From Alphaproteobacteria bacterium (GTDB lineage Bacteria; Pseudomonadota; Alphaproteobacteria; CACIAM-22H2), in contig JAFKFM010000006.1 of NCBI GenBank assembly GCA_017308135.1, positions 189,724-253,723 on the forward strand: DNA of 64,000 nt, written 5' to 3'. A program made the position numbers and the translations under genes. Position 1 is the stretch's first letter, and every line of letters begins with the position of its first letter. Positions 1 through 64,000 of the stretch are shown one piece after another. The notes under the pieces were generated by a model, which saw only the letters and a program-made list of their open reading frames with translations, searched no databases and had not been told where the DNA came from.

Positions 1-698
1 ACGGCTTCTTCCACGCGGATATGCATCCCGGGAACATCTTCATCGCCGAGGACGGCGCGCTGGTCGCGGTCGATTTCGGCATCATGGGCCGGATCGACGC
101 GCCCACGCGCATCCTGCTCGCCGATATGCTCGCCGGATTCCTGACCCAGGATTATCAGAAAGTCGCGGAAGTGCATTTCCGCGCGGGCTTCGTGCCCGAA
201 AGCCAGAACCAAGGCGCCTTCGCCCAGGCCGCGCGCGCGATCGCCGAACCGATCTTGGGCCTGCCGCTCGAAAAAATCTCGCTCGCGCGGTTGCTGGCAC
301 AACTCTTCGAAGTGACCGAGCAGTTCCAGATGGAAACGCAGCCGCAATTGCTGCTGCTGCAAAAATCCATGCTGGTCTGCGAAGGTGTCGGCCGGACCCT
401 CGACCCGTCGATCAATATGTGGGCGCTGGCGCGGCCGTTGATCGAGGATTGGATGACCGCGCATCGCGGGCCCCTCGCCCGTGGCCTCACCGGCGCCAAT
501 ACGCTGCTGGCGCGCCTTGAAGAACTGCCGGCGCTGATCGGCAATCTCGATCGCGCGGCGGCGTTGATCGCCGATGGCGGTGTGCGCCTGCACCCCGATA
601 CGCTGGCCGCATTCGGTGCCGGCCGCCGCCCGTCGCCCTGGCCTTGGATCGCCGTGGGCGCCGCGGCAATGGCCATTATCATTTTGATTTTCAAATAA
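1..698 (+). CDS. ubiB: UbiB-family protein kinase-like protein, C-terminal part (5' end outside window)
   Basis: This is the C-terminal 232 residues of an ABC1/UbiB-family atypical kinase, needed for ubiquinone biosynthesis in proteobacteria. The visible frame opens with GFFHADMHPGN, the conserved catalytic-loop region of the family. The DFG-like metal-binding motif follows about 20 residues later (AVDFGIMGRID). The last 20 residues are hydrophobic (PWPWIAVGAAAMAIIILIF), matching the C-terminal membrane segment of UbiB. The reading frame is open to the window edge, so the start lies upstream. It is followed after 74 nt by coaBC on the same strand, a neighbourhood common in alphaproteobacteria. 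Family assignment is firm; the ubiquinone role is inferred from the family. Confidence 0.93.
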   Translation, partial: GFFHADMHPGNIFIAEDGALVAVDFGIMGRIDAPTRILLADMLAGFLTQDYQKVAEVHFRAGFVPESQNQGAFAQAARAIAEPILGLPLEKISLARLLAQLFEVTEQFQMETQPQLLLLQKSMLVCEGVGRTLDPSINMWALARPLIEDWMTAHRGPLARGLTGANTLLARLEELPALIGNLDRAAALIADGGVRLHPDTLAAFGAGRRPSPWPWIAVGAAAMAIIILIFK

Positions 699-732
699 GA
701 TTAGCGCGTTCTGTTGCGGCGCGGCGCATCCC

Positions 733-772
733 GGGGTAGAATTCACGCGTTTTCGAGAGGTGAATTCCCCCC
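733..772 (+). promoter_or_regulatory. Inverted repeat covering the coaBC ribosome-binding site
   Basis: GAATTCAC (739-746) and GTGAATTC (760-767) are perfect 8-bp arms around a 13-nt loop, with GGGG at 733-736 able to extend the stem onto the C run at 768-772. The only purine-rich Shine-Dalgarno candidate (GAGAGG, about 755-760) lies at the loop/stem border, and the ATG follows directly at 773. A hairpin here could limit initiation. This is a structural reading only; no regulator is implied. Confidence 0.4.
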
Positions 773-1993
773 ATGAAACCGCCACCGCGAACCCTGTCGG
801 GCAAGCGCATCCTGCTGATCGTGGCGGGCGGTATCGCCGCGTATAAAAGCCTGGATCTGATCCGGCGCTTGCGCGAGCGAGGGAGCAGCGTGCGCTGCGT
901 GCTGACGGCGGCGGCCAAGGAATTCGTGACACCGCTTAGCGTCGCAACGCTGTCGCGCGACAAGGTCTATTCCGATCTGTTCGACCTGACGGCCGAGAAC
1001 GAGATCGGCCATATCCGCTTGGCGCGCGATTGCGATTTGGTCGTCGTCGCCCCGGCGACCGCCGACCTGATCGCCAAAATGGCGACGGGGCTTGCCGGCG
1101 ACCTCGCCACAACCATATTGCTCGCGACCGATAAACCGATCCTGCTGGCCCCTGCGATGAACCATGTCATGTGGGCGCACGACGCGACGCGCAAGAATAT
1201 GGCGACGCTCGCCGCGCGCAAAGTTTCGTCGATCGGGCCGGAAAGCGGCGAACTCGCCGAGGGCGAGATCGGGTCGGGCCGCATGAGCGAGCCGCTCGAC
1301 ATCGTCGCGGCGATCGAACGGCACTTCAGCGCGAATGCGCCGCTCGCGGGCAAACGCGCCCTCGTCACCTCGGGCCCGACGCACGAGGCGATCGACCCCG
1401 TGCGCTATATCGCCAATCGTTCCTCCGGCAAGCAGGGCCATGCGATCGCGGCGGCCCTCGCCGCGTTGGGGGCCGACACGATTCTGGTCAGCGGCCCCAC
1501 CAATCTTTCCGCCCCCGCCGGCGTGAAGCTGCGCGAAATCGAAAGCGCGCAACAAATGCTGGCGGCTTGCGTCGACGCGTTGCCCGCCGACATCGCGGTG
1601 TGCGCCGCCGCCGTCGCCGATTGGCGGCCCGCGACACTCGGCAATTCCAAACTGAAGAAAGACGGCGGGGCCGCACCCACGCTGGCACTGACCGAGAATC
1701 CCGACATTCTGGCGACGTTGTCCAAACACGCGCAGCGCCCCGGTCTGGTCGTCGGCTTCGCGGCCGAGACCGACGATCTGATCCGCCACGCGACGGAAAA
1801 GCGCCTGCGCAAAGGCTGCGACTGGATCGTCGCCAACGACGTGTCGCTAGGCACGAACGTGTTCGGCGGCGACGCCAACACCGTGCATGTCATCGACAAG
1901 GCCGGTGTGGAATCCTGGGAACGGCAAAGCAAGGACGACGTCGCGCGCCGCTTGGCGCTGCGCATCGCCGCCCATTTCGCCAAAGCCGCGTGA
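773..1993 (+). CDS. coaBC: Bifunctional phosphopantothenoylcysteine decarboxylase / phosphopantothenate-cysteine ligase
   Basis: CoaBC carries out two consecutive cytosolic steps of coenzyme A synthesis: CTP-dependent joining of cysteine to 4'-phosphopantothenate (CoaB half) and FMN-dependent decarboxylation (CoaC half). The 406-aa length is typical. The N-terminal flavoprotein half shows the [15 protein letters not shown] start and the APAMNHVMW substrate clamp near residue 125. The C-terminal half starts near residue 190 and has [17 protein letters not shown] and [10 protein letters not shown]. The ATG at 773 gives the expected N-terminus. dut begins 2 nt after the stop, so the two are almost certainly cotranscribed. 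Confidence 0.97.
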
Positions 1994-1995
1994 AT

Positions 1996-2448
1996 ATGAC
2001 CGATAGCATCACCGTCGATATCATCCGCCTGCCGCACGCCGAAGGACTCGATCTTCCCGCCTACGCGACCGAAGGCTCGGCCGGGCTCGATCTGCTCGCC
2101 GCGATCGACGTCCCCGTCGAAGTGAAGCCGGGCGAACGCGCGCTGATCCCGACCGGTCTTGCGATGGCGCTGCCCGAAGGCTGCGAGGCGCAAGTGCGTC
2201 CGCGCTCGGGCCTCGCGCTCAAACACGGGCTGACCGTGCTCAACAGCCCCGGCACGATCGACGCCGATTATCGCGGCGAAGTGAAGGTCATCCTCGTCAA
2301 TCTCGGGCAGGAATCCGTGCGCCTGGAACGCGGCATGCGGATCGCCCAAATGGTTCTGGCGCGTTACGTGCGCGCCACCCTCGCCGAACGCCCGTCCTTG
2401 CCGCCGACCGGGCGCTCGGGCGGCGGCTTCGGCTCCACCGGCAGATAG
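1996..2448 (+). CDS. dut: dUTP diphosphatase
   Basis: This 150-aa trimeric dUTPase hydrolyses dUTP to dUMP and pyrophosphate, protecting DNA from uracil and supplying dUMP for thymidylate synthesis. The five family motifs are present: AGLDLLAA (motif 1), [11 protein letters not shown] (motif 2), [10 protein letters not shown] (motif 3, with the catalytic Asp), RIAQMV (motif 4) and the C-terminal [11 protein letters not shown] (motif 5, which closes over the substrate). The frame stays open far upstream inside coaBC, but the ATG at 1996, 2 nt after the coaBC stop, gives the canonical length. The coaBC-dut order is common in alphaproteobacteria. Confidence 0.97.
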
Positions 2449-2459
2449 GTCCCCCCGCC

Positions 2460-2891
2460 ATGCTGCGCCTTACCAAGAAATTGCTTTTCGGCATCGAGGC
2501 CGTTCTCGACGTCGCCTACAACGCGAAATCGCGGCCGGTTCAGGCCTCCGCGATCACCAAGCGCCAGGGCATTCCCAAGCGCTATCTCGAACAAGTGCTG
2601 CAAGCCTTAGTGCGCGCGGGCGTGCTGACCGGCCAGCGCGGCCCCAAAGGCGGCTATCGCCTGGCGCGCGACCCGGAATCCATCACGATCGCCGAGATCG
2701 TCAATATTGTGCGCACGATCGAAGTGGCGCCCGATCCGCTGACGGGCGCGCCCGCTTCGGCGTTGGGCCATCGCATCGTGCGGCCGATCTGGATGGATTT
2801 GCAGACCGAATTGCTCGAGCGTCTGGGCAAGACGACCTTGGCCGAGCTGGTCGCGCGCGCGCGCGAAGCGGGCGTGGAAAGCGAAACGTGA
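2460..2891 (+). CDS. Rrf2-family transcriptional regulator without iron-sulfur cysteines
   Basis: A 143-aa Rrf2 winged-helix regulator. The N-terminal HTH is recognisable (LFGIEAVLDVAYN, then ITKRQGIPKRYLEQVLQALVRAGVLTGQRG), followed by the wing GPKGGYRLAR and the dimerisation helix ITIAEIVNIVRTIE. IscR and NsrR bind an Fe-S cluster through three cysteines after the wing; this protein has no cysteine at all, so it cannot sense through such a cluster. The ligand is unknown. It sits 11 nt after dut and 1 nt before the ThiF-like gene, so it is probably cotranscribed with both. Confidence 0.88.
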   Translation: MLRLTKKLLFGIEAVLDVAYNAKSRPVQASAITKRQGIPKRYLEQVLQALVRAGVLTGQRGPKGGYRLARDPESITIAEIVNIVRTIEVAPDPLTGAPASALGHRIVRPIWMDLQTELLERLGKTTLAELVARAREAGVESET

Positions 2892-2892
2892 C

Positions 2893-3660
2893 ATGCCGGA
2901 CGCGCTGGACGACCGCGCGTTCCGGCGCTACGCGCGCCATCTGATCCTCGACGAGGTCGGCGAAGACGGCCAGGCGAAATTGCTGGCGAGCCGCGTGCTC
3001 GTCATCGGGGCGGGCGGGCTCGGCTCGCCGGTCGCCCTCTATCTCGCGGCGGCCGGCGTGGGGCATCTCACCCTCGTCGACGACGATGTGGTCGACGACA
3101 CCAATCTCCAGCGCCAGATCATCCACACCGAGGCTTCGATCGGCCGCGCGAAGGTGGAGAGTGCCGCCGAAACGCTCGCGCGCCTCGACCCGCATATAAA
3201 GGTCGACGCCAAAAAGCTGCGCGTCGACGCGGGCAATATCGACGGCCTGATCGCGGGCCATGATCTGGTGATCGACGGATCCGACAATTTCGATACGCGC
3301 TATACGGTCCATGACGCGTGCTATCGCGCGCGCGTGACCTTGGTGTCGGCGTCGCTGCTGCGCTTCGAAGCGCAGCTCTCGACGTATAAAGCCTATGACG
3401 GCAAAACCGCCTGTCTGCGCTGCCTGCATCCCGAGAAGCCGCCGCCCGACCTTATTCCGCGTTGCGAGGAGGCGGGGATTCTCGGCGCCGTCGCGGGCGT
3501 CGCGGGCAGTTTGCAAGCGACGGAAGCCCTGAAGGAATTGCTGGGCCTGGGCAAAAGCCTTGCCGGCAACGTGCTTATTTACGACGCGCTCGACACCAAT
3601 TTTCGCCGGATCGCCGTGCCCAAAGACCCGCATTGCAAGCTGTGCGGACCGACACCATAA
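2893..3660 (+). CDS. HesA/MoeB/ThiF-family adenylyltransferase
   Basis: A 255-aa E1-like enzyme that would adenylate the C-terminal glycine of a ubiquitin-fold sulfur carrier such as MoaD or ThiS. The nucleotide-binding GAGGLGSPVALYLAAAG lies near residue 37, followed by the acidic VDDDVVDDTNLQRQ segment. Two CxxC pairs (CLRC near residue 176 and CKLC near the C-terminus) are the structural zinc site. The C-terminal rhodanese domain of eukaryotic MOCS3-type relatives is absent. It begins 1 nt after the Rrf2 stop. MoeB and ThiF cannot be separated from this sequence alone, and no carrier-protein gene is in the window. Confidence 0.9.
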   Translation: MPDALDDRAFRRYARHLILDEVGEDGQAKLLASRVLVIGAGGLGSPVALYLAAAGVGHLTLVDDDVVDDTNLQRQIIHTEASIGRAKVESAAETLARLDPHIKVDAKKLRVDAGNIDGLIAGHDLVIDGSDNFDTRYTVHDACYRARVTLVSASLLRFEAQLSTYKAYDGKTACLRCLHPEKPPPDLIPRCEEAGILGAVAGVAGSLQATEALKELLGLGKSLAGNVLIYDALDTNFRRIAVPKDPHCKLCGPTP

Positions 3661-3695
3661 TCCCGCGCGTTTCGGGCAGACCGGAGAGACGAGTG

Positions 3696-4238
3696 ATGCG
3701 CCTAATTCGAATTTTCGCCGCGGCGATTCTGTTCGCCTTCGCCGCCGTAACGGCGCAAGCCCAAGCCCCGGCCGATCGCGAGAACCTGCTTTATATCGAG
3801 CTCGATTACGGCCGCGTCGTGATCCAGCTGCGCCCGGATATCGCGCCCCGCCACGTGACGCGCATCAAGGAATTGGCGCGCGAAGGTTTCTACGACGGCG
3901 TCGTGTTCCATCGCGTGATCGAAGGCTTCATGGCGCAGACCGGCGACCCCACCGGCACGGGACGCGGCGGTTCGCAGAAGCCCGATCTTCCCGCCGAGTT
4001 CAGCCGCCTGCCCTTCGAGCGCGGCACCGTGGGGGCCGCGCGCGCGCAAAGCCCCAATTCGGCGAACAGCCAGTTCTTCATCATGTTCCGGCGCGGCGCC
4101 AGCCTGGACGGGCAATACACCGTCTGGGGCCAAGTGCTGTCGGGCATGGAATACGTGGACCGCATCCGCCGCGGCGAACCGCCGCGCAACCCCGACCGCA
4201 TGCGCAGCGTGCGTGTCGCCGCCGACGTGAAGGAATAA
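3696..4238 (+). CDS. Exported cyclophilin-type peptidyl-prolyl cis-trans isomerase
   Basis: This 180-aa cyclophilin begins with a cleavable signal peptide: MRLIRIF, a hydrophobic core and a likely AQA cleavage near residue 23. It should therefore act on proline bonds in the periplasm. The catalytic core is clear, with FYDGVVFHRVIEGFMAQTGDP carrying the catalytic Arg, then GTGRGG and NSANSQFFIMF. The ATG at 3696 follows a GTG at 3693; the ATG was preferred because it gives the cleaner signal peptide. The cytosolic paralogue starts 10 nt downstream. Confidence 0.95.
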   Translation: MRLIRIFAAAILFAFAAVTAQAQAPADRENLLYIELDYGRVVIQLRPDIAPRHVTRIKELAREGFYDGVVFHRVIEGFMAQTGDPTGTGRGGSQKPDLPAEFSRLPFERGTVGAARAQSPNSANSQFFIMFRRGASLDGQYTVWGQVLSGMEYVDRIRRGEPPRNPDRMRSVRVAADVKE

Positions 4239-4248
4239 GGAAAACCAA

Positions 4249-4719
4249 ATGGCCGACGATCTCGAAAATACGCTCCATCTCGATCTCGACTGGGGCCGCG
4301 TGACGATCAAGCTGCGCCCGGATCTGGCGCCCAAGCATGTCGAGCGCGTGAAGGAACTCGCCCGCGAAGGTTTCTATGACGGGCTCAAATTCCATCGCGT
4401 GATCGACGGCTTCATGGCCCAGACCGGCTGCCCCGACGGCACGGGCATGGGCGGGTCGGACAAGCCCGATCTGAAAGCCGAATTCTCGAAGGCGCCGTTC
4501 GATCGCGGCGTGGTCGGGGCGGCACGTTCGCAGAACCCGCATTCGGCGAACAGCCAGTTCTTCATCATGTTCGACGAAGGCCATTTCCTGAACGGCCAGT
4601 ACACGGTGTGGGGCGAAGTGATCGACGGCATGGAGCATGTCGACCGCATCGCCAAGGGCGAGCCGCCGCGCAAGCCCGACACGATCAAGAAGTTCAGCGT
4701 CGCGGCCGACGCCAAGTAA
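4249..4719 (+). CDS. Cytosolic cyclophilin-type peptidyl-prolyl isomerase
   Basis: A 156-aa cyclophilin without a signal peptide. It closely resembles the preceding exported copy, sharing FYDG.KFHRVIDGFMAQTG, GTGMGGSDKPDL and NSANSQFFIMF. The pair looks like a tandem duplication that supplies one periplasmic and one cytosolic isomerase, as PpiA/PpiB do in E. coli. It ends 7 nt before the stop of the convergent lipid A acyltransferase, with no terminator hairpin between them. Confidence 0.95.
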   Translation: MADDLENTLHLDLDWGRVTIKLRPDLAPKHVERVKELAREGFYDGLKFHRVIDGFMAQTGCPDGTGMGGSDKPDLKAEFSKAPFDRGVVGAARSQNPHSANSQFFIMFDEGHFLNGQYTVWGEVIDGMEHVDRIAKGEPPRKPDTIKKFSVAADAK

Positions 4720-4726
4720 GTCCGCG

Positions 4727-5608
4727 CTATTTCGGATCCGGCCAGCGGCGGTGCAACCACAGCCACTGGCCGGGCCGCTTGCGGATCCATTCCTCCATCC
4801 GCGCGTTGACTAACGTCATCAACGCCATCATTCGCGCGTCCTTGTCGGCCCCTTGCGGGACGGGCAAAGGCGGCTCCACGGTCACGCGGAATTTCGCCGC
4901 CGAGCCCAAGCGTTCGACGCGCGCGGGCAGGATCACGCAATCGAAGCGCAACGCCAGCGCGCCCAAGGCGGGTGCCGTCATCGCATCGACGCCGAAGAAC
5001 GGCACGGAAATGCCGTCGTTCATTTTCTGGTCGAGCAGCATGCCCAGATGCTTGCCTTCCTTCAGGGCCTGCATGGCGAGCCTTGCACCCGACGAACCCT
5101 TCGGGATCAAACCGGCGGCGAAGGCGCTGCGCCCGCGCTTGAACAAAGTTTCGACGTGGCGGTTGTTCGCCTCGCGATACACGAGATGGATCGGCGTGCC
5201 GCAGCGCGCGGCGGTCAAGCCCGCGAGTTCCCAATTGGCGAGATGGGCCGCGAAGAAGATGATCGGCTTGCCCGCCGCCTTCGCCGCGTCGATATGCTCG
5301 TGGCCGAGCAACTCGATATCCGCCCCCGGCGTGAAGGTCGTGAATTTGGTCAGATGCGGATACTCCGCCGCCGTGCGGCCGAGATTGTCCCACATCTCCA
5401 CGATCGTGCGCGCGATGCCGTCCTCGCCCAATTCGGGCATGAACCGGCGCAGATTGCGCCACGCGCGTTTGTTGACGCCGAGCTTCGGCCCGACGAAGCG
5501 CGCGAACGCGCCGCCCAGATCCGAAGCGACGTTCCGGGGCAGCAGGCCCAGCAAACGATACATGCCGAGCACAAAGGCGGCCTCGACGAAATGCTGCAGT
5601 TTTCTCAT
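4727..5608 (-). CDS. LpxL/HtrB-type lipid A acyltransferase
   Basis: A 293-aa lysophospholipid acyltransferase-fold protein, the last gene of the Kdo-lipid A operon. It would add a secondary acyl chain to Kdo-lipid A at the inner membrane. An N-terminal hydrophobic stretch (AAFVLGMYRLLGLLP) is followed by FFAAHLANWELAG, which carries the HxxxxE-type catalytic motif, and GMLLDQKMNDGISVPFFG, the second conserved block. The ATG at 5608 overlaps the lpxK stop by 4 nt (ATGA), indicating translational coupling. Acyl-chain preference cannot be read from sequence. Confidence 0.92.
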   Translation of the reverse strand: MRKLQHFVEAAFVLGMYRLLGLLPRNVASDLGGAFARFVGPKLGVNKRAWRNLRRFMPELGEDGIARTIVEMWDNLGRTAAEYPHLTKFTTFTPGADIELLGHEHIDAAKAAGKPIIFFAAHLANWELAGLTAARCGTPIHLVYREANNRHVETLFKRGRSAFAAGLIPKGSSGARLAMQALKEGKHLGMLLDQKMNDGISVPFFGVDAMTAPALGALALRFDCVILPARVERLGSAAKFRVTVEPPLPVPQGADKDARMMALMTLVNARMEEWIRKRPGQWLWLHRRWPDPK

Positions 5609-6567
5609 CGCGCGGCCTCGCGCAACAAAACGGCGAAGGCGGCGCCGTCGGCCGGCACGAGGCGGACATTCAACGTCGCGATGGCGGCGCGCAGATCGGG
5701 GGGAATGCGCACGAGATCCTTTTCGGTCGTCACGGGCTTCGCCCCCGCGGCGGCGGCGTCGCGCAACAGGGCTTCGATCTCCCCGCGCGTATAAGGATGG
5801 TGATCGGCGAATTCGCGCGTTTGCGCAAGCGTGCAGCCCAAATCGCGCAAACTCGCAAAGAATTTTTCCGGCCTTCCGATCCCGGCGAAGGCGAAAACCT
5901 TGGCGCCCGCCAAGTCGCGCGACACGGGTTCGAGCGTGGCGTGCAGCATTTTCTTGCCGCCCGCATGGCGCGCGGCGAAGCCGGTCGTATCGGCGCCGAT
6001 CATCACAATGGCATCCGCGCGCGCGATCCCCCATGCCGGCGGCTCGCGCAAGGGTCCGGCGGGAAAGACGCGCCCGTTGCCGAGCCCCGCCCCGCCATCG
6101 ACGACGACGATCGAAAAGGTCTTCTTCAGCGCCGGGCTTTGGAAGCCGTCGTCGAGCAACAGGCAATCGGCGCCGTCGGCCAAGGCCGCACACGCGGCCG
6201 ATGCGCGATCTTTGGCGACATAGACGGGGGCGGCCGACGCCAACAGCAACGGCTCGTCGCCCACGCTCGCGGCGTCATGCGTCGCGGGATCGACGCGGAG
6301 CGGGCCTTGCGCCGAACCGCCATGGCCGCGCGACAAGATCGCCACGCGCTTGCCGCTGGCGGCCAGGATCGACGCGATCTCGCGCACCACCGGCGTTTTG
6401 CCGGCCCCGCCGAGCGTCAGATTGCCCACACAGATCGTCGGCACGTTCGCGTCGAACGCCGTGCCGTATTTCAGCCGCGCGGCCCCGCCCAGCGCGTAAA
6501 GACAGCCGAGCGGCGCCAGCAGCGTCGCCGCAGCACCACCCGTACGCCAGAAGCTAGGCGGTTTCAT
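5605..6567 (-). CDS. lpxK: Tetraacyldisaccharide 4'-kinase
   Basis: LpxK phosphorylates the 4' position of the tetraacyl disaccharide to give lipid IVA at the cytoplasmic face of the inner membrane. The 320-aa length is typical. A membrane-associated N-terminus is followed by the P-loop GNLTLGGAGKTPVV near residue 48, LSRGHGG and the LLLDDGFQ block near residue 137. The C-terminus carries TTEKDLVRIP. It overlaps waaA by 14 nt upstream and the acyltransferase by 4 nt downstream, so the whole block is one coupled operon on the minus strand. Confidence 0.96.
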   Translation of the reverse strand: MKPPSFWRTGGAAATLLAPLGCLYALGGAARLKYGTAFDANVPTICVGNLTLGGAGKTPVVREIASILAASGKRVAILSRGHGGSAQGPLRVDPATHDAASVGDEPLLLASAAPVYVAKDRASAACAALADGADCLLLDDGFQSPALKKTFSIVVVDGGAGLGNGRVFPAGPLREPPAWGIARADAIVMIGADTTGFAARHAGGKKMLHATLEPVSRDLAGAKVFAFAGIGRPEKFFASLRDLGCTLAQTREFADHHPYTRGEIEALLRDAAAAGAKPVTTEKDLVRIPPDLRAAIATLNVRLVPADGAAFAVLLREAAR

Positions 6568-7852
6568 GCGTCACCGCTTTGGGGCCGAGGCCCGCGAGGA
6601 TCGGTTCCAATGCCGCCAGCATGCGCGTGACCGTCCCCTCGCCCTTCGCGGCGAAGTCGCGCGCGGCCGCCCCTTCGCGCGCGGCCAAGGCCGGATCGGC
6701 GGCGCGTTCCAGTACCCAGCGCGCGAGTTCGCCCGCATCGGCCACGCGCGTCGCGGCCTTCGCGTCGATCAGATCGCGCGCCAGCTCGGCGAAATTCTCC
6801 ATCGACGGGCCGAAGGCGAGCGACGCGCCCAGCCGTGCCGGTTCCAGCGGGTTTTGGCCGCCATGCGGCTCCAGCGAGCCGCCGACGAACGCGATCGGCA
6901 CAGCGCGGTAGAGCACGCCCAACTCGCCCATCGTGTCGGCGATGTAGACGGCTTCCGCCGCGCCGGGATTTTGAGCGAGCGAACGCCGCGCCGCCGGCAA
7001 TTCCGCCGCTTCGCACGCAGCGGCGATATCGGCCCCGCGCGTCGCATGGCGGGGTGCCAATACAAGCAGCGCATCGCCGCGCGCATGGCGGATTTGGCGA
7101 TGCGCTTCGAGGATCGCGGCTTCTTCGCGCGGATGGGTCGAGGCGGTGAGCCACGCGAAACGCCCGTCGAGCATGTCGCGCAACGCGTCGACCGCCTGCG
7201 GATCGGCGGCGAGCGGCGGCGCTTCGTGTTTGAGATTGCCGATCGCGCGCACATCGGCCAGGCCCAAGCGCCGCAACCGTGCGGCGTCGCCTTCGCTTTG
7301 CGCCAGCGCCAAGCGAAACGCCTCGAAGGGCGGGGCGAAGAATTTGAGCGTGCGTTCCCAGCGCTGCGCCGAACGTTCGGCGAGGCGCGCGTTGATCAAT
7401 GCGGCGGGGATGCGGCGCTTGGCCAGCGCCCCGAGCAGATTGGGCCACAACTCGCTTTCGAGCCACAGCGCCGCATCCGGGCGCCAATGGTCGAGGAAGC
7501 GATCGACCCAAGCGGGCACGTCGAGCGGCACGTATTGGTGGAAGGCACCCGTGCCATCCAGCTCGCGCGCCAGCATTTCGGCCGAGGTGCGCGAGCCGGT
7601 GGTGAACAACACCGACAGATCGGGCCGTGTCGCGCGCAACGCGGCAACCAGCGGCAAGGCCGAACGCGCCTCGCCCATCGAAGCACCGTGAATCCACAGA
7701 ACCTTGCCCGCCGGGCGCGGACGATCCGTATAGCCTTTGCGCTCGCGCCAGCGCAGCGGATCTTCCTTGCCGCGCGCCAGGCGCCGCTTCAAGAACAGCT
7801 CGAGCGCCGGCGACACGGCGGACGCGAAGGCGCGATAGAGAAGCCGGCTCAT
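6554..7852 (-). CDS. waaA: 3-deoxy-D-manno-octulosonic acid (Kdo) transferase
   Basis: WaaA (KdtA) is the GT30 enzyme that moves Kdo from CMP-Kdo to lipid IVA at the inner membrane. The 432-aa protein has the family landmarks: WIHGASMGEARSALPL near residue 50 with the catalytic Glu, YVPLDVPAW, LWLESELWPNLL, STHPREE and the C-terminal GGSLEPHGGQNPLEPA. The frame stays open upstream, but the ATG at 7852 gives MSRLLYRAF and overlaps the stop of the DUF374 gene by 4 nt. A stretch such as PRHATR in the middle is also conserved in the family. Confidence 0.96.
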   Translation of the reverse strand: MSRLLYRAFASAVSPALELFLKRRLARGKEDPLRWRERKGYTDRPRPAGKVLWIHGASMGEARSALPLVAALRATRPDLSVLFTTGSRTSAEMLARELDGTGAFHQYVPLDVPAWVDRFLDHWRPDAALWLESELWPNLLGALAKRRIPAALINARLAERSAQRWERTLKFFAPPFEAFRLALAQSEGDAARLRRLGLADVRAIGNLKHEAPPLAADPQAVDALRDMLDGRFAWLTASTHPREEAAILEAHRQIRHARGDALLVLAPRHATRGADIAAACEAAELPAARRSLAQNPGAAEAVYIADTMGELGVLYRAVPIAFVGGSLEPHGGQNPLEPARLGASLAFGPSMENFAELARDLIDAKAATRVADAGELARWVLERAADPALAAREGAAARDFAAKGEGTVTRMLAALEPILAGLGPKAVTHETA

Positions 7853-8535
7853 TTCGCGCGCCGCACGGGTGCGACGATGCCGACGAAACGGTCGGCGGCC
7901 GCGCAATCTTCGTCGAGACGCTTTTCCAGCAGCGCCGTGAATTCGTCCATTGCGTCGCGCGTGGCGGGCGGCGGAATCGGGTCGCCCCACATCACCACGC
8001 CCTTGCCGAAGGGCAGCGGGATCATCAGCCGGTCCCAGCTGTTCAGGAACTTGGCGCGCGAGATCGAATAGCTTTGCGTGACCGCCGGCGCCTGGGCGAG
8101 GAAAGCGGCTGCCGCGACACCTTGCGCCGCTTTGCGCGCGGGGCCGCGCGGCCCATCGGGTGTGACGCCCACCAACTGGCCCTTTTTCAGAAAGCCGACC
8201 ATGTTGCGCAACGCGTCGGCGGCACCCCGGCTGGTCGAGCCGACGATGGTGGTAACGCCGAAATGCGCGACCGCGCGGCTGATCAGCACGCCGTCGCGAT
8301 GGGCGGAAATCAGCATATTGTAGGGGCGCAAGCGATGCGTCAGCGGCGCCATCATCATCAAGCGCTGGTGCCAGAAACAGGCGATCACCGGCTTGCCCGC
8401 GCGCAACAGCGCCTCGGGCAATTCGTTGCCGATCACCGTCCAGCGCGTGGTGCGATAGACGAAGGCGATATACCCCGCCGCCAAACGGGCGATAAGGGCT
8501 TGGCCCGTTTCGGATTTGAGAAATTTTTTCAGCAT
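7849..8535 (-). CDS. DUF374 lysophospholipid acyltransferase-family protein
   Basis: A 228-aa DUF374 protein, the first gene of the lipid A operon. CFWHQRLMMM and SAHRDGVLISR correspond to the acyltransferase-fold motifs, and GVTPDGPRGPARKA is the DUF374 hallmark. The start at 8535 (MLKKFLKS) was chosen over 8607 because it gives the normal family N-terminus. In other alphaproteobacteria the same gene order (DUF374, waaA, lpxK) occurs. An acyl-transfer role in the envelope is inferred from fold and context; the substrate is unknown. Confidence 0.88.
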   Translation of the reverse strand: MLKKFLKSETGQALIARLAAGYIAFVYRTTRWTVIGNELPEALLRAGKPVIACFWHQRLMMMAPLTHRLRPYNMLISAHRDGVLISRAVAHFGVTTIVGSTSRGAADALRNMVGFLKKGQLVGVTPDGPRGPARKAAQGVAAAAFLAQAPAVTQSYSISRAKFLNSWDRLMIPLPFGKGVVMWGDPIPPPATRDAMDEFTALLEKRLDEDCAAADRFVGIVAPVRRAK

Positions 8536-8648
8536 TCCGACCGTAATGGGCGGGAAAGTGCCGTCCGGGCGCCGCGAAAGCAAGGCCGGGATTGTGCGGC
8601 CCGGCATCGGGGCGCCATAATCCCGCCCGATTCGCCTGGGCAGACGGG

Positions 8649-9128
8649 GTGTTCGTGGCCGAACGGCCGGTATTTCACGAAAAACGGCTCGATGCGCTGC
8701 TCGCCTTCTGGGAGGCGCGCCGCAAAGGCGGATCCGTGCCCGATCGCGCCGATTTCGACCCGATCGAAATGCGGACCTGGCTTGGCCATCTGATGCTGGT
8801 CGATTGGGCCGAGGGGCGCTGGGTCTACCGGCTTTACGGCACGGCTTTCGTCGACGCGTTCCGGCGCGAGATGACCGGGAAGTCGATCGACGAACTGCCG
8901 GCCGAACAAGCCGCCTTATTGCGCGTCGAGTACGAAAAAGTGCGCGTCGAGGCGGCGCCCGCGTGGCGCACCTATTCCGCGCAATTCGCCCACGGCACGC
9001 TGGACGGCCGCCAGCAATGGCAGCTCGGCCAAACCTGGGAGCGGTTGATCCTGCCGCTGTCCGACGGCGGCAGCGACGTGACGCTGGTTATGGTCGCCGC
9101 CTATCAGATCGGCGGGCAGACCGCGTAG
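8649..9128 (+). CDS. Stand-alone PAS_5 (PAS-like) domain protein
   Basis: About 159 aa consisting of one PAS_5-type module: LLAFWEARRKGGSVPDRADFDP, then LGHLMLVDW, WVYRLYGTAFVDAFRREMTGKSIDELP and a C-terminal strand LILPLSDGGSDVTLVMVAAY. No output domain is attached, so a sensing or adaptor role is only an inference. The start is uncertain: ATG 8592, GTG 8649 and GTG 8655 are all in frame. 8649 follows a GGCAGACGGG stretch and gives the usual family N-terminus. It diverges from the lipid A operon. A second PAS_5 domain appears fused to a receiver at 21012-21884. Confidence 0.8.
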   Translation: MFVAERPVFHEKRLDALLAFWEARRKGGSVPDRADFDPIEMRTWLGHLMLVDWAEGRWVYRLYGTAFVDAFRREMTGKSIDELPAEQAALLRVEYEKVRVEAAPAWRTYSAQFAHGTLDGRQQWQLGQTWERLILPLSDGGSDVTLVMVAAYQIGGQTA

Positions 9129-9130
9129 AC

Positions 9131-9215
9131 CGTCATCCCGGCCGAGCGAAGCGAGAGCCGGGATCTAGTTCCCGGGTCGCAGCGGCGCATTCGCACCGCC
9201 TTGCCCGGGATGACG
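9131..9215. repeat. Palindromic intergenic repeat (GTCATCCCGG type)
   Basis: The element begins CGTCATCCCGGC and ends CCCGGGATGACG, so its ends are inverted repeats that can form a long stem; inner halves carry AGAGCCGGGATC and TTCCCGGGT. Dispersed repeats with these ends are common between convergent genes in alphaproteobacteria. This copy sits between the stops of the PAS_5 gene and the DUF3501 gene, where it could serve as a bidirectional transcription stop or mRNA stabiliser. No second copy was seen in the window. Confidence 0.75.
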
Positions 9216-9224
9216 AAATAAATG

Positions 9225-9821
9225 TTAGGCGAAATCGGCCGAAAGGGCGTTGCGCGTCGCTTCCGCCATCACGGCGATATGGCCGTAATTGACGTGGTCG
9301 ATGCCCAGCAGCACGCGCGTGCCCGGCTTGCGGAATTCCGCGATCTGCGCCGGCGTCAATTTGAAGCGGATGAAATGCACCGACGAGGTTTTGCCTTCGT
9401 CGGTCGTGCGCTCGACATCCGTTTCGCTGATCGCGTTGATCCGCGTGCCCGCGACTTCGAGATACATGTGGTCTTCGATATGGCCGAGACCCGACAGCAC
9501 GCGCGCGCGCCGAATGGGATCTTCGATTTCCAGCATCACCGTCGCGACCAATTCGTCGCCCTGCGGGATCAGCGGATTATAGGCGGCGAGCTCGTCGGCG
9601 ATCTGGCCTTCGCCGCCTTTTTCGATGAACAGCATCTCGTGAACCTGATGCCACATCGTCTGGTAATTCTCGAAATAGAAGGTCGCCACCGGACCGACTT
9701 CGACGCGGCGGTTCTTCTTCACCGCGACCATGTCGACGCGCAGCGCCTTGCGCTCGCGGCCATAGTCGGCCATCGGAATGATATCGGCGCGGGTGATTTC
9801 ACGCTTCATGGCGGCGATCAT
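9225..9821 (-). CDS. DUF3501 family protein
   Basis: A 198-aa protein of the DUF3501 family, recognised by KREITRADIIPMADYGRERKALR, the ETMWHQVHEM-like segment (YFENYQTMWHQVHEMLFIE) and the HFIRFKLTP...LLGIDHVNYGH tail. Function is unknown. The start at 9821 is supported by a strong AGGAGAA about 6 nt upstream; an internal ATG at 9809 is possible. It lies 11 nt downstream of the Fe-S protein gene in the rubrerythrin operon. That association recurs in proteobacteria, so a role in peroxide or iron handling is plausible but not shown. Confidence 0.88.
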   Translation of the reverse strand: MIAAMKREITRADIIPMADYGRERKALRVDMVAVKKNRRVEVGPVATFYFENYQTMWHQVHEMLFIEKGGEGQIADELAAYNPLIPQGDELVATVMLEIEDPIRRARVLSGLGHIEDHMYLEVAGTRINAISETDVERTTDEGKTSSVHFIRFKLTPAQIAEFRKPGTRVLLGIDHVNYGHIAVMAEATRNALSADFA

Positions 9822-9832
9822 CGGGATTCTCC

Positions 9833-11182
9833 TCAAGCGAGGCCGTAGGCCTTGGCGAACAGCTCGATCGGATGCAGCGGCGGTTCCATATTCGCGGGCC
9901 GGTCTTCCGCCGGCAGGCGTTCCACGCCTTGCGCGATATGTTCGCCCGCCAGCGGGCATTCCGACGCGAGATAGGTTTTCGCGTTCTTGGCGACAGTCTT
10001 GGCGACCGGCTTGCCGACCTTCAACGCGAGTTCGAAATTGCGCTTCATCACGCCCCACGAGCCGCCGTGGCCCGAGCACCGCTCGATCACGGCGACCGAA
10101 ATCTCGGGCACCAAGCGCAGCATTTCGGCCGCTTTCGGACCCATATTCTGCGCGCGCGCGTGGCAGGCGAAGTGCATCGACACGCCGCCGTCGAGTTTTT
10201 CGAGACCCGGCGCCAAGCCTTCGCGCTTGGCGATATCGACCACGTATTCCGACGCGTCGTAGGTCGCTTGCGCGAGCTTCTTGACCAGCGGATCGTCCGG
10301 CACGATCAACGGCCATTCGAATTTCAGCATCAGCGCGCAGGACGGGATCAGCGCCACGATGTCGTAGCCTTCGTCGATCAGCGGCGACATTTCCGCGGCG
10401 ACCTGCTTGGCGGTCGCGGCGACCTTCTCGATCTCGCCGTGTTCGAGCTGCGGCATGCCGCAGCATTTCGGATAGACGACTTTGCTGTCGATCCCGTTCT
10501 TGGCCAGGATCGCGCGCATCGCCATGCCGATATTCGGATTGTTGTAGTTGACGAAGCAGGTCGCGTAGAGCGCGGCCTTGCGTTTGCCGTGGGCCGGGGC
10601 GGCCGTGTTGATCTCGATCGCTTCGCGCTTGGCGCGCACGGCGAACGTGGCGCCGTGGAATTTCGGCAACGCGGCTTCGGGATGCACGTCCGCGACCTTG
10701 TCGAGCAGGCCGCGCGTGAACTTGTTCGACGTGTCCGACGCCCAATTCGCGATCCCCGGCGCGATCGAAGCGAGCTTGCCGTTGCGATCGGTCTTGGTGA
10801 GCTGCGCTTCGGCGAAGGGAACGCCCTTCTTCTTCGCCTCGATCGCGCGCGCACGGACCATCAGATGGGGGAAATCCAAGTTCCATTCGTGCGGCGGCAC
10901 GTAGGGGCACTTGGTCATGAAGCAAAGGTCGCAGAGCGTGCAGGAATCGACCACGCCCTTGAATTCGCTCGACGGCACTTCCTCGAGCGTTTCGCCCTTC
11001 GTGTTGTCGATCAGATCGAACAGACGCGGGAAGGAATCGCACAGATTGAAGCAGCGCCGGCAGCCGTGACAGATGTCGAAGACGCGGCGCAATTCGGCGT
11101 CGAGCTTGGCTTCGTCCCAAAAATCCGGGTTCTGCCAATCGATCGGATGCCGGGTCGGTGCGTCGAGACTGCCTTCGCGCAT
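9833..11182 (-). CDS. Heterodisulfide reductase-type Fe-S oxidoreductase of the rubrerythrin operon
   Basis: A 449-aa cytosolic iron-sulfur protein. Two N-terminal [4Fe-4S]-type cysteine sets are visible: C38-C41-C44-C48 ([11 protein letters not shown]) and C81-C84-C87-C92 ([13 protein letters not shown]). The last spacing is four residues rather than the usual three. The C-terminal half has CCG-type motifs: [12 protein letters not shown] near residue 240 and [10 protein letters not shown] plus ERCSGHGG near 345-370. These resemble the HdrB/GlpC cysteine-rich domain. It probably passes electrons between a quinone or soluble donor and the rubrerythrin encoded upstream. The donor is not evident. 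Confidence 0.88.
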
Positions 11183-11229
11183 CGGTACGTTTCCCTATTC
11201 CGCGATCATCGAGAGAAGACGGAGCGGTC

Positions 11230-11256
11230 GGCGGGCCCTTTCGAGCGGGGCCCGCC
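11230..11256 (-). terminator. Stable hairpin between rubrerythrin and the Fe-S gene
   Basis: GGCGGGCCC (11230-11238) and GGGCCCGCC (11248-11256) form a perfect 9-bp GC stem with a 9-nt loop. On the minus strand no U-run follows, so it is not a classical intrinsic terminator. It could be a partial terminator or an RNase barrier giving more rubrerythrin mRNA than downstream message. Confidence 0.45.
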
Positions 11257-11287
11257 GCCGTTCCGGGGGGTATTTAGTGCGCCGGGA

Positions 11288-11710
11288 TTACTTGCCCAGC
11301 GAGTCGAGCGTCTTCTGGAACTTGCCGGCGTGCGACTTCTCGGCCTTCGCCAGCGTTTCGAACCAGTCGGCGATCTCGTCGAAGCCTTCTTCGCGCGCCG
11401 AACGCGCCATGCCCGGGTACATATCGGTGTACTCGTGCGTTTCGCCGGCGATCGACGCCTTGAGGTTCAGATCGGTCGAGCCGATCGGCTGGCCCGTCGC
11501 CGGGTCGCCCGTCTCTTCCAGATATTCGAGATGGCCGTGCGCGTGGCCCGTTTCGCCTTCCGCCGTCGAGCGGAACACGGCCGCGACGTCGTTGAAGCCT
11601 TCGACGTCCGCCTTTTGGGCGAAGTACAGATAGCGGCGGTTCGCCTGGCTTTCGCCCGCGAACGCATCCTTCAGATTCTGCTCGGTCTTGGTTCCCTTGA
11701 GCTTGGGCAT
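11288..11710 (-). CDS. Rubrerythrin without rubredoxin domain
   Basis: A 140-aa ferritin-like di-iron protein that should reduce hydrogen peroxide in the cytosol. The di-iron ligands are visible as E20 ([12 protein letters not shown]), E53 and H56 (EGETGHAH), E90 and E93 (AGETHE), and E124 and H127 (AEKSH). The C-terminal rubredoxin domain of classical rubrerythrin is missing and the protein contains no cysteine. Electrons must therefore come from a separate protein; the Fe-S oxidoreductase encoded next is the natural candidate. The gene has a good promoter and an Irr-box-like palindrome upstream, and irr is the next gene. Confidence 0.94.
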
Positions 11711-11778
11711 GGAACACTCCCTGGAATTGGCGCGCCGGAACAGCGGCGCAAGGCAGCCGGCGGAATGCCGGGCGCGCA

Positions 11779-11807
11779 GATATTGAGCCGTGGGAGCGTT
11801 AAGTCAA
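11779..11807 (-). promoter_or_regulatory. Sigma-70-type promoter of the rubrerythrin operon
   Basis: Read on the minus strand, TTGACT (11802-11807) is separated by exactly 17 nt from AATATC (11779-11784). Transcription would start near 11772, about 60 nt upstream of the rubrerythrin ATG. The Irr-like palindrome lies just upstream of the -35 element. Confidence 0.55.
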
Positions 11808-11811
11808 TAGT

Positions 11812-11828
11812 TTTGGAACGGTTCCAAT
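11812..11828. promoter_or_regulatory. Irr-box (ICE)-like palindrome upstream of rubrerythrin
   Basis: TTGGAAC-G-GTTCCAA (11813-11827) is a perfect palindrome. Over 17 positions it differs at one base from the Irr/ICE consensus as I recall it (TTTRGAAYNRTTCYAAA). It lies between the irr gene and the rubrerythrin promoter, about 5 nt upstream of the -35 hexamer. That position fits activation as well as, or better than, simple repression. Confidence 0.6.
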
Positions 11829-11887
11829 TTAGATGAGAACCGTTTGCAACTCTTGTGTAAAAAGACCCTATATCTGACCCAAAAGGG

Positions 11888-12304
11888 TCAGGAATCGGTC
11901 AAGCGGACGACCACGTCGACCGATGCCACACGCTTGCCCGGCGGCGGGGCCGGCAAGGCGGCCACCGAGATTTGATCGGCGGGAATGTCGATCAACATCC
12001 CGGCCGATTCGTCGAAGAAATGATGATGCGGGCCGAGATTGGTGTCGAAATAGGACCGCCCCGGCTCGACCACCACTTCGCGCAGCAAACCGGCCTGCGT
12101 GAACTGGTTGAGCGTGTTGTAGATCGTGGCGAGCGCCACGTTCAGCCCCGCCGCCCGCGCCTCGGCCGACAATTGTTCGGCGGTCAGATGGCGGTGCCCG
12201 CCCTCGCCCAGCACGCGCAGCAATTGCAGGCGCTGGCGGGTCGGGCGCAAACCCGCCGCCTTCAAACGGTCCACCAGGGGGGCAAAGGGACGCATCGAGG
12301 TCAT
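11888..12304 (-). CDS. irr: Irr-type Fur-family iron response regulator
   Basis: A 138-aa Fur-superfamily repressor of the alphaproteobacterial Irr branch. The N-terminal winged helix has LRPTRQRLQLLRVL and ATIYNTLNQFTQAGLLREV. The dimerisation half carries YFDTNLGPHHHFFDE, with the histidine triplet H93-H95 implicated in haem binding and degradation of Irr. The CxxC zinc sites of Fur/PerR are absent, and there is no cysteine. Irr links haem and iron status to transcription in Rhizobiales and Rhodobacterales. It lies upstream of rubrerythrin on the same strand, 177 nt apart, with an Irr-box-like site between. Start 12295 (second Met) is an alternative. Confidence 0.9.
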   Translation of the reverse strand: MTSMRPFAPLVDRLKAAGLRPTRQRLQLLRVLGEGGHRHLTAEQLSAEARAAGLNVALATIYNTLNQFTQAGLLREVVVEPGRSYFDTNLGPHHHFFDESAGMLIDIPADQISVAALPAPPPGKRVASVDVVVRLTDS

Positions 12305-12366
12305 GGAAGACAGATAGCCGAATTCGGCCGAGATTTAAAGACCTAGGCGGCAAGCCTGGAATATCT

Positions 12367-13167
12367 CTAGTCTTCCGCCGAGACCAAGCCCGACATCCGG
12401 CGCAATTCGGCCAGCACCGCTTCCCAATGCGCGATCGCGGGCTTGGCGTTGCGGCTGCGCGCGATATCGAGATTGTGATTCGCAAACGGCCGCGCGCGGG
12501 CACCCATCCGCGTTTCGATCAATTGCGCGGCTTCGGCGGGCGGCAGCCAGCGCGCATCGTATTCGAACGCGTCGAACATCGGCGCATGCGGGCGGATCGG
12601 CGCCCCGCGCGCGCGCAAGTTAAGCACCAGATATTCGAAGGGCACGGGCAGATGCATCGCCTCGGTCGCGTGCAGCACGACGCCGCCGCGCAACTCCTCC
12701 GCCTTCGCCCAGTCGAACAGACCGGCCTTGCGCTTGGCGGGAACAAGCCGCGCGACGATATAAGCAGCACTGGGCGCGACCCAGAGCCCGCCGGGCGGGC
12801 GTTCGATCACGTCGAGGCTTTCGATATCCGACCAGCGCAGTGGCTCGCGACCGGTCGTCGTGTCGTAGAAGCCGATACGATCGAAATACAGTTCGCGCGG
12901 GCCGATGCGCTTGCGCCAAATGCCGGTCAGCGCCCAGGCGATGATCGCGGCGGGCGGCAGCGCCGCCAGAAATCCGACGGGCCCGGCCGATGCCGTGGCG
13001 ACCGCGATCGTCGACAGCGTCGTGCCGCCGATGACGGCGAGCCACGACAGCGACCAGATCATGCCGCGCGCCCCGATCCGGATGCGCACCCAATCGTCGG
13101 GCTGGCCGAACTCGACGGCCTGCACCGGCATTGGGGTTTGCGTTCGGGTGTCGATGCGCTCGGTCAT
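12367..13167 (-). CDS. Uncharacterised inner-membrane protein with two transmembrane segments
   Basis: A 266-aa protein of unknown function. Two hydrophobic segments (about residues 36-55, LSWLAVIGGTTLSTIAVATA, and 62-82) form a short hairpin anchor. A soluble region follows with ELYFDRIGFYDTTTGREPLRWSDIESLDVIERP, which has the look of a bacterial PH-like strand pattern but is not a confident match. The rest (EYLVLNLRARGAP, WLPPAEAAQLIETR) is cytosolic. It ends 62 nt upstream of irr and starts 7 nt downstream of the GST gene, so it may share that transcript. Confidence 0.72.
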   Translation of the reverse strand: MTERIDTRTQTPMPVQAVEFGQPDDWVRIRIGARGMIWSLSWLAVIGGTTLSTIAVATASAGPVGFLAALPPAAIIAWALTGIWRKRIGPRELYFDRIGFYDTTTGREPLRWSDIESLDVIERPPGGLWVAPSAAYIVARLVPAKRKAGLFDWAKAEELRGGVVLHATEAMHLPVPFEYLVLNLRARGAPIRPHAPMFDAFEYDARWLPPAEAAQLIETRMGARARPFANHNLDIARSRNAKPAIAHWEAVLAELRRMSGLVSAED

Positions 13168-13174
13168 CCAGCTC

Positions 13175-13843
13175 TCAATCGATGGCGGTCTCGTATTTCT
13201 CCAGAACCCATTTCTCAGCCGCCGCGGCGGCGAGCCATTCCTTCATATAGGGATGATTCCACACCGCATCGACATAGGCAGCCGAATCTTTCGTCAATTC
13301 CGGCGCCCAGGTGACGAACCTTGCCACGACCGGCGCGTACATCGCGTCCGCCATGCCGAATTGCGCGCCGAACAGATAGGGCCCGCCGGCCCCGAATTTC
13401 CGGCGCGTTTCGGCCCAAAGCCCTTGAATCCGCGCGATATCGTTGAGGGCCCCCGGCGTGCGGCCCTTGCCCGGGAAACGCGCGCGGACATTCATCCACA
13501 TCGCCTTGCGCAATTCCACGAAGCCCGCATGCATTTCGGCAGCGATCGAGCGCGCCTGGGCGCGCGCGGCGTTGTCCTGCGGCCAGAACTTCGCCGGTGC
13601 CGCATCGGCCAAGTAATCGCCGATGGCCAGCGATTCCCACACGCTCGCCCCATCGATCAGCAGGCAGGGCACTTTGCCGGTCGGCGAGCGCGCCGCGATC
13701 CAGGTTTTCCAATCCGGGGCGCCCATGTCGTAGATCTCCTCGCGGAACTCGAGGCCCGCGATCTTGCACGCGAGCCAGCCGCGCAGCGACCACGACGAAT
13801 AGGCCTTGTTGCCGAGATAGAGCGTCGCTTGGGTCATGGGCAT
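13175..13843 (-). CDS. Glutathione S-transferase family protein
   Basis: A 222-aa cytosolic GST. The thioredoxin-fold N-terminus reads TLYLGNKAYSSWSLRGWLACKIAG, with the catalytic Ser in the SSWS turn, followed by SPTGKVPCL and WESLAIGDYLAD (the cis-Pro and glutathione-contact blocks). The all-helical C-terminal domain ends with WVLEKYE. The ATG at 13843 sits 3-4 nt after AGGGG, while the ATG at 13837 is about 10 nt away; either is possible. The substrate is not predictable. It diverges from the M17 aminopeptidase gene. Confidence 0.9.
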   Translation of the reverse strand: MPMTQATLYLGNKAYSSWSLRGWLACKIAGLEFREEIYDMGAPDWKTWIAARSPTGKVPCLLIDGASVWESLAIGDYLADAAPAKFWPQDNAARAQARSIAAEMHAGFVELRKAMWMNVRARFPGKGRTPGALNDIARIQGLWAETRRKFGAGGPYLFGAQFGMADAMYAPVVARFVTWAPELTKDSAAYVDAVWNHPYMKEWLAAAAAEKWVLEKYETAID

Positions 13844-13932
13844 TTTCCCCTGGGTTGTTCGCACCCAAGTTCTTTCCAGAGCGGCGCCGTTGGGGCAAGG
13901 TCCGAGTTGTCGCCGTACAAATCGGAGTCGTC

Positions 13933-15348
13933 ATGCCCGCCCGCCTGTCCCTTCGCACGAAGCCCGTTGCCGCGACCGTCAAGCTGACGGCGCTGACCAA
14001 AACCGCGTTGCCCGCCTGGCTCAAAAAAGCCAAAGCGGCGCAAAAGCGCTACGCGGAATCGGTCGGGTTCAAGGCGGCGACGGGCGAAATCCTGGCGCTG
14101 CCCGCCAGCGACGGCAAGATCGAGCGCGTGCTGGTCGGCGTGCCCGAGCGCGAAACGCCCGACGGGTCGGGCCATAAATTCTGGAGCTGGGGCGCCCTGC
14201 CCCTGAAGCTGCCCGCCGGTTCCTATCGCCTCGACCCCGAGCCCACGGACGCCGGCGAAGCCACCGAAATCGCGTTGGCCTGGGCGCTCGGCAGCTACGC
14301 GTTCGACCGCTACAAGAAGGCGGCCAAGGCGCCGGCCGAGCTCGTCTGGCCCGCCAAGGCCGACCGCAAGCGCGTGCAAGCGATCGTCGCGGCCGACGGT
14401 CTCGCGCGCGACCTCATCAACACGCCCGCCGAAGATATGGGCCCCGACGCGCTGGCCGCAGCGGCGATCGACACCGCGCACGAACTCGATTTCGCGTCGT
14501 CGGACGTGATCGTCGGCGACAAGCTGCTGAAGGAAGGCTTCCCGCTTGTCCATGCCGTGGGGCGTGCGGCCGAGAAAGCGCCGCGCCTGATCGACATGCG
14601 CTGGGGCGATCCCAAACATCCGCGCATCGCGGTGATCGGCAAGGGCGTGTGCTTCGACACCGGCGGGCTCGACATCAAGCCCGACACCGGCATGAAAATG
14701 ATGAAGAAGGATATGGGCGGGGCGGCGCATGCGCTGGCGCTGGCGCGCCTCATCGTCGAAGCGAAACTGCCGGTGCGCTTGCGCGTGCTGATCCCGGCGG
14801 TCGAGAACTCGGTTTCCGGAAATTCGATCCGCCCGCTCGACATCGTCAAATCGCGCAAAGGCATCACGGTCGAGATCGGCAATACGGATGCCGAGGGCCG
14901 CTTGATCCTGGCCGACGCGATGGCGGCGGCGGGCGAGGACGAACCCGAATTGATGATCGACTTCGCCACGCTGACCGGGGCGGCGCGCGTGGCGCTGGGC
15001 CCCGATTTGCCCGCGTTCTTCGCCAACGACGACGATCTGGCGCGCACGTTCCTCCAATCGGGGATCGCGGCGCATGATCCGTTCTGGCTGATGCCGCTGT
15101 GGCAAGGCTATCGCGCGCGCATGGAAAGCAAGATCGCGGACACGTCGAACATCTCCGACGGGCCGTTCGCGGGGGCGGTCACGGCCGCGTTGTTCTTGCA
15201 GAATTTCGTACCGGCAAAATGCCGCTGGGCGCATTTCGACGTGTTCGCCTGGAACCCCTGGACGCGCGCGGGCCGCGCCGAAGGGGCGCATCTGCAAACC
15301 GTGCGCGGCGTGTTCGCGGCACTCGAAAAGCTCTATCCCAAAGCCTGA
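13933..15348 (+). CDS. M17-family leucyl aminopeptidase
   Basis: A 471-aa cytosolic metallo-aminopeptidase that removes N-terminal residues from peptides. The catalytic C-terminal domain is well conserved: GKGVCFDTGGLDIKP (metal-binding and catalytic Lys region), KKDMGGAAHAL, and the signature NTDAEGRLILADA starting at residue 317. The N-terminal domain is shorter than in E. coli PepA and resembles PepB-type members. The ATG at 13933 was chosen as the first in-frame Met after the divergent GST promoter region. A long hairpin follows the stop. Confidence 0.94.
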   Translation: MPARLSLRTKPVAATVKLTALTKTALPAWLKKAKAAQKRYAESVGFKAATGEILALPASDGKIERVLVGVPERETPDGSGHKFWSWGALPLKLPAGSYRLDPEPTDAGEATEIALAWALGSYAFDRYKKAAKAPAELVWPAKADRKRVQAIVAADGLARDLINTPAEDMGPDALAAAAIDTAHELDFASSDVIVGDKLLKEGFPLVHAVGRAAEKAPRLIDMRWGDPKHPRIAVIGKGVCFDTGGLDIKPDTGMKMMKKDMGGAAHALALARLIVEAKLPVRLRVLIPAVENSVSGNSIRPLDIVKSRKGITVEIGNTDAEGRLILADAMAAAGEDEPELMIDFATLTGAARVALGPDLPAFFANDDDLARTFLQSGIAAHDPFWLMPLWQGYRARMESKIADTSNISDGPFAGAVTAALFLQNFVPAKCRWAHFDVFAWNPWTRAGRAEGAHLQTVRGVFAALEKLYPKA

Positions 15349-15355
15349 AACGAAA

Positions 15356-15383
15356 ACGGGCGGCACCGCGAGGTGCCGCCCGT
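15356..15383 (-). terminator. Rho-independent terminator shared by convergent pepB-like gene and rpsA
   Basis: A perfect 12-bp stem (15356-15367 with 15372-15383) closes on a GCGA tetraloop. On the minus strand it is followed by TTTTCG-type uridines, as expected for an rpsA terminator. It is also positioned 7 nt after the stop of the + strand aminopeptidase gene, so it can act on both. Confidence 0.85.
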
Positions 15384-15411
15384 CGTCGTTAGAGCGTCGA
15401 AGAGAGGGCGA

Positions 15412-17142
15412 TTACTCGCCTTCCTTCTCCTGCTTGCGCTTGAGAGCGGCACCCAGGATATCGCCGAGCGAAGCGCCGGAATCCGACGAGCCGAACTGAG
15501 CCATCGCTTCCTTGTCTTCCTCGATCTCGCGCGCCTTGATCGACAGCTGGATCTTGCGGCTGGTGCGATCCAGCGTGGTGATCTTCGCGTCGACCTTCTC
15601 GCCGATGGCGTAGCGGTCCGGGCGCTGTTCGGCGCGGTCGCGGCTCAGATCCGACTTGCGGATGAAGCCGGTGACGCCGTCGGCCAGCGTGAGTTCCACG
15701 CCGTTGTCCTGCACGGCCGAGACCGTGCCGGTGACCACGTCGCCCTTCTTGAAGCCCGAGATCGCGGACTCGAACGGGTCGTTGGTGAGCTGCTTGATGC
15801 CGAGCGAGATGCGTTCCTTCTCGACGTCGGTATCCAGCACCTTGACCTTGACCTTGTCGCCCTTCTTGTAGGCCTTGATCGCTTCTTCGCCGGCCTTCTC
15901 CCAGTCGATGTCCGAGAGATGGACCATGCCGTCGATATCGCCGGGCAGACCCACGAACAGGCCGAACTCGGTGATGTTCTTGACTTCGCCTTCCAGCTCC
16001 GTGCCCGGCGTGAAGCGGTCCTTGAAGACCTCCCACGGATTGTCGAGGCACTGCTTGAGACCCAGCGAGATGCGGCGCTTGGACGCGTCGACGTCGAGCA
16101 CCATCACTTCGACTTCCTGCGAGGTCGAAACGATCTTGCCCGGATGGACGTTCTTCTTCGTCCAGCTCATTTCCGAGACGTGGACGAGGCCTTCGATGCC
16201 CGGCTCCAGCTCCACGAAGGCGCCGTAGTCGGTGATGTTGGTCACGCGGCCCTTGAACTTGGCGTTCGCGGGATACTTGGCGGCCACACCTTCCCACGGA
16301 TCGGCTTCAAGCTGCTTCATGCCCAGCGAGATGCGCTGGGTTTCGGCGTTGAAGCGGACGACCTGCACCTTGACGTGCTGGCCGATCGTGAGCGCTTCCG
16401 ACGGATGGTTGATGCGCTTCCAGGCGATGTCGGTGACGTGCAGCAAGCCGTCGACGCCGCCCAAATCCACGAACGCGCCGTAATCGGTGATGTTCTTGAC
16501 CACGCCTTCGAGGATCTGACCTTCCTTGAGCGAAGCGACCAGTTCCGAACGCTGCTCGGCGCGCGTCTCTTCGAGAACCGCACGGCGCGAGACGACGATG
16601 TTGCCGCGGCTGCGGTCCATCTTCAGGATCTGGAAGGGCTGCGGCGTGCCCATCAGCGGGGTGATGTCGCGCACGGGGCGGATATCGACCTGGCTGCCGG
16701 GCAGGAACGCGACCGCACCGCCGAGATCGACCGTGAAGCCGCCCTTGACGCGGCCGAAGATCACGCCGTTGACGCGGGCGTTTTCCTTGAACTGCTTGTC
16801 GAGCGCACCCCACGCTTCTTCGCGACGCGCCTTGTCGCGCGACAGCGAGGCTTCGCCGTTGCGGTCTTCCATACGCTCGACGAACACGTCGACCGTGTCG
16901 CCGGCCTTGATTTCGGCGGGCTGACCCGCGGCGCCGAATTCCTTCAGCGCGACGCGGCCTTCGGCCTTAAGGCCCACATCGACGATCGCGAAATCGCCTT
17001 CGACCGACACGACGCGGCCCTTGACGACGCGGCCTTCGAACGAATTGCCCGAGCCGAGCGACTCTTCGAGCAGAGCCGAGAAATCTTCCGCACCCGACGG
17101 CACGGACGTGCGCGTGCGGGCGAGACTGGACGCTTTAGCCAT
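15412..17142 (-). CDS. rpsA: 30S ribosomal protein S1
   Basis: A 576-aa S1 with six S1/OB-fold RNA-binding repeats, which melts and delivers mRNA to the 30S subunit. Repeats are easy to see, for example VKNITDYGAFVDLGGVDGLLH, VTNITDYGAFVELEPGIEGLVH and VKNITEFGLFVGLPGDIDGMVH, each ending in an HxSD/E-like segment. The N-terminal two repeats (residues about 35-185) are the divergent ribosome-docking pair. The ATG at 17142 (MAKASS) is preferred to an upstream in-frame TTG at 17166. It lies 96 nt downstream of cmk in the conserved aroA-cmk-rpsA order. Confidence 0.98.
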   Translation of the reverse strand: MAKASSLARTRTSVPSGAEDFSALLEESLGSGNSFEGRVVKGRVVSVEGDFAIVDVGLKAEGRVALKEFGAAGQPAEIKAGDTVDVFVERMEDRNGEASLSRDKARREEAWGALDKQFKENARVNGVIFGRVKGGFTVDLGGAVAFLPGSQVDIRPVRDITPLMGTPQPFQILKMDRSRGNIVVSRRAVLEETRAEQRSELVASLKEGQILEGVVKNITDYGAFVDLGGVDGLLHVTDIAWKRINHPSEALTIGQHVKVQVVRFNAETQRISLGMKQLEADPWEGVAAKYPANAKFKGRVTNITDYGAFVELEPGIEGLVHVSEMSWTKKNVHPGKIVSTSQEVEVMVLDVDASKRRISLGLKQCLDNPWEVFKDRFTPGTELEGEVKNITEFGLFVGLPGDIDGMVHLSDIDWEKAGEEAIKAYKKGDKVKVKVLDTDVEKERISLGIKQLTNDPFESAISGFKKGDVVTGTVSAVQDNGVELTLADGVTGFIRKSDLSRDRAEQRPDRYAIGEKVDAKITTLDRTSRKIQLSIKAREIEEDKEAMAQFGSSDSGASLGDILGAALKRKQEKEGE

Positions 17143-17238
17143 TTTTGAAAAAGCCTCTCGTTTCAAACGCCGGTCGTCCGTAAGGCCCTGTGCCTTCCGC
17201 CGACGCCGGGGTTCGAGTTGCGCCGACGGACCATCCGT

Positions 17239-17868
17239 TCAGCGCGTTTTCCCCTGGATGGCGGCGAGAGCCGCTTGGAACACGTCGTCGGCGGATAGAT
17301 CGGACGTATCCAAAAGGATCGCGTCATCCGCCGGTTTGAGGGGCGCCGCACTACGCTGGCTGTCCCGCTTGTCGCGTTCCGCCATCTCGGCGAAAACGGA
17401 CGCATACATAGGGGATTCACCGCGCGCGCGCAATTCGTCATATCGGCGCTGGGCGCGCGCCTCCAGCGACGCGGTCACGAAGAATTTAAGCGTGTCCGGC
17501 CAAGGACATACGACCGTGCCGACGTCGCGCCCGTCGAGCACGGCGCCGTTGCCGCCCGGCGGTTTGCGGGCGAAATCCTGCTGAAACGCCAAAAGTGCGG
17601 CCCGGACGGCGGGTACAGCCGCGACGACCGAGGCCTGCTGCGCCACCGTCTCGCTGCGCAAATCGCTGGCGTTGAGGTCGTCCACCGTGAAGCTTTGCGC
17701 CGCGTCTTCGGGGCTCAAGCCTAAGCGCAGCGTCTTCGACGCGACGGCGCGATAAAGCGATCCGGTGTCGAGATGGTCGTAGCCCAGATGCGCCGCGATA
17801 CGCTTCGCAAGCGTGCCCTTGCCCGCCGCGGCCGGCCCGTCGATAGCGATGATCTTGGGCGTGCTCAC
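17239..17868 (-). CDS. cmk: Cytidylate kinase
   Basis: A 209-aa (d)CMP kinase that makes CDP/dCDP. It has the P-loop GPAAAGKGTLAKRIA at residue 11, the DTGSLYRAVA block near residue 35, GRDVGTVVCP near residue 107 and the lid region RAQRRYDELRARGE. The start is GTG at 17868, overlapping the aroA stop by 4 nt (GTGA), which fixes it. Coupled to aroA upstream and rpsA downstream. Confidence 0.97.
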   Translation of the reverse strand: MSTPKIIAIDGPAAAGKGTLAKRIAAHLGYDHLDTGSLYRAVASKTLRLGLSPEDAAQSFTVDDLNASDLRSETVAQQASVVAAVPAVRAALLAFQQDFARKPPGGNGAVLDGRDVGTVVCPWPDTLKFFVTASLEARAQRRYDELRARGESPMYASVFAEMAERDKRDSQRSAAPLKPADDAILLDTSDLSADDVFQAALAAIQGKTR

Positions 17869-19223
17869 GCGACGATTTCGCCGCCCAGGCGGCGGATCAG
17901 CGGCAGGAAGTCCGGGAAGCTCGTGGCGATGGTCGCGCAATCGTCGACGCGCGTCCCCTTCTTCGCCGCGAGGCCCATCACCAGGAAGCTCATCGCGATG
18001 CGATGATCGAGATGCGTGGCGATGGCGGGCGTCGAGGCGTCCATGCCCGGCGGCGGGCCGTCATTGCCTTCGACGATCAGATCGTCGCCCTCGATCGCGA
18101 TCTTCACGCCGCACGCCTCAAGCCCCTTGGCGATGGCGGCCAGGCGATCGCTTTCCTTGACGCGCAGCTCGTGCAAGCCCCGCATGATCGTGCGGCCCTT
18201 GGCGAACGACGCCGCGACCGCGAGGATCGGGTATTCGTCGATCATCGAGGGCGCACGCTCCGGCGGCACCTCGACGCCCTTCAACGCGGTGAAGCGCGCG
18301 TTCAAATCGCCCACTTCCTCGCCCGCCTGATCGCGCTTATTGGCGATGTCGAGTGTCGCCCCCATTTCGCGCAACGTGGTGAACAGCCCGGTGCGCAAGG
18401 GATTGAGGCCCACGCCGCGCACCGTGACGTCCGATCCCGGCACGATCAAACCGGCGACCAGCGGGAACGCGGCCGAGGACGGATCGCCGGGGACGATCAC
18501 GTCGCTGGCTTTGAGTTCCGGTCGGCCGGTGACGGTCGCGCGCATCAAACCGTTCGCGGTCTCGATCGTCACCTCGGCGCCGAAATGGCGCAGCATGCGT
18601 TCGGTATGGTCGCGGGTGCGCGCCTTCTCGACCGTCGTTGTCTTGCCCGGGGTGTTGAGGCCGGCGAGCAGCACCGCCGATTTCACCTGGGCGGAGGCCA
18701 CCGGCAATTCGTATTCGATGGGCATCGGGTTCTTCGCGCCGATGACGGCGAGCGGCAGCAGCACCTTGCCCTCGCTCGTTCCGCGATGCTCGAACTTCGC
18801 CCCCATGCGCAGCAAGGGTGCTGTCACGCGGCCCATCGGGCGGCGGCGCAAACTGGCGTCGCCCGTGAACACCGCGAAGATCGGATGGGCGGCGACAAGG
18901 CCCATCAGCAGACGCGCGCCCGTGCCGGCATTGCCCAGGTCCAGCACGTCGGCGGGTTCGGCGAGCGCGCCGATGCCCCGGCCGCGCGTGCGCCAGGTGC
19001 CGTCGGCCTCTTTCACGATCTCGGCGCCCATCGCGCGCATCGCGGCGGCGGTGCGCAGCACATCCTCGCCTTCCAGCAGGCCGGTGATGCGCGTTTGGCC
19101 CACCGCCAGGCCGCCGAACATCAGCGCACGATGCGAAATCGACTTGTCGCCCGGCACGCCGGTTTCGCCCTTCAATGCGTTGCCGGGCTTGGCGGCGGCG
19201 GGGCGGGTCTGTTCATGGGCCAT
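17865..19223 (-). CDS. aroA: 3-phosphoshikimate 1-carboxyvinyltransferase (EPSP synthase, class II-like)
   Basis: A 452-aa EPSP synthase of the shikimate pathway, which joins shikimate-3-phosphate and PEP. Motifs include VPGDKSISHRALMFG, GNAGTGARLLMGL, SAQVKSAVLLAGL, VPGDPSSAAFPLVA, RAPSMIDEYPILAVA, LRVKESDRL and ATHLDHRIAMSFLVMGL. Much of it follows the class II (Agrobacterium CP4-like) pattern. The residue matching CP4 Ala100 is Gly here (GNA-G-TG), as in glyphosate-sensitive class I enzymes. The ATG at 19223 gives MAHEQTRP. It heads the aroA-cmk-rpsA operon. Confidence 0.97.
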   Translation of the reverse strand: MAHEQTRPAAAKPGNALKGETGVPGDKSISHRALMFGGLAVGQTRITGLLEGEDVLRTAAAMRAMGAEIVKEADGTWRTRGRGIGALAEPADVLDLGNAGTGARLLMGLVAAHPIFAVFTGDASLRRRPMGRVTAPLLRMGAKFEHRGTSEGKVLLPLAVIGAKNPMPIEYELPVASAQVKSAVLLAGLNTPGKTTTVEKARTRDHTERMLRHFGAEVTIETANGLMRATVTGRPELKASDVIVPGDPSSAAFPLVAGLIVPGSDVTVRGVGLNPLRTGLFTTLREMGATLDIANKRDQAGEEVGDLNARFTALKGVEVPPERAPSMIDEYPILAVAASFAKGRTIMRGLHELRVKESDRLAAIAKGLEACGVKIAIEGDDLIVEGNDGPPPGMDASTPAIATHLDHRIAMSFLVMGLAAKKGTRVDDCATIATSFPDFLPLIRRLGGEIVA

Positions 19224-19387
19224 GGCGGCGTTTCGCTTCCGGGTCGGGAAAGGGCAAAAATGCCAGGGGCTTGTACCAATCCCGCCCCCCCGGGGACAAG
19301 GCCGAGGGATGGCAAGTTGACAGGGCCCCCGGGACATGGCATTTCCCGCGCCCGTTTTCCGGGTTTCACGTTTTATAGGGTTTCGCG

Positions 19388-19717
19388 ATGGCCAAAGCCG
19401 AATGGGGTCTGAAGCGCACGTGCCAATCTTGCGGCGCGCGATTCTACGACCTGCAGCGTAGCCCGATCGTCTGCCCGAAATGCGAGGCCGAGTACGATCC
19501 CGAAGTGCTGCTGAAGAGCCGCCGGGGCAAGCCGGCCGCCGTCGCCGCCGTGGTGCCCAAGCCCGTGGTCGACCCCGTCGAGGCCGATGAGGTCGTGGCG
19601 GAGGACGAAGAGGAAGAGGAAGAAGACGATACGGTCATGGAAGACACGTCCGAGCTTGGCGAAGACGCCGAGGACGTGGCCGAAGTGGTCGAAAAGGCGG
19701 ACGACGAGGAGCGCTAA
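19388..19717 (+). CDS. TIGR02300 (FYDLN-acid) family protein
   Basis: A 109-aa protein of a small alphaproteobacterial family. The N-terminal 45 residues carry a zinc-ribbon-like set: CQSCGARFYDLQRSP and CPKCEAEYDPE, two CxxC pairs around residues 12-37. The rest is strongly acidic (runs of D and E from about residue 64), giving the family its FYDLN-acid name. Function is unknown. It diverges from aroA, 164 nt away, and is followed by tRNA-Ala; this arrangement recurs in alphaproteobacteria. Confidence 0.93.
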   Translation: MAKAEWGLKRTCQSCGARFYDLQRSPIVCPKCEAEYDPEVLLKSRRGKPAAVAAVVPKPVVDPVEADEVVAEDEEEEEEDDTVMEDTSELGEDAEDVAEVVEKADDEER

Positions 19718-19747
19718 ACGGCGTTCGCGTCCCGCGCAAATTATCGC

Positions 19748-19776
19748 TTGCGCGGCGGGCCGAGGCGCCCGATATA
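19748..19776 (+). promoter_or_regulatory. Candidate promoter of tRNA-Ala, with leader hairpins
   Basis: TTGCGC (19748-19753) is spaced 17 nt from GATATA (19771-19776). Two hairpins flank it: CCGCGCAA/TTGCGCGG (19732-19755), which overlaps the -35 and could end the upstream transcript, and CGGCGGGG/CCCCGCCG (19787-19808) in the tRNA leader. The hexamers are weak matches. Confidence 0.35.
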
Positions 19777-19820
19777 GAGGCGGTTTCGGCGGGGGCCCAA
19801 CCCCGCCGATCGAGAGTTTC

Positions 19821-19896
19821 GGGGCCATAGCTCAGCTGGGAGAGCGCCGCAATGGCATTGCGGAGGTCAGCGGTTCGATCCCGCTTGGCTCCACCA
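19821..19896 (+). tRNA. tRNA-Ala (anticodon GGC)
   Basis: A 76-nt tRNA with CCA encoded. Acceptor GGGGCCA pairs with TGGCTCC and includes the G3:U70 wobble that identifies alanine tRNA. The D arm (GCTCAGCTGGGAGAGC), anticodon stem CCGCA/TGCGG with loop ATGGCAT (GGC at positions 34-36), variable AGGTC and T arm GCGGTTCGATCCCGC are all regular. It reads GCC/GCU alanine codons, the former being very frequent in this window. Confidence 0.98.
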
Positions 19897-19901
19897 TATC
19901 G

Positions 19902-19933
19902 AAACCCCGGTCCAGCGATGGGCCGGGGTTTTT
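19902..19933 (+). terminator. Rho-independent terminator after tRNA-Ala
   Basis: AAACCCCGG (19902-19910) pairs with CCGGGGTTT (19923-19931), the stem continuing inward through CC/GG with one bulge. A run of five T (19929-19933) ends the hairpin. It lies 6 nt after the tRNA CCA. Confidence 0.88.
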
Positions 19934-20027
19934 GATTCGCACGTAGGCAAAAACAGTGACGGCCGGACGCGAAGTCCGGCCGTCAAATTCAATCCATAGC
20001 TGTTTCGCGATAGCGTTGCGAAACGCC

Positions 20028-20942
20028 TTACGCCAAATGCTTCTTGAACCACGCCAGCGTGCGCGCCCAGGCGGCGTTGGCTTGCGCTTCCACGTAGCGC
20101 GGCGTCGAGTTGTTGTGGAAGCCGTGCATCGTGCCCGGATAGAAGGTCGCTTCGTAGGTGATACCCGCCGCCTTCAGCGCGGTTTCGTAGGCGGGCCACA
20201 TCGCGTTGATGTTCTGGTCGGTCTCGGCATAGATGATCGACAGCGGCGCCTTGATGTTGGCGACCGTATCGGCCGCCGGGGCCGGGCCGTAATAGGGCAC
20301 ACCCGCGTTGAGATCGGCGCCCAGCGTCGCGGCCAGGAAATTCGTCGTGCCGCCGCCCCAGCAGAAGCCCGTGGCGCCGAGCTTGCCGTTCGACGCTTCG
20401 TGCGTTTTGAGGAAACGCGCCGAGTTGACGAAATCGACGCGCAGCTTGCCCTGATCGAGCCCCGCTTGCAGCGTGCGCCCGTCGTCGTCGTTGCCGGGAT
20501 AGCCGCCGACCGGGAACAACCCGTCCGGCGCCAACGCGACGAAGCCTTCGGCCGCCAAGCGGCGCGCCACATCCTCGATATAGGGATTGAGGCCGCGGTT
20601 TTCGTGGATCACCAGCACCGCCGGATGCTTGCCGGCGGCGGCGGGGCGCACGAGATAGCCGCGCATCTGGCCCGAATTGCCGCCGGGCGAGGGATAGTTC
20701 ACGTAGGTCGCGCGGATGCGCGTATCGGTGAACGAGATCGTCTGCGCGTCGGCATAGCGCGGCAGCAGCGCTTGCGCCATCGCCAGGCCCCCGGCGGTGA
20801 CGGCCGCCGCACGGATCATGAATTCGCGGCGATCGATCTTGCCGTGGCAATACTCGTCGTAGAGCGAGAACACGCGCGCGTCGATCTGGTCTTGCGTCAG
20901 CAGCGGCGCGGTCGTCGGGGTCGTTGAATCCAACGGAGTCAT
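20028..20942 (-). CDS. Dienelactone hydrolase-family protein with Tat-like leader
   Basis: A 304-aa alpha/beta-hydrolase of the DLH family (YghX-like). The nucleophile elbow is GFCWGGGTTNF with cysteine as nucleophile, the family choice. The acid is probably in the YAETDQN segment and the histidine in PGTMHGFHNNS. Residues 38-66 (DRREFMIRAAAVTAGGLAMAQALL) look like a twin-arginine leader set 35 residues in, so the mature enzyme may be periplasmic. The physiological ester or lactone is unknown. It ends 94 nt downstream of the tRNA terminator on the opposite strand. Confidence 0.9.
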   Translation of the reverse strand: MTPLDSTTPTTAPLLTQDQIDARVFSLYDEYCHGKIDRREFMIRAAAVTAGGLAMAQALLPRYADAQTISFTDTRIRATYVNYPSPGGNSGQMRGYLVRPAAAGKHPAVLVIHENRGLNPYIEDVARRLAAEGFVALAPDGLFPVGGYPGNDDDGRTLQAGLDQGKLRVDFVNSARFLKTHEASNGKLGATGFCWGGGTTNFLAATLGADLNAGVPYYGPAPAADTVANIKAPLSIIYAETDQNINAMWPAYETALKAAGITYEATFYPGTMHGFHNNSTPRYVEAQANAAWARTLAWFKKHLA

Positions 20943-21011
20943 GGCGGGGGGTCTCCTCCGGTTAAGGTTTTGGCGGTCACGGTTGTGGCCAGCGATGAAC
21001 TAGCCCGGTGA

Positions 21012-21884
21012 TCATACAAAACAAGCGAGGATCGACGAAACATGCCCGTCGTCGCCGAATGGTAACAGCAAGCGGCGGTAATCGAGCAGGAACAGCGTTT
21101 CGATCACCCGCACATGGCGGTAATGGGGCGAGCGGTCGTGCAACACCTTGTCGTAGGCGGGCTGGGCGTGGCGGCGATAAAGGAAGGGCTGCTCGTCCAG
21201 GCATTTGCCGGTTGGATCGCGGCCCAGGCGCTTGACCAAGAGTCCGCCGACATGGCGATAGCGCAAGCGCGGGCCCGGGCGCTCCACCTCGACCAACGCC
21301 AGCGCGTCGGCGAAGCCGCCCTGGTTGTCGAGCCGCCATTCGGCCAGCGCCGCGCGGCCGGGAATCGGCGCGATGCCCCGCGCGCGATCCCACGCCTCGA
21401 ACAACGCCTGCATTTCGGCGGGCGCGTCGTGTTTGAAATCGATCCCTTCGCGCGTGCGCAGCCACGGGCTCGGCCCGATATGCGGGGCGGCGAGCAACGC
21501 GGCCTCCACCTTCTCGCGCAATTGCTTGGGCGAAATCGGCTTGACGAGATAGGCGGAGATTTCATGCGCGCGCGCCGCGACGATCGCCGCTTCGCGCGAA
21601 TCGCCGGTGACCATCACGAAGGGCATGGCGGGGGCGAGTGCCCGCAACCGGCGGCGCGTTTCGAACCCGTCGATCCCCGGCATATGCAGATCGCACAGCA
21701 CGATATCGATGCGCGCCGATTTGCTCGCGACCAGGCCGATCGCGTCGGCGCCGGTCTCGGCCGTCAACACGGTGGCGATGCCGATACTCTCCAGCAGCTT
21801 GCGGCCGAGATTGCGCGCAAACGCATCGTCGTCGACCACCAAGGCGACAAGATCGTTTGGCAATGCGTCCGAAAGTTTTTCCAT
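21012..21884 (-). CDS. Response regulator with C-terminal PAS_5-like domain
   Basis: A 290-aa protein. The receiver domain (about residues 12-130) is intact: acidic pair VVDDDAF, phospho-acceptor Asp in IVLCDLHMPGIDG, Thr in MVTGDS and Lys in YLVKPIS. The C-terminal part (APAEMQALFEAWDRARG, then RYRHVGGLLVKRLGRDPTGKCLDE and HYRHVRVIETLFLLDYRRLLLPFGDDG) follows the PAS_5 pattern seen in the gene at 8649-9128. There is no DNA-binding or enzymatic output. Its kinase is not adjacent, and it diverges from the DUF4394 gene 97 nt away. Confidence 0.85.
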   Translation of the reverse strand: MEKLSDALPNDLVALVVDDDAFARNLGRKLLESIGIATVLTAETGADAIGLVASKSARIDIVLCDLHMPGIDGFETRRRLRALAPAMPFVMVTGDSREAAIVAARAHEISAYLVKPISPKQLREKVEAALLAAPHIGPSPWLRTREGIDFKHDAPAEMQALFEAWDRARGIAPIPGRAALAEWRLDNQGGFADALALVEVERPGPRLRYRHVGGLLVKRLGRDPTGKCLDEQPFLYRRHAQPAYDKVLHDRSPHYRHVRVIETLFLLDYRRLLLPFGDDGHVSSILACFV

Positions 21885-21980
21885 CCGCCGCAAGAATAAC
21901 CGTCCGAAAAGCCGCGAAAAGGTCTTATTTGCGTCTGATCCGCGCTTGCATGGCGGACGTAAACCGGCCATGGAGGAAAC

Positions 21981-22763
21981 ATGATCAAAGCCGCTTTGAT
22001 GACCGCAAGTCTTCTCGCCGCCGCCGCATTGCCGGCCGCCGCGTTCGACCTCGTCGCCCTCACCGAGCGCAACGAGCTGATCCGTTTTTCCGACGCCAAA
22101 CCGGCCGAAACCGCGATGGTCGCCATCACCGGCACCGAAGGCCGCGTGCTGGGCATCGACGTGCGCCCCGTCGACAAGAAGCTCTACGCGCTTGACGACA
22201 AAGGTATTCTTTACACGCTCGATCCGCGCACCGGTTTCGCAACCAAGGGTGCGACGTTGAGCGCGCCGTTGGAGGACACGGGTTCCGCGATCGTCGATTT
22301 CAATCCGCAAGCCGACCGTATGCGCGTGATCGGCCCGCGCGGGCAATCACTGCGCGTCAATGTGGAATCGGGCCAGACGATCGTCGACGGCCGCCTGCGC
22401 TATTCCGACGGCGACGCCAACGTGGGCAAGCTGCCGCGCGTCATGGCCGGCGCCTATCTCAACTCGATCCCCAACGCGCCGCAGACGCAGCTGTTCGAAT
22501 TCGATTCCGCGACCGGCGCCTATATCATCCAGGACCCGCCGAACGATGGCTTGTTGCAAACGATCGGCGCCAGCGGCTTGCCCGCCGGCACGGCGATCGA
22601 CGCGATGGACATCCACACCACGCCCGATATGCGCGACTACACGGGCTTCGCGGTGGCGGCGAATAATCTCTATCGCTTCGGGATTTCCAGCGGGCGCTTC
22701 ACGCCGGTCGGCCCGATCGGCGCGGGATCGCGCAAAATCGTCGATATCGCGGTTCTGCCCTAA
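21981..22763 (+). CDS. Exported DUF4394 domain protein
   Basis: A 260-aa secreted or periplasmic protein with a signal peptide (MIKAALMTASLLAAAALPAAA) and one DUF4394 domain. The domain is marked by VALTERNELIRFS, GRVLGIDVRPVDKKLYALD and the D-rich repeats PQADRMRVIGPRGQSLRVN and GAYLNSIPNA. The pattern suggests a beta-propeller-like fold. Function is unknown. A good GGAGGAA Shine-Dalgarno lies upstream of the ATG. It ends 3 nt before the stop of the convergent YHYH gene. Confidence 0.9.
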   Translation: MIKAALMTASLLAAAALPAAAFDLVALTERNELIRFSDAKPAETAMVAITGTEGRVLGIDVRPVDKKLYALDDKGILYTLDPRTGFATKGATLSAPLEDTGSAIVDFNPQADRMRVIGPRGQSLRVNVESGQTIVDGRLRYSDGDANVGKLPRVMAGAYLNSIPNAPQTQLFEFDSATGAYIIQDPPNDGLLQTIGASGLPAGTAIDAMDIHTTPDMRDYTGFAVAANNLYRFGISSGRFTPVGPIGAGSRKIVDIAVLP

Positions 22764-22766
22764 CGC

Positions 22767-23714
22767 TTAACGCGGTGGCGGCCTTCCACCGGGACCGCCC
22801 GGCGGTGGGCTGCCCCGCCCGCCGCCCGGCGGGCCTTTGATGTTGAAGCTCGCATCCGGCGCCCCCATGAAGCAGCGCGGGATGAACGGAAAGCTTTCCG
22901 TCAGCACGTAGTGATAGGTGCCTTCGGGATATTCGGGTGTGGGCCCTTCGCGGCCGTTGCATTCGTCGAGATCGCCTAGACCGGCCGCATATTCGAAATC
23001 GCGCGTGTAATGGCCGTTGTAATTGCCCGGCGGCTCGCCCGCCGCACGCGCGCCGGCGCGCAGTCGCCAGCTCGGTGCGAGTTTCTTCATTCCGCTGGCA
23101 GGATCGTTCGCGCGCGCATAGCCGAACGGCCCGTAGATCGGAAACCCGTCGGCGGCGAAGCCCAGCAGCGTGGGCGCGTCGCGCTTGGCCAGGCGCGCCA
23201 TCAACCCCGCAGGAATGCCGTGATAGTGATACGTGCCATCGGGCTGCACATGCGCGTTGCTCTGGTCGAGGCCGAGATTGCGCGGGCCCCCGATCGCTTC
23301 CATCACCCAGCCCGAACGCGGATCGTTGTTCCAGAACTCCGCCGTGCCCGGATCGAACAACACGCCGTTAAGGGCGATGCCCCAGGGCTGGATGCGCGAC
23401 GGGTGCGGGCCGGTTTTGCGGGGGCTCAGCGTCACGCGCAGCGTGTAGTTCTGGCGCGCGATGGCGTTGGGATTGCCGGGGCCTGGAAACGCGCCGGTCG
23501 CATGATCGGGCATGCCGTCGGCGCGGATATAGCGATAGCCGGCGGCGCGATCGATCTCGATCCGCGCGGCGGCTTGGGCTTGCGACAGGATGGACAGCGA
23601 CGACGGGCGTTTGGCGCCTTGCGGGCGGCCGGTCGGATGATCGCCATGCGCCCAAGCCGGGGCGGCGAAAAAGACGAGCGACGCCGCGAGGGAAATCCCG
23701 GCGGCCGCGCGCAT
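22767..23714 (-). CDS. Exported YHYH-domain protein
   Basis: A 315-aa protein with a signal peptide (MRAAAGISLAASLVFFAAPAWA) and the YHYH signature in QPDGTYHYHGIPAG, plus a second YHY in EGTYHYVLTESFPF. GFAADGFPIYGPFGY and CNGREGPTPEYPEGTYHY are further family marks; histidines and acidic residues could bind metal. The C-terminus is a Gly/Pro-rich tail (GGGRGSPPPGGPGG). The ATG shares bases with the TGA of the PilZ gene (ATGA-type junction), so translation is coupled. The family has no assigned enzymatic role. Confidence 0.9.
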   Translation of the reverse strand: MRAAAGISLAASLVFFAAPAWAHGDHPTGRPQGAKRPSSLSILSQAQAAARIEIDRAAGYRYIRADGMPDHATGAFPGPGNPNAIARQNYTLRVTLSPRKTGPHPSRIQPWGIALNGVLFDPGTAEFWNNDPRSGWVMEAIGGPRNLGLDQSNAHVQPDGTYHYHGIPAGLMARLAKRDAPTLLGFAADGFPIYGPFGYARANDPASGMKKLAPSWRLRAGARAAGEPPGNYNGHYTRDFEYAAGLGDLDECNGREGPTPEYPEGTYHYVLTESFPFIPRCFMGAPDASFNIKGPPGGGRGSPPPGGPGGRPPPR

Positions 23715-24049
23715 CACGCGTTGCCGGACCCTGCGTCGAGGAACGCGGCGAGGATTTCCTCGACGAATTGCTCGGCCGGTTTGCGCAATTCCCACGTGCC
23801 CGCGACCGTTCCGTCGCTTTGGCGCACGATGGCGCCGCGCCCGCGCACTTCGACCGTGCCGGCGGTATCGCGAATGCCCAGCACGAATTCGAAAGGCTGC
23901 GCTTCGACCGCGAAGCCGCTCTCGGCGCGGATCTGGAAGCCGTTGCGGCTCCAATCGACGACCGGATAGGCGGCATCGGCCACCAGCATCGTGCCGGTCG
24001 CGACTTGCTTGCGCGGCTGGCTGCGCCGCTCGGAGGATTGGTTGCTCAT
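23714..24049 (-). CDS. PilZ-domain protein
   Basis: A 111-aa single PilZ domain. It has the family layout: ERRSQPRKQV at the N-terminus (RxxxR c-di-GMP contact), then VVDWSRNGFQIRAE (DxSxxG-like, here DWSRNG) and a barrel to FEFVLGIRDTAGTVEVRGRGAIVRQ. The protein could bind c-di-GMP, although the second motif departs from D/NxSxxG by W-S-R-N-G spacing. It ends at the YHYH start codon and lies 11 nt downstream of the unknown gene at 24061-24981. Confidence 0.85.
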   Translation of the reverse strand: MSNQSSERRSQPRKQVATGTMLVADAAYPVVDWSRNGFQIRAESGFAVEAQPFEFVLGIRDTAGTVEVRGRGAIVRQSDGTVAGTWELRKPAEQFVEEILAAFLDAGSGNA

Positions 24050-24060
24050 CGGCCGGAAAA

Positions 24061-24981
24061 TTAGCGGAGTTCGCTTGGCTGTGCCAGTGCGCGAACGAAA
24101 CGAATTTCGCCGGCATAGACGAATCCGCCGATTTCCCGCGCCCGGTTGCCGAGTTCCGGGAACAGGCGCGCCACGCGGACCGATATCCCGTCCGACGGCC
24201 GGCCTTCGGCGGCCTCGGTCATCGTCGCGACATAGCGCCCCGGCCCGGCCGGAAATTCCAGCACGCGCTGGCGCCATTGGCGCGCGCGCTCCTGAAAACC
24301 GGGCGCCGTCCAGTCGTGATCGTGAAAGAACGCGCCCGCGAGATCGGGCAGCACGCGCTCCAGCTCCGCCATGGGGATACGCAGCGCCTGGGCGGCGGCG
24401 GCGTCCGGCGTGTCGGTCGATGCGACGCGGCCTTCGACCCGCGCTTCGATCGTCACGCGGCAATGAACCGGTTTTTGCAAGCCGCCGCGCGTGATCCGGC
24501 GCAGCGCGAAGTCGAGCGTGCTTGCGTCGATCTCGGCCAGATAAGCGCGCCGGTCGATCCCCATCGGGCGCGCGACATTGGGCCAGCAATGCGCGGTTTC
24601 GTCGAAATCGCCGTTGCTGGCCACGCGCAACACGCCGTCGACCACCCGATAGAATTCGTAGGCTTGGCAGCGCAAGCTGCCTTCGCGCATCTCGGCGAAA
24701 CGCAAACCCGTGACATGCGGTACGGCGCGCGACACGCCGCCATTCGTCCGATCGAAGGTCACGTTGCCGATGCGCAGATTCGCGGGCTCGGCGCGCGGCA
24801 GCACGATACCGGGATAGGCGCTGCGCGTTTCCAGCAGCGCCTTGGCGACCGCCGCGATCGGTTTGCCGGCTTCCTGCGATTTGTTGATCGCATCGGCCAG
24901 CGTGTCGCACGGGCTTTGCGTTTGTGCGGCGGCGTTGGCGGCGAAGACGACGCTAAGTACGGCGGAAAGAATACGTCGCAT
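24061..24981 (-). CDS. Exported protein of unknown function
   Basis: A 306-aa protein I do not recognise. It starts with a signal peptide (MRRILSAVLSVVFAANAAAQ), so it is periplasmic or secreted. Mature features: cysteines at about positions 25, 103, 130 and 172 that could form two disulfides, ALLETRSAYPGIVLPRA, SLRCQAYEFYRVVDG and a C-terminal GFVYAGEIRFVRAL. The start at 24981 was picked for the signal peptide; it overlaps the 3' end of the oxygenase gene by 29 nt. It is the second gene of an oxygenase-unknown-PilZ-YHYH block. Confidence 0.75.
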   Translation of the reverse strand: MRRILSAVLSVVFAANAAAQTQSPCDTLADAINKSQEAGKPIAAVAKALLETRSAYPGIVLPRAEPANLRIGNVTFDRTNGGVSRAVPHVTGLRFAEMREGSLRCQAYEFYRVVDGVLRVASNGDFDETAHCWPNVARPMGIDRRAYLAEIDASTLDFALRRITRGGLQKPVHCRVTIEARVEGRVASTDTPDAAAAQALRIPMAELERVLPDLAGAFFHDHDWTAPGFQERARQWRQRVLEFPAGPGRYVATMTEAAEGRPSDGISVRVARLFPELGNRAREIGGFVYAGEIRFVRALAQPSELR

Positions 24982-25915
24982 CGAGGCGCTCTTTGAGATA
25001 CGCGGCCCCGGTCGTGTCGGGATAGCGCGCGGGGTCCCCCGGCAAACAGACGACCGGCGCATCGGCGTTGGGGTCGAGGAAATAGGCGACCGACCAGCGC
25101 TCGCGCCCCGAGCGGTTGACCACGCGATGCGGCGTGGAGACGTAAACGTCGTTCGACCAGCGCATCAGGCAATCGCCGATATTGCACACGAAGCTGTCGG
25201 CGACCGGCGTGGCCGCGATCCATTCGCCCGAGCGCGCGCGCACTTCCAACCCGCCGACTTGGTCCTGCCACAGGATCGTGACATTGCCGTAATCGGTGTG
25301 CGGGGCGGCCCCGTATTGGCGCCCGTCGAAGGCGCCCGGATGCGGTGGGTAATGCAGCAGGCGCAACGTCGCCAGCGGCTTGTCGATTTTGTCGGCGAAG
25401 AAATCCTCGTCCAACCCCAGATCGCGCGCGAAGGCGCGATGCAGGTCTTGGCCGAGATCGAGCATCGCGTCGAAATAATTCAGCAGCGCCGGGCGGAAAT
25501 CATGCGGCGTCGCGGGCCATTGATTGGGCCCGTGGAACGGCTTGCCCGCCAACAGGTCCGGATCGTCCGGCGCCAATTCGCGGCCCATATTGAAGGCTTC
25601 CTTGGCGTCGCCGGGCCGGTCGGGATCGAGCGCTTCGCTTTCGAACGGCACATAGCCGCGATTATGCCGCGAATGGGTAATCGAGGTTTTGGCCTTCTCC
25701 TCGGCCGGTAATTTGAAGAATTCGCGCCCCGCACCCAGCATCGCGTCGCGGATCAGTGCTGGCACGCCATGATTGACGACGTAGAAGAAGCCGGTCCCCC
25801 GGCACGCCGCCCCGATTTCGGCGGCGACGCGCGCAGGGTCGCTGCCGTCGCGCAAGGGGCCCAAATCAATGATCGGAATTTCACCCGGTTTGGGCGCACG
25901 CGCGGCTTCGGTCAT
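24953..25915 (-). CDS. Isopenicillin N synthase-family 2-oxoglutarate/Fe(II) oxygenase
   Basis: A 320-aa non-haem iron oxygenase. IPIIDLGPLRDG and GFFYVVNHGVP are the DIOX_N marks. The iron-binding HxD..H triad is visible in APHTDYGNVTIL and TPHRVVNRSG, and the RxS motif for the 2OG carboxylate is RWSVAYF. Length is typical of bacterial members, which act on small molecules; the substrate is not predictable. It ends inside the next gene by a 29-nt overlap and starts 17 nt from the rlmB-like gene stop. Confidence 0.93.
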   Translation of the reverse strand: MTEAARAPKPGEIPIIDLGPLRDGSDPARVAAEIGAACRGTGFFYVVNHGVPALIRDAMLGAGREFFKLPAEEKAKTSITHSRHNRGYVPFESEALDPDRPGDAKEAFNMGRELAPDDPDLLAGKPFHGPNQWPATPHDFRPALLNYFDAMLDLGQDLHRAFARDLGLDEDFFADKIDKPLATLRLLHYPPHPGAFDGRQYGAAPHTDYGNVTILWQDQVGGLEVRARSGEWIAATPVADSFVCNIGDCLMRWSNDVYVSTPHRVVNRSGRERWSVAYFLDPNADAPVVCLPGDPARYPDTTGAAYLKERLDATYSFRRT

Positions 25916-25931
25916 GCGGACATGACTTGCA

Positions 25932-26813
25932 TTATCTAGGCCGCAAACCGCCGGTCAGCGCGTGCATGAAGATCGCGGCGGTCGCGGCGACGTTGAGCGA
26001 TTGCACACGGCCGGAGCCGGGCAGCATCGCCACCTTCTCGCACGCCGCGAGCGTTTCGGCGCTCAAGCCCCGCTCCTCGTTGCCGAGCACCAAGCAGACG
26101 GGCTTGGGCGCCTTGGCGAGTTCGGCGACCGGCAAGGGCGATGCGCCGTCCAGCGCCGTGCCGACGACCACATAAAAATCGCGCAGGCGGCGCAGCACGT
26201 CGGGCAAACGATGGATGCGATAGAGATCGACCCAGACGAGCCCGCCTTCGGAGACGCGATAGGCCGCTTCCGACGGGCCCGCTTGGTCCTGGCGATCGGA
26301 AATCGCCAGATGCGGCAGGCCGAAAAACGCCGCCGTGCGCGCGATGGCGCCGAGATTATGCGGATTGCCGATCCCGTCGAGGATGATCAGCGGATGCCAT
26401 TTGCGCGCCCAGGCCTGGGCTTGGCCCAAATCGAAGGACTTGGCCGGGCGCGGCGCGGTCTCCGCGACGATGCCGCCATTGAGCGCGGTGCCCGCCATCT
26501 TGTCGAGCGCACCCTGCGGCACGATGCGATGGGGAATGTCGCGCGCGTTGGCCTCGCGCAGCATGTCGCTGGCCGCTTGCGCCATTTCGGGCGCCACGAT
26601 CAGGCGCTTCACCGCTTGCGGATCGCGCAGGAACAAGGCTTCGACCGCCGGCAGACCGGCGATGCGCAGGATATCGCGCCGATGCGGTGCGCCCTTGTCG
26701 CTCGAAGCGTTCGGCCGGCCGCCGTCGCGGCCTTGCGGCGCGCCGTGCGATTTGGGGCCGCGGAACGGCGGGCGTCGTTTGGGGTGAGGTTTTCCGGTCA
26801 CGGCGCCCGGCAT
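25932..26813 (-). CDS. rlmB: TrmH/SpoU-family 23S rRNA (guanosine-2'-O-)-methyltransferase
   Basis: A 293-aa SpoU methyltransferase with the three knot motifs: NPHNLGAIARTAAFFG, LVLGNEERGLS and SLNVAATAAIFMH. An N-terminal L30e-like substrate-binding domain (GLPAVEALFLRDPQAVKRLIV) is present, preceded by a basic 45-residue extension. RlmB, methylating G2251 of 23S rRNA, is the best match; other TrmH subgroups are possible. It diverges from thrS. Confidence 0.86.
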   Translation of the reverse strand: MPGAVTGKPHPKRRPPFRGPKSHGAPQGRDGGRPNASSDKGAPHRRDILRIAGLPAVEALFLRDPQAVKRLIVAPEMAQAASDMLREANARDIPHRIVPQGALDKMAGTALNGGIVAETAPRPAKSFDLGQAQAWARKWHPLIILDGIGNPHNLGAIARTAAFFGLPHLAISDRQDQAGPSEAAYRVSEGGLVWVDLYRIHRLPDVLRRLRDFYVVVGTALDGASPLPVAELAKAPKPVCLVLGNEERGLSAETLAACEKVAMLPGSGRVQSLNVAATAAIFMHALTGGLRPR

Positions 26814-26913
26814 AGCGCATCCGCCCCCCTCCCCGCCAGCCCCGAACGTTGCACGAAACGCCGCACGGGCCTATTTTGCTCGGCTTTCCGCGTAGTCGAA
26901 GGAATTCAGGGCA

Positions 26914-28770
26914 ATGGACGGGTCGAAGGGTAAGCCGGAGGTGGATTTGGAACGTATGCGCCATTCGTGCGCGCATGTGCTGGCCGCCGCCGTCACGAAG
27001 CTTTATCCGCAAGCGAAGCTGGGCGTCGGCCCGGCGATCGCCGATGGGTTCTATTACGACATCCACACGCCCACGCCGCTGACCAGCGAAGACCTGCCGG
27101 CCATCGAAGCCGAAATGCGCCGCATCCGCGAGCGCAAGCTGCCTTTCGTGCGCGAGGAAGTGGCGATCGACGACGCGATCGGGTTCATGAAGTCGACGAA
27201 CCAGGACTACAAGGTCGAGTTGCTCGACCTTCTGAAGTCGCGCGGTTCGACGGCCGCCAAGGGTCTCGACGATCCCAATCTGTTCGAGAATCCGGCCGCG
27301 GGCGTGTCGAGCGTGTCGCTCTACAAGCTCGGCGAGTTCGTCGATCTGTGCCGGGGCCCGCATGTCGAGCATTCGGGCCAAGTGGGTGCCTTCCGCTTGA
27401 TGCGCGTGGCCGGCGCCTATTGGCGCGGCGACAACCGCAATCCGCAGCTGACGCGCGTTTACGGCACGACCTGGGCGAACGAGGCCGATCTCAAGGCCTA
27501 TCTGTTCCGCTTGGAGGAAGCCGAGAAGCGCGACCATCGCAAGCTGGGCGTGTCGATGGGCTTGTTCCACATTCAGGAAGAAGCGCCCGGCACGGTGTTC
27601 TGGCATCCCAAAGGCTGGACGCTGTTCCGCACGATCGAGCGTTACATGCGCACGAAGCTCGAAGACGACGGCTATGTCGAGGTGAAGACGCCGCAGCTCG
27701 TCGACCGCGTGTTCTGGGAAAAATCCGGCCACTGGGAGAATTATCGCGACGCGATGTTCGTGGCCAAGCCCGGCAAAGAAGGCGAAGAGGAAGACCGCCT
27801 CTACGCCATCAAGCCGATGAGCTGCCCCGGTGCCGTGCAGATTTTCCGCCACGGCCAGCGTTCCTATAAGGACCTGCCGCTGCGCATGGCGGAATTCGGC
27901 GCCTGCCATCGCTACGAGCCGTCGGGCGCGTTGCATGGCATCATGCGCGTGCGCGCCTTCACGCAGGACGACGCGCATATCTTCTGCACCGAGGATCAGA
28001 TCCCGGCAGAGTCGCAAAAGTTCTGCGACCTGCTGCGCGACATCTACAAGGATTTCGGCTTCTCGGATCTGCTCGTCAAATTCTCCGACCGGCCCGAGCA
28101 GCGCGCGGGGTCGGACGAGATTTGGGACAAGGCGGAAAGCGCCCTCGAAAAAGGTTCGACCGCCGCCGGTCTCGCCACGACGCGCAATCCGGGCGAAGGC
28201 GCGTTCTACGGGCCGAAGCTCGAATTCGTGCTGCGCGACGCGATCGGCCGCGATTGGCAATGCGGCACGTTGCAGGTCGATTTCGTGCTGCCCGAACGCC
28301 TCGACGCTTCGTATATCGGCGAGGACGGTGCGAAACATCGCCCGGTGATGCTCCACCGCGCGATCCTGGGCTCGTTCGAACGCTTCATCGGCATCCTGAT
28401 CGAGAACTACGCCGGCCGCTTGCCGACCTGGCTGTCGCCGATCCAGGCGCGGATGATTCCGATCGCCGATCGCCATGTCGATTTCGCCAAGGACGTCGCG
28501 CGCCGTTTGGCGCATATGCAGCTGCCCAACGGCGAAGGCGGCGTGCGCATCGATATCGACGCATCGACCGAGCGCATGCAGAAGAAGATCCGCAACGCGC
28601 AGATCGATCAGATCCCCTACATGCTGGTGATCGGCGACAAGGAAGCCGAAGCGGGCAAGGTCGCGCTGCGCTTGCGTTCCGGCAAGGATCTGGGCGCGGT
28701 CACGGTCGAGGAAGCGTTCGAGCGCATCGCCGCCGAAGTCGGCACGCGCGCGGATATTCCGGTCGCCTGA
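26914..28770 (+). CDS. thrS: Threonyl-tRNA synthetase lacking the N-terminal TGS domain
   Basis: A 618-aa class II synthetase that charges tRNA-Thr. It starts directly at the N2 editing domain: MRHSCAHVLAAAV (HxxxH) and LCRGPHVEHSG (CxxxH). The catalytic core has motif 1 region, the zinc Cys in PMSCPGAVQIF, motif 2 RMAEFGACHRYEPSG and motif 3 MLHRAILGSFERFIG. The C-terminal anticodon domain ends ...DIPVA. The usual 60-residue TGS domain is absent: an in-frame TAG lies 18 nt before the ATG. In E. coli that domain is dispensable for charging, so the enzyme should work. Confidence 0.96.
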   Translation: MDGSKGKPEVDLERMRHSCAHVLAAAVTKLYPQAKLGVGPAIADGFYYDIHTPTPLTSEDLPAIEAEMRRIRERKLPFVREEVAIDDAIGFMKSTNQDYKVELLDLLKSRGSTAAKGLDDPNLFENPAAGVSSVSLYKLGEFVDLCRGPHVEHSGQVGAFRLMRVAGAYWRGDNRNPQLTRVYGTTWANEADLKAYLFRLEEAEKRDHRKLGVSMGLFHIQEEAPGTVFWHPKGWTLFRTIERYMRTKLEDDGYVEVKTPQLVDRVFWEKSGHWENYRDAMFVAKPGKEGEEEDRLYAIKPMSCPGAVQIFRHGQRSYKDLPLRMAEFGACHRYEPSGALHGIMRVRAFTQDDAHIFCTEDQIPAESQKFCDLLRDIYKDFGFSDLLVKFSDRPEQRAGSDEIWDKAESALEKGSTAAGLATTRNPGEGAFYGPKLEFVLRDAIGRDWQCGTLQVDFVLPERLDASYIGEDGAKHRPVMLHRAILGSFERFIGILIENYAGRLPTWLSPIQARMIPIADRHVDFAKDVARRLAHMQLPNGEGGVRIDIDASTERMQKKIRNAQIDQIPYMLVIGDKEAEAGKVALRLRSGKDLGAVTVEEAFERIAAEVGTRADIPVA

Positions 28771-28771
28771 C

Positions 28772-28957
28772 CTAGCAGACGCCGAACCACGCGAACGCGC
28801 CGTAGCATGCCCCGGACAGCTTGTTCAGGGCGAGGAAGACGATCGCGTCGAGCAGCGTGAGTGCGGCGAGCAGCGGCACGGCGTAGCGCCACAGCGGCAC
28901 GGCGAGCGCACGCCAGGTGCGCTTGGCGGCGGGAATCGTTTTGCCGTAGACGCTCAT
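28772..28957 (-). CDS. Small single-pass membrane protein coupled to the FemAB-like gene
   Basis: A 61-aa protein of unknown family. A basic N-terminus (MSVYGKTIPAAKRTWRAL) is followed by a hydrophobic span of about 25 residues (YAVPLLAALTLLDAIVFLALN), and the C-terminus has two cysteines (GACYGAFAWFGVC). Its ATG overlaps the stop of the upstream acyltransferase gene by 4 nt (ATGA). That overlap is the main evidence that it is real. It ends 1 nt from the thrS stop. Confidence 0.68.
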   Translation of the reverse strand: MSVYGKTIPAAKRTWRALAVPLWRYAVPLLAALTLLDAIVFLALNKLSGACYGAFAWFGVC

Positions 28958-29853
28958 AGATACGTGCCCGCGAGTTCGAAGGGCGTGGCGCCCGTGCCGA
29001 GCTTGAAGCGCGCGAGGCCGGCACTGCGTTCGGTTTCGACGACGCCGAGATCGAGCGTGCGCACGCCCGATTCTTTCAACGCCAGCGCCGCGCGCCACAA
29101 CACGAGATTGGCGGCGTTGCGCTTGCGCCCGGCATCGGACGACGACGCGACGTAATAGGTCGCATCGCGCCCGTGGCGCAGGAACAACGCCCCCGCCACC
29201 GGCTCGCGCTTGTCCAGCGCCACCGCGACCAAGCATTCGCGCGCGGCTTTGAGTTCAGCAAGCCGCGACACGAACGAAGCGGGCGGCGCTTCGAAGCCCT
29301 TTTTCGCGCGCAACGCATCGGCCTGTTCGATCACCCAATCGACCCATTTGCCGCGCGGCGCCAATTCGATCCGCAGATTGGAACGCTCCGCCACGGCCAA
29401 GCGATTGCGCCATTTTTGTTTCATGCGCGCGCGCAAGCCGGCTTCGTCAGCGTCGTCGAGCCGCCACAGCGCCATCGTCGGACCGGTATGCACGCGCGCA
29501 TGACCCAACCAGCGCGCGGCGTTGGCGGGCTCGGCCGCGATTTCCGGGCCCAACAACCTTGCCGCGAAGGGCCATCCGGGTAGCGTCTTGGTGAAAATTT
29601 CGGCGGCACGCCCATCGCCGACCGGCCCGCGCAGCCCCAACCAAAGATCGAAAAATCCCAACCACCGCCGGCCGATCGCCTGCAAACAGGCGACGGGCGC
29701 GCCGTCGTCGGCCATCGCCACAAAGCGCCGCACGTCGCGCCCCTGCCAACGCGCCGCGAGGCCGTATTCCCAATCCTGCTGCAGCGGGAAAAAGGACATA
29801 CGCGCGGCAGTGTCGAACCAGGTTTGCCGGTCGGGATCGGCGATAATTTTCAT
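28954..29853 (-). CDS. FemAB/GNAT-type acyltransferase
   Basis: A 299-aa protein of the FemAB-like GNAT family. The first half (residues 1-120) is a degenerate GNAT fold; the second carries KQKWRNRLAVAERSNLRIEL, VAGALFLRHGRDATYYVASSSDAGRKRNAANLVLWRAALALKESG and LGVVETERSAGLARFKLGTG, typical of acyl-transfer from aminoacyl-tRNA or acyl-CoA to peptidoglycan, polysaccharide or lipid acceptors. The exact substrate is unknown. It is coupled to a 61-aa membrane protein downstream. Confidence 0.84.
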   Translation of the reverse strand: MKIIADPDRQTWFDTAARMSFFPLQQDWEYGLAARWQGRDVRRFVAMADDGAPVACLQAIGRRWLGFFDLWLGLRGPVGDGRAAEIFTKTLPGWPFAARLLGPEIAAEPANAARWLGHARVHTGPTMALWRLDDADEAGLRARMKQKWRNRLAVAERSNLRIELAPRGKWVDWVIEQADALRAKKGFEAPPASFVSRLAELKAARECLVAVALDKREPVAGALFLRHGRDATYYVASSSDAGRKRNAANLVLWRAALALKESGVRTLDLGVVETERSAGLARFKLGTGATPFELAGTYL

Positions 29854-29960
29854 GACAGCGGAAATTTTTCCGGAATGACAATGGCAACCGTAACACGCAG
29901 CGGCATAGAGTGTCGTGTCGCCGCAATATTTGCGTCGATTTTTGCATTCCTCCGGACGCG

Positions 29961-30947
29961 ATGCACGACCTCACGCCAACCGCCGTACCGGACACCGCCG
30001 CGCAGCTTCCCGACACCCCGCGCAAACCGGACGACAATCGCCATTTCGTTTTCGTCCATCGCGTGTTCGCAGCACCCGGCGCCGTATTCAAGCTCGACGC
30101 GAATACGGGCGAGCCCGTGCTGGCGCTCGATTTAGGCAATGTCAAAGCCTGCCTGCCCTTTCCGGCGTTGATCAAGGCGTTCGAGATCGCGCCCGATTCG
30201 CCCGATTCGCGCCAGCTCGACGCGGTGGCCAAAGGCTTGCGCCATGTGCGCCGGATCGCGCCCGGCGATTCGATTCCCGCCGAATTGCTCGACGGCTCGG
30301 CGTCGTGGAAAGTCGAGGCGCATCACGCCGCCGCCGCGCGCGGCAAATTATTCGCGGGCTTGCTCGCGGCCCTGGGCAAGCGCCCGAACGCGAAAACGCC
30401 GCGCGACTACGCGGTCTTGGCCGAAAACGCGTCGCTGCTGCCCGAACTGGCCGACGGCTACAAACTGCTGGCGGGAAAAATGGGCCTCGACGCCAAACTC
30501 GCGGGCGACGCGGAGGCGATCGTCGAAGCGCTGGCGGAGGAATTCGCCTATATCGAGGCCTTACGCGAGCGCGTGGGTTCGACGCGCGCACTCGTCGATA
30601 CGCTGCGCAACCTGCGCGACGCCTATCGCCGCGACCGATCGACGCTGGATCAAATCGCGCGCATCGTGCAATTGCTCGAACGGCCGATCGCCGCCTATGA
30701 GCGCCGGTTGCATCGGCTCGACCTCAAAATCGCCGATACGATCGACGCCGTGCTGAACATGACCCAGCGCATCGCCCTGGCGCGCGAGGTCCGCGACCGG
30801 CTGCATGCCGAAACGATGCGCTGGGACGATCTGCTGGCGCTGTGGAATGGCGGGGTATCGGCGCGCGGCCAGCGCGCCCGAATCGACGAAACCTATCGCT
30901 TCGCGGCCCGACATTTCCCCATCGCGTCCGATTGGAACGCCGCCTGA
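29961..30947 (+). CDS. Unknown-family protein, first of a tandem paralogous pair
   Basis: A 328-aa soluble protein of no family I recognise. It is mostly helical in its second half. Blocks shared with the next gene are SWKVEAHH, EEFAYIEALRERVG, ARIVQLLERPIAAYERRL, RLHAETMRWDDLLALWNG and YRFAARHFPI. The N-terminal 25 residues are Pro/Thr-rich. The start at 29961 (MHDLTP) was preferred to 29910 because it aligns with the paralogue. 66 nt separate it from the paralogue, and a degenerate hybrid kinase follows. Function unknown. Confidence 0.78.
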   Translation: MHDLTPTAVPDTAAQLPDTPRKPDDNRHFVFVHRVFAAPGAVFKLDANTGEPVLALDLGNVKACLPFPALIKAFEIAPDSPDSRQLDAVAKGLRHVRRIAPGDSIPAELLDGSASWKVEAHHAAAARGKLFAGLLAALGKRPNAKTPRDYAVLAENASLLPELADGYKLLAGKMGLDAKLAGDAEAIVEALAEEFAYIEALRERVGSTRALVDTLRNLRDAYRRDRSTLDQIARIVQLLERPIAAYERRLHRLDLKIADTIDAVLNMTQRIALAREVRDRLHAETMRWDDLLALWNGGVSARGQRARIDETYRFAARHFPIASDWNAA

Positions 30948-31013
30948 TGCGGATTCTTTAAGACGAGATTCATTTTCAAGGCGCAAATTCCGGCTCGTCC
31001 TCAGGAGCCAGAA

Positions 31014-32015
31014 ATGCCGGCCGTTTCGATCGCCGAAGAAACCGGTGCGCCGACGCCCGAAGCGGCGTTGAACCGCGCGCCCAAAACCGCCGCGGCGCCG
31101 CGCCGTTTCGAGTTCGAGCACAAAGTATTCGCCGCCCCCAAGGCGGCGTTCGAACGCGACGATTCGACGCAAGAACCGGTGTTCAGCGTCGATCTGGGCG
31201 ATCTGCGCGCGGCGATGAGCATCGACGCCGTGCGCGAGTACTTCAAAATCCCGGCCGATTCCGCCGACGGTAAGTTGCTGGCGGAAATTCCCAACGCGCT
31301 GAAATACGTGCCGGCGATCCATCCCGGCGACGCGATCCCGTCGGAACTGATCGACGGCACGGCGTCGTGGAAGGTGGAGAAGCATCACCTCGAAACCGCG
31401 CATGGCCGTATCGCCGCCGGCTTGCTCGCCTGGATCGGCGAAGGCACGAAAGCGGAAAGCGCCGTCGAGTTCGCGGCGATGGCGAGCGACCCGGCCGTCA
31501 AAACGAAAGTGCAGGCGGCGTTCTCCAAACTCGCGCAGCGCATGGGCCTGCCGGAGGAACGCAAAAGCGAGGTCGTCGACTCGGTCGAGCGGCTGGCCAC
31601 CGAGCTTTCGTATATCGAGGCGTTGCGCGAGAAGGTCGGCCAGATGCGCCGCCTGATCGATTTGTTCCGCCGCCTGCAGACCGGTTACAAGCGCGAGCGC
31701 GGCATCGCCGACAGCCTCGCGCGGGTCGTGCAATTGCTCGACAAGCCGGTGCGCCGCTACGAGCAACGTCTGGACGAGGTCGACGCGCAGACCGGCGAGA
31801 CGGCGAACACGATCCTCAATCTCGGCCGCCAGATTATCTTTGTCCGCCAGGCGCGCGACTGGCTGCATGGCGAAACCATGCGCTGGGATTCGCTGCTCGG
31901 CGCCTGGTCGGGCGAAACGATCGAACGCAATCCCGCACAGCAGCGCAAAGTCGGCGACACCTATCGCTTCGCCGCGCGTTATTTCCCCGTCGACGAGGCG
32001 TGGGCGAGCGGTTGA
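31014..32015 (+). CDS. Unknown-family protein, second of a tandem paralogous pair
   Basis: A 333-aa protein that matches the preceding one along its length: RFEFEHKVFAAP versus HFVFVHRVFAAP, SWKVEKHH, TELSYIEALREKVG, RVVQLLDKPVRRYEQRL, WLHGETMRWDSLLGAWSG and YRFAARYFPV. No signal peptide or membrane segment is present. A long central helical region (about residues 190-300) may form a coiled coil. AGGAG about 7 nt upstream supports the ATG at 31014. The hybrid kinase ATG lies 46 nt after its stop, so the three genes look like one transcription unit. Confidence 0.8.
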   Translation: MPAVSIAEETGAPTPEAALNRAPKTAAAPRRFEFEHKVFAAPKAAFERDDSTQEPVFSVDLGDLRAAMSIDAVREYFKIPADSADGKLLAEIPNALKYVPAIHPGDAIPSELIDGTASWKVEKHHLETAHGRIAAGLLAWIGEGTKAESAVEFAAMASDPAVKTKVQAAFSKLAQRMGLPEERKSEVVDSVERLATELSYIEALREKVGQMRRLIDLFRRLQTGYKRERGIADSLARVVQLLDKPVRRYEQRLDEVDAQTGETANTILNLGRQIIFVRQARDWLHGETMRWDSLLGAWSGETIERNPAQQRKVGDTYRFAARYFPVDEAWASG

Positions 32016-32061
32016 GGCGGCGCGTACGCCAAGGCATAGTCCCGGGCGGAACAGCCGCTTC

Positions 32062-34332
32062 ATGCAAACGCCCTCGACGCCCCGCATAAAACCCGTCACC
32101 GCCAAAGCGCGAAGCTGGCTCGCCATGGCCGCCGCATGCGCGTGCCTGTCGGTCGCCGTGGGCCTGGCGGCCATTCAACGCGGCAACGACACGCTGGAGG
32201 AGTTCGACGGCGCGGGTTTGGCGTCGATCTTCGGTTTGCAAACCGTCGCACGCGCCTATTCGCTGGAGGCGCTGGAAGCGTTGAACGGTGCCGCGACAAG
32301 CCGGATGGGTTTCGATTCCGCCGGCTATTCGTTACAGGCCGCGCGCGCGCGCGCCGCGTCGGCGTGGTCCGCGTATCGATCGGCGCTGACCCGGGTTTCC
32401 GGCCCCGAACGCGCCCTGGCGGGCGAGATCGACGTGCTGATCTTGCGGATGGAAGGGGCACTCGACCAAGCGGTGCTGATTCTGGGCACCGGCGATCGCG
32501 ACGCGATCAGCGATTTCCTGCGCCGGGATGTGCGCTTGCGGGCCGTGCCGCTGGCCGTGGCGCTGGATCGCGCGGTCGAGTTGCGCCGTGCCCAGCTCGA
32601 CGCGACGCTGGCCGACGCGCGGGCGATGCGCTTGGAATTCAGCGCGGCGCTGGCGCTGCTTTTGCTCGCGACCGGATTCGCGGGCTGGATGGCGCGCCGC
32701 GCGATGATCGAAGACGTCGAGAAGCCGCTGGGCGCGCTGGCCGCGAAAGCGGGCGAATTGCTGTTGTTGCCCCCGCCCGGGCGCGACGACGATGCGCGCA
32801 CCCGCCTGGCGGCGGCCTACGCCGCGATGGGCGACGACGCCGCCGCGCGCGCGCGCGACGAACAGGCCGCCGCCGCCGCGCGGCGCGCGAAATCGTCCTA
32901 CCTCGCCGCGATGCGCCAGCGCGTGCGCACGCCGCTGCATGCGCTGCTGGGCTTGGTCGAGATCGACGCGGCGACGCGCGCGCGCGGCGGTTCGCCCGCG
33001 GGTTTGCGCGATTTGCGCCGCACGGCGGAAAACCTGATGGCGGTCGTCGACGATCTGATCGATTTCGCGCGCATCGACGCGGCGTCGATGTCGGTCGATC
33101 TGCGCGCGACCGACGCCGGCGATTTGCTGGAGCGTGTGGCGCTCAATCTCGCCGGCCATGCCGACGCGAAAGGATTGACGCTGTCGTGCTTCGTCGATCC
33201 GGAGATCGTCGAGCGCTACAAGATCGATCCGCTGCGCGTGCGCCAGATCCTGTTCAATTTGATCGGCGACGCGATCGGGCGCGCGACGCAAGGCGGGGTG
33301 CATGCGCGCCTGTCGCTGGGCGATGGCGCGCTGATTTTCGCCGTCGCCGATTCCGGCCCGGCTTTGCCGCACGCGGCGATCGCGGCGTTGCTGGATTTGA
33401 GCGGCACGCAGAACAGGGATTTCGCCGCGCCGCCGGGCAGTCCCGGCCTGCCGGTTTGCCGGTTGTTGGCCGCGCGCATTGGCGGGCGATTGCGCGCGAC
33501 CGCGCATGCCGACGGCACCACGAGTTTCGTGCTGGAATTGCCGGCCGAACCCGCGGGCGGCGCGTTGCGGCCCTTGCCGCCGGGCAACGCGCTGGCCGGG
33601 TATCGCGTCGCGGTGCTGGGCGAGAGCGGGCCGATGCATGCGGCGGTCGCCGCTTATCTGATCGCGGCGGGTGCGACGCTCGTCACCGACCGGCGCGACG
33701 CCGATCTATGCGTCGCCTTGCCCGGCACCCATGATTTCGGCGGCGGGGCGGGCAAGCGCTTGCGGCTGCACATCGCCGCCCCGCTGATCGCCGACGACGA
33801 CGCGGATGCGGGCGCCACGATTCTGCGCCGGGCCGCGATCGTCGCGGGCGCGATGCGCGCGCTCGGGCTCGCCAGCGCGCCGCAGGACGACGAAGACCCG
33901 GTGTTCCAAACGCCGCCCGCAGCACCATCGCGCGAGGAAGCGCTGGCGCAAGGAAGGCTTATTCTGGCGATCGACGACGATCCGGTGACGCGCGACGTGC
34001 TGGTGCGCCGGCTGGAACTTTCGGGCTATCGCGTCGATGCCGCGTCGTGCGGCGAAGAAGCCTGGACGATGTGGCGCGCGGCCCCCTATGGGCTGATCGT
34101 CGCGGAATTGCATTTGTCCGATCTCGACGCGCGCGCGCTGGCGGCGCGCATTCGCGCGGCCGAAGTCGAAACCGCGCGGCCGCGCACGCCGATCGTCGCC
34201 TTGTCGGCGACCGCCGATACCGACGAGATCGAGACCTGCCATGCGGCGGGTATGGACGCGCTGCTGGACAAGCCGCTCGCCTGGCGCGGCTTGGTCGAAG
34301 CCGCACGGCGCCATTTGCGCGAAAAAGCGTGA
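32062..34332 (+). CDS. Degenerate hybrid sensor histidine kinase (pseudokinase with mutated receiver)
   Basis: A 756-aa membrane protein with two transmembrane segments (about residues 18-38 and 195-215) flanking a periplasmic helical domain, then HisKA-, HATPase- and receiver-like domains. The H-box reads MRQRVRTPL, so the phospho-acceptor His is Gln286. The N-box has Asp403 in place of the key Asn (FNLIGDAIG), G1 is DSGPAL, and the G2 loop is SPGLPV. The receiver keeps AIDDDP and the LDKPL lysine, but the phospho-acceptor position is Glu682 (VAELHLS). The frame is intact and 2.3 kb long. It probably signals without phosphotransfer. Confidence 0.88.
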   Translation: MQTPSTPRIKPVTAKARSWLAMAAACACLSVAVGLAAIQRGNDTLEEFDGAGLASIFGLQTVARAYSLEALEALNGAATSRMGFDSAGYSLQAARARAASAWSAYRSALTRVSGPERALAGEIDVLILRMEGALDQAVLILGTGDRDAISDFLRRDVRLRAVPLAVALDRAVELRRAQLDATLADARAMRLEFSAALALLLLATGFAGWMARRAMIEDVEKPLGALAAKAGELLLLPPPGRDDDARTRLAAAYAAMGDDAAARARDEQAAAAARRAKSSYLAAMRQRVRTPLHALLGLVEIDAATRARGGSPAGLRDLRRTAENLMAVVDDLIDFARIDAASMSVDLRATDAGDLLERVALNLAGHADAKGLTLSCFVDPEIVERYKIDPLRVRQILFNLIGDAIGRATQGGVHARLSLGDGALIFAVADSGPALPHAAIAALLDLSGTQNRDFAAPPGSPGLPVCRLLAARIGGRLRATAHADGTTSFVLELPAEPAGGALRPLPPGNALAGYRVAVLGESGPMHAAVAAYLIAAGATLVTDRRDADLCVALPGTHDFGGGAGKRLRLHIAAPLIADDDADAGATILRRAAIVAGAMRALGLASAPQDDEDPVFQTPPAAPSREEALAQGRLILAIDDDPVTRDVLVRRLELSGYRVDAASCGEEAWTMWRAAPYGLIVAELHLSDLDARALAARIRAAEVETARPRTPIVALSATADTDEIETCHAAGMDALLDKPLAWRGLVEAARRHLREKA

Positions 34333-34339
34333 CGCGGGT

Positions 34340-34903
34340 TTAGACGCGGCGCGTGGGCGGGCCCAAGCGGCGCTTTTCGACCACGAAGCTGCGCGGCGCC
34401 GATGCGGCCGGACGCGGGGCACGCGGCGCCGAAGCGTAAAGCGGGCGCGGCGGCGCTTCCAATTCCGAGGTGTCGAAACCGCCGGCACGGGGGGCACGCG
34501 CGGCGCGCACGGCCGGAGCTTCGCCATCGCCGAAGCTGGGCGGCGCGAAATTGCCGGGACCCATCAATTTGCGCGGCGCGGGGCCCGCGCGGCGGCGCGC
34601 CGGACGCGCGGCCTTGGTCTTGGGCTTCACGTCGGCCAGGCGCACTTCGATGCGCCGTTCCGAAACCGTGCTGCCGTCCAATGCCTCGATCGCGGCCTTG
34701 CAATGCTTTTCATGCGCCATGGTGACGAAGCCATAACCGATCGCCTTGCCCGAGGCGGGATCGGTCGGCACCGAGGCTTCGATCACGATTCCGTAGCTGT
34801 CGAACAAATCGGCCAGCCGTTCGGCGGTAAAGTCGAACGGCACGTTCCCGACGAAAAGCCGCGTGTTGTACAGCTTCGGTTGCGGGAGGGGGGACTTGTC
34901 CAT
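34340..34903 (-). CDS. RNA-recognition-motif (RRM) protein with basic tail
   Basis: A 187-aa single-RRM RNA-binding protein. RNP2 is RLFVGNVPFDF near residue 15 and RNP1 is AIGYGFVTMA near residue 54, both with the aromatic residues for RNA stacking. The C-terminal 95 residues are Ala/Pro/Arg-rich and probably disordered. Bacterial proteins of this type resemble cold-shock-type RRM proteins of cyanobacteria; the target RNAs are unknown. The gene ends 7 nt from the pseudokinase stop. The 259 nt upstream, to the next gene, show no ORF of note. Confidence 0.88.
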   Translation of the reverse strand: MDKSPLPQPKLYNTRLFVGNVPFDFTAERLADLFDSYGIVIEASVPTDPASGKAIGYGFVTMAHEKHCKAAIEALDGSTVSERRIEVRLADVKPKTKAARPARRRAGPAPRKLMGPGNFAPPSFGDGEAPAVRAARAPRAGGFDTSELEAPPRPLYASAPRAPRPAASAPRSFVVEKRRLGPPTRRV

Positions 34904-35162
34904 AACGCTTGGTTTCTTTCAGGAACGCGGTAACCCGATAACGGGGCCGCTTTTGATTTGTAAATTCAACGCCACGTGCATTTTTCCATAATTGGCGCCG
35001 GGAAGACCCGTGCCATTCGCGCATAGCGGCACGCCGGATTTCGATGCCGCCTTGCGGAGACAACGCAAAGTTAGAGAAAGAATGTGCAAAACCCGTGACA
35101 GGTCCGGGGCGCGGGCAAGGTAATCCGCCCTGCCCGTCACCTGAGCCCGCAACCGGAATTCT

Positions 35163-35447
35163 TCAGGCGGCGATGTCGAGCAGCTGGCCGCGACCGGATG
35201 CCGCAGGCGGCGGGGGCGTGGCCGAACCGCCCGACGCGGTCTGCGAAACGCTGTTCGACTGGATGGACTGGCCGCCGACCGACGACTGCGCGCCCGAGGC
35301 CGAAGCGGCACCCGCAGCACCCGAGGCCACAGCGGTGGCGGTCGTGCCGGTTTCGCCTTCGCCGCCGGCTTGCGCGCCGCCGCCCGAAGACCGCAGCGCG
35401 GTGAGATCGGCGTAGCTGTTCGAGGCGGACGAGATGCTCAGCGACAT
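35163..35447 (-). CDS. Small low-complexity protein of unknown function
   Basis: A 94-aa protein rich in Ser, Gly and Ala, with no Cys, Trp or membrane segment. A short defined start (MSLSISSASNSYADLTALRSSGGG) is followed by a repetitive middle and PPPPAASGRGQLLDIAA. A GGAG Shine-Dalgarno lies about 7 nt before the ATG, which supports translation. The composition recalls short flagellar- or surface-associated proteins of alphaproteobacteria, but I cannot assign it. The 200 nt to the aldolase gene on the other strand hold no other ORF I trust. Confidence 0.5.
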   Translation of the reverse strand: MSLSISSASNSYADLTALRSSGGGAQAGGEGETGTTATAVASGAAGAASASGAQSSVGGQSIQSNSVSQTASGGSATPPPPAASGRGQLLDIAA

Positions 35448-35648
35448 GATCTTGGCTCCAACGCGGATTGATTCGTTGCGATGGCGCGATTAAGCGCGTG
35501 CTGGCTTAATGCCGAGTGAAGATCGCGCGCGGCTTGAACATGGCGCGCATGCGCGCCGCGCGACGTTCGGGCTTTGCCGAAAATCCGCGACGAAAGCCGA
35601 TAAAATCCCGTCGCAATATGCGACGCTGTTCCGCGAGGGAGGTCCTGA

Positions 35649-36377
35649 ATGTCCGCAACGAGTTTCGCCAATGCCCGTGCCGATCTTGCCTGCGCGCTGC
35701 GTTGGGCCGCGCGCCTCGGCCTCAACGAAGGGACCTGCAATCATTTCAGCCTTCAGGTCGCCGAAGATCGCTTTTTGGTGAATCCCTGGGGCCCGCATTG
35801 GCGGGAAATGAAAGCCTCCGACCTGCTGCTGATCGACGGCACGGGCAAGGTGCTGGAAGGCGCTTGGCCGCTGGAGGAAACGGCGCTGCATATCCACACG
35901 CGCATCCATCTGCGCCATCCGCATGCGACCGCCGTGTTCCACACGCATATGCCTTACGCGACGGCGCTCTGTTCGATCGAGAACGGGCGTTTGGAACCGT
36001 GCGTGCAGACGGCGCTGAAATTCTTCGGCCGCATCGCCTATGACGACGATTACAACGGCCTGGCCTGCGACGCCGCCGAAGGCGATCGGATGGCCGCGAA
36101 GATGGACGGCAAGCCCGTGCTGTTCCTCGCCAATCACGGCGTGATCGTCACGGCGCCCGATGTCGCGCAAGCCTTCGACCGGCTTTACTACCTCGAGCGC
36201 GCGGCGCAAGCGCAAGTGCTGGCGATGTCGACCGGGCGGCCCTTGAAGCTCGTGCCGGGGCAAATCGCCGAGCGCACGGTGCGCGAAATGGATGCCGGCA
36301 ACGCGGCCTATGCGCGCGTGCATTTCGCGGCGCTCGCCCGCATGCTGGCGCGCGAGGAACCCGAATATCTCGGCTAA
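35649..36377 (+). CDS. Class II aldolase/adducin-family protein
   Basis: A 242-aa zinc-dependent aldolase-fold protein. It has NEGTCNHFSL, the metal-ligand HTHMPYATAL, catalytic-region LFLANHGVIVTAP and an acidic residue in the E-T-A-L-H-I-H segment. The family includes fuculose/rhamnulose-1-phosphate aldolases and decarboxylases; the substrate is not predictable. A strong GGGAGGT Shine-Dalgarno precedes the ATG at 35649. Its stop overlaps that of the convergent Crp/Fnr gene by 4 nt. Confidence 0.9.
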   Translation: MSATSFANARADLACALRWAARLGLNEGTCNHFSLQVAEDRFLVNPWGPHWREMKASDLLLIDGTGKVLEGAWPLEETALHIHTRIHLRHPHATAVFHTHMPYATALCSIENGRLEPCVQTALKFFGRIAYDDDYNGLACDAAEGDRMAAKMDGKPVLFLANHGVIVTAPDVAQAFDRLYYLERAAQAQVLAMSTGRPLKLVPGQIAERTVREMDAGNAAYARVHFAALARMLAREEPEYLG

Positions 36378-37081
36378 GCCGTCTTGAATTCGCGGACCAT
36401 CGCTTTGAGACGCGACGGGGCCGCGATCGTCAAACCGCCGCCTTCCTTCACCACGATGTTCTTGCGCGCAAGCTCCGAAAAAACCCGCGCCACCGTTTCG
36501 CGCGTCGTCGAAACGCGCGCGGCGATATCGCCATGCACGGGGATCGGCTTGATGACGAGCTTGCCCGAGACCGGTTTGGCGAGGCGCAGGATTTCGGCGT
36601 AGACGCGGTTATGCGCACCCAGCGTCGAGAGATCGAGAATGCGCGTCGTGGCGACGCGCACCATCGCCGCCATCCGGCGCAGCAAGGCGAGCGTGGCGGC
36701 GGGGGCGGTCACCGCGACGTCGAGAAGAACCTGGCGCGGCAGAATGGCGCAGAGCGTTTGCTCCAACGCTTCGACCGAAGCCGAACGCGGGCCGCCATCG
36801 ATCGCCGCGAGTTCGCCCACGCAGCCGCCCGGCCCCATTTCGTCGAACGCCACTTCGCGGCCCGATTCCGAATGGATGACCACGCGCACCGATCCCGCCA
36901 CGACGAAATACACGTCCGTCTCCGGCGCTTCGCGGTCGATGACGCTCGCCCCCTTCGGAAACTCGCGCCAGCGGCAGCGCGCTTCGATCGCGGCGCGCTG
37001 GGCGGCCGTCAACGCCGCGAACAGGTCGATTTTCGCCAGACTGCGCGCCGCACCGGTCGGACCGGATTTACCCTTCGCCAT
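36374..37081 (-). CDS. Crp/Fnr-family transcriptional regulator
   Basis: A 235-aa regulator. The cyclic-nucleotide-binding domain (about residues 20-140) has VYFVVAGSVRVVI and GPGGCVGELAAIDGGPRSASVEAL, where GEL..RSA is the phosphate-binding cassette pattern, so a nucleotide ligand is likely. The HTH (about 170-225) reads HGDIAARVSTTRETVARVFSELARKNIV. There is no N-terminal cysteine set of Fnr. It diverges from the MaoC gene (92-nt gap) and is convergent with the aldolase gene. Confidence 0.92.
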   Translation of the reverse strand: MAKGKSGPTGAARSLAKIDLFAALTAAQRAAIEARCRWREFPKGASVIDREAPETDVYFVVAGSVRVVIHSESGREVAFDEMGPGGCVGELAAIDGGPRSASVEALEQTLCAILPRQVLLDVAVTAPAATLALLRRMAAMVRVATTRILDLSTLGAHNRVYAEILRLAKPVSGKLVIKPIPVHGDIAARVSTTRETVARVFSELARKNIVVKEGGGLTIAAPSRLKAMVREFKTA

Positions 37082-37185
37082 GGTGCCTTACCTTTGTTCC
37101 GGGGAAGATTGCCGCTCCACCGGGCGATGGCTATAGTCGCAAGCCGTTTATTGCGCTGCAATACCAGACGGGATTGGACCCGAAG

Positions 37186-37632
37186 ATGAGTACGAACGAC
37201 GAGCTGCACGGGCTTTACTTCGAGGATCTCCATGTCGGCCAAACCGCCGTCTATGCGCGCACGCTGACCGAGACGGATATCGTGCTGTTCGCGGGCGTGA
37301 CGGGCGACAACAACCCGGTCCATATCAACGAAGTCTTCGCCAAGGAAACGCCGTTCTCGGGCCGTATCGCGCACGGCATGCTGACCGCGTCGTTCATCTC
37401 GACCGTGTTGGGCACCAAATTGCCGGGGCCGGGCGCGATCTATCTGTCGCAATCGGTGCGCTTCAAGGCGCCGGTGCGCGCCGGCGACACGCTGGTCGCG
37501 CGCGCCACGGTCAAGGAACTCGTGCCGGAAAAGCGCCGCTGCACGCTGACCACCACGATCAGCGTCGACGACAAGACGGTGGTCGAGGGCGAAGCCGTCG
37601 TCCTGGTCGCGAACAAACCCGCCGCCGGCTGA
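37186..37632 (+). CDS. MaoC-like (R)-hydratase
   Basis: A 148-aa hot-dog-fold hydratase. The catalytic Asp/His pair is in FAGVTGDNNPVHINEVFAKETPF, followed by SGRIAHGMLTAS, the classical R-specific enoyl-CoA hydratase signature. It probably hydrates trans-2-enoyl-CoA, in fatty-acid or polyhydroxyalkanoate metabolism. An in-frame TTG at 37174 could lengthen it by four residues; ATG 37186 was chosen. ribF starts 14 nt downstream. Confidence 0.9.
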   Translation: MSTNDELHGLYFEDLHVGQTAVYARTLTETDIVLFAGVTGDNNPVHINEVFAKETPFSGRIAHGMLTASFISTVLGTKLPGPGAIYLSQSVRFKAPVRAGDTLVARATVKELVPEKRRCTLTTTISVDDKTVVEGEAVVLVANKPAAG

Positions 37633-37646
37633 ACGAACGGATCGCC

Positions 37647-38591
37647 ATGCGCCTTTATCGCGATTGGAATTCGCTGCCGGCAGCGGCGCGTGGCGCCGTC
37701 GCCGCCATCGGCAATTTCGACGGCGTGCATCGCGGCCATGCGGCGGTGATCGGCGAAGCGGTTGCGCGCGCGCGCCAGGCCGGGCGCCCCGCCGCGATCG
37801 TGACGTTCGAGCCGCATCCGCGGCGCTTCTTCAAACCCGATCTGCCGCCGTTTCTGCTGGCGAGCCCGCATTTGAAGATCGACGCGCTGCGCGATCTGGG
37901 CGTGGATCTGTGTTTCGTGCTGCGCTTCGACAAGCGCCTGTCGTCGATGACCGCCGACGCCTTCGCGGGCGAGGTGCTGGCGAAGGGCTTGGGCCTTGCG
38001 TGCGTCGTCGCCGGCTACGATTTCGTGTTCGGCAAAGGGCGCGGCGGCAATGCCGATACGCTGATCGCCGATATGCGCGCGCATGGGGCCGACGCCGCCA
38101 TCGTGCCGGCCGCGCGCGACGACAGCGGCGGGGAATTGCTCGTCTTCTCCTCCACCGCCGTGCGCGAAGCGTTGAAGGGGGGCGATCCCAAAACCGCCGC
38201 GCGCATTCTGGGCCGCAACTTCGCCATCGACGGGCGCGTGCGCAAAGGCGACCAGCGCGGCCGCACGATCGGCTTTCCCACGGCGAATATCGCGCTGGGG
38301 CCGTATATGCCGCCCAAGCTCGGCGTCTATGCCGTGCGGGTAAAAGGCGCCGCCGCAGGCCCCGTGAACGGTGTGGCCAATATCGGTATCCGGCCGACGG
38401 CGGGCGGCGATCCCGCCCCGCGCTTGGAAGCGCATTTGTTCGACTTCGCCGGCGATCTCTACGGCAAGCGCCTGATCGTCGAGCTGATCGAATTCGTGCG
38501 CGAAGAGCGCAAATTCGAGAGCTTCGACGCGCTCAAAACCCAGATCGCGCGCGACGCCGAAACGGCGCGGGCGATTTTGGCCAGCACGTGA
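37647..38591 (+). CDS. ribF: Bifunctional riboflavin kinase / FAD synthetase
   Basis: A 314-aa RibF that makes FMN and then FAD. The N-terminal nucleotidyltransferase has IGNFDGVHRGHAAVI and VTFEPHPRRFF, with the adenylylation SSTAVREAL loop near residue 169. The C-terminal riboflavin kinase has GRTIGFPTANIALG near residue 205, GVANIGIRPTAGG and LIEFVREERKFESFDAL. It lies downstream of the MaoC gene. Confidence 0.97.
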   Translation: MRLYRDWNSLPAAARGAVAAIGNFDGVHRGHAAVIGEAVARARQAGRPAAIVTFEPHPRRFFKPDLPPFLLASPHLKIDALRDLGVDLCFVLRFDKRLSSMTADAFAGEVLAKGLGLACVVAGYDFVFGKGRGGNADTLIADMRAHGADAAIVPAARDDSGGELLVFSSTAVREALKGGDPKTAARILGRNFAIDGRVRKGDQRGRTIGFPTANIALGPYMPPKLGVYAVRVKGAAAGPVNGVANIGIRPTAGGDPAPRLEAHLFDFAGDLYGKRLIVELIEFVREERKFESFDALKTQIARDAETARAILAST

Positions 38592-38670
38592 CCCAGCATC
38601 TTGTGTTTGCACCCGAAATCGGGCGCATAATGCTGGGTATGCGCGGCGGGGGAATAGGCCCGCACCGCCG

Positions 38671-39219
38671 GTGTTCACCGAATATGCGAAGGCCCCCACT
38701 TTGAGCGACACGAGCGACAAGGACGCGCAAGCCCGCAGCGACGCCATCGTCGCTTGCCTGCCGCGTCTGCGCCGCTATGCGCGCGCCTTGGCGGGATCGC
38801 GCGGCCAAGCCGACGATCTGGTCCACGACACGATCGCGCGTGCGCTGGATCGCTGGCATTTGTGGCGCGAAGGCGGCGATCTGCGCGCCTGGCTGTTCGC
38901 GATCATGCACAACATCAACGCGAACCAGGCGCGCAAGAAGGCGCGCTCGCCGGTGACGCTCGACTACGACGATTTGCGCGACGGCACGCAAGCCGATCAG
39001 CACGACAGATTAGCGGCGCGCGAAATCCTGGATCGCGTCGCGATGCTGGGCGAAGACCAACGCGCGGTGGTGCTGCTCGTGGGGCTGGAAGGCCTCGCTT
39101 ACGAGGACGCCGCGAAAATCTTGGACGTGCCCGTGGGAACGGTCATGTCGCGTTTGTCGCGCGCCCGTGCGCGGTTACGCGAGGACGTTCCGCGCGCGCG
39201 GCTGAAGGTGATAAAATGA
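38671..39219 (+). CDS. ECF sigma factor (pair 1)
   Basis: A sigma-70 family ECF factor of about 172-182 aa. Region 2 is CLPRLRRYARALAGSRGQADDLVHDTIARALDRW, and region 4 is LGEDQRAVVLLVGLEGLAYEDAAKILDVPVGTVMSRLSRARARL. The start is uncertain: GTG 38671 or TTG 38701, the latter with AAGG nearby. It overlaps its anti-sigma gene by 4 nt (ATGA), so it belongs to a coupled pair. The signal is unknown. Confidence 0.92.
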   Translation: MFTEYAKAPTLSDTSDKDAQARSDAIVACLPRLRRYARALAGSRGQADDLVHDTIARALDRWHLWREGGDLRAWLFAIMHNINANQARKKARSPVTLDYDDLRDGTQADQHDRLAAREILDRVAMLGEDQRAVVLLVGLEGLAYEDAAKILDVPVGTVMSRLSRARARLREDVPRARLKVIK

Positions 39220-40016
39220 CCGATAAGATGGAAGACAAATTGCTGCGCTATGTGGACGGGCGTTTGACCCCGGCCGAACACGCGGAGGTGGATGCCTGGC
39301 TCGCCGCCGATCCCGCCTTGGCGCAGCGCGTGCGCGCGGATCTGGCCGATATCGTCGCGTTGCGCGGCGCCACGGCCCATGTGCTGGAGGAGGAAATTCC
39401 CCAGCATCTGATCGCCGCCGCCCGCGCCCGCCCGCAAGCCAAGCGCCGCTTCCCCGTCGCGATCGCGGCCAGTGCGGCGATGCTGGCGATCGGCTTGGGG
39501 CTGGGCTTCACGCTGGCGCGCGAATTCGCCGCCCCGCCCGCCCCCGCCGCCGCCACGAACGCGGCCGATACGATCATGGCCGATATCCCGCCGCCCGCGG
39601 TCGCCGCACATCGGCTTTACGTCGCCGAAGTGCGCCACCCGGTCGAAGTCCCGGCGAGCGAGGAAGAACATCTGGTCAATTGGCTGTCGCGGCGCTTGGG
39701 CACGAAGCTGATCGTGCCGCGCCTGGATACCTATGGCTTCACGCTGGTCGGCGGGCGATTGCTGCCTGGCGGTGCAGGCCCGGCCGCGCAATTCATGTAC
39801 GAAACGCGCGACGGTAAACGCCTGACTCTTTACGTGTGCAGCGAATCCGAAGCGCGCCAGACGTCGTTCCGCTTCCAGGAAACCAACGGCGTGTCGATGT
39901 TCTACTGGCAGGAAGGCAAATTCGGTTACGCGCTGCTGTCGGAATCCTCGCGCGATACGCTGTTGCCGGTCGCCAAGCGCGTCTACGCCACGCTGATCGA
40001 AGATCGCAAGGATTGA
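39216..40016 (+). CDS. Membrane anti-sigma factor (pair 1)
   Basis: A 266-aa protein. The short cytosolic N-terminus (about 75 residues) has MEDKLLRYVDGRLTPAEHAEVDAWLAADP and EEIPQHLIAAARA, typical of anti-sigma domains without the zinc HxxxCxxC. A transmembrane helix (about 83-103) follows, then a periplasmic C-terminal domain of about 155 residues (HLVNWLSRRLGTKLIVP, YGFTLVGGRLL). It overlaps the sigma gene by 4 nt. It resembles the pair-2 anti-sigma at 49939-50991. Confidence 0.85.
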   Translation: MTDKMEDKLLRYVDGRLTPAEHAEVDAWLAADPALAQRVRADLADIVALRGATAHVLEEEIPQHLIAAARARPQAKRRFPVAIAASAAMLAIGLGLGFTLAREFAAPPAPAAATNAADTIMADIPPPAVAAHRLYVAEVRHPVEVPASEEEHLVNWLSRRLGTKLIVPRLDTYGFTLVGGRLLPGGAGPAAQFMYETRDGKRLTLYVCSESEARQTSFRFQETNGVSMFYWQEGKFGYALLSESSRDTLLPVAKRVYATLIEDRKD

Positions 40017-40067
40017 CGCGAGCGGGATTGTACAATCCCCGCGCTTGATGCGAAGTTCGCGCCCGTG

Positions 40068-41786
40068 ATGGAAACCGGCGCGCATTCAGCACAATTGCCG
40101 TTCCTGCGCGAGGCGCTCGTCTTCCTCGTCGCGGCGGGAATCATCGTGCCGGCCTTGCGCGCGTTGCGCGTGCCCGCCGCGATCGGCTTCCTTGCGGCGG
40201 GCATCGCGGTCGGGCCGTTCGGCATCGGGCGCTGGGCCGAGGCGTTTCCGCCGCTGGCGCATGCGACGATCGGCGATCCCGCGACGGTGCGCACGATCGC
40301 CGAGCTCGGCATCGTGTTCCTGATGTTCACGATCGGGCTGGAGCTTTCGTTGCGCCGCTTGTGGACGATGCGCGCGGCCGTCGCCGGCTGGGGCGGCGCG
40401 CAGATCGCGCTTTGCGGCGTCGCGATCGGCGCGGTCGCGTGGAGCTACGACAACGGCCTTGCCGCGATTCTCGCGATCGGCGTGGCACTGGCCTTTTCCT
40501 CGACCGCGATGGTGATGCACACGCTGTCCGAGCGCGGTCAGACGGGCGCGCCGATCGGCCGGTTCTGTTTCGCGATCCTGCTCGCCCAAGATCTCGCCGT
40601 CGTGCCGATACTGGTGGCGCTGGAACGCGCGGCCGGCGCACCGGGCGAGCCGTGGCTCGCGGCGGCGATTTCCTTCGCGGCGGCGGCGGGCATCGTCGCG
40701 GCCGGACGCTGGTTGCTGCGGCCGCTTTTCGCGCGCGCCGCCGCAACCCGCGCGCGCGAAGCCTTTCTGGCGATCACGCTGTTGACCGCGATGGGAGCCG
40801 CCGCAGGGACCGGCTGGGCCGGCTTATCCCCCGCTTTGGGCGCATTCCTGGCGGGCGTGATGCTGGGCGAAAGCGAGTACCGGCACGAAATCGAGATCGA
40901 TATCGAGCCGATCAAAGGCCTGTTGATGGGCCTGTTCTTCATGTCGGTCGGAATCGGCATCGACTTCGCGCTGATCGCGCGTTGGCCGCTGGCGATTCCG
41001 CTGTCGGTCGCGGGGCTGATCGCGTTGAAGACCGCGATCGTGTTCGCGCTGGCGCGCGGCGCCGGATTGCCGCACGCACGCGCGCTGCATGCCGGCCTGC
41101 TGATGGGACCGGCGGGCGAATTCGCCTTCGTCGTGCTGGGAGCGGCAATTTTCGCGGGCGCGCTCGACGCCGAAATCGGCCGCTTCATGTTGCTGGTCGC
41201 GACGTTGTCCATGGCCGCCTTGCCGGCCTTGGACGCGCTGGGCCGCGCGATGCGCGCCGCACCCGCCATCGCCGACGGCCCCGCCGACGGCGCACCGGAA
41301 GGCCACACGATCGTGTTGGGATTCGGGCGCGTGGGCCGCGTCGTCGCGCGCGCGCTCGACGAACAGGAAATCGCCTGGACCGCGATCGACGCCGATCCCG
41401 CCGCGTTCGCGCGCGCCGACGCGCCCAAAGGCCGCTTGATCTTCGGCGATGCGACGCGCGCCGCGATGCTGCGCAAAGCGGGTGCCGATTCCGCCGCCGC
41501 CGTGGTCGTGACGATCGACGATGCCCACGCTGCGTCGCGCGCGGCGCGCACGGTGCGTCAATACTGGCCGAAATTGCCGGTGCTGGCCCGCGCGCGCGAT
41601 ACGGCGCATGCGCTGGAATTGCGCGCGTTGAACGTGGCCGATCCCGTGCCCGAAGCGATCGAATCGGGATTGGCGCTGGCCCGTCAAACGCTCGACCAAT
41701 TGGGCCTGCCGCGCGAAACGGCGCTGCATCGGATCGAAACGCGCCGCGCCGCGGAATTCGCGCGCGCGCAAGCCGCACCCGATTGA
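40068..41786 (+). CDS. CPA2-family monovalent cation:proton antiporter with RCK_N domain
   Basis: A 572-aa KefB/KefC-like antiporter of the inner membrane. About 12 hydrophobic segments span residues 10-400 (RVPAAIGFLAAGIAVGP, FLMFTIGLELSLRRLW, ALAFSSTAMVMHTL and PALGAFLAGVMLGESE). The C-terminal Rossmann RCK domain starts at HTIVLGFGRVGRVVARALDEQ, with FGDATR and AVVVTIDD, and binds NAD(H) or related ligands to gate transport. It exchanges K+ or Na+ for protons; the ion is not resolved. GTG 40065 is an alternative start. Confidence 0.93.
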   Translation: METGAHSAQLPFLREALVFLVAAGIIVPALRALRVPAAIGFLAAGIAVGPFGIGRWAEAFPPLAHATIGDPATVRTIAELGIVFLMFTIGLELSLRRLWTMRAAVAGWGGAQIALCGVAIGAVAWSYDNGLAAILAIGVALAFSSTAMVMHTLSERGQTGAPIGRFCFAILLAQDLAVVPILVALERAAGAPGEPWLAAAISFAAAAGIVAAGRWLLRPLFARAAATRAREAFLAITLLTAMGAAAGTGWAGLSPALGAFLAGVMLGESEYRHEIEIDIEPIKGLLMGLFFMSVGIGIDFALIARWPLAIPLSVAGLIALKTAIVFALARGAGLPHARALHAGLLMGPAGEFAFVVLGAAIFAGALDAEIGRFMLLVATLSMAALPALDALGRAMRAAPAIADGPADGAPEGHTIVLGFGRVGRVVARALDEQEIAWTAIDADPAAFARADAPKGRLIFGDATRAAMLRKAGADSAAAVVVTIDDAHAASRAARTVRQYWPKLPVLARARDTAHALELRALNVADPVPEAIESGLALARQTLDQLGLPRETALHRIETRRAAEFARAQAAPD

Positions 41787-41839
41787 CAGCCGCACCCGCC
41801 CCATGCCCCACTCCGGGGCTTCGGGGGAGGAGCTAAGCC

Positions 41840-43543
41840 TTGGCGGATAATCGGCTTTCGGGTGCGGAAGCGTTCGTAAAGATTTTGACGGCGCATGGCG
41901 TCGATACGGTGTTCGGTCTTTGCGGCGACACGTCCTTGCCGCTTTACGACGCGCTCGCGCGCTTGGGCGGGCCCGGCGGTCACGGCATTCGCCATATCCT
42001 GACCCGCGACGAACGCTCGGCCGGTTACATGGCCGATACCTATGCGCGCGTGACCGGCAAGGTCGGCGTGTGCGAAGGCCCGTCGGGCGGCGGCGCCACC
42101 TATATTCTGCCGGCCGTCGCCGAAGCGAATGAAAGCTCGGTCGCGATGCTCGCCGTCACCACCGATATTTCGGTGTCGAGCCGGGGCAAATACACGCTGA
42201 CCGAACTCGATCAAGAAGCCTTGTTCCGTCCCGTGTCGAAATGGAACAAGGTCATCGACCGCGCGGCCGATATTCCCAACATCCTGCGCCGCGCCTTCCG
42301 CGAGGCGACGACGGGCCGCCCCGGTGCGGTGCATCTGGGCTTGCCCTACGACGTGCAGAAGGACGCGCTGGACGAAGCCGATGTGCGGGGCGATGCACGC
42401 TACGGCGTATTCCCCGCCTCGCGCGTCGGGCCCGATCCCGCCGACGTCAAGAAATGCGCCGAAGCGCTCGCCAAAGCCGTGCGGCCCGTGTGCATCGTCG
42501 GCGGCGGCGTGGTGATTTCGAACGCGCATGACGAATTGGCACGCGTGGCCGAAATACTCGGCATGCCGGTCGCGACGACGATTTCGGGGCAAGGCGCCTT
42601 GCCGGATTCGCATCCGTTGAGCGTGGGCGTCGTCGGCTCGAACGGCGGCACGTTGCCCACGCGCGCGTTGGTGGAGGGCGCCGATCTCGTTTTCTTCGTC
42701 GGCTGCCGAGCGGGCTCCGTCACCACCGAACGCTGGCGCTTCCCGGCGAAGGGGACACGCATCGTCCATCTCGACATCGATCCCGGCGTGATCGGCGCCA
42801 TCTATCCGACCGAAGCGGCGATGATCGGCGACGCGAAGCTCGGCCTCGCCGCGTTGGCCGGCGAACTCGCCAAACTTTCGCGCGCACCCGATCTGGGCGC
42901 GCCGGGCCGTGTGGCGCAAACGCGGCTGGAGCGCGAAGCGGCGTTCCGAGCACTTGCCCAATCGGACGATTCACCGATCAAGCCCGAGCGTTTGGTCGCG
43001 ACGATGGCGAGCTTGCTGCCCGAGGACGCGGTGATCGTCGCTGATCCCGGCACGCCCTGCCCGTATTTCTCGGCCTTCTACCCCAAGCGCCGCGCCGGAC
43101 GCTGGTTCGTGTCCAACCGCGCGCATGGCGCCTTGGGCTATTCGCTGCCCGCCGTTGTCGGGGCCGCGATCGGAAGGCCGCAAAGCAAATGCGTCGCCGT
43201 GATGGGCGACGGCAGTTTCGGTTTCGCCTGCGGCGAGATGGAAACCATCGCGCGCTTGAACCTGCCCGTGACGCTCGTCGTCGTGTCCAACGCCGTCTAT
43301 GGCTGGATCAAGGCGGGGCAGCGTTCGGGCTATGGCGCGCGTTATTTCTCCGTCGACTTCCAGCGCACCGATCACGCGCGCGTCGCCGAAGCCTTCGGGC
43401 TGAAGGCGTGGCGCGTCGAGGATCCGGCCGCGTTGAAGCCCGCCTTGAAGGCGGCGTTCGAACATGGCGGCCCGACTTTGGTCGACGTCGTCTGCCAACC
43501 CCTCCACGAAGCAAAGGCACCGGTGAGCGAATGGGTAGCGTAA
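41840..43543 (+). CDS. Thiamine-pyrophosphate enzyme of the acetolactate synthase type
   Basis: A 567-aa TPP-dependent enzyme with N-terminal, central and C-terminal domains of the ALS/POX superfamily. RDERSAGYMADTYAR holds the TPP-activating Glu, GPSGGGATY is the substrate-side loop and GDGSFGFACGEMETIARLNLPVTLVVVSN the TPP-Mg motif. It is not the biosynthetic ALS by context. The start is TTG at 41840, with GGGGGAGGAG upstream. It overlaps the Ldh gene by 13 nt, suggesting a joint catabolic role. Substrate unknown. Confidence 0.9.
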   Translation: MADNRLSGAEAFVKILTAHGVDTVFGLCGDTSLPLYDALARLGGPGGHGIRHILTRDERSAGYMADTYARVTGKVGVCEGPSGGGATYILPAVAEANESSVAMLAVTTDISVSSRGKYTLTELDQEALFRPVSKWNKVIDRAADIPNILRRAFREATTGRPGAVHLGLPYDVQKDALDEADVRGDARYGVFPASRVGPDPADVKKCAEALAKAVRPVCIVGGGVVISNAHDELARVAEILGMPVATTISGQGALPDSHPLSVGVVGSNGGTLPTRALVEGADLVFFVGCRAGSVTTERWRFPAKGTRIVHLDIDPGVIGAIYPTEAAMIGDAKLGLAALAGELAKLSRAPDLGAPGRVAQTRLEREAAFRALAQSDDSPIKPERLVATMASLLPEDAVIVADPGTPCPYFSAFYPKRRAGRWFVSNRAHGALGYSLPAVVGAAIGRPQSKCVAVMGDGSFGFACGEMETIARLNLPVTLVVVSNAVYGWIKAGQRSGYGARYFSVDFQRTDHARVAEAFGLKAWRVEDPAALKPALKAAFEHGGPTLVDVVCQPLHEAKAPVSEWVA

Positions 43544-44589
43544 ATATCACGCCGAAACGCGCGGTCGATCTGGTCGCGGCGATCGCGATGGCGAGCGGCT
43601 CGCCGGAATCCGAAGCGCGGGGCCTCGGCGAAAATCTCGTCGACGCTAATCTGACGGGCCACGACTCGCATGGCGTGTCGATGCTGCCGCTTTATATCGA
43701 CATGGTGCGCGCGGGCACGATGAATGTGGGTGCCAAGCCCAAGATTGTCGCCGAAACGGCGGCGACACTCGTGGTCGAAGGCAATCGCGGCTACGGCCAG
43801 ACGATCATGGCGCAGGCGACCGACATGTTGTGCGCCAAAGCCAAGAAATCGGGTGCGGCCGTTCTCGCCTTGCGCGAGACGCATCATATCGGGCGCATCG
43901 GCGCCTGGGCGGAGCGTTGCGCGGCACAAGGCCTCGCCTCGATCTTCCTGGTCGACGTCGTGGCGGTCGATGCGAAGGTCGCCCCGCATAACGGGCGCGA
44001 TGCGCGGCTCGGCACCAATCCGATTTGCTTGGGCTTTCCGCGCAAGGGCAAGCCGCCGATCGTCGCCGATATGGCGACGAGCCGCGTGGCCGTGGGCAAG
44101 ATCCGCGTCTCGCTCAACAAGGGCGAGCGGATCGCCGAAGGCCTGATCATCGACGCCGAAGGCAAGCCCAGCACCGATCCCGCGACGATGTTCACCGATC
44201 CGATGGGCGCGTTGCTGACCATGGCCGATCACAAAGGCTATGCGCTGTCGGTGATGATGGAGATGTTCGCGGGCGCTTTGGGCGGCGGACAGACGATCGC
44301 GACGCTGCAGCCGCATTTGAAGCGCATCGTGAATAATTGCATCGGCGTGGCGATCGATCCCGCGGCACTGGGCACCGAAGATACGATGACCGCCGAGGCC
44401 GATCGTATGGAAGCCTGGCTCAAAGCCAGCCCCAAGCGCGGCACGGACGAGGTGCTGCTGCCCGGCGAACCCGAGCTTGCCTCGCGCGGCAAACGCGCCG
44501 TCACGTTCCCGATCGACGACGGCACGTGGAAGCTGCTGGCCGACATCGCGCGCGATTACGGCATCGACGCGAAAACCTATCTCGCCTGA
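43531..44589 (+). CDS. Malate/L-lactate (Ldh_2-family) dehydrogenase
   Basis: A 352-aa NAD(P)-dependent dehydrogenase of the malate/L-sulfolactate/ureidoglycolate dehydrogenase family. It has GHDSHGVSMLP with the catalytic His region near residue 47, ETHHIGRIGAWAERCAA, GTNPICLGFP and DHKGYALSVMMEMFAGALGGG. The specific 2-hydroxyacid cannot be read. The ATG at 43531 lies inside the end of the TPP gene (13-nt overlap), so translation is coupled. Confidence 0.9.
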   Translation: MGSVNITPKRAVDLVAAIAMASGSPESEARGLGENLVDANLTGHDSHGVSMLPLYIDMVRAGTMNVGAKPKIVAETAATLVVEGNRGYGQTIMAQATDMLCAKAKKSGAAVLALRETHHIGRIGAWAERCAAQGLASIFLVDVVAVDAKVAPHNGRDARLGTNPICLGFPRKGKPPIVADMATSRVAVGKIRVSLNKGERIAEGLIIDAEGKPSTDPATMFTDPMGALLTMADHKGYALSVMMEMFAGALGGGQTIATLQPHLKRIVNNCIGVAIDPAALGTEDTMTAEADRMEAWLKASPKRGTDEVLLPGEPELASRGKRAVTFPIDDGTWKLLADIARDYGIDAKTYLA

Positions 44590-44591
44590 GC

Positions 44592-45512
44592 ATGCGCGGC
44601 GGCACGATCTGGCTTGTCCTGGCGGGCGCGATCTTGGTCGCGGCCGGCGGGGCGAGTCTGTTCGTGACCTTCGCACCCGCACCGCCGCCGCCAAGCGCAT
44701 CGCCGGCGCCGGCACCCGTCCCCGCACCGCAAGCGGCGGCACCGCAAACGGCGGCGCCTGCACCCGCGCCAGCACCGGTCGCGGCAACGCCCGCGCCGCC
44801 ACCGGCACAAAGCGGCCCGCTATCGGTCGATAGCCTGCCGCCGGGTTATGCGCTCGACACGTGGCAGCGCGCGCGCGGGGCAGCGGGCAAGATCGAAAGC
44901 GTGATGCTGACGACGGAGGAGCCGCTGCCGTCGCGTGCCTTGAACGATGGCGACGTGATCGAGATTTCGGGCTGGGCGGGCGACAACGATCTGGGGGCCC
45001 GCACCGCTTTCGTCGCGATCGCGATTTGCGGGCGCGTGATCGCGACCCCCGCCGTCGACGGGCAGCGCCCGGATATCGCGCGCGGCATCCATCCCAATCT
45101 CGGCCGATCGGGCTGGCGCGCGCGCGTGGCGATCGCGCATGTGCCGCGCTGCGCCGATGCGAAGCTCGAGATCCTCGCACCCATGGGCCCGTTCCCCTTC
45201 GCGGTCCCGCTCGATGGCGCCCGCGAATTGACGCTCGCTTCCGGCGGCACGGCGCCGGCATTGCGCGGGCCCGCCGCCCCGTTGCGCCGGGCGCCGACCG
45301 CAGCACCCGAGCCGCGCCGCTTGACCGTTCAAGGGACGGGCAACATCAATCTGCGCCGTTGTGCGTCGACCGAATGTTCGGTGCTGGGGGCGTTACGCGC
45401 CGGCGTGCATCAGGCGATCGTGGTGGAGAATGCGGCCGACTGGCTGCTGGTCGCCGTCCCATCGGCGGGCGCTTCGGGTTGGATCGCCAAGCGCGTGGCG
45501 CGTTTGGATTAG
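44592..45512 (+). CDS. SH3-domain protein with membrane anchor
   Basis: A 306-aa protein with one N-terminal transmembrane segment (GTIWLVLAGAILVAAGGASLFV), a Pro/Ala-rich linker (residues 30-75), a middle domain of unknown type and a C-terminal bacterial SH3b domain (GNINLRRCASTECSVLGALRAG, WIAKRVARLD). SH3b domains often bind cell-wall peptides. It starts 2 nt after the Ldh stop. Its stop shares 4 nt with the convergent corA gene. Confidence 0.82.
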   Translation: MRGGTIWLVLAGAILVAAGGASLFVTFAPAPPPPSASPAPAPVPAPQAAAPQTAAPAPAPAPVAATPAPPPAQSGPLSVDSLPPGYALDTWQRARGAAGKIESVMLTTEEPLPSRALNDGDVIEISGWAGDNDLGARTAFVAIAICGRVIATPAVDGQRPDIARGIHPNLGRSGWRARVAIAHVPRCADAKLEILAPMGPFPFAVPLDGARELTLASGGTAPALRGPAAPLRRAPTAAPEPRRLTVQGTGNINLRRCASTECSVLGALRAGVHQAIVVENAADWLLVAVPSAGASGWIAKRVARLD

Positions 45513-46498
45513 AACCAGCCGCGCCGCTTGAAATAGAGATAGGGCAGAATGGCGGAGGCGAGCATCGCCACAAGCGCCACGGGATAGCCGAAATCCCAGC
45601 TCAGTTCCGGCATGTTCGCGAAATTCATGCCGTAGATCGTGCCGACCAGCGTGGGCGGCATCAACACCACCGACACGACCGAGAACAGCTTGATGATGCG
45701 GTTCTGTTCGATGTTGATCTGGCCGAGCGTGGCGTCGAGCAGGAAATTGACTTTGCGCGCGTCGTAATCGGCGTGTTCCATCAGCGACACCACGTCGCGC
45801 GCCATCGACTTCAAACGCTGCTTGAACTCGCGCGCTTGTTTCTTGCCGTCGGCTTCCAGCGCCGTCGTCAGGAAACTCGACAGGCGTTGCAAGCCCAGCA
45901 TGCTTTCGCGCGCGGTGGAGCACAGATCGTCGAGCCGGCCCAGATCGCGCAACACTTGCTGCAGATCGCGCTCCTGCTCCACCTGGCGCGCGGGCTTGGT
46001 CGCGTCGTGGAAGATCGCGCGGCTGATCGCGTCGAGATCCAGACCGATCCGCTCCAGCACGTCGGCCAAGCGGTCGACGAAAGCTTCGATGAGGCCGAGC
46101 AGCACGTCGCCGCCCGACGGATGGCCGCCCGCACGCACCAGTTTCTGCGCGAACAGGTGCAACGGCCGCGGATCGTTGTAGCGCAACGTGACCAGCGACT
46201 GCTTGGCCAGCACGAAGGTGAAGGCGTCGGCGACCGGCTGCTTCTCGTCGGCGCGCGCCAGCACGGTGACGGTCATGAAAATGGCGCCGTTCTCGACGTA
46301 GTAGCGCGCCGACGGTTCGATCTCGCGCATTTCCTCGTGCGTGGGCAGCGCCAAGCCATAGGCGGCGTCGACGCGCGCGCGCTCGTCCGGCGTGGGCTGG
46401 AACAGATCGATCCAGACGGCGCCGTCGGGCAAGCTGTCGCCCGGGGCGATCTCGCGGCGCTCCAAACCCATGCCGACAGCGACGAAAGCGACGATCAT
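45509..46498 (-). CDS. corA: CorA-family magnesium/divalent cation transporter
   Basis: A 329-aa CorA with a large cytosolic N-terminal funnel and two C-terminal membrane helices. The pore signature YGMNFANMPEL sits after the first helix (VVSVVLMPPTLVGTI). The last residues KRRGWF are basic. It likely imports Mg2+ or Co2+. The start at 46498 (MIVAFVAVG) removes an improbable upstream extension. Its 3' end overlaps the SH3 gene by 4 nt. Confidence 0.95.
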   Translation of the reverse strand: MIVAFVAVGMGLERREIAPGDSLPDGAVWIDLFQPTPDERARVDAAYGLALPTHEEMREIEPSARYYVENGAIFMTVTVLARADEKQPVADAFTFVLAKQSLVTLRYNDPRPLHLFAQKLVRAGGHPSGGDVLLGLIEAFVDRLADVLERIGLDLDAISRAIFHDATKPARQVEQERDLQQVLRDLGRLDDLCSTARESMLGLQRLSSFLTTALEADGKKQAREFKQRLKSMARDVVSLMEHADYDARKVNFLLDATLGQINIEQNRIIKLFSVVSVVLMPPTLVGTIYGMNFANMPELSWDFGYPVALVAMLASAILPYLYFKRRGWF

Positions 46499-46592
46499 GC
46501 GGATTCCACTTCTCTGAGGCGCCTCGTGCCACAGAGACGGTGACCGGATCAACCGCGCGCGCGGTAACGGGAAGTTTTCTCGAAATTCGGAC

Positions 46593-46601
46593 TTACCCAC
46601 A
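46593..46601 (+). promoter_or_regulatory. DnaA-box-like site upstream of gcrA (one mismatch)
   Basis: TTACCCACA differs from the consensus TTATCCACA at one base. It overlaps an inverted repeat CCCACAA (46596-46602) / TTGTGGG (46607-46613). It lies 127 nt upstream of the gcrA start, before the candidate promoter. Confidence 0.5.
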
Positions 46602-46620
46602 ACCTATTGTGGGGAGGTGC

Positions 46621-46650
46621 TTGACGGTCATACCCATGGTGCTTCACAAT
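46621..46650 (+). promoter_or_regulatory. gcrA: Candidate gcrA promoter
   Basis: TTGACG (46621-46626) and CACAAT (46645-46650) are spaced 18 nt. Transcription would begin near 46657, just before the perfect DnaA box. The -10 is weak; a factor-dependent promoter is likely. Confidence 0.35.
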
Positions 46651-46670
46651 ATGTTGTAGGGGATATGGAG

Positions 46671-46679
46671 TTATCCACA
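46671..46679 (+). promoter_or_regulatory. Perfect DnaA box upstream of gcrA
   Basis: TTATCCACA is identical to the bacterial DnaA-box consensus. It lies 49 nt before the gcrA start. In Caulobacter, DnaA stimulates gcrA transcription, which makes this site functionally plausible. Confidence 0.65.
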
Positions 46680-46727
46680 AACTCTAGATGCCCCGAAAAA
46701 CCTTAGTGAAACCAAGGGGATGGCGCG

Positions 46728-47204
46728 ATGGATTGGACTCCCGAACAGATTTCGGAGTTGACCCGTCTGTGGGGCGAAGGCCTGACGACGGCCGAAATCG
46801 GCAAGCGCTTGGGCATCTCCAAGAACGCGGTGGTCGGCAAGGCGCATCGCCTGCACCTGCCCGCGCGCCCCTCGCCGATCAAGCGCACGGGCCCGCGCCC
46901 GCAGGTCTTCCGCCAGACGGCGACGGTCCGTCCATCCGCACCGCGTATCGCGGCGCCCCGCCCCGCCCCGGCGGCGCAAGCCCCGACCTCGGCCCAGGCG
47001 CTGCGCGCTTTGGCCAACCAGCCTTCCGCCAAGCGCCTGCCGATGATGGCGCTGAACTCGTCGACCTGCCGCTGGCCGATCGGCGATCCCGGCGACGCGG
47101 AATTCCATTTCTGCGGCGAGAAGGCCGAAGACGGCAAACCCTATTGCACGGCGCACGCGTCGATCGCCTATGTGAAGGTGAAGCCGCGCACCGTTGCCGC
47201 TTGA
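46728..47204 (+). CDS. gcrA: GcrA cell-cycle regulator
   Basis: A 158-aa GcrA, the alphaproteobacterial sigma-70 cofactor that acts at CcrM-methylated promoters. The N-terminal HTH is WTPEQISELTRLWGEGLTTAEIGKRLGISKNAVVGKAHRL. A Pro/Ala linker follows and the C-terminal sigma-binding segment has CRWPIGDPGDAEFHFCGEK and PYCTAHASIAY. The 229-nt upstream region holds two DnaA-like boxes and a promoter candidate; a single GANTC site lies farther upstream at 46502. A terminator follows. Confidence 0.97.
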   Translation: MDWTPEQISELTRLWGEGLTTAEIGKRLGISKNAVVGKAHRLHLPARPSPIKRTGPRPQVFRQTATVRPSAPRIAAPRPAPAAQAPTSAQALRALANQPSAKRLPMMALNSSTCRWPIGDPGDAEFHFCGEKAEDGKPYCTAHASIAYVKVKPRTVAA

Positions 47205-47231
47205 TATCCGATCGAAGTTCGGATTGATTTG

Positions 47232-47261
47232 AACGGGGCGTCCTTCGGGGCGCCCCGTTTC
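47232..47261 (+). terminator. Rho-independent-like terminator after gcrA
   Basis: AACGGGGCG (47232-47240) pairs with CGCCCCGTT (47251-47259), a perfect 9-bp stem with a 10-nt loop, followed by a short TTT run. It lies 27 nt after the gcrA stop and just before the next gene's start. Confidence 0.7.
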
Positions 47262-47275
47262 GCGTCGGAGGGGAC

Positions 47276-48751
47276 GTGTCCGAAGGGCTCGAGAACGGAA
47301 TCGCGATCGCCAAAGGCGGCGAAACGCATCTGCTGCGTCTGGAATTCGCCAACCGCCACGGTTTGATCGCGGGCGCCACGGGGACGGGCAAGACCGTGAC
47401 GTTGCGCGCGATGGCCGAAGGTCTGAGCGCGCAAGGCGTGCCGGTCTTCGTCGCCGACGTGAAAGGCGATTTGTCGGGCCTCGCCAAGCAAGGCGCCGAG
47501 AACCCCAAATTCCGCGCGCGCGCCGCCGAACTCGGCGTGCCCGATTTCGATTTCGCCGCGCCGCCCGTGCTGTTCTGGGACGTGTTCGGCGAAAACGGCC
47601 ATCCGCTGCGCGCGACGATTTCCGAAATGGGGCCTTTGCTTCTGGCTCGCCTGCTGGAACTCAACGACACGCAAGCGGGCGTGCTGCAGCTCGTGTTCAA
47701 TGTCGCGGACGACGAAGGCCTGCTGCTGCTCGATCTTAAAGATCTGCGCGCGCTGCTGACGCATGTGGCGGAGAACGCCGCCGAATATCGCGAGCGTTAC
47801 GGCAATGTCGCGTCGGCCTCGGTCGGCGCCATTCAGCGCGGGCTGCTGGCGCTGGAAGCCCAAGGGGCGGACAAATTCTTCGGCGAGCCCGAGCTCGACC
47901 TTCAACATTTGATGGGCGTGCTGCCCGACGGGCGCGGCATCGTCTCGGTGCTGGCGGCCGAAGTGCTGTATCAACGGCCCAAGCTCTACGCGACGTTCCT
48001 GCTGTGGCTGCTGTCGGAATTATTCGAACGCTTGCCCGAAGCGGGCGACGTGGCGAAGCCCAAGCTCGTCTTCTTCTTCGACGAAGCGCATCTGCTGTTC
48101 ACCGACGCGCCCAAAGCGTTGGTGGAAAAGGTCGAGCAGGTCGTGCGCTTGATCCGCTCGAAGGGTGTGGGCGTCTATTTCGTGACGCAAAACCCGCTCG
48201 ACATTCCCGACGCGGTGCTGGGCCAGCTCGGCAATCGCGTGCAGCACGCGCTGCGCGCCTTCACGCCGCGCGATCAGAAGGCGGTGAAGGCGGCAGCACA
48301 GACCTTCCGTGCACGGCCGGGGCTCAATACCGAAGCGGCGATTCTCGAACTCGCCGTCGGCGAAGCGCTCGTCTCCTTCCTCGACGCGAAGGGCACGCCC
48401 GTGCCCGTGGAGCGCGCGCGCATTGTGCCGCCGCGCACGCGATTGGGCCCGGTCGATGCCGGGGAGCGTTTGGGCCTGATCAACAACTCGCCGCTCTACG
48501 GCGTCTACGACGAAGCCGTCGATCGCGAGAGCGCCTACGAGAAACTGCAAGCCGCCAAGCCCAAGAAAGGCAGCGGCATCGCCGATGCGATTTTCGGCGG
48601 CACGACGCGCCCGGCACCCCGTGGCCGCGCGCAGCCCAAATCCTTCGGCGAACAAGTCGCGACGTCCGTCGCACGCTCGGTCGCGTCGTCGATCGGCCGG
48701 CAGATCGGCACGCGCATCGTGCGCGGCATTCTGGGGTCGATCCTCAAATGA
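47276..48751 (+). CDS. HerA/DUF853-family ATPase
   Basis: A 491-aa hexameric-motor-like ATPase of the HerA-FtsK superfamily. The Walker A is [16 protein letters not shown] near residue 33; the Walker B-like [10 protein letters not shown] and [12 protein letters not shown] sensor region follow, and [29 protein letters not shown] is the DUF853 arginine-finger region. The role is unknown; NurA-like partners are not nearby. The start is GTG at 47276 with GGAGGGGAC upstream. It overlaps the next gene by 4 nt. Confidence 0.9.
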
Positions 48752-49272
48752 GAATTCTGGTCGCGGTCTTTCTGCTGTTGGGATTCGGCGTGGCGAACGC
48801 GCAAACGTCGTCGCGCATCACGCCCGACACGGCGAATGTCGCCTGCATCGGCAAGGCCGACACGCCGCAATGCGCGACCGCGACCTTCTTCGCCTGCGCC
48901 GTGCGGCGCATGCCGGAGATTTGCGCCGTCGTGGGATTGGCCGAGCCGCCGCGATTGTTCGATACGCCGGTCGCGGTCGAATTTCTGTTCGATCGCGCGT
49001 CGATCATTCGCGAGCGCGACGTGACCGAAGATCTGCAACATTTCGCCTGGTTCAAGGCGGGCAACACGCTGGTCGAGGCGCAAGTGCGCCGCTGCGCGCC
49101 CGAAACGGCGGATTGTTCGGCCGAAGACTGGGCCGATTGGCAGGTCTATTTGGCGCCGATCGAGGGCGGAAAATTCCAAGTCGTCGGCTGGCGCGGCGAC
49201 AACGAAGCCGAAGGCCCGACCGAAATTCCCGACGCTTTCCAGCCGGCGCAGGCCCCCGAGTCCGCCCAATAA
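48748..49272 (+). CDS. Exported protein of unknown function
   Basis: A 174-aa protein with a signal peptide ([19 protein letters not shown]). I do not recognise the family. Mature features are seven cysteines, six of which could pair in the periplasm, and [18 protein letters not shown]-like and [17 protein letters not shown] segments. It is translationally coupled to the HerA-like gene by an ATGA overlap. An ECF sigma gene follows 106 nt later. Confidence 0.72.
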
Positions 49273-49378
49273 GCCTTTGGAAATCCGGCGGCTTCTGCCA
49301 TTATGTTGCCGCAATGTCACAGAGGACAGCCACCATCGTGACGCCGGCGAATAAGCCCCGTTCCCCATCGTTATCCCT

Positions 49379-49924
49379 GTGTCCGTCGTGAACGAGGACA
49401 CGCTGCGCCAGGTGCGCGAGGAGATGGTCGCGTTGCTGCCGCGCTTGCGGCGCTTCGCGCGCGGTCTGGCCGGCGTGCCCGATCAGGCGGACGATCTGGT
49501 GCAGGCGGCGTGCGAACGCGCGCTGACCCGCATCGACCAGTGGCAGCCGGGAACCCGGTTGGACAGCTGGATGTTCCGTATCGTCCAGACGATCTGGCTG
49601 GACGAGCGGCGCGCCGTCAAGGTTCGCACCGGCGAAGGCCGGATCGACGCCGAGATGGCCGAAGACGAACTCGCCTTCGACGGCGGGCGCGGGCTCGAGG
49701 CGCATATGACCTACGAGGCCGTGCGCGCGGCGATGGCGACGCTACCGGAAGACCAGCGCGCCGTGCTCGTGCTCGTGTGCGTCGAAGGCCAAAGCTACAA
49801 GGAAGCGGCGGCCGCGCTGGATATTCCGATCGGCACGGTGATGAGCCGTCTGGCGCGCGCGCGCGCCGGGCTCGTCAAACGGCTGGGCGAAAGCGGGGAA
49901 AGCCTCGCTTCACCCGCCGAATAG
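49379..49924 (+). CDS. ECF sigma factor (pair 2)
   Basis: A 181-aa ECF sigma-70 factor. Region 2 is LLPRLRRFARGLAGVPDQADDLVQAACERALTRI, and region 4 LPEDQRAVLVLVCVEGQSYKEAAAALDIPIGTVMSRLARAR. It closely resembles the pair-1 sigma. The start is GTG at 49379; GTG 49388 is an alternative. The anti-sigma gene follows after 14 nt. Confidence 0.93.
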   Translation: MSVVNEDTLRQVREEMVALLPRLRRFARGLAGVPDQADDLVQAACERALTRIDQWQPGTRLDSWMFRIVQTIWLDERRAVKVRTGEGRIDAEMAEDELAFDGGRGLEAHMTYEAVRAAMATLPEDQRAVLVLVCVEGQSYKEAAAALDIPIGTVMSRLARARAGLVKRLGESGESLASPAE

Positions 49925-49938
49925 AGGGACGAAGAAGG

Positions 49939-50991
49939 ATGAGCCGCGACTTCGACGCCGAATTGGCCATGCGCTACGCCGACGGGATGACCGACGCGGC
50001 GGAGACGGCGCGTGTCGAAGCCGAACTCGGCGCCAATCCCGAGCTCGCGGAATTCGTGCGCGCGATGCGCGCTTCCGCGTCGCTCGCGCGCGGCGCCATG
50101 AACGAAGTGCTGCACGAACCCGTCCCGCAGCGTTTGCTCGACGCGGTGATGGCGGCCCCCAAGATCGACGACGAAACCCTGGTCGCGTGGTGCGACGGGG
50201 AGCTCGATGCCGCGTCGTCTTCGCGCGTGGCCGCCGCGGTCGCGAAGAGTCCCAAACTTGCCGCGCGTGCGGCCGCCTTCCGCCGCGCCGGCGAAATGGC
50301 GCGCGGTGCTTATGCCGGCGTGCTGAACGAACCCGTCCCCGATCGCCTGATCGCCGCCGTGCGCGAAGCAGCACCGGTCTCCAACGTCGTCGCCTTCGCG
50401 CCGCGCAAGGAATCCGGGGCGCGCGTGTCGCGCGGCGCGTTGGGCTGGGCGGTGGCGGCGTCGATCCTGGTGGTCGCGATGCTGGGCGCCGGCGGTCTCG
50501 TCACCGGCCGGATCCAGCCGCCGACGGGTTTGCAGCTCGTCTCGGCCGACACCGATCGCTGGCTCGACAATGTCGCGGGCAATTACGATCTCTACGCCGG
50601 CACCAAGGAACGCGAAGGCCGCTTGCTGGTCGATTTCACCGCCGAAGACGTGCCCCAGCTCGCCAAGCGTTTCGGCGCCAATCTCAACCGCAATCTCGCG
50701 ATTCCCGATCTGGCGCCGCAGGGCTTCGAGCTGCAAGGCGGGCGCATGGTCGTGATCGGCGGCCGGCCCGGCGCGCAGCTTCTCTATTCCAACGCGGCGG
50801 GCGAACTGGTCACGCTGTCGATCTCGTTCTCGCGCAGCAAGGATCGCGAAGCGCGTACCGACCAGCGCGGCGACGTGAATCTCATTCACTGGCACCGCAA
50901 CGGCTATGGCTACGCCTTCGCGGGCCGCGTCGAGCCCGCCCGGTTGAAGGCCTTGGCCGACCAGGCGGGCAACGAACTCGCGGCGATCTAA
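49939..50991 (+). CDS. Membrane anti-sigma factor with duplicated N-terminal module (pair 2)
   Basis: A 350-aa protein with one transmembrane helix (about residues 170-190, ALGWAVAASILVVAMLGAGGL). The cytosolic part contains two similar segments: first MSRDFDAELAMRYADGMTDAAETARVEAELG ... NEVLHEPVPQRLLDAV, then IDDETLVAWCDGELDAASSSRVAAAVA ... AGVLNEPVPDRLIAAV. Each resembles the single N-terminal module of the pair-1 anti-sigma. A periplasmic domain of about 160 residues follows (GFELQGGRMVVIGG). No zinc motif is seen. A GAAGAAGG precedes the ATG. Confidence 0.85.
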   Translation: MSRDFDAELAMRYADGMTDAAETARVEAELGANPELAEFVRAMRASASLARGAMNEVLHEPVPQRLLDAVMAAPKIDDETLVAWCDGELDAASSSRVAAAVAKSPKLAARAAAFRRAGEMARGAYAGVLNEPVPDRLIAAVREAAPVSNVVAFAPRKESGARVSRGALGWAVAASILVVAMLGAGGLVTGRIQPPTGLQLVSADTDRWLDNVAGNYDLYAGTKEREGRLLVDFTAEDVPQLAKRFGANLNRNLAIPDLAPQGFELQGGRMVVIGGRPGAQLLYSNAAGELVTLSISFSRSKDREARTDQRGDVNLIHWHRNGYGYAFAGRVEPARLKALADQAGNELAAI

Positions 50992-51000
50992 AAACGCTTT

Positions 51001-51540
51001 TTAGCGCTTCGGCGGACGGCCACGGCGCGGACGCGCGTGGATGGCGCTGGTTTCGTCCGTGCGCGCCAAAGCGCGCATCGTATTGACCATCTGCTGGCGC
51101 AGCTTGCGATCGGTGATGTCGTAATACGCGCGCACCAACTCGATCGTTTCGCGCTTGGCCATCGGGTCGAGGCCGTAGATCGGCGTCGGGCCTTCGGCCA
51201 CGCCCTGCAGATGCTTGCGCCCGAAGCTCGACACGTCCGACGGCATTTCCTCGAAGAAGTAGCTCACCGGCACGTCGAGCACGCGCGCGCATTCGAAAAT
51301 ACGCGACGCCGACAGGCGATTCGTGCCGCGCTCGTTCTTCTGCAATTGCTGGAACGTGATGCCGATCAAACGGCCGAGTTCCTGCTGGCTCATGCCCAGC
51401 AGCGTGCGCCGTTCGCGCAGACGCTTGCCGACATGGATGTCGATCGGATTCGGCCCCGGCGACGCGCGGCCGCGGCGGCCGCGCAGACGCAGCGGCTTTT
51501 CGGCGGTACGCGCGGCGGCGTTTCGGGAAGCACGGGCCAT
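51001..51540 (-). CDS. XRE-family HTH regulator
   Basis: A 179-aa Cro/C1-type regulator. The HTH is VGKRLRERRTLLGMSQQELGRLIGITFQQLQKNERGTNRLSASRIFECARVLDVP, placed after a basic N-terminal 35 residues. The C-terminus has HARPRRGRPPKR, a possible AT-hook-like tail. Related proteins are common in alphaproteobacteria, with unclear targets. It ends 9 nt from the pair-2 anti-sigma stop. A TTAACGTTAA palindrome (51604-51613) lies 63 nt upstream of its ATG and could be its operator. Confidence 0.9.
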   Translation of the reverse strand: MARASRNAAARTAEKPLRLRGRRGRASPGPNPIDIHVGKRLRERRTLLGMSQQELGRLIGITFQQLQKNERGTNRLSASRIFECARVLDVPVSYFFEEMPSDVSSFGRKHLQGVAEGPTPIYGLDPMAKRETIELVRAYYDITDRKLRQQMVNTMRALARTDETSAIHARPRRGRPPKR

Positions 51541-51603
51541 AACGAATTTCTCCTGTAGATCGTGGGCCCGACGATGGGCGCCGTAAAGTTTAAGGTTGTC
51601 GAT

Positions 51604-51613
51604 TTAACGTTAA
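51604..51613. promoter_or_regulatory. TTAACGTTAA palindrome upstream of the XRE gene
   Basis: A perfect 10-bp palindrome in the 203-nt gap between the XRE gene (minus) and cckA (plus). GTCG and CGAC flank it imperfectly. XRE proteins often bind such sites in their own promoters, so autoregulation is possible. The rest of the gap shows no ORF. Confidence 0.3.
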
Positions 51614-51743
51614 CGACACGATGAATTCGGGTCACACCAATGTAGTACCGTGCCGCACCGCCCGGCAACAGAAATAGATTGTTTCCATACGTATCGCGAG
51701 TTGCCTCGCGATCCGGGAAACACCGCGCTAAACTGCAACCGCC

Positions 51744-53654
51744 ATGAAAATTTTCGGATTCGGTAAGAGAAGCGGCGGCGACTGGCGCGCATTCCTGGAT
51801 GCCGCACCGGTGGGTTTGTTCGAAACGGTCGCCGACGGAAAATTCACCTACGCGAACGCGCGATTCGCGGAGATGCTCGGCCGTCCGCGCGTCGAAATCC
51901 TCGGTGGATTGCGATTGGCGGATATTCTCGACGATCCGCCGGCGAATGGCGGACCCGGCGCCGTGTTCGCGGAGCCGGAACGGCTGTCGGGCGAAACAAG
52001 GTTGCGCCGATTGTCCGGCCCGCCGGTCCTGGTATCGATCGAATTGACGCGCGAACGCGATATTTTGCGGGGCGTCGTGCGCGATGCGGGCCGCGAGCGC
52101 GAGATGGCGGCGGCGTTGCAGCGCGGGGAACGCACGTTCCGGCGCTTCTTCGACAATGCGCCCGTGGGTATCGCCTTGATCGATTCTCATGGCCGCCTGA
52201 CCGAAACGAATGCGTCGTTCCGTCGCCTTGCGGGCGTCGAACGCGAAGACGCGATCGGGCGCAGCCTCGGCGAATTCGTCGCCGCCGAGGACCGCAACAA
52301 TCTGATCGACCGCATCCGCACCCTCGCCGCGAATTCCGCCGGACGCGACGCGCCGGACCGGATCGTGCTGCGCCTCGCCACCCGCGCGGGCAAGGAAATC
52401 GACGTCGCGATCTTCGCCCGGCCGCTCGACGAAACGGCGGGCCCGGACGGTGCGATCATCGTCCATCTTCTGGATATGACCGAACAGAAGCGGCTGGAAA
52501 CGCAATTCGCCCAGTCGCAGAAGATGCAGGCGGTCGGTCAGCTCGCCGGCGGCGTGGCGCATGATTTCAACAATCTTCTGACCGCGATGATCGGCTTCTG
52601 CGACCTGCTTTTGCTGCGCCACCAACCGGGCGATTCGTCCTTCGCCGACATCATGCAAATTCGCCAAAATGCGAACCGCGCGGCGAACCTCGTGCGCCAG
52701 CTTTTGGCCTTCTCGCGCCAACAAACATTGCAACCCAAGGTCCTGGACGTTACCGAGGTATTGACCGAACTTTCGCATCTGCTGCGCCGGCTGATCGGTG
52801 CGGCGATCGAATTGAAGGTCGTGCACGCGCGCGACCCGTGGCTGCTGCGCGTCGACCAAGGTCAGCTCGAACAGGTCATCATCAATTTGGCGGTCAACGC
52901 GCGCGACGCGATGGGCAAGGGCGGCGTCTTGACGATCCGCACGTCGAACGCGGCGCGCTTGGCGCCCGAGCGCCACGGCGACGAGGAGATTCCCGCCGGC
53001 GACTATGTGCGCATCGACGTGGAGGATACCGGGACCGGCATCGCCGCCGATATTCTGAGCCGCATTTTCGAGCCGTTCTTCTCGACCAAGGCCGTGGGTT
53101 CGGGCACGGGATTGGGCCTTTCCACCGTCTACGGCATCGTGCGCCAGACCGGCGGCTTCGTGCTGGTCGATTCGACCGTCGGCAAGGGCTCGACCTTCAC
53201 GCTGCTGCTGCCGCGATTCGTCGGCCCGGCGCCCGGCGAGGCGGATAGCGCCGTGCAAGCCCGCCGCCGCGACCTAACGGGTGCGGGCACCGTGCTGCTG
53301 GTCGAGGACGAGGATGCGGTGCGCCTGTTTGGTGCACGCGCCTTGCGCAACAAAGGCTACAAGGTCGTCGAGGCGAAGACCGGCGACGCGGCGCTGGATA
53401 TCGTGCGCGAGATGGGCGTGGAGATCGATCTGATGATCACCGACGTCGTCATGCCGCAGATGGACGGCACGACGCTGATCCGCGAAGCGCGCAAACTATT
53501 TCCCGAAATGAAGATCGTCTGCATCTCGGGCTATGCCGAGGAACAATTCCGCCAGAATCTCGAAGGCTTCGAGAACGTGCATTTCCTGCCGAAGCCGTTC
53601 AGCCTCGACCAGCTCGCCGCCAAGGCGAAGGAAGCGATGCGCCCGCCGACTTAG
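51744..53654 (+). CDS. cckA: Hybrid histidine kinase CckA
   Basis: A 636-aa hybrid kinase that, in Caulobacter relatives, passes phosphate to the ChpT-CtrA/CpdR relay. Two PAS regions (residues about 15-110 and 130-250) precede HisKA with GQLAGGVAHDFNNLLTAM, where the H-box His is followed by D-F-N-N as in CckA. HATPase motifs are NLAVNARDAM, DTGTGI and GLGLSTVYGIV. The C-terminal receiver has VEDEDAVR, ITDVVMPQMDG and LPKPFS. No transmembrane segment is seen at the N-terminus, unlike many CckA. It shares 4 nt with the convergent kinase gene. Confidence 0.93.
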   Translation: MKIFGFGKRSGGDWRAFLDAAPVGLFETVADGKFTYANARFAEMLGRPRVEILGGLRLADILDDPPANGGPGAVFAEPERLSGETRLRRLSGPPVLVSIELTRERDILRGVVRDAGREREMAAALQRGERTFRRFFDNAPVGIALIDSHGRLTETNASFRRLAGVEREDAIGRSLGEFVAAEDRNNLIDRIRTLAANSAGRDAPDRIVLRLATRAGKEIDVAIFARPLDETAGPDGAIIVHLLDMTEQKRLETQFAQSQKMQAVGQLAGGVAHDFNNLLTAMIGFCDLLLLRHQPGDSSFADIMQIRQNANRAANLVRQLLAFSRQQTLQPKVLDVTEVLTELSHLLRRLIGAAIELKVVHARDPWLLRVDQGQLEQVIINLAVNARDAMGKGGVLTIRTSNAARLAPERHGDEEIPAGDYVRIDVEDTGTGIAADILSRIFEPFFSTKAVGSGTGLGLSTVYGIVRQTGGFVLVDSTVGKGSTFTLLLPRFVGPAPGEADSAVQARRRDLTGAGTVLLVEDEDAVRLFGARALRNKGYKVVEAKTGDAALDIVREMGVEIDLMITDVVMPQMDGTTLIREARKLFPEMKIVCISGYAEEQFRQNLEGFENVHFLPKPFSLDQLAAKAKEAMRPPT

Positions 53655-55108
53655 ATTTCCGGCACGCGCACCCAGAAGCGGAAGACCGAGCCCACGCCCG
53701 GCGCGCTTTCGGCGGAAATGCCGCCGCCCATCGCCTCGGTCAAACGCTTGCAGATCGCAAGCCCCAGCCCCGTGCCGCCGCGTTTGCGCGTGCTCGACGC
53801 ATCGGCTTGGAAGAACGGCGAGAACAGCTGCTTGAGCGTGGCGTCGTCCATGCCGATGCCGGTATCGGCGACCGCGACGGTCAACCGCCAAAACCCGTCG
53901 GCTTCGCGGGCACCCGTCAGCGTCACCGACACGCCGCCGCGATCGGTGAATTTGATCGCGTTGCCGATCAGATTGACCACGATCTGGCGCAAACGTCCGC
54001 TATCGCCCGCGACGCGCACGGGCATATCTTCGCCGCGATCGAATTCCAGCGTCAGCCCGCGCGCTTGCGCGCGCGCGCGCTGGCTTTCGACGGCGGCGGC
54101 GAGCGTTACGCACGGATCGAAGCCCGCTTGGCTCAAGCCCAGCTTGCCCGCGTCGAGCTTCGCGAGATCGAGCAGATCGTCGACGATGGCGATCAGCGAT
54201 TCGGCCGAGCCGCGCGCGATCTGCGCCCAGCGCTGCTGTTGGGGATCGAGCGGCGAATCCTCGATCAAATCCAGCGTGCCGACGACGCCGTTGAGCGGCG
54301 TGCGCAATTCGTGGCTGATCATCGCGAGGAAATCGGATTTGGCGCGGTTCGCCGCCTCCGCCGCCAAACGCGCGCGCTCGACCTCGGTCATGTCCTGCAC
54401 GGTCGCGAACAGGCGCGTCGCCAGGCCCATCGCGTCGCGCTCGATGCGGAATTCCTCGCGCACATGGCGCAGCGTGCCGTCGTCGCGCACGACGCGATAG
54501 ACATGGCTGCCGCGCGTGCCCGGAAACGCGACGAGATCGATCAGCGTGTCGCGATCGGCCGGATAAACGCGTTCGCGCCACGTGCGATAGCGCGCGGGCG
54601 CATCGAGCGACACGCCCCAGATCGCGCGCGCGCGCGGCGACCAGATATGCGTGCGCGCCTCAAGGTCGACCGACCACCAGCCGAGTTCGGCGACGTCGAG
54701 CGCCAAAGCGAGATTGGCCTCCGCCGATTTAAGTGCGGTCACATCGACGACGGTGCCGACGCGCAGGTTTTCGGCCTCGGTTTGCCCGACCTCGCGATAC
54801 CAGCGATAGACGCCGCGGTCGTTGCGCCCGCGATAGACGATGTCCATGCGCCGGCCTTCGCGCAGATCGCGATGCGCGGAAAGATAGGCGCGGCGGTCGT
54901 CGGGATGCAGGCGGCGCGACAAGGCGAGGAACCCGGCGCGCGCGAATTCTTCCGGGTCGAGTCCCCAAACGCGCGGCAGATTGGGCGAGTAGCGCATCGA
55001 ATCGGCCGCGATGTCCCATTCCCAGGTCGCGGCACCCGAGATCTCGAGCGCATGCTCAAGCAGCTGCGCTTTCATCGCTCGATCGTGAGGCTGGCTTCCG
55101 CCGTTCAC
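53651..55108 (-). CDS. PAS-domain sensor histidine kinase
   Basis: A 485-aa cytosolic kinase. Two PAS/PAC repeats (residues 20-135 and 135-255, HPDDRRAYLSAHRDLREGRR and YPADRDTLIDL) precede HisKA with FLAMISHELRTPLNGVVG, an intact H-box. HATPase motifs are NLIGNAIKFT, ADTGIGMDD and GGTGLGLAICKRL. It lacks a receiver and is not next to a response regulator. Its 3' end overlaps cckA by 4 nt on the opposite strand. Partner unknown. Confidence 0.92.
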   Translation of the reverse strand: MNGGSQPHDRAMKAQLLEHALEISGAATWEWDIAADSMRYSPNLPRVWGLDPEEFARAGFLALSRRLHPDDRRAYLSAHRDLREGRRMDIVYRGRNDRGVYRWYREVGQTEAENLRVGTVVDVTALKSAEANLALALDVAELGWWSVDLEARTHIWSPRARAIWGVSLDAPARYRTWRERVYPADRDTLIDLVAFPGTRGSHVYRVVRDDGTLRHVREEFRIERDAMGLATRLFATVQDMTEVERARLAAEAANRAKSDFLAMISHELRTPLNGVVGTLDLIEDSPLDPQQQRWAQIARGSAESLIAIVDDLLDLAKLDAGKLGLSQAGFDPCVTLAAAVESQRARAQARGLTLEFDRGEDMPVRVAGDSGRLRQIVVNLIGNAIKFTDRGGVSVTLTGAREADGFWRLTVAVADTGIGMDDATLKQLFSPFFQADASSTRKRGGTGLGLAICKRLTEAMGGGISAESAPGVGSVFRFWVRVPEI

Positions 55109-55232
55109 GCAGTGCGGCTCCCGTCCGGCAAAATTGCGGGCTCCCGAGTCTAACAGCGCGCGACGCCATACGGGAGTTGTCCGATCCCGCGCATAGACCG
55201 AAATTCTTGCGGTTTTTGCAGCCGGGTAGCGG

Positions 55233-55766
55233 CTAACGTTTCGAACGCAGCCGGGGCGGCCCGAAATTATGCGGATCGAGGGCCGCTTCGGGCGGACCGC
55301 CGGCCGCCACGGGGCGCGGCGGATATTTGCCCATGCTGAGCACGCGGTCGTACATCACGAGCCCGCCGGCGAGCGCCACGTTGACGCAGAACTTGGTCGG
55401 GATCTTGATCACGTATTCGCACAGCTTCGTCGCTTCGGGCGACAGCGAGCCGCGCTCCGGCCCCAGGATATAGGCCGCCGCGCGCGGATGGCGGAAGCTC
55501 GGCAGTTCGATCGCGTCCGGCGTCAATTCGATGCCGACCAACGTGCAGCCAATCGGCAAGCGCAGATCGTCGAGCGTGGGCCAATCGTAGATCGGCACGC
55601 TGTCGGCGGCGTCCGACGTATCGGCCTGGTTGGCGACGCGGCGGTCGAACACGGACGCGACCGTGAACACGAACGACGCGCCGAACGCGTGCGCGGTGCG
55701 CGTCAGCGCCCCGAGATTCATGGGTTTGGAGATGCCCTCCACCCCGATTCCGAAATAGCCCTTCAT
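55233..55766 (-). CDS. SpoU-family RNA 2'-O-methyltransferase
   Basis: A 177-aa SpoU methyltransferase without the N-terminal substrate-binding domain. Motifs are KPMNLGALTRTAHAFG, AYILGPERGSLSP and FCVNVALAGGLVMYDR, the last being a variant of the knot motif (usually SLNV). A tRNA target is likely by size, but the position is not known. The start at 55766 lies at the mirror point of the divergent asparaginase ATG, 52 nt apart. Confidence 0.85.
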   Translation of the reverse strand: MKGYFGIGVEGISKPMNLGALTRTAHAFGASFVFTVASVFDRRVANQADTSDAADSVPIYDWPTLDDLRLPIGCTLVGIELTPDAIELPSFRHPRAAAYILGPERGSLSPEATKLCEYVIKIPTKFCVNVALAGGLVMYDRVLSMGKYPPRPVAAGGPPEAALDPHNFGPPRLRSKR

Positions 55767-55823
55767 GATGGGGCGCAACTTGCCTCGCCGCGCGCGCCGG
55801 GGCAAGGTTGGCTTCATCATGAA
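55762..55823. repeat. Imperfect inverted repeat containing both divergent start codons
   Basis: The 62-nt segment is symmetric about 55792/55793. 24 of 31 positions pair, without a gap. Outer arms are TTCATGATG (55762-55770) and CATCATGAA (55815-55823); both start codons (ATG on minus at 55766, ATG on plus at 55819) sit at mirror positions. The inner part has AACTTGCC against GGCAAGGT. It also acts as the whole divergent intergenic region of the methyltransferase and asparaginase genes. Confidence 0.8.
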
Positions 55824-56823
55824 CGCACCCCTGATCGTCGAAGTGACGCGCGGCTCCGCCGTCGAATCCCGCCACAGCGTCGCCGTCGCGATCGCGACCG
55901 CCGACGGCCGCATCGTCGAATCGCATGGCGACGTGGCGGCGCCGGTCTTCCCGCGCTCGGCGATCAAGCCGATTCAATCGCTGGGCCTGCTCGAATCCGG
56001 AGCTGCCGACGCCTTTGCCGTGCCCGAAGCACGCATCGCTTTGTCGGCCGCCAGCCATGGCGGCGAGCCGATGCACACGACCGCCGTGCTCGATTGGCTC
56101 GCGAAGATCGGGCTCGACGAAAGCGCCCTCGAATGCGGGCCGCATATGCCCACGCATGGCGCCACGGCCGAAGCGATGATCCGCACGAGCACGCCGCCGG
56201 GCCGCGCGCATAACAATTGTTCGGGCAAGCATACCGGCATGCTGACCGTGTGCCGCCATCTGGATTTGCCGACGCGCGGCTATACCGATCCCGCCCATCC
56301 GCTGCAAAAGCGGATCGAGAAAACCTACGAAGACTTTTTATCGGTGAAGCTCGACGGTCAGCCCCGCGGCATCGACGGTTGTTCGCTGCCCCAGATCGCC
56401 GTGCCGGTTTCGGCGCTGGCCGTCGGCATTGCGCGGCTCGGCAAACCGGACGGCGTGTTCGACGCATCGCGCGCCGCCGCGTGCAAGCGCATGGCGGCGG
56501 CGATCGTCGCCAACCCATTCATGCTGGCGGGTACCGGGCGCTTCTGCACGCGCGCCTTGATCGCGGCGCGCGGCCATGCGGTGCTGAAGACCGGCGCCGA
56601 GGGTGTCTATATGGCCGCGATTCCGGCCAAGGGAATCGGCATCGCGTTGAAGGTCGCGGACGGGGCCGGTCGCGCGGCGGAAGTCGCGATGGCCCGCCTG
56701 CTCGACAAGCATGGCGGCTTCCCCGACAGCCCACGCGCCGAAATCGACGCGCTGATCAATCCCGTGCTGAAGAACTACGCGGGCCTGACCGTCGGCAATA
56801 TCCGCCCCGCCCCGAATTGGTGA
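55819..56823 (+). CDS. Asparaginase (thermolabile Rhizobium-type)
   Basis: A 334-aa asparaginase of the R. etli AnsA class II type. Conserved parts are FPRSAIKPIQSLGLLES, ALSAASHGGEPMH, NNCSGKHTGMLTVC (family mark with CSGKH), GIDGCSLPQIAVPVS and MLAGTGRFCTRAL. It hydrolyses L-asparagine to aspartate and ammonia. It diverges from the SpoU gene across the 52-nt mirror-symmetric region. It ends 7 nt from the brnA stop. Confidence 0.92.
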   Translation: MNAPLIVEVTRGSAVESRHSVAVAIATADGRIVESHGDVAAPVFPRSAIKPIQSLGLLESGAADAFAVPEARIALSAASHGGEPMHTTAVLDWLAKIGLDESALECGPHMPTHGATAEAMIRTSTPPGRAHNNCSGKHTGMLTVCRHLDLPTRGYTDPAHPLQKRIEKTYEDFLSVKLDGQPRGIDGCSLPQIAVPVSALAVGIARLGKPDGVFDASRAAACKRMAAAIVANPFMLAGTGRFCTRALIAARGHAVLKTGAEGVYMAAIPAKGIGIALKVADGAGRAAEVAMARLLDKHGGFPDSPRAEIDALINPVLKNYAGLTVGNIRPAPNW

Positions 56824-56830
56824 GCGGCCG

Positions 56831-57130
56831 CTAAATCCGCGCGGCCTTGCGCAAGATCGCGTTGACGCGGCTTTGCCAGCCGCGCCCGCCTTCGCGGAAA
56901 TGCGCGACGACATCGGCATCAAGCCGGATGCTGACGGGCGCCTTCACCGGCGCTTTTTGTTTGCCGCGCGCGCGCCGGGCCCGCTCCGCGCGCACGCCCG
57001 CGAAGAATTCCGGCAGCAAGACTTCGCGCGCCGGCCGGAACGCGGCGCGATCGCCCGACTTGATCTCGCGCACTTCGCCATCTTCACGCGTCAACGGCTT
57101 GGCGGGTTTAGCGGCGGAGCGGTTTTTCAT
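56831..57130 (-). CDS. brnA: BrnA-type antitoxin (DUF4415)
   Basis: A 99-aa ribbon-helix-helix antitoxin. The C-terminal DNA-binding part reads KAPVSIRLDADVVAHFREGGRGWQSRVNAILRKA, and the N-terminal segment is highly basic and Ala-rich, the toxin-binding part. It binds and neutralises BrnT and represses the operon. The start at 57130 lies inside the brnT 3' end with a 23-nt overlap. A convergent asparaginase gene ends 7 nt away. Confidence 0.9.
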   Translation of the reverse strand: MKNRSAAKPAKPLTREDGEVREIKSGDRAAFRPAREVLLPEFFAGVRAERARRARGKQKAPVKAPVSIRLDADVVAHFREGGRGWQSRVNAILRKAARI

Positions 57131-57383
57131 GGCGGCGCGCCTCCTTGGCATTGGCTTTGCGCAGCGAGATCACGCGCAAACCCCGATCGGTGACGACGAA
57201 ACACAACACATGCAGCCGACCATCGAGATAGCCGAGCGCCACATAGCGCGTCTCGCCATATTCCTTGCGCCGGTCGATCGCGATCGACGCGGTTTCAAAA
57301 TCGAATTCGATCGCCCGATCGAAAGGCAAACCACGCAAAACGGCGTTGCGTGCACTTTTGTCAGGATCGAATTCGAACTTCAC
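57108..57383 (-). CDS. brnT: BrnT-type toxin (DUF497)
   Basis: A 91-aa RelE-fold ribonuclease toxin. VKFEFDPDKSARNAVLRGLPFDRAIEF gives the N-terminal beta strand and helix; GETRYVALGYLDGRLHVLCFV and RVISLRKANAKEARRHE carry the catalytic basic/His region. The start is GTG at 57383, which gives the normal MKFE-like N-terminus; ATG 57407 adds eight residues. The 18-bp palindrome upstream is probably the BrnA operator. Overlaps brnA by 23 nt. Confidence 0.9.
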   Translation of the reverse strand: MKFEFDPDKSARNAVLRGLPFDRAIEFDFETASIAIDRRKEYGETRYVALGYLDGRLHVLCFVVTDRGLRVISLRKANAKEARRHEKPLRR

Positions 57384-57425
57384 GGCGACACACAGCAAAC
57401 CACGCATCGCCGCGCGCCGTCAATT

Positions 57426-57443
57426 AAATCGTATATACGATTT
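57426..57443. promoter_or_regulatory. Perfect 18-bp palindrome upstream of brnTA
   Basis: AAATCGTATATACGATTT is perfectly self-complementary. Its centre lies about 51 nt before the brnT GTG, inside the AT-rich stretch that probably holds the -10. BrnA represses its own operon through an inverted repeat, so this is a strong operator candidate. Confidence 0.75.
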
Positions 57444-57495
57444 GATTGATTCGATTCGGCGTCGCGAACGGCATCGAAGCCGCTAAGCTGGCGCC

Positions 57496-58473
57496 ATGCG
57501 CGCCGTCCTCTGTTCGCGATTCGCCGATCCGCCGGAACTCGTCTTGGGCGAGATCGCCACGCCCGAGCCCAAACCGGGCGAGATCCGCATCCGCGTGAAA
57601 GCGGCGGGCGTCAATTTCGCCGATACGCTGATGGTGCGCGGGACCTATCAGGCCAAGCCCGCGTTCCCCTTCGTGCCGGGCATGGAACTTGCCGGCACGA
57701 TCGACGCGTTGGGCCAAGGCGTGAAGGGCTTCAGCGTCCATCAGCGCGTGCTCGCCACGGTCGAGCACGGCGCCTTCGCCGAATATGCGATCGCACGTGC
57801 CGCCGATTGCGCGCCGATCCCGGGATCGATGGACGACGCCACCGCCGCGACTTTCCCCATCGTTTACGGCACGGCGCATGCGGGGCTCGATTGGCGCGCC
57901 GGGCTGAAACGCGCCGAAACGCTGCTGGTGCTGGGCGCCGCGGGGGGTGCAGGTCTCGCCGCCGTCGAAGTGGGCCGCGCGATGGGGGCGCGCATCATCG
58001 CGGCCGCGCGCGGGCTGGAGCGTTGCGCGCTGGCGCAAGCCCATGGCGCGGACGCGACGGTCGACTACACCAAGGACGATCTGCGCGAGGCGGTGAAGAA
58101 ATTCACCGGCGGCGAAGGCGTGAACGTCGTCTTCGATCCCGTCGGCGGCGATATCGCCGATTTGGCGTTGCGCTGCCTCGCCTGGGAAGGGCGGCATGTC
58201 GTGGTCGGCTTCGCTTCGGGCCGTGTACCCCAGATCCCGGCGAATATTCTGCTGATCAAGAACATCGCCGCGATCGGCTTGTTCTGGGGCGCCTATCGCA
58301 AGCGCAATCCCGAACGCTTGGCGGCCTCGATCGACGCGCTGTTGAGCATGTGGGAGCGCGGTGCGTTGAAGCCGCTGGTGTCCGAGCGCTTCAAGCTGGC
58401 GCAAGCGGGTGAGGCCTTGGCGCGGCTGTCGCAGCGCCAGGCCAAAGGCAAAATCGCGATCGAAATCGACTAA
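57496..58473 (+). CDS. NADPH:quinone oxidoreductase (zinc-independent MDR family)
   Basis: A 325-aa medium-chain reductase. GVNFADTLMVRGTYQ, FPFVPGMELAGTI and the nucleotide-binding LVLGAAGGAGLAAVEVGRAMGA give the QOR/zeta-crystallin layout; there is no zinc-binding cysteine set. VNVVFDPVGGDIADLALRCL completes the fold. It would reduce quinones or enoyl substrates with NADPH. Its stop shares 4 nt with the convergent GFA gene. Gap to brnT (112 nt) holds the palindrome. Confidence 0.92.
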   Translation: MRAVLCSRFADPPELVLGEIATPEPKPGEIRIRVKAAGVNFADTLMVRGTYQAKPAFPFVPGMELAGTIDALGQGVKGFSVHQRVLATVEHGAFAEYAIARAADCAPIPGSMDDATAATFPIVYGTAHAGLDWRAGLKRAETLLVLGAAGGAGLAAVEVGRAMGARIIAAARGLERCALAQAHGADATVDYTKDDLREAVKKFTGGEGVNVVFDPVGGDIADLALRCLAWEGRHVVVGFASGRVPQIPANILLIKNIAAIGLFWGAYRKRNPERLAASIDALLSMWERGALKPLVSERFKLAQAGEALARLSQRQAKGKIAIEID

Positions 58474-58865
58474 GCGCCGCGCTCGGGAAATTCCGGCAGT
58501 TCCGGATCGAGCGTGAAACGCGCGACGCGGTGCGACGTCCAAATGTGATTGGACGGGACCAGATCGCCGGGATCGTCGATCGCGCCGAAGGCGATATCGA
58601 TCGTGTCGCGGCCCAGCCGCCGCCAAAACAGCAGCGACCCGCAAGACGCGCAGCGCGTCCAGCGCACATCGGCCGACGACGCATCGTCTTTGGTTTCGCC
58701 GGCAACGGAAACCGCGTCGGCCGGGAACGTCGCCCAAGTCATCGCCAGCGCGCCGGACATTTTCCGGCACGAGCGGCAATGGCAGTGATTGGCGCCCAAG
58801 GCGGCCGCGCGCGCGGTGAACGTAACCGCACCGCAGCGGCAGCCGCCGTGGAATTCGCCCTTCAT
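58470..58865 (-). CDS. GFA-family zinc protein (glutathione-dependent formaldehyde-activating type)
   Basis: A 131-aa GFA domain protein. The zinc-binding cysteines are in GGCRCGAV, HCHCRSCRKMSGA and RWTRCASCGSLLFW. Members include CENP-V/GFA enzymes; most lack a proven activity. It starts 10 nt after the DUF1127 stop, possibly on the same message. Confidence 0.9.
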   Translation of the reverse strand: MKGEFHGGCRCGAVTFTARAAALGANHCHCRSCRKMSGALAMTWATFPADAVSVAGETKDDASSADVRWTRCASCGSLLFWRRLGRDTIDIAFGAIDDPGDLVPSNHIWTSHRVARFTLDPELPEFPERGA

Positions 58866-58875
58866 GGGCGCCCCC

Positions 58876-59106
58876 TCATGGACGCCACGGCGCCTTGTGC
58901 GATTCGCGCATCGCGTCGCCGCGCGTCATGCCCATATCCTTCAACACCCGCTCGTCCAGTTCCGACAGCCGCGCGCGCTGGCGCGCGCGTTCCTGCCAGA
59001 TCAGCAGAGCGGTGACGCTCGCCGCAAGGGCGATCTTCACCGCGCGGCCCGCCTGCATCCAAGCGGCCCCGAGTTCCATCCGATTTTCCAGCGCCAGGCT
59101 CGACAT
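58876..59106 (-). CDS. DUF1127 domain protein
   Basis: A 76-aa protein. The C-terminal RLSELDERVLKDMGMTRGDAMRES is the DUF1127 signature (YjiS-like), and the middle part is a mildly hydrophobic helix. Such proteins affect RNA or phosphate/stress homeostasis in related bacteria. A perfect TATAAT (minus strand, 59157-59162) lies upstream, without a clear -35. Confidence 0.88.
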   Translation of the reverse strand: MSSLALENRMELGAAWMQAGRAVKIALAASVTALLIWQERARQRARLSELDERVLKDMGMTRGDAMRESHKAPWRP

Positions 59107-59148
59107 GACTCAATCTCCCTCATTCGTCGCATCGACGATGATGGGATA

Positions 59149-59174
59149 TTGTGCTTATTATATTGGGGTCACAA
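59149..59174. promoter_or_regulatory. Inverted repeat in the LysR/DUF1127 divergent region
   Basis: TTGTG (59149-59153) and CACAA (59170-59174) are 5-bp arms 16 nt apart, covering the DUF1127 -10. LysR-type regulators bind dyads in divergent promoters. The arms are short, so this is only a candidate. Confidence 0.3.
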
Positions 59175-59213
59175 ACGATCCTTTCTCGCGCAACGCATAA
59201 GCAGGATTTGTGC

Positions 59214-60125
59214 ATGAGCTTGAATCGCCTGCCGCCCTTGGGCAGCTTGCGCGCCTTCGAAGCGGCGGCGCGGCATCTGTCCTTCACCAAAGCGGCGGAA
59301 GAACTGGGCGTCACGCAAGCGGCGGTCAGCCATCAAGTGAAGACGCTGGAAGATTCGCTCGGCACCAAATTGTTCCGGCGCTTGACGCGCGCCTTGGCGT
59401 TGACCGATGCCGGATCGTCGCTGGCCCCGGAGCTGGGCGAAGCGTTCGAGCGCATGACCCGCGCCGTGCAGCGCGTGCAGGAGCGCGAGGCGCATGGCAC
59501 GCTGCGCGTGTCGCTGCTCTACACTTTCGCGCTCGCCTATCTCGTGCCGCGGCTGGGTCATTTTTCGTCGCGTCATCCGGCGATCGATTTGAAGCTGGAA
59601 ACGAATAGCCGCGTGATCGATTTCGACCGCGAGCCGTTCGACGCGGCGATCCGCTACGGGCGCGGCCCCTATCCCAGCCTGCACGCCGATCTGCTGTTCC
59701 CCGATGCGCTCACGCCGCTTTGCGCGCCGGCACTCGCGCGCAAAATCAAAAAGCCGGCCGATGTGATGAATTTCAAACTGCTCGACGACCAGAATTTCTG
59801 GGACGATTGGGCGGTCTGGCTGGTCGCGGCGGGGCTCGATCCCAAAGCACCGCGCCAGCGCACGACCGTGTTCGATTCGACGCGCTTGGCCGTCGAAGCG
59901 GCGATGGAAGGTTTGGGCGTGGCGCTGGGGGCGCCCTTCCTGTTCGAAAGCGAGCTTAAATCCGGGCGCCTCGTCCAGCCGCTGAAGCTGGTCGTGCCGG
60001 CGGGCAAATCCTATTGGCTCGTCTGCCCCAAGCGCGACGCGGATCGGCCAAACATGCTTGCCTTCCGCCAATGGCTGGTCGAAGAAACGCGCAGCCTTCG
60101 CGAAAGGAAGATCGAGCATGCGTAA
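59214..60125 (+). CDS. LysR-family regulator (GcvA-like)
   Basis: A 303-aa LysR protein with N-terminal HTH PLGSLRAFEAAARHLSFTKAAEELGVTQAAVSHQVKTLEDSLG and a GcvA-type effector domain (LRVSLLYTFALAYLVPRLGHF, GVALGAPFLFESELKSGRLVQP). The start at 59214 (MSLNRL) is preferred to 59151. The effector is unknown. It overlaps the glycerophosphodiesterase by 8 nt and diverges from DUF1127. Confidence 0.92.
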   Translation: MSLNRLPPLGSLRAFEAAARHLSFTKAAEELGVTQAAVSHQVKTLEDSLGTKLFRRLTRALALTDAGSSLAPELGEAFERMTRAVQRVQEREAHGTLRVSLLYTFALAYLVPRLGHFSSRHPAIDLKLETNSRVIDFDREPFDAAIRYGRGPYPSLHADLLFPDALTPLCAPALARKIKKPADVMNFKLLDDQNFWDDWAVWLVAAGLDPKAPRQRTTVFDSTRLAVEAAMEGLGVALGAPFLFESELKSGRLVQPLKLVVPAGKSYWLVCPKRDADRPNMLAFRQWLVEETRSLRERKIEHA

Positions 60126-61047
60126 GGTTCTGGTCGCCGCGCTCGCGGCGCTCGCTTTGCCCGTTCATGCGTTCGATTTACAGGGCCATCGCGGGGCGCG
60201 CGGCTTGGCGCCGGAAAACACCCTGCCCGCTTTCGCGCGCGCGGCGGAAATCGGCGTCGCGACGCTGGAACTCGACACGGGCATCACCAAAGACGGCGTC
60301 GTGATCGTCGCGCATGACCGGCGCTTGAATCCCGATATCACGCGCGGCGCAAACGGTGATTGGATCGCGGCACCCGGCCCGCGCGCGCGCGACCTCACCT
60401 TGGCCGAATTGAAACGCTTCGACGTCGGTACGATCAAGCCCGGCACGGATTACGCCAAGCAGTTTTCTTCGCAAGCCGCCATGCCGGGCACGACGATGCC
60501 GACCTTGGCGGAGGTGGCGGCCTTTCCGGGGCGCTTCAATATCGAAACCAAGATTTCACCCTTGGTGCCGGACGACACGCTCGATCCCGAAGCGTTTGCC
60601 CGCACGTTGATCGCCGAGATACGGCGCTTGGACTTGACGTCGCGTGCGACGATCCAAAGTTTCGATTGGCGCACGCTTGCCGTCGCCGCACGCGAAGCGC
60701 CGGAAATCGCGCGCGCCTATCTGACGACCGAGCGCGGCGCCAACGAAACGGTGTTCAAGGGCAAGGGCGCTTCGCCCTGGACCGGAATCGACGCCGCACA
60801 ACACGGCAATTCGACGCCGCGCGTGGTGAAAGCGGCGGGCGGGACCATCTGGTCGCCGTTCTGGCGCGACATAACACCCGAGATCGTCGCGGAGGCGAAG
60901 GCGCTGGGGCTTACGGTGATTCCCTGGACGGTCAACGACCCGGCCGAGATGGCGCGATTGATCGACATGAAGATCGACGGGCTGATCACCGATTATCCCG
61001 ATCGCGCGAAAGCGTTGCTCGACGCGCGCGGAATCGCGGTGCGTTAG
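60118..61047 (+). CDS. Exported glycerophosphodiester phosphodiesterase
   Basis: A 309-aa GDPD-family enzyme with a signal peptide (MRKVLVAALAALALPVHA). The catalytic site reads QGHRGARGLAPENTLPAF with the general-base His; IVAHDRRLNPDI and TLELDTGITKDG supply the metal ligands. It cleaves glycerophosphodiesters in the periplasm. Translational overlap with the LysR gene (8 nt) suggests a shared transcript. Confidence 0.92.
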   Translation: MRKVLVAALAALALPVHAFDLQGHRGARGLAPENTLPAFARAAEIGVATLELDTGITKDGVVIVAHDRRLNPDITRGANGDWIAAPGPRARDLTLAELKRFDVGTIKPGTDYAKQFSSQAAMPGTTMPTLAEVAAFPGRFNIETKISPLVPDDTLDPEAFARTLIAEIRRLDLTSRATIQSFDWRTLAVAAREAPEIARAYLTTERGANETVFKGKGASPWTGIDAAQHGNSTPRVVKAAGGTIWSPFWRDITPEIVAEAKALGLTVIPWTVNDPAEMARLIDMKIDGLITDYPDRAKALLDARGIAVR

Positions 61048-61163
61048 TCAATTCGCGCCGGACGAACACGATAAAGCGCGCCAAGGCCTTACCGCCCTTG
61101 ATTCCGCCCGCCAGTCTTGTTGTACTCGCCACCGGCTGCGCAAGGCCCGCATCGGGAGGAGCT

Positions 61164-61865
61164 ATGAAGAAAGTCTACAAGAACGCGAAAGAGGCGCTCG
61201 ACGGCCTTCTGTTCGACGGCATGCTGATCGCCGCGGGCGGTTTCGGCCTTTGCGGCATTCCCGAGTTGCTGATCGCCGAGATCAAGGAAGCGGGCCCCAA
61301 GAATCTGACGGTGGCGTCCAACAACGCGGGCGTCGACGGGTTCGGGCTGGGCATCCTGCTCGCCACGCGCCAGGTCAAGAAGATGATCTCGTCCTATGTG
61401 GGCGAGAACGCGGAATTCATGCGCCAATATCTCGCGGGCGAGCTCGAGATCGAGTTCAACCCCCAAGGCACGCTGGCCGAGCGCATGCGCGCGGGCGGCG
61501 CGGGCATTCCCGGCTTCTACACGCGCACGGGCGTGGGCACCGTCATCGCCGAGGGCAAGGAGCACAAGGATTTCGACGGCAAGACGTATATCCTGGAGCG
61601 CGGCATCGTCGCCGATCTCGCGATCGTCAAGGCGTGGAAGGCCGATCCCTCGGGCAATCTCGTGTTCCGCAAGGCCGCGCGCAACTTCAATCCGCCCGCC
61701 GCGATGTGCGGCAAGACCTGCGTGGTGGAGGTCGAGGAGATCGTGCCGCTGGGCTCGCTCGATCCCGACAGCATCCACCTGCCCGGCGTCTACGTGCATC
61801 GCCTGATCCAGGGCAAGCACGAGAAGCGCATCGAGCAGCGCACCACCCGCAAGCGCGCAAGCTGA
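61164..61865 (+). CDS. scoA: CoA-transferase subunit A (succinyl-CoA:3-ketoacid type)
   Basis: A 233-aa subunit [59 protein letters not shown] and [11 protein letters not shown] are typical of the SCOT alpha half. It transfers CoA from succinyl-CoA to acetoacetate. GGGAGGA precedes the ATG. Subunit B follows 10 nt downstream. Confidence 0.94.
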
Positions 61866-61875
61866 GGAGACGATC

Positions 61876-62505
61876 ATGGCCTGGAACCGCGACCAGATGG
61901 CGGCGCGCGCCGCGAAAGACCTGCAGGACGGCTGGTACGTCAATCTCGGCATCGGCATTCCGACGCTGGTGTCCAACTACATCCCCGAGGGCGTGAACGT
62001 CACGCTGCAATCGGAAAACGGCATGCTCGGCATGGGCCCCTTCCCGTTCGAGGGCGAGGAAGACCCCGACCTTATCAACGCCGGCAAGCAGACGATCACC
62101 GAATTGCCGCAGACCTCGTTCTTCGACTCCGCGACCAGCTTCGCGATGATCCGCGGCGGCAAGATCGCCATGGCCATCCTCGGCGCCATGGAAGTTTCGG
62201 AAGGCGGCGATCTCGCCAACTGGATGATCCCAGGCAAGCTCGTGAAGGGCATGGGCGGCGCCATGGATCTCGTGGCCGGCGTGGGGCGCGTCGTCGTCGT
62301 CATGGACCACACGAACAAGGCGGGCGAATCGAAGGTCCTGAAGAAGTGCACGCTGCCCTTGACCGGCAAGGGCGTGGTCAACCGCGTCATCACCAATCTC
62401 GGCGTGATGGATGTGGTGCCGGGCGGGCTCAAGCTCGTCGAACTGGCGGACGGCGTCAGCGAACAGGAATTCCGCAAGGCGACCGAAGCGACATTGGTCG
62501 CCTGA
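61876..62505 (+). CDS. scoB: CoA-transferase subunit B (succinyl-CoA:3-ketoacid type)
   Basis: A 209-aa subunit B. The catalytic Glu lies in [14 protein letters not shown], near residue 45, and [39 protein letters not shown] and [16 protein letters not shown] are family marks. It completes the hetero-oligomeric transferase with the preceding subunit A. Confidence 0.95.
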
Positions 62506-62527
62506 GTCGGGGGTCGCCTGATTTTCC

Positions 62528-62564
62528 GGGCGCGGGGTCACGCCCCGCGCCCTCGGCACCTTTT
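62528..62564 (+). terminator. Terminator after the CoA transferase operon
   Basis: GGGCGCGGGG (62528-62537) pairs perfectly with CCCCGCGCCC (62543-62552), a 10-bp stem with a 5-nt loop; TTTT follows at 62561-62564. It lies 23 nt after the scoB stop. Confidence 0.65.
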
Positions 62565-62665
62565 ACCGCGAGCCCCGTGGCATCGGCAGAGCCGCGTTGC
62601 GCGGGCTTCGCTGGCCGTCCGGTATCCGCCCGGTTACTGTGTATGCCGGAAAGGAAACGCGGAAA

Positions 62666-63628
62666 ATGTGGGGGTTGGCGCGCGCCCGGTTGAGGGCGCT
62701 CCCGGGGCCGTTGCAAGGCGCCATTTTAATGACGATCGCGGCCGGTGCCTTCGCGGGCATGAACGTCCTCATCCGCGCCCTGAGTTTCGAACTCCACCCG
62801 TTCCAGATCTCGTTTCTGCGCGTCGTCGGCAGCTTGGTTTTCATGCTGCCCTGGCTCGCCCATGCCGGGATCTCCGCCCTCGCCTCGGCCAGCCACAAAT
62901 TGTATTTGTCGCGGACCATCGTCGGCTACATCTCGATGCTGTGCTGGTTCACCTCGCTCGCGATCCTGCCGGTGTCGGAGGCGACGGCGTTGTCCTTCAC
63001 CTCGCCCTTGTTCGCGACGGCCGCCGCCGCGCTGCTGCTGGGCGAGATCGTGCGCGCGCGGCGCTGGACGGCGACGATCGTCGGATTCCTCGGCGCGATG
63101 ATCGTCATCCGGCCGGGATTTCAAGCGGTGGAATTGGCGCATATTCTGGTGCTGGTTTCGGCGGCGCTGGGCGGCTGGAACGCGATCACGGTCAAGCAGC
63201 TGACCAAGACCGACGCGCCCAACGTCATCGTCATCTACATGACGATCTACCTGACGCCCGTGTCTCTGCTTCCGGCGCTGTTCGTCTGGCAATGGCCGTC
63301 GCTGGAAGCGTGGCTGATGGTGGCGCTGCTGGGCCTGTGCGGCACGATCGGCCACCAGACTTTCACCCGGGCGCTGGCGGTATGCGAAGCGTCCTACGTG
63401 CTGCCCTTCGATTTCGCGCGCCTGCCGATGGTCGCGCTCATCGCTTATTTCGCCTTCGCCGAAATTCCCGATCCGTGGACTTGGGTGGGCGGCGGCATCA
63501 TCGTCGCTTCCACCGTCTATATCGCGCGGCGCGAGGCCAGCCTGGCGCGGCTGACGCCGCCCGCGGCCACGGCCAGCGAAACCGGCACCGTCGCCAAACG
63601 CCCTGACCCGGCGAAAGCCGGCGAATGA
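62666..63628 (+). CDS. DMT-superfamily (EamA) permease, first of two
   Basis: A 320-aa inner-membrane permease with about ten helices in two EamA repeats (IAAGAFAGMNVLIRALSF, RTIVGYISMLCWFTSLAILP, SEATALSFTSPLFATAAAALLLGE and, in the second repeat, SYVLPFDFARLPMVALIAYFAFAE). Substrate unknown. The ATG at 62666 follows AAGGAAACGCGG; an in-frame TTG at 62597 was judged less likely. It overlaps the next permease by 4 nt. Confidence 0.9.
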   Translation: MWGLARARLRALPGPLQGAILMTIAAGAFAGMNVLIRALSFELHPFQISFLRVVGSLVFMLPWLAHAGISALASASHKLYLSRTIVGYISMLCWFTSLAILPVSEATALSFTSPLFATAAAALLLGEIVRARRWTATIVGFLGAMIVIRPGFQAVELAHILVLVSAALGGWNAITVKQLTKTDAPNVIVIYMTIYLTPVSLLPALFVWQWPSLEAWLMVALLGLCGTIGHQTFTRALAVCEASYVLPFDFARLPMVALIAYFAFAEIPDPWTWVGGGIIVASTVYIARREASLARLTPPAATASETGTVAKRPDPAKAGE

Positions 63629-64000
63629 TCCTCGCTCCCTCCGCGCGCGGCGCCTTGTGGATGATCGCGGCGGGAGCGGCCTTCTCGGTCCAGGCGGCGA
63701 TCGTCAAACATGTCGGCCTGCGCCTCGACCCGTTCGTCATCGCGTTCTTCAACGCGGCGTTCGGCCTCGTGTTCCTGGCGCCCGTCGTCCTGCGCGGCGG
63801 ACCCGGCCTTCTGAAAACGGCGCGGCCCTTCATGCATCTGGCGCGCGGCCTTGCGGGGGCCGGCGGGTTGATCGGCATGGTCTATTCGATGGTGCATCTG
63901 CCGCTGGCCGACGCCACCGCCATCGCCTTCACCAAGCCGTTGTTCGGCGTGCTGCTCGCGGGATTCTTCCTGGGCGAGCGCGTCGGCGTGCCGCGCTGGC
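63625..64000 (+). CDS. DMT-superfamily permease, second of two (3' end outside window)
   Basis: The first 125 residues of another EamA permease, cut by the window edge. Visible helices are ARGALWMIAAGAAFSVQAAI, FVIAFFNAAFGLVFLAPVVL and LAGAGGLIGMVYSMVHLP, ending with DATAIAFTKPLFGVLLAGFF. Its ATG overlaps the first permease stop (ATGA), so the two are a coupled pair. Confidence 0.9.
   Translation, partial: MILAPSARGALWMIAAGAAFSVQAAIVKHVGLRLDPFVIAFFNAAFGLVFLAPVVLRGGPGLLKTARPFMHLARGLAGAGGLIGMVYSMVHLPLADATAIAFTKPLFGVLLAGFFLGERVGVPRW

Follow-up and report, generated by a model that had tools for sequence, protein, structure and literature searches.

The plus-strand frame at positions 32062..34332 of the window (the whole 64,000-nucleotide stretch of DNA analyzed) codes for a pseudo-hybrid histidine kinase of 756 residues, followed by a stop codon, and is under purifying selection with an omega (dN/dS) of 0.19. 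We lean slightly toward the view that the product is a membrane-anchored, non-catalytic protein whose mode of action is to dock to another kinase or to a regulator, as DivL does or as RetS does in its autophosphorylation-blocking mode. Rather more tentatively, it may represent a hybrid whose transmitter and receiver are both permanently phosphate-free, selected as a membrane sensor working by conformation and docking only, with living intermediates in sister species. The initial annotation considered signaling by conformation alone to be new, but this is already how DivL (PMC4211667) and RetS in its third mechanism (PMC5992135) operate; the non-catalytic concept is thus not new, and the variation here lies in one hybrid having lost both its transmitter and its receiver sites.

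By fold, the product belongs with the hybrid histidine kinases: a single chain carries HisKA, HATPase_c, and Response_reg domains, all encoded on the plus strand. Each scores above its Pfam cutoff (26.9, 26.4, and 30.2 bits, respectively), HisKA by a small margin, and these are the HisKA dimerization domain (PF00512, 29.7 bits; amino acids 277-340, 32890..33081), a degenerate HATPase_c domain (PF02518, 38.2 bits; amino acids 389-496, 33226..33549), and the receiver (PF00072, 60.5 bits; amino acids 634-748, 33961..34305). Between the ATPase domain and the receiver is a degenerate first receiver-like stretch, pseudo-REC1 (33595..33891, limits approximate), recognized by alignment with hybrid kinases and by the structural match to ShkA, and additional to the losses initially listed. 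The N-terminal part includes a membrane anchor and a periplasmic helical sensor region (32125..32739, limits approximate), with TM1 at about amino acids 22-42, intervening helices, and TM2 at about amino acids 207-226, as read from hydrophobic stretches in the sequence and AlphaFold2 helices; comparison of the periplasmic part with PDB sequences gave no match and identified no known sensor domain. The AlphaFold2 model (mean pLDDT 77, pTM 0.50) shows four long membrane/periplasmic helices and a helical core; its receiver is well defined and the lid of its ATPase-like domain poorly defined. Its closest solved structures are ShkA, the best match, followed by RetS, HK853, and GacS, with DivL within the top 50.

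The residues expected of an active hybrid histidine kinase are absent. In the degenerate H-box, MRQRVRTPL (32911..32937), codon 286 (32917-32919) is CAG and specifies Gln in place of the phospho-acceptor His, and codon 287 is CGC (Arg). The N-box Asn is replaced by Asp at codon 403 (33268..33270; GAC here, AAC in the orthologue G010), the G1 box reads DSGPAL in the alignment (33349..33366), and the G2 region reads GSPGLPV (33436..33456; SPGLPV in the initial annotation), three residues shorter than the GATGLGLPV of G010, the least degenerate orthologue. In the receiver, the phospho-acceptor Asp is replaced by Glu at codon 682 (34105..34107; GAA here, GAT in G010). All four of these changes had been noted in the initial annotation and are confirmed. 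Alignment with 26 other hybrid kinases reveals further losses, as in all four orthologues the acidic H+1 residue is Arg, the N-box Lys is Gly, and the F-box/ATP-lid motif is missing. The HExxT phosphatase motif reads QRVRT, with only the Thr remaining, and the Gly of the receiver MDG motif is Ala in all three pseudokinase orthologues (the host genome G000, G001, and G009). All four orthologues retain the H-box residues Thr290 and Pro291 and the G1 residue Asp430, and the G000 receiver retains Asp638, Asp639, Ser715, and Lys737. Judging from its residues, the protein is a pseudo-histidine kinase, having the kinase fold minus the catalytic residues, and it cannot plausibly autophosphorylate or relay phosphate; with Glu682 in a Response_reg domain lacking a phosphorylatable Asp, it also contains a pseudo-receiver.

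Of the 11 genus genomes searched, four have an orthologue, namely the host (G000) and three other species (G001, G009, and G010); none was found in the other seven or outside the genus, where the order-level search covered the same 23 genomes as the family-level search. The frame is 756 residues in G000, G001, and G009, with no stops or frameshifts, and the start ATG is the same in all three. A separate assembly, 92% identical (L009/L038), has the same Gln, Asp, and Glu, a third assembly (L010/L039) has the same Asp and Glu, and a 74%-identical orthologue carries His at position 286. Conservation of the substitutions, a check suggested in the initial annotation, is seen for Asp403 and Glu682, which are common to three of the four orthologues, but not for Gln286, which is confined to G000 and G001. 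G009 retains the His, together with the N-box Asp and the receiver Glu, and has Ala at the metal-binding Asp639. G010 retains the His, Asn, Asp, and GLGL residues, and already has Arg at H+1 and no F-box. Intact orthologues beside a frameshift in this gene had been suggested as a sign of a decaying or ordinary kinase; a less degenerate orthologue does exist, but the frameshift does not. The G010 protein (L011) has two close membrane helices but not the periplasmic sensor region seen in the other three, and thus the input is not conserved across the orthologue family.

The gene tree, (G010,(G009,(G000,G001))), is fully supported, is joined to other hybrids by a long stem, and can be read as a stepwise loss. 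The H+1 Glu would have changed to Arg on the stem, with loss of the F-box, the N-box Lys, and the second G1 glycine; Asn403 to Asp, receiver Asp to Glu, and shortening of G2 would have followed in the ancestor of G009, G000, and G001; and His would have become Gln by a single base change (CAT or CAC to CAG) on the G000/G001 branch.

The kinase may be part of a recurring gene neighborhood. The order thrS-FemAB-like-PA-PB-kinase-RRM is shared by G000, G001 (in which PA is broken), and G009, and the G010 locus reads thrS-FemAB-like-PB-kinase, with the RRM gene not seen. PB (31014..32015, plus strand), directly upstream of the kinase in the window, adjoins it in all four orthologous loci and is a possible functional partner; PA (29910-30947 in the window) is its tandem paralogue. 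The PA/PB family has no Pfam or NCBIfam match, PB-family genes were found in 37 of 240 genomes sampled from the class, and the PB AlphaFold2 model is confident, with no PDB match at an E value of 0.001. We note that PA in G001 (L044:9013-9483) is internally deleted or frameshifted, with PB and the pseudokinase intact; that PB-family genes adjoin hybrid kinases in G004, G005, and G008 with a pentapeptide-repeat gene between them; and that in G006-G008 a pentapeptide-repeat gene occupies the kinase slot at the thrS locus (L158, L164, L165, and L148-L150 for these two observations). Comparison of window positions 26914-37081 with L042-L044 gives dS values to G009 of about 0.8-1.2 in PA, PB, and the kinase versus 0.3-0.7 in the flanking genes, and the kinase is unusually close to that of G001, such that exchange of a segment between species is possible.

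Such extensive loss is unusual. HisKA domains without the His make up 0.9% and receivers without the Asp 2.0% (PMC12632262), and among 56 kinase-like frames at the loci fetched for 60 ATPase-domain matches of the host genome, only the 32062-34332 frame has the whole set of losses (0 of the 55 others). The one other clear phospho-acceptor loss in this survey is the DivL-like L099, with Tyr in place of His. Plasmid relatives are generic hybrid kinases, none of which covers 80% of the query. Separately, a hybrid kinase of a different alphaproteobacterial family (L036:781-2682, minus strand) has Gln and Lys in place of the H-box His-Glu with its N-box, GLGL, and receiver Asp intact, an independent loss of the phospho-acceptor His.

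Purifying selection acts on the pseudokinase, but it is relaxed, the gene being kept under loosened rules. Whole-gene omega is 0.19 against both G001 (bootstrap 0.15-0.28) and G009, with omega = 1 rejected in each case (2 delta lnL of 92 and 206, respectively). Since G000 and G001 both carry all of the losses, their contrast measures selection after the losses occurred. In the kinase core, omega is 0.148 for G000 versus G001 (bootstrap 0.07-0.27) and 0.177 for G000 versus G009; in the receiver, it is 0.114 for G000 versus G009. For the same genome pairs, three intact hybrid kinases have a core omega of 0.014-0.07 and a DivL-like pseudokinase one of 0.016-0.026, and the looser core constraint of the pseudokinase held when the comparison was widened from one intact control to the full set. 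The initial annotation took the open 756-residue frame as an argument for selection rather than decay. The omega value supports selection, but the frame itself is weak evidence and was dismissed as proof, because neutral simulations (ignoring indels) in this GC-rich genome left it open in 6.4% and 1.2% of runs at the G001 and G009 distances.

These values are also relevant to whether the kinase is simply on its way out, through stepwise loss under relaxed constraint, with the purifying signal a residue of recent selection or of misfolding avoidance. We regard this as rather unlikely, although it accounts for the core omega of 0.15-0.18 relative to both control classes, for the further losses that differ between lineages (His to Gln in G000 and G001, Asp639 to Ala in G009), for the broken PA gene adjoining it in G001, and for the restriction to four of 11 genus genomes. 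It sits poorly, however, with a whole-gene omega of 0.19 and no stop or frameshift between two orthologues that are both fully degenerate, and with the retention of the Asn-to-Asp and Asp-to-Glu substitutions in three species at a dS of about 0.84.

The initial annotation proposed that Glu682 is a permanent phospho-mimic and that the protein signals via a locked-on receiver. The Glu is retained in three species, the receiver omega is 0.09-0.16 among the three pseudokinase orthologues, and Asp638, Asp639, Ser715, and Lys737 are still present in G000. However, a hybrid-kinase receiver usually hands its phosphate on rather than driving an output domain, and the MDG Gly has been replaced by Ala in all three. 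Glu, the most frequent substitute in pseudo-receivers, is able to mimic phosphate, but replacing the residue was without effect in some of those tested (PMC12632262). We consider the mimic improbable, as the idea failed in these cases and the Glu of G009 has outlived its metal-binding Asp639. Still less probable is a residual activity, either as a transmitter phosphatase or as a weak nucleotide-dependent switch directed at a regulator that serves as partner; the conserved Thr290, Pro291, and Asp430 in all four orthologues fit with this, as does the finding that the conserved His is not strictly required for HisKA phosphatase activity (PMC12632262), but the acidic H+1 residue of HExxT is Arg in all four, and the N-box Asn and Lys, the F-box, and G2 are gone. 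That the frame is an artifact of sequencing or assembly, or is open by chance in GC-rich DNA (many long spurious frames are present on both strands of the window), has almost no probability and is refuted by substitutions common to independent assemblies, an omega far below 1, and significant matches to three kinase domains.

The docking reading draws on several known systems. DivL, in Caulobacter and other Alphaproteobacteria, similarly has a kinase fold without the phospho-acceptor His, binds ATP very poorly, is retained by selection, and works by docking, and its dead core can read a phosphorylated regulator (PMC4211667). It has PAS domains and no receiver, whereas the pseudokinase has a periplasmic helical sensor, a dead receiver, and weaker constraint; nor is the pseudokinase DivL itself, which has Tyr at the His site, the position occupied here by Gln and in L099, a separate gene, by Tyr. 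RetS of Pseudomonas aeruginosa is likewise a membrane hybrid kinase with a degenerate ATPase domain, ranks near the top of the solved structures in both fold and profile comparisons, and restrains GacS in three ways (PMC5992135). RetS, however, keeps the H-box His, HExxT, and a working receiver Asp, of which only Thr290 is left here, and the protein is thus not of the RetS type. The RetS phosphate sink depends on a receiver Asp that is missing here, which excludes this mode at the residue level, and the transmitter phosphatase uses HExxT, where the Thr alone survives. The third mode, interference with partner autophosphorylation, is favored as the only one requiring none of the lost residues, and selection may still protect the surfaces for it. 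A catalytically dead ChrS variant of Corynebacterium glutamicum acts by pairing with a paralogue in a mixed dimer (PMC9491836), although that variant arose by frameshift in laboratory evolution and the pseudokinase is a natural, long-kept gene. Together, the RetS, DivL, and ChrS-variant precedents favor docking or mixed dimers. ShkA of Caulobacter (PDB 6qrj; PMC7010744), the best structural match, has the same HisKA-HATPase-pseudo-receiver-receiver order but is catalytically active, with c-di-GMP as its switch. Pseudo-receivers in which Glu replaces Asp share the fold and the substitution (PMC12632262); in the present hybrid, such a domain is fused to a dead kinase.

We thus envisage descent from a working hybrid kinase whose productive ATP binding, autophosphorylation, and receiver phosphorylation would have been lost with the residues, and whose fold is still maintained under the weakened purifying selection. 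A signal at the periplasmic helices could change the conformation of the helical core, which would dock to another histidine kinase, pair with one in a mixed dimer, or capture a response regulator, and so tune the activity of the bound partner. Our best guess for this partner is the soluble PAS-HisKA-HATPase-REC-REC-Hpt kinase of the host genome (L003/L144), a candidate by relatedness only, as Hpt-domain kinases are among the closest relatives of the G010 form within the genus. Against docking is the core constraint, which is looser by several fold than that of the DivL-like protein encoded in these genomes and suits slow decay too. The seven genus genomes in which no orthologue was found and the missing sensor region of G010 also count against it, and residues by themselves are no proof that activity is gone.

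Conversion of catalytic to non-catalytic two-component proteins has so far been known from a few end points, such as DivL and RetS, and the main interest of the pseudokinase is in its visible intermediates. Successive stages are seen at one locus in one genus, with H+1 Glu, the F-box, and G1 lost first, the N-box Asn, G2, and the receiver Asp second, and the phospho-acceptor His last. With three or four natural proteins to compare, this order allows direct tests of the point at which catalysis ends and of what is still under selective protection. The membrane sensor of this Tagaea-like host probably works by binding other signaling proteins, as a few known "dead" kinases do.
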